A stretch of DNA of 18,562 nt, taken from assembly GCA_023150835.1 (NCBI GenBank), contig JAKLKB010000135.1, positions 1 to 18,562 of the forward strand, given 5' to 3'. Below the pieces are notes generated by a model. The model did not search any database. It saw nothing but the letters and a program-made list of their open reading frames with translations, and was not told the origin of the DNA. The position numbers and the translations under genes are program-made. Source of the DNA: Myxococcota bacterium. Its GTDB lineage: Bacteria; Myxococcota_C; UBA6777. This document shows positions 1-18,562 of the stretch, in pieces; the first letter of the stretch is position 1; every line of letters starts with the position of its first letter.

Positions 1-336
1 GCCTTCCAAGGTTTGATGGGTGGCGGTCAAGCCGGTGGCGCAGGCGGCCTCGGTGGCGCAGCAAACATGGGCCAGTTCCCCCAAATGCCCAACCCCGTCA
101 ATCCCACAGGAAACCTCGGCAACAACATCATGGGTCCCCAACAAGGTGCCATGAACCAACTCCAAGGTCTCCAAAACCAGATCGCTGGTACCGATATCGG
201 CGCACTCAACAAAAACCCCGCCGGCATGATGAAGCTCCAAGAAGATATGCAAAAAATGCAAGAGATGTTTGAGACCATGTCCAAGATCTCCAAAAAACTC
301 CACGACATCACCATGTCCATCCTCCGCAACATCTGA
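1..336 (+). CDS. Glycine-rich protein with needle-like C-terminus, copy 1 (5' end outside window)
   Basis: The frame is open from base 1 and ends at TGA 334-336. There is no start with a ribosome binding site inside the window, so this is the C-terminal 111 residues of a longer protein. It matches the last 336 bases of copy 2 (1552-1887) with about seven base differences, only one of which changes a residue (G to N in the glycine-rich part). The last 68 residues (from M-G-P-Q-Q-G-A-M) form a predicted helical module shared by all three copies. The family was not recognised with certainty. The C-terminus resembles type III secretion needle subunits, as explained under copy 2. The position at the window edge suggests that further copies may lie upstream. 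Confidence 0.85.
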   Translation, partial: AFQGLMGGGQAGGAGGLGGAANMGQFPQMPNPVNPTGNLGNNIMGPQQGAMNQLQGLQNQIAGTDIGALNKNPAGMMKLQEDMQKMQEMFETMSKISKKLHDITMSILRNI

Positions 337-356
337 TCCCTCTCTGCGGCCCCTTC

Positions 357-389
357 AAAGCCTCCTTCCCTTCGGGTTGGGGGCTTTTT
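357..389 (+). terminator. Rho-independent terminator after copy 1
   Basis: The hairpin arms are AAAGCCTCC and GGGGGCTTT with an inner CCC/GGG stem around a TTC loop and a TT/TT internal mismatch. A T5 tract follows. It starts 21 bases after the stop codon and is repeated after copies 2 and 3. Confidence 0.85.
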
Positions 390-957
390 GCATTTCTCTT
401 CCCCCCGCTTCTTTCCAACCCGCGCATCCCGCGATACTTCCTCAACCACCAAAGCCCACCATCCATCCGCCGACGTGGAGCGCTGCCCCAAACCCCGCAA
501 GGAAGCGCGGCTGCCTTGATCCCGTATCGGCGAACAGAGCGCAGGCGCTCAACACAACGACTCTGTCGCTTGCGCGTTCGCGAACACGGCTTTCTTTGGG
601 ACTCTGCGGCACTCCTGCTCAAATCAGAGGGTGTCTAAAGGAAGAAAAACCCCAAGGAATCGGGAGGACAGGCATCGCGTCAGCCTCGGAGCAGACGCAA
701 ACAAGGTGTGGTTCGCTGTTCTGCCTCGTGCCTACGGTCGCTTCGATGGCCCTATTCTTTCCCCTCGCGGCAGCTGCGTGGCTTTGCGAGCGTCGCAAGG
801 AGAGGGGTGAGGGCGACGCGATCTGTACCCCTGTCAGGGAGAGGGCGGGGTTGGGGAGGGTGAGGGGACATCACAAGACGTCCATTCCTTCGATGTTTCT
901 GTCTACCAGTCCAAAAGCTCTCGCTATGTTAGATACCCTCTCAGATCAGCAACCCAT

Positions 958-1017
958 GATCACGAAGGCGATCACACGATCACGAAAGCGATCACACGAT
1001 CACGAAAGCGATCACGC
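958..1017. repeat. 20-bp GATC-rich tandem repeat, 3 units
   Basis: Three head-to-tail units (958-977, 978-997, 998-1017) of consensus GATCACGAAAGCGATCACAC differ at one or two positions. A partial fourth unit begins at 1018. Each unit holds GATCAC twice, so the tract has six evenly repeated GATC sites plus one. It lies 330 bases upstream of copy 2. Confidence 0.9.
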
Positions 1018-1276
1018 GATCACGGCTCGAATAGAAAAGTGTTTTGCCCATGTATCGGTCTTTTTTGTATCAAGTGCATGATCTCGTGCAGTCGATCAAC
1101 GAACGCTTAAACCCTTGCAACACAAGATCCCCGAAAAATAAAAAATCAACGACGACGGGCCTTTAGAACATTTTTTGAAAAGGTCGAAAATTATCCGCAA
1201 CACCCAAAAGGCACAAAGCGATACTAGAGTTGAAAGCTGAGGGAAAAAACACTCCCCGCAAAACAACTCACAACTC

Positions 1277-1297
1277 AACCCAAGGTTGGGTTACAAT
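1277..1297 (+). promoter_or_regulatory. Possible operator dyad overlapping a TACAAT -10 box
   Basis: AACCCAA-GG-TTGGGTT (1277-1292) is a perfect 7-bp dyad with a two-base centre. It runs directly into TACAAT (1292-1297), a good match to a sigma-70 -10 hexamer, 50 bases before the start codon of copy 2. No convincing -35 box is found at the usual distance, so a regulator-dependent promoter is possible. This is inference from pattern only. Confidence 0.3.
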
Positions 1298-1347
1298 AAA
1301 ACAGTTCGCCTCGTTGTTGAGGCCAAACAAATCAAAGGAGATTCATC

Positions 1348-1887
1348 ATGCTTCCACTCGCAGGTATCGCAGCAAAATTCGCAGCCCCTATCCTCGGTAA
1401 AGTGCTCGGTGGCGTTCTTGGTGGTGCAGGTGGCGGCGCAGGCGGCCTTCTCGGTGGTATCCTCGGCGGCGGTGGTCAAGGTCTCATGGGCGGCATCATG
1501 AAAATGCTCGGTGGTGCCAATCCCTTCGGCATGATCAACCAAGCCATGCAAGCCTTCCAAGGCTTGATGGGTGGCAATCAAGCAGGTGGCGCAGGCGGCC
1601 TTGGTGGCGCAGCAAACATGGGCCAGTTCCCCCAAATGCCCAACCCCGTCAATCCCACAGGAAACCTCGGCAACAACATCATGGGTCCCCAACAAGGTGC
1701 CATGAACCAACTCCAAGGTCTCCAAAACCAGATCGCTGGTACTGATATCGGCGCACTCAACAAAAACCCCGCTGGCATGATGAAGCTCCAAGAAGATATG
1801 CAAAAAATGCAAGAGATGTTTGAGACCATGTCCAAGATCTCCAAAAAACTCCACGACATCACCATGTCCATCCTCCGCAACATCTGA
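1348..1887 (+). CDS. Glycine-rich protein with SctF (type III needle)-like C-terminal module, copy 2
   Basis: A 179-residue protein. ATG 1348 is preceded by AAAGGAG (1334-1340) at seven bases. Residues 1-60 are hydrophobic and glycine-rich with an amphipathic start (MLPLAGIAAKFAAPILGK). Then come INQAMQAFQGLMGG, a glycine/alanine linker, FPQMPNPVNPTGNLG, and a 68-residue helical C-terminus (112-179). In that module IGALNKNPAGMMKLQ is followed by a long helix ending HDITMSILRNI. Placed without gaps against YscF as I remember it, N-P-A, L-Q, the late D-(I/L) and the final I-L line up, and the module is about the length of a needle subunit (roughly 80 residues). This suggests a helical hairpin around an NP turn. 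Needle function is a hypothesis: no other type III genes are in the window, and known needle proteins lack the glycine-rich N-terminus. No secretion signal is evident. Confidence 0.85.
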   Translation: MLPLAGIAAKFAAPILGKVLGGVLGGAGGGAGGLLGGILGGGGQGLMGGIMKMLGGANPFGMINQAMQAFQGLMGGNQAGGAGGLGGAANMGQFPQMPNPVNPTGNLGNNIMGPQQGAMNQLQGLQNQIAGTDIGALNKNPAGMMKLQEDMQKMQEMFETMSKISKKLHDITMSILRNI

Positions 1888-2340
1888 TCCCTCTCTGCGG
1901 CCCCTTCTCAAAGCCTCCTTCCCTTCGGGTTGGGGGCTTTTTGCATTTCTCTTCCCCCCTCCCGCTTCTAATTCTTTCTCTTCCCCCGCTTCTCTCTAAT
2001 ACGAGACCCATCGAGCCGCGCTCCCTGCGGGGTGTGCGAACTCTCTCCCCATCAAACAATCTGTTGTGATCGAGAATCTTTGCGATCATCCTTGATGGGC
2101 CTTCTTTTCGTTTGCGATCTCTTTTGGGCCTTCTTTTCGTTTGTGAGCATCCACTCTGCGCGATCATGATCCAAGGATGCGTTGGGGATATGGATAACTC
2201 TTTGATATTGAACCGATATTAGAAAATCTAAAAAAACAAGAAACGGATCACACACACAGACGATACTTATCTCGAAACAAACACGGTGGGCAGCGTCCTC
2301 ACCGACACAAAACAAAAACAACTTTGTAAGGAGAACGAAT
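1888..2340. other. Spacer between copies 2 and 3
   Basis: It holds the copy 2 terminator and then a pyrimidine-rich stretch. TAATACGAGA near 1998 resembles the left end of the inverted-repeat element at 11854. There is an 18-bp direct repeat (2097-2114 and 2126-2143, GGGCCTTCTTTTCGTTTG). From about 2190 the DNA is A/T-rich, as expected for the promoter of copy 3, but I cannot assign -35/-10 boxes with confidence. No gene is seen. Confidence 0.65.
1910..1942 (+). terminator. Rho-independent terminator after copy 2
   Basis: It has the same hairpin and T-tract as after copy 1, starting 23 bases after the stop. The duplication that made copies 1 and 2 therefore included the terminator. Confidence 0.85.
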
Positions 2341-2859
2341 ATGCTAGGAGCACTCGGCGGAATCACCAACCAAATCCTCAAAAGCGCAGTGGGCGGCGGC
2401 TTTGGCGCGCTCGGTGGCATCGCAGGCCAGATGGCACAAAGCCTTGTCGGCAGCATCGCAGGTGGCCTCGGTGGCATGGGTGGAATGGGCGGCGCAGGCG
2501 GTGGGTTTGGTATCCTCAATCAAGCCATGCAAGCTTTCCAAGGTCTCTTTGGCGGCATGAACCCCGGAAACGTGGGTGGTGCGCTCGGTGGTGGCGGTTT
2601 CCCCCAATTCCCCAACCCCGTCAACCCCACAGGCAATCTCGGCGGCGGTATCATGGGTCCCCAACAAGGCGCCATGAACCAACTCCAAGGTCTCCAAAAC
2701 CAGATCGCTGGTACCGATATCGGCGCACTCAACAAAAACCCCGCTGGCATGATGAAGCTCCAAGAAGATATGCAAAAAATGCAAGAGATGTTTGAAACCA
2801 TGTCCAAGATCTCCAAAAAGCTCCACGACATCACCATGTCCATCCTCCGCAACATCTGA
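2341..2859 (+). CDS. Glycine-rich protein with SctF (type III needle)-like C-terminal module, copy 3
   Basis: A 172-residue protein. ATG 2341 is preceded by TAAGGAG (2327-2333) at seven bases. The N-terminal half differs clearly from copy 2 (MLGALGGITNQILKSAVGGG) but keeps the same plan: a hydrophobic glycine-rich start, LNQAMQAFQGLFGG, a glycine-rich linker, FPQFPNPVNPTGNLG, then the C-terminal 68 residues (105-172), identical in protein to copy 2. Over the last 207 bases the two genes differ at only about four positions, all synonymous, whereas the 5' halves are strongly diverged. That pattern fits gene conversion or a recent module swap. The role is unknown; the SctF-like reading is the same hypothesis as for copy 2. 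Confidence 0.85.
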   Translation: MLGALGGITNQILKSAVGGGFGALGGIAGQMAQSLVGSIAGGLGGMGGMGGAGGGFGILNQAMQAFQGLFGGMNPGNVGGALGGGGFPQFPNPVNPTGNLGGGIMGPQQGAMNQLQGLQNQIAGTDIGALNKNPAGMMKLQEDMQKMQEMFETMSKISKKLHDITMSILRNI

Positions 2860-2884
2860 TCCCTCCCCTCCCTTCGGCCTCTTC

Positions 2885-2917
2885 AAAGCCTCCTTCCCTT
2901 CGGGTTGGAGGCTTTTT
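2885..2917 (+). terminator. Rho-independent terminator after copy 3
   Basis: AAAGCCTCC and GGAGGCTTT pair perfectly around the inner CCC-TTC-GGG hairpin, and a T5 tract follows. This is the best-paired of the three matching terminators. Confidence 0.9.
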
Positions 2918-2986
2918 GCGTCTCCGCTGTGGCCCACGAATCGGGGCTTTTTGCGTCTCCGCTGTGGCCCACGAATCGGGGCTTTT
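2911..2986 (+). repeat. 35-bp tandem repeat carrying two extra terminator-like hairpins
   Basis: Two identical 35-bp units (2911-2945 and 2946-2980) and the start of a third follow the copy 3 terminator. Across each unit boundary lies GCCC-ACGAATCG-GGGC followed by T5 or T4 (stems 2932-2947 and 2967-2982). The main terminator is thus followed by two weaker ones. The repeat may simply be a slippage product of the terminator tail. Confidence 0.8.
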
Positions 2987-3086
2987 CGCCTCTCTGCTCC
3001 TCCTCACAACCACTTTTCGCTTTTTTCCACACGCCTGCTCTTGTACACTCGTTTCTTCTGAAATGTGCTTTTGCGAGCCTGTTGTT

Positions 3087-3093
3087 CGGAGAG
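3087..3093 (+). promoter_or_regulatory. Ribosome binding site deciding the start of the YkgJ-like gene
   Basis: CGGAGAG lies five bases before ATG 3099. The reading frame stays open upstream to 2916, but that part runs through the 35-bp repeat and has no ribosome binding site, so 3099 is preferred. Confidence 0.7.
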
Positions 3094-3098
3094 ATCGG

Positions 3099-4097
3099 AT
3101 GTCACAAGAATTTTTTCGCCTTGGCGCGATCAACCTTGCGCCTTGTTGGGAGCCGATGATCCACCCTTCGATCCGCGCCCTAACCTTCCCACCCGTCCCC
3201 CAAGTCGATTGCAACAATTGCCGCATGGTGAATGCGCGCCTTTTTCCTGCGCATGTGAAATGTTGTAGTCGCACCCCTGATCTCCCTAATTTTTTGATCG
3301 GCTCGTTGCTTGTCGAAGGCCCCGAAACGCATGGAAAACAGGTGGTTCGCGATTGGATTGTCCAACGTCGAACCGATCCGTTGTATGCGCTGGTTCCGCC
3401 TCAACGCCGCCAAGAAGAATCGGGTCTTCATTCCTTTGAGGCTTGGCCTGTTTGCCCGATGTACAAGGAGGGTGGTTGTTCGATCTACGCCCACCGACCG
3501 TATGTTTGCATGGGATACCATTGCTTTTTTCCCGATCCTCCCGAACTGTACGCTTTTTGGAATAGCCTTTCTTCTTTGTTGGCTTTGATCTCTGTGTGCG
3601 CCTCGCAGTTTCTTGCGATCCGATGTGGTCTCGATACGCAAAGCTTTCGCCGCGCATGGGGCGCGTTTCCCAACGAAGAAGAGGCGTGGCCGGACAGTCA
3701 ACAGCTCGATCCCAACCTGCATCAGCAACTGTGGGCATCTCTTGGCGCACCTTCCGAATTTTACCAACGCTGTTATCGCTACATCCTCGATCACCGAGAG
3801 ACCATCCTTTACGAACTGGATCAATTCCGCCGCGAGCAGTTGATCCGCTTCCTTGCGGTCGAAGATCACCCCGATCCACTACGCGAACACGTGATCCGTC
3901 AACAACCCACCGAACCCTCGCCGATCGCCCCTGAACCAGAGGATCACAAACGATACATGAAAGAACTCATCCTTGGGCCTGATAAACATCGCTGGACTTT
4001 TCGCGAGATCGAAGGCCACGTCCTCTGGTATTATCACCGCGTCTTTGCAAAGTCCCATCCCTCCGATGTCTTCTCACCCGACGCACCCAATCCTTAA
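3099..4097 (+). CDS. YkgJ-like cysteine-cluster (putative metal-binding) protein
   Basis: A 332-residue protein. Cysteines cluster as DCNNC (38, 41), KCC (55, 56), C119 and GGCSIYAHRPYVCMGYHC (127, 137, 142). The pattern C-x-x-C, CC, then G-C-S-I-Y-x-x-R-P-x-x-C matches the CxxCxxCC family (YkgJ/UPF0153, PF03692), thought to bind zinc or iron or an iron-sulfur cluster; no enzymatic activity is established. The C-terminal 190 residues are predicted helical, rich in Glu, Arg and Trp, and not recognised. This protein is longer than simple YkgJ proteins, with about 60 residues between the CC pair and C119. No signal peptide is seen, so it is probably cytoplasmic. The stop lies 29 bases before the next ATG, suggesting an operon with the methyltransferase. 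A weak promoter candidate is TTGTAC at 3041 with TGTGCT 17 bases on. Confidence 0.8.
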   Translation: MSQEFFRLGAINLAPCWEPMIHPSIRALTFPPVPQVDCNNCRMVNARLFPAHVKCCSRTPDLPNFLIGSLLVEGPETHGKQVVRDWIVQRRTDPLYALVPPQRRQEESGLHSFEAWPVCPMYKEGGCSIYAHRPYVCMGYHCFFPDPPELYAFWNSLSSLLALISVCASQFLAIRCGLDTQSFRRAWGAFPNEEEAWPDSQQLDPNLHQQLWASLGAPSEFYQRCYRYILDHRETILYELDQFRREQLIRFLAVEDHPDPLREHVIRQQPTEPSPIAPEPEDHKRYMKELILGPDKHRWTFREIEGHVLWYYHRVFAKSHPSDVFSPDAPNP

Positions 4098-4126
4098 ATC
4101 TTCTCCACACAGGAAGGATCGTCGTG

Positions 4127-4882
4127 ATGTTGTTTCTCCAAGATCCCGCCGAATCAAAGCTACAACGGCTCTTTCAACGCGTTGTCTCCCATCTTCACCG
4201 CCTCACTTTTTCGCTCACCTTTCCTCTCTACGAATGGCTGTATCTTCTCTGGTCTTGCCCCGAGATGCTTCCGTCCCTTTGGCGGATCTTGAGTTTTTCG
4301 TGGGGGCGTGATCCCTATACCGCGATCACGCGGATGCCACACGATCTGCGCGAACACCGTCATCCCGATGATCTGGTGTACGGCGAGATCATCCTCCCCA
4401 CGTTTGATCGGATCTTGCGATCTCTTCAACTCGGAGCAACCGATCGCTTTGTCGATCTCGGATGTGGACGGGGCCGGCTTGTGATGATGGCCGCTGCAAG
4501 GGGGATTCGAGCGCATGGCATCGAGCTTGTCCCGCTGCATCTTCGCTGCGCCAAGTATGCCGCTTCACCCTATCTTCCGCTGGCCTCCTTTGAACAAGCC
4601 GATATCCTTCAGGCTGATCTTTCACAAGCGACCGTCTTTTGGGCTTCTGGAACTTGTTGGAGCGATCCCCTTCGCGAGCAGATCGCTGCGCGTATCGCGC
4701 AACTTCTCCCAAATACCCGCGTGATCTCCGTCTCCTCGCCGCTTCCTCACCCTCAACTGGAGACCCTTTGCACCTTCTACGGTTGGACCACATGGGGCCG
4801 CGACGCCTTCTTTCTTCAACGTGTCCTCCCCAAACCCCAAGAAGCCCTTCCACCCGCATCTTTCCCATCACTCGGGACTTGA
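4127..4882 (+). CDS. DOT1-like class I SAM-dependent methyltransferase
   Basis: A 251-residue protein. AGGAAGGA (4111-4118) precedes ATG 4127 at eight bases; a GTG at 4124 directly before it is an alternative start. Residues 30-60 are hydrophobic and Trp/Leu-rich, perhaps a membrane-associating helix. DDLVYGEIILPTFDRIL (81-97) precedes motif I VDLGCGRGR (109-117). GIEL (131-134) supplies the acidic residue expected to bind the SAM ribose, and QADILQADLS (157-166) fits the later motifs. The order VYGE then DLGxGxG resembles the DOT1 fold (PF08123) and related bacterial methyltransferases; it does not imply histone methylation. The substrate is unknown. It is probably co-transcribed with the cysteine-cluster gene 29 bases upstream. 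No clear intrinsic terminator follows; only a short GAGTTC/GAACTC inverted repeat (4917-4939) without a T-run is present. Confidence 0.85.
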   Translation: MLFLQDPAESKLQRLFQRVVSHLHRLTFSLTFPLYEWLYLLWSCPEMLPSLWRILSFSWGRDPYTAITRMPHDLREHRHPDDLVYGEIILPTFDRILRSLQLGATDRFVDLGCGRGRLVMMAAARGIRAHGIELVPLHLRCAKYAASPYLPLASFEQADILQADLSQATVFWASGTCWSDPLREQIAARIAQLLPNTRVISVSSPLPHPQLETLCTFYGWTTWGRDAFFLQRVLPKPQEALPPASFPSLGT

Positions 4883-5147
4883 CTGCACAAACCCTCACAT
4901 GACCTCTTGCATACTTGAGTTCAAAACGTGCGAGAACTCTACAGGTCGAACCCGTCAACAAACTCCAACACGACATCTTGCGCGCTGGCGATGCTGCTTT
5001 TGCGACATCTCGTCAAACACACCGCAGGAAAATCTCTTCGAGAAAGATTTGCGCCCCACATCAAAAAGCCCTAGATTGCTCGTGTTTGTGCGATACCCCA
5101 GACGCTTTTTGCGTGTGACATATCGCGGCATGGATCTTGTTGTCGGC

Positions 5148-5250
5148 GCGTGGGCCTCTCGATCTCGGCGCATTTGCCTTCAAACGTAGGGGCAGCCCCC
5201 TGTGGCTGCCCAGCCATCGCGTGGGCCTCTCGATCTCGGCGCGTTTGCCT
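5148..5250. repeat. 32-bp direct repeat flanking a GGGCAGCC hairpin
   Basis: Bases 5148-5179 and 5219-5250 are identical except for one A/G change, with starts 71 bases apart. Between them lies the perfect 8-bp stem GGGCAGCC/GGCTGCCC (5190-5211, loop of six). The same stem recurs at 5326-5347, so this is probably a fragment of a dispersed intergenic repeat family. Confidence 0.8.
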
Positions 5251-5286
5251 ATCGCAAGAGGCCGTCTTTTGGAGGCGATCTTTGAG

Positions 5287-5403
5287 TGATACGAAAGCCG
5301 CCCGTTGTTTGATCGCAATAGGTCGGGGCAGCCCCCTGTGGCTGCCCAACCACAGGGCGTCTACGTACTGCCTTTTGTGTACACTTCACTCGGATATCGC
5401 ATT
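5287..5403. mobile_element. Degenerate MITE-like element (copy A, related to 11854-11972)
   Basis: These 117 bases align by eye along their length with the 119-bp element between hflX and the cysteine-repeat gene. Shared parts are the left end (TGATACGAAAGCCGC against TAATACGAGATCCGC), CGTTGT-TGA-CG, the GGGGCAG...TGCCC hairpin, the segment AACCACAGGGCGTCT (AATCACAGGGTGTCT in the other copy), and the right end CGGATATCGCATT. The terminal inverted repeats are eroded here. It encodes no protein. A non-autonomous transposable element is an inference; no transposase is present. Confidence 0.5.
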
Positions 5404-5457
5404 CGGCACTCGAATCGCTGTTTTTCTGTCTTGCCCCGTTGATCGGAGCTATTCGTC

Positions 5458-6465
5458 ATGGTCAAATTTTTCTTCGGACAACATTTTTGGATCTTTATCG
5501 TGTTCTTTCTCACCAGCGCGAGCTACCTCAGCGCTCTGAGCGTCAATCATCTCTTGCGTCTTTCGATCAAGCCCGCTGCAAGCGCCCCATTGATCGCAAG
5601 TGAGGACGGCGATCTGCAACTCGCCAAAACCCGCAAAGATGCACGCGTGATCCTTCAAAGCAACAACATCTTCGACCCCAACGCCAAACCCATCACTCCC
5701 CAAGAAGCCGCAGCCATCGACAAATCCAAAGAGAAAAAACCAACCCCCAAAAAGATCGATGAGTTCGGTTGCCCTCCCGTCGACGAACAACGCGAATACC
5801 CTGAGTCCCAGATCCGAAACCTCTGGATCAAAGGAACCAGCGTCGCAAGCGATCCCCGCTACAATCTCGCCGCCTTCTATCTGGATGTCGAAAACGCCAA
5901 GCCCGTGTATGACCAAAAAGCACCTTGGCAAAAAACCACCCGCACCGTCGAGATCTTTCGGGTCGGCGATACCCTCGCCACGACACCTGCAAAGCTGTGT
6001 TTTATCGGTGCGCGCCGCGTGGTGTTGATCCATCGCAATACCCTCGAACAGATCTCCCTCGATCCCAAATCCAAAAAAGGTGCAAAACCCAAGCTATTCG
6101 GGGCTTTTGGAGTCGGGCAAACCGAAGAGGAATTCAAAGCCGATCGGGTCGATGATCGCACCATCCAACGCTCTCTTGTTCAAGACTGGCTCGCCAACCC
6201 CATGCAGCACGCCATGAGCGCTCGCGTCATGCCACACTACGAAGGCGGTCAATCCGCAGGCTTTCGCCTCGTTTGGATCAAAGAAGGCTCGATTTATTCC
6301 AAACTTGGCCTCCAAAGCGGCGATGTTCTCCAGCAGATCAACGGCAAAACTCTCTCCGTCGGTAGCGCCCTCGGCCTTATGTCCCAACTCCCCTTCGCCA
6401 AAAATCTCTCCGTCAACCTCATCCGCCAAGGCGTCCGCCAATCCATCAACTTCAATATCAAATGA
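5458..6465 (+). CDS. gspC: Type II secretion system protein GspC (inner-membrane, PDZ type)
   Basis: A 335-residue protein. ATG 5458 follows GGAG (5445-5448) at nine bases. It has a short cytoplasmic N-terminus, one transmembrane helix (10-28), a linker with SNNIFDPNAKP (68-78) recalling the N-L-F motif of GspC, and a Lys/Pro-rich spacer. Next is a homology-region domain (about 118-205: RNLWIKGTSVA, FRVGDTL, RRVVLIHRNTLEQISL), which in GspC contacts the secretin GspD. The C-terminal PDZ domain (about 255-335) has GFRLVWIKEGSIYSKLGL, SGDVLQQINGKTL and LIRQGV. The domain order and single membrane anchor are those of GspC, which links the inner-membrane platform to the secretin. No other gsp genes lie nearby. 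Other PDZ proteins such as DegS are less likely because there is no protease domain. No T-rich terminator is visible; a weak CCTCA/TGAGG stem lies at 6496-6511. Confidence 0.85.
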   Translation: MVKFFFGQHFWIFIVFFLTSASYLSALSVNHLLRLSIKPAASAPLIASEDGDLQLAKTRKDARVILQSNNIFDPNAKPITPQEAAAIDKSKEKKPTPKKIDEFGCPPVDEQREYPESQIRNLWIKGTSVASDPRYNLAAFYLDVENAKPVYDQKAPWQKTTRTVEIFRVGDTLATTPAKLCFIGARRVVLIHRNTLEQISLDPKSKKGAKPKLFGAFGVGQTEEEFKADRVDDRTIQRSLVQDWLANPMQHAMSARVMPHYEGGQSAGFRLVWIKEGSIYSKLGLQSGDVLQQINGKTLSVGSALGLMSQLPFAKNLSVNLIRQGVRQSINFNIK

Positions 6466-6692
6466 TCTTTCCCCCTTTCAGATATCACAAAACACCCTCA
6501 AAAATCTGAGGCTGCTTGAGTCCTTCCACCGCGTTTCGAACCCTGCCACAAGAAACACATCTGTCTGATAAACAAAAGAAAAACGACGTGATCTTTCCCT
6601 TCGGTATATGCCTTGCGTTCCTGCCTTTTTGACAAGACTCCCCACACCTGATTTTTTGCAGGGAACCCCCCTCAAGCCAAGGAGACGAAAGC

Positions 6693-9600
6693 ATGAAACC
6701 GAAACGTATCTTTCAACAATGGACGCTGACCCTCAGCGCCGCGCTGTTGGGCCTCTGGCTCAGCGCATGTACTGGCGAGATCCCCGATCCCAACGAGACC
6801 CCTACCCCCGGCCAAAAAGAATTCACCACCGAAGAACTCGGCAACAACAGCAACGGTCGCTCTTTCGACGGAGCCTCCCCCGAAGGCCAAGCCGCACCCA
6901 ACGCAGGAACCGCTGAACCCGGAGCCAACGCCGATGCCAAAGAAGGCGCTCCTTCCGGTCGTACCGGCACCGTCGAAGAAGCCGATCTCTACCGCATGAG
7001 CGGAAACCTCCTGTTTTACCTCAACACCTACAAAGGTTTGACGGTGTTCGATGTTGCTGATCCCAAACAGCCCAAGAAGATCTCCAGTCTTCCCGTCTTT
7101 GGGTATCCCATCGAAATGTTTGTCAACAAAAACATCGTCTATGCCCTCGTGCGTGACGCACTCTATATGTTGAACGTCAACGGCAAGTTCGAATTCCACC
7201 GCCGTCACGTCTCTCAACTCGTCACCATCGACATCAGCAACCCCCAAACCCCTGTCGTCCTCCAACGCTTCGATATCAAAGGCCAACTCCGCGAAGGCGT
7301 CTCTCGCAAGATCGATGACACCGTGTATGTCGTCTCTTATACGCCCCGCTGGTACTGGTGGGGCTGGTCCTACGAGCAACTAGAACGCAAAGAACAAGTC
7401 ACCGTCTACTCGTTCAACGTCGCAAACCCCACCAACATCACGATGGTTCAGCAACTTGACCTGCTCAAAGAAACCTCCACCAGCAAAAACTGGGAAGACA
7501 AAGGAACCCAATACAGCGAGTCTTCCAACTTTAGCGATATCACCCTCTCCGCAACTTCCAACACCCTTCTCGTCGGCGAACAATGGTACCACTACAAATC
7601 CGCCTACAATCGCAACGGTAGCACCACCAACTGGTGCGAACGCAGCCAATACGAAAACTGGCAAGCGATGAAGATCAACATCGTCGATATCAGCGATCCC
7701 AAGGGCACAATCAAACTCCATACCCGCTTTGAATATCGCGGCCACATGGGCGACCAGTTCAAACAAACCTATGTCTATGACGACACCACCAAAAAAGGCA
7801 CCTACTACGGGATCTTCCAACGCAACGAGTGGAAGCGTGACTCCAACAACTGCAACTCCGAGCGCGTCGTCCGTAACACCCTTGTCTCCGTCGATATCAC
7901 CGATGGCAGCAACCCCGTTGTCCTGCACTCCCTTGACTTCGGCAAACCCAACGAAACCGTTCGTGGCAGCACCTACGACGAAAACCGCCGCGTCGTGTAC
8001 GCCATCACCGCCGTCAACACCGATCCCCTCTACGCGATCAGCTTTGCCGATCCCAAAAACCTCAAAGTCCTCTCCGCTGTGGACGGACTCAGCGGCGATA
8101 TGAACGTCTTCCGCTTTGCCGATAGCACCCGCAACTTCTTGATGGGCATCGGACGCGATACCTCTTCCGCTTGTACCGGCTTTGACCAAGATTCCCGTAG
8201 CACCAACATCGCCGTCAGCATCATGGATGTTCGCGATCTCAACAAAGTCCGCCTCGTTCAACGCAAGTGCGTCGCCATCAAAGGCGCACAATGGGTCCAT
8301 TCCGAACTCAACTGGAACCTCGATCAAGCCCACAAGATGCTCGGTATGTATTCCGACAAAGACGTCAACTTGATCACCCTCCCCGTCAGCTACTACTCCC
8401 AAAATAGCACCAACGGCTGGTGGTATTCCGAATACAAAAGCGCCATCGGTATTATGCGTTGGGATCTGTCCAAGTACGACGACACCAAAGATGAAAAACA
8501 ACAAAATGTCCTCGAAAACATCGCCTCGATGGAACACCCCAAAGGTAGCGTAAAACGCACCATCATCTTCAAACACCAAACCCTCAACGAGCGGATGGTT
8601 CTGAACCTCTCCGATACCCACCTCTCCTTGATCGACCTGTCCAACCTCAATAGCCCGAGCTTGCTCTCGACCTTTGAGTTGGCCCCCTATATCCGCACCG
8701 TCTATCGCTTCGGAAAACACCTCGTCGAACAAGTCAATCTTGGCCAATCTTACGACGATTACAACGAATTCCGTGTCAAAGAGATCGGCTCCACCAACAT
8801 CAACGACGCCAGCGTCTTGGCCTCCTTCACCGTCGGCAAGATCCAAAGCGTGATCCGTTGGAAAGATTACCTCGTTCTCTTCCGCTACTACCAAGATCCC
8901 AGCAAAACCAACAGCAAAGGTTATCCCGAATACGATTACAACAAATCCGAACTCGTCCTCTACAACTTCTCGAACCCCCTCAAGCCCGTCATGGCCGGAT
9001 CTACCGTGATCCCCCGCGCCTTCTATCCCTACTATTACTTCTACTGCGGCTGGTTCGATATGCGCTTCGGATTCGATTCGTACTGGTATCCCTACTACAA
9101 CGGCACTCGTGGTTTCGTCAGCACCGGAACAGGTATCTCTACCATACTCTTCCAATACGACTACCAAAGCCGCACCAGCAAGCAGTTGCTCTTGACGCTG
9201 GACTTTACCAATCCCGCAAAACCCACCTACCAAGAAACCACTATCCCCACCAACAACAACCGTCAGTACATGAGCCTCGTCTCGATGGACGACAACACCT
9301 TCTACATCACCAACCGCGAGCAGATCGGCACCCGCAACCAAAACAACCAAGGCTTCACCATCTTCCGCTATTATGCAGAGCGTTGGGTGCGCGGAGCCAA
9401 CGGTTGGGCTTCCTCAGGTCAGATCAACCTCCCCGGTCGCCTCAGCAAAGCATGGGCATACAACGGCAAAGTCAAGCTCCTTACCAACGATCAGTCCTAC
9501 ATCCTCCGCCAAGTTAAAAACGGCAACAACACCTACAACCAATACCAATCGGTCTTCCGCCTCCACCTGCTTGAGCAAAGCCAAGACGCCAAGTGGGCCG

Positions 9601-10037
9601 TCCTTCAAGCCTCCCGTAGCTTCCTGAGCTGGCAACTCAAAGACATGATCGCCGATGGCGACCGCCTCTATCTCAACGCCACCCGCGACTGGTACTATAT
9701 GCAAGAAAACAAGATCGAATGGTACGATCGCAGCGATACCCTCTCGATCTTCGATCTCTCCAAAAATACCTTCGCCGAGAAATTCTCCCAAGCCACCCGC
9801 ACCAGCAACATGCAACTCTCAGGTGTCCAAAATAACCGTCTCTTCATCCAACTCCCCGGTGAAGGTCTCTTGATCGCCGACGTTGCCGACGCCTCCGCAC
9901 CCAAAGCCCTCCACTTCGAGCGCACCCTCGGATGGGCACAAAACGTCGAACTCAGCGGTGATTACGCCTTTATCGCCTCGGGACACTTCGGTATCTACCA
10001 AGTCAGCCTCAACAAAGCCACCATCCCCACCCTCTAA
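6693..10037 (+). CDS. Large beta-propeller domain lipoprotein (Beta_propel family)
   Basis: A 1114-residue protein. ATG 6693 follows AAGGAG (6679-6684) at eight bases. Residues 1-25 are a lipoprotein signal with lipobox LSAC (lipidated C26). Residues 27-90 form a Pro/Glu/Gly/Asn-rich linker. From VEEADLYRMSGNLLFYLNTY onward it matches the secreted beta-propeller family PF09826. Repeated blades carry hydrophobic strands, then V-x-D-(I/V)-x-(N/D)-P (for example VFDVADPKQPK, IVDISDPKG, SVDITDGSNP), as in LVIVD repeats. A final blade has LLIADVADASAPKAL and AFIASGHFGIYQVSL. Two unusually aromatic patches occur: WYWWGW near residue 220 and PYYYFYCGWF near 780. It is probably anchored to the outer membrane; ligand and role are unknown. 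Residue +2 after the cysteine is Thr, so no inner-membrane retention Asp is present. TTGACA at 6629 could be a -35 box, but no matching -10 follows. Confidence 0.85.
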   Translation: MKPKRIFQQWTLTLSAALLGLWLSACTGEIPDPNETPTPGQKEFTTEELGNNSNGRSFDGASPEGQAAPNAGTAEPGANADAKEGAPSGRTGTVEEADLYRMSGNLLFYLNTYKGLTVFDVADPKQPKKISSLPVFGYPIEMFVNKNIVYALVRDALYMLNVNGKFEFHRRHVSQLVTIDISNPQTPVVLQRFDIKGQLREGVSRKIDDTVYVVSYTPRWYWWGWSYEQLERKEQVTVYSFNVANPTNITMVQQLDLLKETSTSKNWEDKGTQYSESSNFSDITLSATSNTLLVGEQWYHYKSAYNRNGSTTNWCERSQYENWQAMKINIVDISDPKGTIKLHTRFEYRGHMGDQFKQTYVYDDTTKKGTYYGIFQRNEWKRDSNNCNSERVVRNTLVSVDITDGSNPVVLHSLDFGKPNETVRGSTYDENRRVVYAITAVNTDPLYAISFADPKNLKVLSAVDGLSGDMNVFRFADSTRNFLMGIGRDTSSACTGFDQDSRSTNIAVSIMDVRDLNKVRLVQRKCVAIKGAQWVHSELNWNLDQAHKMLGMYSDKDVNLITLPVSYYSQNSTNGWWYSEYKSAIGIMRWDLSKYDDTKDEKQQNVLENIASMEHPKGSVKRTIIFKHQTLNERMVLNLSDTHLSLIDLSNLNSPSLLSTFELAPYIRTVYRFGKHLVEQVNLGQSYDDYNEFRVKEIGSTNINDASVLASFTVGKIQSVIRWKDYLVLFRYYQDPSKTNSKGYPEYDYNKSELVLYNFSNPLKPVMAGSTVIPRAFYPYYYFYCGWFDMRFGFDSYWYPYYNGTRGFVSTGTGISTILFQYDYQSRTSKQLLLTLDFTNPAKPTYQETTIPTNNNRQYMSLVSMDDNTFYITNREQIGTRNQNNQGFTIFRYYAERWVRGANGWASSGQINLPGRLSKAWAYNGKVKLLTNDQSYILRQVKNGNNTYNQYQSVFRLHLLEQSQDAKWAVLQASRSFLSWQLKDMIADGDRLYLNATRDWYYMQENKIEWYDRSDTLSIFDLSKNTFAEKFSQATRTSNMQLSGVQNNRLFIQLPGEGLLIADVADASAPKALHFERTLGWAQNVELSGDYAFIASGHFGIYQVSLNKATIPTL

Positions 10038-10398
10038 TCTCCCCCATCTACCGTCCTCTTCCCTCTCCTCTAGCCTTTCTCGTCTGGTTTCTCTCCCTCA
10101 ACTGTTTTTTTACTTTGGTGGTGCGGGGGTGGAACCCCACGCCCCGCCATAGACTTGCGCCCCTTGACCCCGTATCGGCGGGGCGAATAGACGTTTTTTC
10201 AAACCAACGTCTGCGCCGCTTGAAGTGTCGCAAACATGGGGGTTTTGGAAGGCGAGGGCTTGCATTCAGGGGGGGAGATGGTGATCTGCGATCCGAGTTT
10301 TTCGGGGAAGTGATCCGCGTGAGGCGGAGCAACGTAGACGGCTTGTCTTTCGCAATACAGCCGCGAAAACAAACGGCCCGAAAATACAGGAGGAATCC
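10038..10398. other. Spacer between the beta-propeller gene and hflX
   Basis: No gene is seen. It opens with about 75 bases that are almost all pyrimidine, with C over G, and no intrinsic hairpin; Rho-dependent termination is possible. A 10-bp stem with one bulge (10123-10147, GCGGGGGTGG paired with CCACGCCCCGC) follows the T-run. Bases 10162-10180 match 514-532 at 18 of 19 positions. The rest, up to the hflX ribosome binding site, has no recognisable promoter. Confidence 0.65.
10123..10147. repeat. GC-rich hairpin in the hflX upstream region
   Basis: GCGGGG-GTGG (10123-10132) pairs with CCAC-G-CCCCGC (10137-10147) around an AACC loop with one bulged G. It sits next to the 19-bp segment shared with 514-532, so the two may be parts of one dispersed intergenic repeat. 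Confidence 0.6.
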
Positions 10399-11856
10399 AT
10401 GCACCCAACCCAACAACGTCCCCCCCGCGCCCTTTTGGTGGGCGTCCAACGTCCCCAAGTCACCGATCTACAGCATGCTTCTTCCATGACTGAATTGAGA
10501 CGGCTCGTGGAAACCCTCGGCTTTGAAGTGGTGGCCTCGACCTCTCAAAAGCGCGCAAAGTTGTGCGCAGCCACCATCGTCGGCGAAGGAAAGCTTGAGC
10601 AGATCAAGCAACACATCCAGTACCTGCGCGCCCATCCCGATGCCAACGGGGAGTGGGAAGAGGGCGACAGCAACGAGCCAGACGAACATACGCAAGCGAT
10701 CCTCGAAGATGAAGTCTCCGAAAAGACCGAAGAGATCGCAGAGATCGAAGAGATCGCAGAGATCGCAGAGAACCAAGAGACCGAAGAGAACGAAGAGATC
10801 GCAGAAGAACTCCCCGAGGCCGATGCTTCGGTGGTGTTGATCTTCAACAATGAGCTCACTCCTACACAGATGCGGAATCTGTACCGAGCAACCGAAGCCG
10901 AAGTCCTCGATCGTACGGGCGTGATCATCGAGATCTTTTCACGCCATGCCCGCAGTCGTGAAGCCCGCTTGCAAGTCGAGATCGCACGTTTGACCTACAA
11001 CGCACCGCGTTTGCGTTTGACCCAAGGCACCACCGACCGACAAGGCGGTGGGATCGGGGCCAAGGGGTCAGGGGAAACCTCGCACGAGTTGGATCGTCGT
11101 CGGATCCGCGATCGGATCGCAGAACTCCAACGGCAACTCAAGACCATCGCCCAAGACGAAGACAACCGACGCACCAGACGCCAAGATGCCCAAACCGTCG
11201 CCTTGGTGGGCTATACCAACGCAGGTAAGTCTTCATTGATGCGCGCCCTCACAGGCAGCGAGATGTATGTTGCCGACAAACTCTTCGCAACGCTCGATAC
11301 AACGGTGCGTGTGATGCAGCCCGAAACCACACCGCGTATCTTGGTGGCTGATACGGTGGGCTTTATCAAGCAGCTTCCGCATGATCTGGTGGCCTCTTTC
11401 CGCTCGACACTCGAAGAAGCCCGATTTGCTGGGCTGGTACTGCATCTCGTCGATGCTTCCGACCCGAATTTCCAAGAACAACTCAACGTGACGCACTCTG
11501 TTCTTTCGGAGATCGGAGCCCATCAAGCCCGTCTGTTGGTGCTTAACAAGCGCGACCGTTTGACCGAAGAGGCCCAATCGATCCTGCAAAGCGGTTATCC
11601 TGAAGCGATCTTGATATCGGCCCACAACCCCGCAGATGTCGAGCGGTTGAAAGAGCGCATCCGTACGCACTTTGAAGGCGCAATGGCCGAAGAAGTCTTC
11701 CATATCCCCTACCGCAAAAGCAACCTACTCAACACCATCCACACCCAAACCCACGTCCTCGAAACAGGCTACGATGAAAAAGGCTCCGTCCTCCGCGTCC
11801 GCGCCCCCCTCCAAGCCATCGAACGCATCCACGAACTGCTCGAAGATCTCCAATAA
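10399..11856 (+). CDS. hflX: GTPase HflX with acidic low-complexity insertion
   Basis: A 485-residue protein. AGGAGG (10388-10393) lies five bases before ATG 10399. The N-terminal HflX domain is clear: RALLVGVQRP, LVETLGFEVVAS, IVGEGKLEQIK and, after an insertion, FNNELTPTQMRNL and VLDRTGVIIEIFSRHARSRE. GGGIGAKGSGETSHELDRR follows a glycine-rich hinge. The G domain has P-loop GYTNAGKS (271-278), DTVGF (318-322) and NKRD (383-386). HflX is a ribosome-associated GTPase that splits stalled 70S ribosomes after stress. Unusual is an acidic stretch at about residues 79-137, made of repeats of Glu-Glu-Ile-Ala-Glu-Ile type, inside the N-terminal domain; it brings the length above the usual 360-440. 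The gene stands alone and is convergent with the cysteine-repeat gene. Its TAA is the first three bases of the inverted-repeat element at 11854. Confidence 0.93.
   Translation: MHPTQQRPPRALLVGVQRPQVTDLQHASSMTELRRLVETLGFEVVASTSQKRAKLCAATIVGEGKLEQIKQHIQYLRAHPDANGEWEEGDSNEPDEHTQAILEDEVSEKTEEIAEIEEIAEIAENQETEENEEIAEELPEADASVVLIFNNELTPTQMRNLYRATEAEVLDRTGVIIEIFSRHARSREARLQVEIARLTYNAPRLRLTQGTTDRQGGGIGAKGSGETSHELDRRRIRDRIAELQRQLKTIAQDEDNRRTRRQDAQTVALVGYTNAGKSSLMRALTGSEMYVADKLFATLDTTVRVMQPETTPRILVADTVGFIKQLPHDLVASFRSTLEEARFAGLVLHLVDASDPNFQEQLNVTHSVLSEIGAHQARLLVLNKRDRLTEEAQSILQSGYPEAILISAHNPADVERLKERIRTHFEGAMAEEVFHIPYRKSNLLNTIHTQTHVLETGYDEKGSVLRVRAPLQAIERIHELLEDLQ
10729..10810 (+). repeat. In-frame GAAGAGATCGCA-type microsatellite within hflX
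   Basis: Units of GAGATCGCA and GAGATCGAA repeat in frame, encoding E-E-I-A-E-I runs, then degenerate to GAGAACCAAGAGACC. It codes roughly residues 111-137 of HflX. The period is a multiple of three, so unit gain or loss preserves the frame. Confidence 0.85.
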
Positions 11857-11972
11857 TACGAGATCCGCTCGTTGTGTGAGCGTAAAAATGTAGGGGCAGA
11901 CAGGTGTGGTTGCCCAATCACAGGGTGTCTCCGCGCCCATCTTCGATAACACATCTCGCGGATATCGTATTA
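11854..11972. mobile_element. 119-bp MITE-like element between convergent genes
   Basis: The ends TAATACGAGATCCGC (11854-11868) and GCGGATATCGTATTA (11958-11972) are inverted repeats matching at 14 of 15 positions. The interior has CGCTC/GAGCG and GGGGCAG...TTGCCC stems. The outermost TAA on each side is the stop codon of hflX (plus) and of the cysteine-repeat lipoprotein (minus). No protein is encoded. A related, eroded copy lies at 5287-5403. It may act as a bidirectional terminator through its long stem. Mobility is inferred from the ends and the second copy. Confidence 0.6.
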
Positions 11973-14900
11973 GCGAAGGCGGCGGATCACGGCGTTGTTG
12001 TAATCGGTAAAGAGAAGATCGCCGTTGGGGGCCAAGATCAGGCAGATGGGATAGTTGAGGAAGGCGTTCACGCCGATACCATCGCGGAATCCTGCGCGAG
12101 AATCTCCGCCTACAGAGGTGACATTGCCCGTTGTATCGAGTTTTCGGAGGCGGTTGTTGGTGCGCTCGCCGATAAACAAGTTTCCGTTGGCATCAAAGGC
12201 AAGGCCCACCGGATCTTGGAATCGTGCGGTGGCTGCGGGTCCATCGAGCAGTCCAGCCGTTCCGCTGCCTGCGACGGTCGTCACTTGGGCGAAGTTGGTC
12301 ACACCCAAGTTGACCATGCGGATACGGTCGTTGTACTGGTCCGCAACGTAGAGGTTCCCGTTGGGGCCGATGGCAAGAGCGCGTGGATAATAAAATCGTG
12401 CCCCTGTTCCGATACCATCAAGGAAACCGTAAGTTGTCCCTGCGAGGGTAGAGACGACACCGGCAGCGGTGATCATGCGGATGCGGTGGTTGTTGCTATC
12501 GCAGACGTAGAGGTTCCCAACGCTGTCGAAGAGCAGATGCGTCACACTTGAACTAAAGCGTGCGTTGGTCAGCGAGCCGTCTGTGACCCCCGAAGACGTT
12601 CCGCCCGCAAAGGTCGTCATATCGCCGTTGGCATCGATCTTTCGGATGCGATAGTTGCCGGAGTCGGCGATGAAAAGGTTGCCGCTGGCATCAAAGACAA
12701 GGGCTGTGGGGGAGTTGAGTCGGGCTTGGAGGCGCGGTCCATCAAAGAATCCAGCAGCGCTTGTTCCTGCAAAAGTTGTCACGTTGCCAGTCATCGCATC
12801 AACGCGGCGGATCACGTGGTTGCCTGTGTCGGCGATGTACAGGTTGCCGCTGCTGTCATAGGCCATGCCTTGCGGATTATTGAATCGAGCAAGTGTGCTG
12901 CTTCCGTTGGTGAAACCTCGGAAGAAGCCGCGCCCGGCGTAGGTCGTCACGTTGGCTTGAAGGTCGATCTTTCGGATGCGATGATTTTCGCTATCCGCGA
13001 CATACAAAAAGCCGCTGCTGTCGGACTTGATGCTAAAGGGGCCGCTGAATCGAGCGGCGGTGCCGTTGCCATCGATGAAGTCGCTTGTGGAGGTCGATCC
13101 GCCTGCGTACAGGATCACGTCGTAGGTGGTACCGTTGAGGTGGATGCGGCGGATCGAGTTGTAGCGTTCGTCTGCGACGTAGAGATAGCCTGCGGAGGTT
13201 ATGGCCACATCGTAAGGATAATAAAAGCGTGCGGAACTACCGATGCCATTGGTGTTTCCAGCAGTCCCTATCCCTGCAATCGTTGTCACGTTGCCGGTAG
13301 TGTCGATACGACGGATGCGGTGGTTGTTGGTGTCGGCAACATAGACATCGCCGTTGCTGGCGACGACAAGACCACGAGGATAGTTGAATTGCGCGGTGGC
13401 AGCAGGGCCATCCAAAAAGCCGGCGATGCTTGTTCCCGCATAAGTTGTCACGTTGCCGAGCGTATCGACTTTTCGGATGGCGTTGTTTCCGTATTCGGCG
13501 ATGTAAAGGTTGCCTTGGGTATCTGTGGCAAGGCCGTGAGGATTGCGTAAACGTGCGGTGGTGAGGGCGTCTCCGTTGACATAACCGATCGTTCCTGTGC
13601 CGGCATAAGTGGTCACGTTGCCGGTGGTGTCGATTTTTCGGATACGGTGGTTGTTGTAATCGGCGACAAAGACGTTGCCAAACGCATCCACCGCGATCCC
13701 TGTGGGGGCGTTAAAAGAGGCGGTGTGTGCGGGTCCGTTGAGCATGCCCGCGATGCCGTTTCCTGCGATAGTCGTGACATTGCCGTTGGTATCGATTTTT
13801 CGGATGCGGTGGTTGTTGTAATCGGCGACAAAGACGTTGCCAGCGGCATCGACGGCCACAGCATAAGGGGTATAGAAGTTGGCGATGCTACCGCCTCCAT
13901 CACGCAGTTGTGGGGTTCCGACGATCGTATCCATCACGTTGCCGCTGGCGCATTGGCCTTGGAAGCAATGCGTGGTGGGGGAACAACCATTTCCGCAGCT
14001 CCCGCAGTTTTTGTCGTCTTGGAGGGTGTCTGTGCAAGCGGTCCCGCAAACAGTCTTTCCGACGGGGCATTCGCAGACGCCGCTTTCGCAGGATTGCGAG
14101 GCAAGACAGGCATTTCCGCAAGAACCGCAATTGTTTTTGTCTGTTGTGGTGTTCGAGCACACGCCGTTGCAACGGGTGGTTCCGACGGGACAGGTACATT
14201 GTCCTGTTTGGCAGAACTGACCGCCACCACAGAGATTTCCGCATTGTCCGCAGTGAGCGGGATTGGTTTGGGTGTCGACGCAGACGTTGCTACAAGCGGT
14301 GAGAGGGGCGTTGCAGCCGCACGTTCCAGCGAGGCACAGCAGGTTGTTGGCGCAAACATTCCCGCATGATCCGCAGTGGCTTTTGTTGGTTTGGCCGTCG
14401 ACGCAAGTCGCGCTGCAATAGAGGAGGTTGTTGGGGCAGAGGCATTGACCGCCTTGGCAGGTGCGACCATTGGTGCAGATCGTCCCGCAGCCACCGCAAT
14501 TGTTGTTGTCCGTTTGGTAATCGCGGCACTGGTTGGCGCAGAAGTTTTGACCTGTGGGGCAGGTGCAAGCCCCTGTTTGGCAGATGCGACCGCCTGTACA
14601 AGCGTTGTTGCAACCGCCGCAATGGTCTTTATCGGTTTGGTAGTCACGGCATTGTGCGTTGCAGAAGTCTTGTCCTGTGGGGCAGTTACACACGCGGTTT
14701 TGGCAGACACGGCCTCCCGTACAGGCATTTCCACAAGTGCCGCAGTGGCTGTTGTTTTGGATGATATCGACGCATTGGTTGCCGCAAAAGCCTTCGCCTT
14801 GGGGGCAGACACATTGTCCATTTTGGCAGGATTGGCCCGTACCGCAGGCGTTTGCACACGCTCCGCAGTTCGCAACGTTGATTTGCAGATCGAGGCATTG

Positions 14901-16763
14901 GCCATTGCAGAAGGTTTGGCCTTGGGTGCAGCGGCATTGCCCGTTTTGGCAGAATTGGCCGCCAGTACAGGCGTTTGAACACGCTCCGCAGTTGGCGACA
15001 TCGGATTGTCCGTCAACACAGCGACTGTTGCAAAAGAGCAGACCATCGGGGCATTTGCACGCGCCTTTTTCACAGGCTTGTCCGAGTGGGCAGGCGGTGC
15101 CGCATTGTCCGCAGTGTAAGCGATTGAGCTGGAGGTCGGTGCAACGGCCATCACAGCGCACCAACGGCGATGGGCAGACGCAAGCCGCCGCTTGACAAGA
15201 CTCTCCCGGGCTACAAGCGGATCCGCACTTTCCGCAATGAAGCTCGTTGGTTTGGGTGTCGATGCAACCGCCAAAACACGCGCTTGGGGTGCTTGGGGGA
15301 CATGCGCTGATACAAGTTCCTTGGGAGCAGTATTGGCCTTGTGGGCAGAGATTCCCGCAGTTTCCGCAGTTTGCCGCATCGGCTTGGACATCAATGCAGC
15401 GTTTGTTGCATTCGAGCTGCCCTGTGGGGCATTTGCAGATCGCGTTGTCGCAAAGCTGCCCGTCGGGACAGGCTTGGCCGCATCCGCCGCAGTGTAGGCT
15501 GCTTTCGTTGGTGTTAAAGCATCCACCAAGACAAGTTGTGGGGGTTCGAGCGGGACACGACAGCACACAAGCACCGTCGTTGCAACGCTGTCCTGCGGGG
15601 CAAGCTTGGCCACATCCACCGCAGTGAGCGCCGTTGCTTTGGGTATCGATGCAGCTTCCGTTGCAATCGGTCAGTCCGGGGGCGCATTGGCACTTGCCTT
15701 GACGACAGATCGCGCCGATCCCGCACTTGTTTCCGCACGATCCGCAGTGTGCAACATCGTTGTCAAGCAGCGCACAATAAGTATCGCAGAAGGCGTAGCC
15801 TTGGGGACAAGGGTTGATACACGCACCGCTTCGGCAAGTTTCGCCGCTGGGACAGGTGGTTCCGCACTTTCCGCAGTGTTTGGGATCGGTTTGGGGGTTG
15901 GCGCAAGTACCGCTACAAGGGATCTCGCCTTGGGGGCAGTTGAGTTGGCAGGTCTTGGCAACACAGACTTCGCCGTTTGCACAGGCTTTGTCGCATCCAC
16001 CGCAATGTTGGGGACTCGTTTGGATATCGACGCAAGAGGTTCCACAGCGGGTTTCGCCAGCTTTGCAGGGTTGGACGCAAGCCCCTTTTTCGCAAGCGTC
16101 TCCTTGGGGACAGAGTTTGTCGCAAGCCCCACAGTGCGAGGTGTTGGTTTGGGTATCGACACACGAAGTTCCGCAAATTGTTTCTGTGGAGCCGCAACCG
16201 GCCTTGCATACGCCCGCTTGGCAAGATTCGTTGGCTGTGCAAGCTTTGCCGCAGCCGCCACAGTGAGCCGAGTTGGTTTGAGTGTTGACACAAGTCCCGT
16301 TGCAATCGGTCTCATCTGCTTTACAAGTGGGCGTGACTTTCTTTTTGCAAGCACCGGCCTCGCAGGATTCATCGGAGGCGCAGGCTTTTGCGCAAGCGCC
16401 ACAATGGGCGGGGCTGGTTTTGGTATTGACGCAAGTCCCGCTACAATCGGTCTCATCAGCTTTGCAAGTGGGCGTGACCTTTTTTTTGCAAGCACCGGCC
16501 TCACAAGATTCGTCGGAGGCGCAGGCTTTTGCGCACACGCCACAATGGGCGGGACTGGTTTGGGTATCGACGCAGGCTTCGCCACAAGTGAGCTTGGGAG
16601 GGGGGCAGACACAGGCTCCTGCCTGACAGGTTTTTCCCGATGTACAGGGCTTGCTATCGCTGCAAGCCTCGGGCGGTGAGGTCGGTTCGCAAGCGATCAA
16701 GATCACGGGCAGCCACAAAAAGGCGAAGAGACGCATCAGCAAGTTTCGAGGTGCGCAATACAT
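11970..16763 (-). CDS. Giant lipoprotein: 21 eight-cysteine repeats followed by 12 NHL repeats
   Basis: A 1597-residue protein. On the minus strand GGGAGAG lies six bases before ATG at 16763-16761; an upstream TTG in frame (16778) overlaps that ribosome binding site and is rejected. The signal is MYCAPRNLLMRLFAFLWLPV plus lipobox LIAC (C25). A half repeat follows, then 21 repeats of about 41-47 residues (53-938), each with eight cysteines in the plan C-P-x-G-x-x-x-C-x-x-x-C-x-D-x-Q-T, (H/N)CGxCGxxC, C, C: near 170 cysteines, presumably disulfide-bonded. Such arrays are common in Myxococcota, where from memory they are often mislabelled tryptophan synthase alpha chain. Residues 941-1597 hold 12 NHL repeats (VADYNNHRIRKID, GNVTTxAG), enough for two six-bladed propellers. 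Probably a rigid surface stalk bearing a binding head; ligand unknown. It is divergent from the kinase gene. Confidence 0.88.
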   Translation of the reverse strand: MYCAPRNLLMRLFAFLWLPVILIACEPTSPPEACSDSKPCTSGKTCQAGACVCPPPKLTCGEACVDTQTSPAHCGVCAKACASDESCEAGACKKKVTPTCKADETDCSGTCVNTKTSPAHCGACAKACASDESCEAGACKKKVTPTCKADETDCNGTCVNTQTNSAHCGGCGKACTANESCQAGVCKAGCGSTETICGTSCVDTQTNTSHCGACDKLCPQGDACEKGACVQPCKAGETRCGTSCVDIQTSPQHCGGCDKACANGEVCVAKTCQLNCPQGEIPCSGTCANPQTDPKHCGKCGTTCPSGETCRSGACINPCPQGYAFCDTYCALLDNDVAHCGSCGNKCGIGAICRQGKCQCAPGLTDCNGSCIDTQSNGAHCGGCGQACPAGQRCNDGACVLSCPARTPTTCLGGCFNTNESSLHCGGCGQACPDGQLCDNAICKCPTGQLECNKRCIDVQADAANCGNCGNLCPQGQYCSQGTCISACPPSTPSACFGGCIDTQTNELHCGKCGSACSPGESCQAAACVCPSPLVRCDGRCTDLQLNRLHCGQCGTACPLGQACEKGACKCPDGLLFCNSRCVDGQSDVANCGACSNACTGGQFCQNGQCRCTQGQTFCNGQCLDLQINVANCGACANACGTGQSCQNGQCVCPQGEGFCGNQCVDIIQNNSHCGTCGNACTGGRVCQNRVCNCPTGQDFCNAQCRDYQTDKDHCGGCNNACTGGRICQTGACTCPTGQNFCANQCRDYQTDNNNCGGCGTICTNGRTCQGGQCLCPNNLLYCSATCVDGQTNKSHCGSCGNVCANNLLCLAGTCGCNAPLTACSNVCVDTQTNPAHCGQCGNLCGGGQFCQTGQCTCPVGTTRCNGVCSNTTTDKNNCGSCGNACLASQSCESGVCECPVGKTVCGTACTDTLQDDKNCGSCGNGCSPTTHCFQGQCASGNVMDTIVGTPQLRDGGGSIANFYTPYAVAVDAAGNVFVADYNNHRIRKIDTNGNVTTIAGNGIAGMLNGPAHTASFNAPTGIAVDAFGNVFVADYNNHRIRKIDTTGNVTTYAGTGTIGYVNGDALTTARLRNPHGLATDTQGNLYIAEYGNNAIRKVDTLGNVTTYAGTSIAGFLDGPAATAQFNYPRGLVVASNGDVYVADTNNHRIRRIDTTGNVTTIAGIGTAGNTNGIGSSARFYYPYDVAITSAGYLYVADERYNSIRRIHLNGTTYDVILYAGGSTSTSDFIDGNGTAARFSGPFSIKSDSSGFLYVADSENHRIRKIDLQANVTTYAGRGFFRGFTNGSSTLARFNNPQGMAYDSSGNLYIADTGNHVIRRVDAMTGNVTTFAGTSAAGFFDGPRLQARLNSPTALVFDASGNLFIADSGNYRIRKIDANGDMTTFAGGTSSGVTDGSLTNARFSSSVTHLLFDSVGNLYVCDSNNHRIRMITAAGVVSTLAGTTYGFLDGIGTGARFYYPRALAIGPNGNLYVADQYNDRIRMVNLGVTNFAQVTTVAGSGTAGLLDGPAATARFQDPVGLAFDANGNLFIGERTNNRLRKLDTTGNVTSVGGDSRAGFRDGIGVNAFLNYPICLILAPNGDLLFTDYNNAVIRRLR
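11973..13943 (-). repeat. Coding array of 12 NHL repeats
   Basis: Twelve units of roughly 50-60 residues are each marked by (V/L)(F/Y)(V/I)AD-x-x-N-x-R-I-R-(K/R)-(I/V)-D, then a G-N-V-T-T-x-A-G strand and a DG-x-x-x-x-A-R-F connector. The last unit ends at the stop (DYNNAVIRRLR). Unit 9 has VCDSNN and unit 11 IGERTN in place of the usual VAD. Confidence 0.9.
13950..16607 (-). repeat. Coding array of 21 cysteine-rich repeats
   Basis: Each unit is about 123-141 bases and encodes eight cysteines. Units 8-21 have the tightest 41-43-residue period; units 1-3 are longer, with a KKKVTPTCKADETDC spacer. Units differ enough that most duplications look old, except the neighbouring 141-bp pair at 16291-16572. 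Confidence 0.9.
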
Positions 16764-16769
16764 TTGAAT

Positions 16770-16776
16770 CTCTCCC
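16770..16776 (-). promoter_or_regulatory. Ribosome binding site of the cysteine-repeat/NHL lipoprotein
   Basis: The minus strand reads GGGAGAG, six bases before ATG 16763. This fixes the start five codons inside the longest open frame. Confidence 0.75.
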
Positions 16777-16830
16777 AAAATGAGTACAAAACAAGGGACG
16801 ACGCAAGGATGGTGTGCCTTGTAAGAAAGA

Positions 16831-16844
16831 GAGAGGAACCTCTC
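16831..16844. promoter_or_regulatory. Short dyad in the divergent promoter region
   Basis: GAGAGG-AA-CCTCTC is a 6-bp dyad in the 143-base gap between the divergent lipoprotein and kinase genes. It could be an operator serving either gene. No clear -35/-10 pair is visible on either strand. Confidence 0.25.
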
Positions 16845-16891
16845 GAAAGCACAACAGATTCAGCATCGAAGAGGAAGGCTTGTCGTGTCAA

Positions 16892-16900
16892 GGTGGAGGA
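16892..16900 (+). promoter_or_regulatory. Ribosome binding site deciding the kinase start
   Basis: GGTGGAGGA ends six bases before ATG 16907. The frame is open upstream to a GTG at 16814, but that GTG has no ribosome binding site and would add a charged, cysteine-containing leader not expected in the family. Confidence 0.7.
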
Positions 16901-16906
16901 TGTTTC

Positions 16907-18223
16907 ATGTCAAGCGATCGAGGTAGCCAAGGAATTTGGGATATCGGGCTTGGGGAGAGTCCCGTGGAGATCAACTTTTTCTGGCTGCGCCGTTTGCGGT
17001 GGGCGGTGTTTTGGGGACAAGTGGGGTTGGTCGTCAGCGTGTATGGTTGGATGGGGGCGTCGCTACCGCTGCATGGCTTGTGGATCGTGTTGTGGGGAGC
17101 GTTTTGCTCGAATCTTGCGCTGCGATGGTGGAGTCGTCCCTCCGAGGCTTGGTTGATCGGATGGATGGGCGGCACGATTGCTTTGGATACGGTCGGATTG
17201 ACGGTGCTGTTGGCGCTGACGGGGGGACCGACCAATCCGTTTAGTTTCTTTTATTTGGTGTATGTGGTGTTGGCGATCTTGATCTTGCCGCAGCGTTGGG
17301 GGTGGTTGCTCGCGGTGGGCGCGTTGCTGTGTTACGGCGCGCTGTTTTGGGGATGGGAGGGGGCGCACGCCCATCATCTCCATAGTCCCCTGCACATGAA
17401 GATGCACCTCGAAGGGATGTGGTTGGCGTATGCGATCACTTCGGGATTTGTGGCGTGGTTTGTCTCGCGCACCAAGTGGGCGCTGACTCGACAAGCCGCG
17501 AAGATCCGCTCTCTTCAATCGCTCCATGCTCGCAACGAAAAGCTCGCTGCTTTGGCGGCTTTGGCGGGTGGTGCAATGCACGAGATGGCCACGCCTCTTT
17601 CCACGATCGCCCTCGTCGCAAAAGAGCTTCAATACACTCTACAGCACCCCACGCAAGACGCCGATCTATCGAATGAAACACGCACACTTTTAATCGAAGA
17701 TACTTTGTTGATCCGCCAACAAGTCGAACTCTGCCATCGGATATTGCGGGAGTTGGTACACCAAGCAGGAGACAGCCTCGGAGAAGCCCATCAGTCCGTT
17801 CATTTGGTCGATCTCTTTGCAATGGCTTGTCAAGAGGTCGACGGCAAAGAGCGCATCGAACAAGAGGTGTCCGAAGAGGCCAAACGGCGGATACTCTCTG
17901 TTCCGTTGCAGGCGATGACTCGGGTGTTACGCGGGATCTTACGCAATGCGATCGATGCCTCCGATGCAGCGGGGCGGATCGTGCTTTCTGCGCGATGCCT
18001 ATCTGGGATGATCGAGATCGCTGTCCGCGATCAGGGCTGTGGGATGCGACCCGAAGTCGCCGCACAGGTCGGCGAACCCTTCTTTACCACCAAACCCGCA
18101 GGACAAGGACACGGACTGGGCTTGTTTTTGGCACGCACCGTCGTCGAACACCTCGGTGGGAAGATGCTTTTCGAGACAACTCTCGGAAAAGGAACCTCTG
18201 TTTTTTTGCAACTTCCGCTCTAA
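16907..18223 (+). CDS. RegB/PrrB-type membrane sensor histidine kinase
   Basis: A 438-residue protein. There are six predicted membrane helices (about 33-50, 55-73, 81-103, 111-128, 132-150, 172-188) with the N-terminus inside. GGPTNPF (106-112) lies in the periplasmic loop between helices 3 and 4. It matches the GGxxNPF quinone-binding motif of RegB. The H-box is GGAMHEMATPLSTIALVAKE with phospho-acceptor H225, very close to the RegB H-E-L-G-T-P-L-A-T-I form. C276 may correspond to the redox-active cysteine of RegB, allowing for an insertion of about 11 residues. The ATPase domain has the N-box LRGILRNAIDAS (N347), DQGCG (375-379), EPFFTTK (390-396) and GHGLGLF (401-407). Unusual is the periplasmic HAHHLHSPLHMKMH (154-167), a likely metal-binding loop. 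RegB controls redox-dependent transcription with RegA. No response regulator is in the window; it may lie elsewhere. Confidence 0.9.
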   Translation: MSSDRGSQGIWDIGLGESPVEINFFWLRRLRWAVFWGQVGLVVSVYGWMGASLPLHGLWIVLWGAFCSNLALRWWSRPSEAWLIGWMGGTIALDTVGLTVLLALTGGPTNPFSFFYLVYVVLAILILPQRWGWLLAVGALLCYGALFWGWEGAHAHHLHSPLHMKMHLEGMWLAYAITSGFVAWFVSRTKWALTRQAAKIRSLQSLHARNEKLAALAALAGGAMHEMATPLSTIALVAKELQYTLQHPTQDADLSNETRTLLIEDTLLIRQQVELCHRILRELVHQAGDSLGEAHQSVHLVDLFAMACQEVDGKERIEQEVSEEAKRRILSVPLQAMTRVLRGILRNAIDASDAAGRIVLSARCLSGMIEIAVRDQGCGMRPEVAAQVGEPFFTTKPAGQGHGLGLFLARTVVEHLGGKMLFETTLGKGTSVFLQLPL

Positions 18224-18562
18224 GACAAGGAAGAGTCCACGGAAAACACGGAAAACACGGAAAGAAGGCAGAAAGAGAAGAGTCCACGAGGCCGTGTTGT
18301 TTAGAGGAGCGGTGGTGTTGTTTAGAGGAGCGGTGGTGTTGTTTTAGAGGAGAGGTGGCGTTGTTTTAGAGGAGAGGTGGCGTTGTTTAGAGGAGTGGCA
18401 GTGTTGTTTAGAGGAGTGGCAGTGTTGTTTTAGAGGAGAGGTGGTGTTGTTTTAGAGGAGCGGTGGTGTTGTTTAGAGGAGCGGTGGTGTTGTTTTAGAG
18501 GAGAGGTGGTGTTGTTTAGAGGAGAGGCAGTGTTGTTTAGAGGAGAGGTGGTGTTGTTTTAG
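18224..18562. other. Gene-free repeat region at the window end
   Basis: After the kinase stop comes A/G-rich DNA with a tandem GGAAAACAC (18240-18257 region) and two copies of GAAGAGTCCACG (about 18229 and 18277). The minisatellite starting at 18297 follows and runs off the window. No intrinsic terminator for the kinase gene and no gene are seen. Confidence 0.75.
18297..18562. repeat. 21/22-bp minisatellite, at least 12 units
   Basis: Twelve full units and nine bases of a thirteenth have consensus TTGTTT(T)AGAGGAG followed by CGGTGGTG, AGGTGGTG, AGGTGGCG, TGGCAGTG or AGGCAGTG. Seven units are 21 bp and five are 22 bp (an extra T). The strand is almost free of C. Units 1-2, 3-4 and 5-6 are identical pairs. 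The 22-bp units break any reading frame and TAG occurs in each unit, so it is non-coding. Its true length is unknown because it continues past the window. Confidence 0.95.

What the first reader, a model, noticed from the sequence alone, without database searches (positions are those of the whole stretch)
1681..1884. Glycine-rich paralogues end in a type III secretion needle (SctF)-like helical module
Seen: the shared 68-residue C-terminus has a short helix, an N-P turn (IGALNKNPAG) and a long helix with L-Q and a terminal D-I...S-I-L-R-N-I. From memory of the family, YscF has I-A-A-L..., D-N-P-A-L-L, L-Q, and a final D-L-M-Q-G-I-L-Q-K, which line up without gaps from N-P-A onward. The final Ile-Leu and the late Asp are in the segments that pack inside the needle. 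Inferred: these may be needle-like or filament-forming secreted subunits carrying an extra hydrophobic glycine-rich N-terminus, which would be a new architecture. Some Myxococcota have partial type III systems in which the needle is not recognised. Alternatives are WXG100-like secreted hairpins or unrelated coiled coils.
Basis: partly seen in the sequence, partly recalled or inferred. Interest (0 to 1): 0.72.

Follow-up and report, generated by a model that had tools for sequence, protein, structure and literature searches.

The report
Glycine-rich type III secretion needle paralogues
Three neighbouring genes in an uncultured Myxococcota-like bacterium encode glycine-rich proteins whose tails look like the subunit of a type III secretion needle and which belong directly behind that secretion machine's genes, so a kind of system called 'needleless' in the model predator Myxococcus may here have a needle, in unusual multi-part form.

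Summary
Three tandem paralogues (window 1-336 cut by the contig edge, 1348-1887, 2341-2859) share an identical 68-residue C-terminus. PF09392 (needle SctF) is the only Pfam hit of full-length copy 2 at E<=10 (E 2.1e-4; 3.1e-5 for the tail; below the curated cut-off); nine shuffled tails miss it. A lineage profile of the module retrieves a needle-like chain as best PDB match (E 7.9e-4); reversed and column-shuffled profiles do not. Genome context is stronger: in all four related genomes with a sctU, across three genera, a gene of this family lies immediately downstream of sctU. The genome also encodes SctI, J, L, N, O, P and V. The same C-terminal module ends two more families: B, in the classical sctF position before a CdsG/LcrH-like TPR gene, and C, near LcrH-like genes. 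I conclude that these are exported subunits of the needle or distal filament of a non-flagellar T3SS with a modular needle family. Not established: polymerisation, whether A or B is the main needle subunit, and whether this is the Myxococcus T3SS*. No SctC or SctD passes its cut-off. AlphaFold confidence is modest; Foldseek found nothing.

The parts
1..336 (+). needle-like paralogue copy 1 (family A), 5' end cut by the contig edge; its 5' part is probably the fragment at C113:3-170(-), directly behind sctU
   Evidence: the first copy of G001/KLAP109 (L012 9824-10309) bridges the two fragments
1348..1887 (+). needle-like paralogue copy 2 (179 aa): hydrophobic Gly-rich N-terminus (about 1-75, 33% Gly, no Cys, no acidic residue), linker, SctF-like C-terminal hairpin
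1681..1884 (+). C-terminal SctF-like helical module of copy 2 (residues 112-179)
   Evidence: PF09392 E 3.1e-5 on residues 116-179; AF2 hairpin
130..333 (+). same module, copy 1
   Evidence: identical protein
2341..2859 (+). needle-like paralogue copy 3 (172 aa), N-terminus diverged from copy 2
   Evidence: G000 vs G001: 17 synonymous, 2 non-synonymous codon differences
2653..2856 (+). same module, copy 3
   Evidence: identical protein
369..383 (+). terminator-like hairpin behind copy 1
   Evidence: pattern only
1922..1936 (+). identical terminator-like hairpin behind copy 2
   Evidence: pattern only
2897..2911 (+). near-identical terminator-like hairpin behind copy 3
   Evidence: pattern only
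4124..4882 (+). DOT1-like methyltransferase; follows the needle-like gene(s) in G004 (L037 10058-10771) and G002 (L096 173-832): conserved right flank of the locus
5458..6465 (+). second GspC-like protein, outside the T2SS operon, conserved in the same order in G004; possible link to an outer-membrane secretin (inferred)
   Evidence: NF041515 157 bits, cut-off 150; 40% identical to G004 L037 10998-12026

Best explanation
[quoted passage not shown] The SctN/SctV/SctU machinery exports them, and they assemble through their C-terminal SctF-like hairpin into the needle or its distal filament, the second helix lining the channel as in known needles. The hydrophobic glycine-rich N-terminus would then lie on the outside of the filament or at its tip, where it could contact or insert into a target membrane. 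The system uses several proteins with the same C-terminal module and different N-termini: A (this finding, 1-3 copies behind sctU), B (in the sctF slot before a TPR gene) and C (long N-terminus, near LcrH-like genes). This resembles the way flagellar axial proteins share terminal domains. Shown here by computation: homology of the module within the lineage, its similarity to SctF above controls, and the link to the sct genes. Inferred: export, polymerisation, orientation, co-assembly and membrane contact.
For: PF09392 T3SS_needle_F E 2.1e-4, 3.5e-4 and 5.7e-5 for copies 2, 3 and 1, E 3.1e-5 for residues 116-179 alone, while nine shuffles (five full, four pattern-preserving) never hit it; TIGR02105 E 7.1e-4 and 2.7e-4; alignments run to the last profile position. 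Lineage profile A6 (families A, B, C): best of 177,635 PDB sequences is the needle-like chain 7y6c_F, E 7.9e-4; reversed profile best E 0.038 to an unrelated protein, column-shuffled profile none. Position: a family A gene directly behind sctU in G000 (C113), G001 (L012), G002 (L050) and G004 (L037, unbroken contig), i.e. every genome of the group in which sctU was found. T3SS in the genome: SctV 785 bits (cut-off 692), SctI, J, L, N, SctO PF16789 E 2e-22 and a FliK/SctP-type Flg_hook domain E 1.7e-11; SctQ, R, S, U over cut-off in the sister genome G001. Family B lies between a 130-136-aa gene and a CdsG/LcrH-like TPR gene, ahead of the sigma and sctJ-K-L-N genes; A4 vs B profile comparison E 1.2e-6.
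Against: Needle-profile scores are below curated cut-offs, and A homologues of sister genera (G003, G004) and family B give no needle-family hit on their own. The structure model is of moderate confidence and Foldseek finds no PDB match. Family B, not A, holds the canonical sctF slot, so A may be an accessory subunit. No SctC or SctD passes its cut-off. A6 was built partly from weak first-round matches (E 2.5e-4 to 0.035), so its E-values on those members are circular. No experiment.
Confidence: 0.68

Rival explanations
1. Family A is not the needle shaft but a tip/translocator (harpin-like) component: it docks on the needle made by family B with its SctF-like tail, and the hydrophobic glycine-rich N-terminus inserts into the target membrane.
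For: Family B has the sctF position next to a CdsG/LcrH-like TPR gene. A's N-terminus is hydrophobic, 33% glycine, cysteine-free and without acidic residues, like harpins (general knowledge). N-termini differ between copies while tails are identical. Family C shows the module can be appended to other N-termini.
Against: A, not B, is the family with a needle-profile hit; no LcrH-type gene was seen beside A; multi-copy, homogenised tails fit a shaft subunit equally well; B also has an Ala/Gly-rich hydrophobic N-terminus.
Confidence: 0.32
2. A is a T3SS-exported substrate (effector-like or periplasmic) that merely shares a needle-like export or chaperone-binding helix and never polymerises.
For: Families A, B and C share mainly the last ~45 residues with different N-termini, which could be a shared recognition tail; polymerisation is untested.
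Against: T3SS export signals are N-terminal as a rule (general knowledge); the similarity to SctF includes the hairpin and runs to the exact C-terminus; the gene is fixed behind sctU in three genera.
Confidence: 0.12
3. Chance resemblance of a Met/Gln-rich amphipathic helix to SctF; the proteins have nothing to do with type III secretion.
For: Sub-threshold profile scores; coiled-coil families also give weak hits.
Against: Shuffle and reverse controls and the independent, repeated position behind sctU.
Confidence: 0.04

Closest known systems
SctF needle subunits (PF09392 / TIGR02105: YscF, MxiH, PrgI, EscF, CdsF)
   Same: C-terminal helix-(N-P)-helix module, alignment to the exact C-terminus, association with sct genes
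   Different: about 100 extra N-terminal residues, hydrophobic and glycine-rich; three tandem copies; below curated cut-offs; located behind sctU, not beside sctG/sctI
T3SS* ('needleless') of Myxococcus xanthus and the 'Myxo' NF-T3SS of Abby and Rocha (PMC3459982, PMC12075869)
   Same: Non-flagellar T3SS in a bacterium of a group deposited as Myxococcota, with no SctC over the profile cut-off
   Different: Those systems are reported to lack SctF; here needle-module genes exist. Whether the two T3SS are the same clade was not tested
Chlamydial T3SS (cdsE-cdsF-cdsG; T2SS-like secretin)
   Same: Family B is followed by a TPR gene that matches the CdsG model (E 1.4e-10); the genome has an orphan GspD-type secretin
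   Different: Family B is 172-180 aa with an Ala/Gly-rich N-terminus; extra A and C families; link to a secretin not shown
Harpins / T3SS translocators (HrpZ, Hpa1, HrpF/NopX)
   Same: Glycine-rich, cysteine-free (A); EF-hand-like N-terminus recalled for C
   Different: No Pfam match to these families; resemblance is from memory only
Flagellar axial proteins (rod, hook, flagellin sharing D0/D1 ends)
   Same: Idea of one polymerising module with different added domains
   Different: Module is SctF-like; the only full FHIPEP protein of the genome is SctV, not FlhA

Membership tests
SctF needle subunit (PF09392) | Profile match over curated cut-off | tested here: not met
   21-24.5 bits vs cut-off 29.4; E 3e-5 to 3.5e-4
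SctF needle subunit (PF09392) | Helix-turn-helix hairpin at the C-terminus | tested here: inconclusive
   AF2 hairpin H3-19/H30-67, pLDDT 73, pTM 0.37; no Foldseek match
SctF needle subunit (PF09392) | Encoded with a non-flagellar T3SS | tested here: met
   Directly behind sctU in 4 genomes; SctV, I, J, L, N, O, P in own genome
SctF needle subunit (PF09392) | sctE-F-G neighbourhood with needle chaperones | tested here: not met
   That slot is held by family B (L070, L074) with a CdsG/LcrH-like TPR gene
SctF needle subunit (PF09392) | Small protein of about 80 aa | tested here: not met
   172 and 179 aa
SctF needle subunit (PF09392) | Export by T3SS and helical polymerisation | not testable with these tools
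   needs experiment
SctI inner rod | Match to PF17001/TIGR02497 and position before sctJ | tested here: not met
   The genome has a separate SctI (P0004, PF17001 E 7.9e-6, before sctJ); family A gave no SctI hit
WXG100 / type VII substrates | Pfam/NCBIfam match to WXG100 | tested here: not met
   no such hit at E<=10
Myxo NF-T3SS / T3SS* | Placement of SctV/SctN in the Myxo clade | not tested

The most novel reading that the evidence does not exclude
This lineage's T3SS builds its external conduit from a family of at least three different proteins sharing an SctF-type polymerisation module (glycine-rich A, sctF-slot B, long C), a needle counterpart of the flagellar axial protein family; and the 'needleless' Myxococcota T3SS may have needle proteins that standard profiles miss because they are divergent and carry long glycine-rich N-termini.
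Probability: 0.4. Interest if true: 0.85.

Novelty: new variant of a known kind. Interest (0 to 1): 0.7.

Why it matters
Myxococcal T3SS are described as lacking needle, secretin and translocon, and it has been proposed that an ancestral SctF was lost there and that the last common ancestor had an SctF structure but no secretin (PMC3459982); how the M. xanthus T3SS* delivers anything is open (PMC12075869). A T3SS from a Myxococcota-labelled lineage that keeps needle-module genes beside its export genes makes that directly testable, and warns that needles can hide below profile cut-offs behind long glycine-rich N-termini.

Tried and rejected
Full-length AF2 model (pLDDT 52) and Foldseek on both models: nothing. 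Single-sequence phmmer against PDB: needle-like chain on top but E 0.14. Homology of the tail to the genome's own SctI by hhalign: none. Pfam on families B and C: no hit to needle or translocator families; the EF-hand/NolX-like look of C's N-terminus is memory only. SctC and SctD models: only secretin-domain or FHA-type partial hits below cut-off. Inner-rod and WXG100 readings rejected (no hits). Sigma-70 promoters: none found. Paper searches found no report of a needle in Myxococcota.

Full report
OBSERVATION. The window is the whole of contig C76 of a 7.56-Mb draft genome (G000, 239 contigs, 93% complete). At its left end lie three tandem paralogues: copy 1 (1-336, cut by the contig edge), copy 2 (1348-1887, 179 aa) and copy 3 (2341-2859, 172 aa). 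Their last 68 residues are identical; the 2-4 nucleotide differences per pair are all synonymous. Outside the tail, copies 2 and 3 diverge (34 non-synonymous codon differences in 165 aligned codons). The N-terminal ~75 residues are hydrophobic, 33% glycine, with no cysteine and no acidic residue. A near-identical terminator-like hairpin follows each copy.

NEEDLE SIMILARITY. Of 24,736 Pfam models full-length copy 2 hits one at E<=10: PF09392, T3SS needle, E 2.1e-4 (copies 1 and 3: 5.7e-5 and 3.5e-4); NCBIfam agrees (TIGR02105). Scores are below the curated cut-offs. Residues 116-179 alone give E 3.1e-5, and nine shuffles (five full, four pattern-preserving) never hit the model. That entry's molecule name is given as a needle co-chaperone; I take the 43-residue chain to be the needle's C-terminal half (inference). 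A profile of the module from this lineage (A6) finds the same chain as best of 177,635 sequences at E 7.9e-4; the reversed profile gives a best E of 0.038 to an unrelated protein and a column-shuffled one nothing.

GENOME CONTEXT. The genome encodes one full FHIPEP protein, a non-flagellar SctV (hrcV 785 bits, cut-off 692), and on C132 a FliA/WhiG-type sigma factor followed by sctI, sctJ, a FliG_M protein in the sctK slot, sctL, sctN, sctO (PF16789 E 2e-22) and a FliK/SctP-type protein (PF02120 E 1.7e-11). On C113, sctU is followed at once by the 5' part of a family A gene that runs off the contig. In the sister MAG KLAP109 (G001; record title 'Myxococcota bacterium') the order, checked by profile, is sctQ-fliO-sctR-S-T-U-A. 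In G002 the same order is read from ORF similarity. In G004, on an unbroken 262-kb contig, it is sctT-sctU-A-methyltransferase-GspC-like gene; sctQ, R and S are not next to sctT there. The last two genes correspond to window 4124-4882 and 5458-6465, so the window is the right half of this locus. sctU was found in four of the five genomes of this group; all four have A behind it. The fifth (G003, 930 contigs) has two A homologues.

COPY NUMBER. The C113 fragment ends at ...GGGNIF and copy 1 starts at AFQGLMGGG; the first copy of KLAP109 contains GGGNIFGMLNQAMQAFQGLMGGG. The simplest reading is one gene split by an assembly break and an array of three. Other members of the group have one copy behind sctU plus one elsewhere (G004), or copies at several contig edges (G002).

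A WIDER MODULE FAMILY. Profile A4 also found a 172-180-aa family B in four genomes (E 2.5e-4 to 0.035) and a long family C (E 0.003 to 0.026) with the same C-terminal pattern; a further C member is in G000 (C183). hhalign of A4 against the B alignment gives E 1.2e-6 over the last 36 residues. In G004 (L070) and G002 (L074), B lies after a 130-136-aa gene and before a TPR gene; in G002 the TPR protein matches LcrH/SycD and CdsG models. A 129-155-aa gene, the sigma gene and sctJ-K-L-N and P homologues follow (read from ORF order and similarity). That is the classical sctF position (yscE-F-G, cdsE-F-G; general knowledge). Family C lies in the neighbourhood of LcrH-like TPR genes in G001 and G004. 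Because A6 was built partly from these weak matches, its high scores on them are not independent; the hhalign value, the gene position and the PDB result are.

STRUCTURE. AF2 of the 68-aa tail: helix 3-19, turn, helix 30-67, pLDDT 73, pTM 0.37. The full-length model is poor (52). Foldseek found no match for either. This is consistent with a needle-type hairpin but proves nothing.

MECHANISM. From the family (established knowledge of SctF): subunits are exported and polymerise with the C-terminal helix lining the channel. Applied here by inference: A (and B) form the needle or a distal filament, with their hydrophobic Gly/Ala-rich N-termini outside or at the tip, able to touch a target membrane. 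A FliK/SctP-type protein in the cluster fits a length-controlled appendage. Which of A and B makes the shaft is open; A is closer to SctF in sequence, B is in the sctF slot.

KNOWN CONTEXT. Abby and Rocha (PMC3459982) state that Myxo NF-T3SS lack SctF and secretin and that an ancestral SctF was probably lost; the M. xanthus T3SS* is called needleless (PMC12075869), and Bradymonadia are assigned the same (PMC11509652). The searches of the held library returned no report of a needle in this phylum. I could not place the present T3SS on a tree, so I do not claim it is T3SS*. No SctC model match passes its cut-off, but the genome has an orphan GspD-type secretin on C128, 46% identical to the GspD of the T2SS operon on C160, and an orphan GspC in the window at the T3SS locus; a borrowed T2SS-type outer-membrane channel, as in Chlamydia, is possible and untested.

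VERDICT. New variant of a known kind.

Noticed in passing
window 5458-6465; L106 9906-10868; L105 8129-10402: Second GspC in the window (NF041515 157 bits) besides the T2SS GspC on C160, and an orphan GspD secretin on C128: possible T2SS-type outer-membrane channel for the T3SS.
   Followed up: partly
L016 1157-3523 (G000 C25): Quinolinate phosphoribosyltransferase (NadC) fused to the C-terminal cytoplasmic domain of a FHIPEP (SctV/FlhA) protein (PF01729 E 7e-61, PF00771 E 4e-40).
   Followed up: partly
L012 5009-6235; L017 131-883 and 2788-3849: Flagellar-type parts in a non-flagellar T3SS: FliO between sctQ and sctR, a FliA/WhiG sigma factor before sctI, a FliG_M protein in the sctK slot.
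   Followed up: partly
L070 9600-10142; L074 about 9655-10170 (-); L066 1108-1626: Family B: Ala/Gly-rich protein with needle-like tail in the classical sctF position before a CdsG/LcrH-like TPR gene; in G000 it lies elsewhere (C113:66428-66577).
   Followed up: partly
L091 1346-2671, L072 4323-5420, L071 9732-10706: Family C: 320-440-aa proteins with a needle-like tail and an EF-hand-like N-terminus (from memory reminiscent of HrpF/NopX), near LcrH-like TPR genes; no Pfam match.
   Followed up: partly
L035 8034-9458: FHA-domain sigma-54 activator (FHA part also matches the T3SS YscD cytoplasmic model) just upstream of a family A gene in G003.
   Followed up: no
window 11970-16778 (-): 1602-aa ORF: tandem cysteine-rich repeats followed by NHL-like repeats, with long open antisense frames.
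   Followed up: no
window 3099-4097: Conserved cysteine-rich protein without Pfam match between the needle array and the methyltransferase gene; also in KLAP109 (L011).
   Followed up: no
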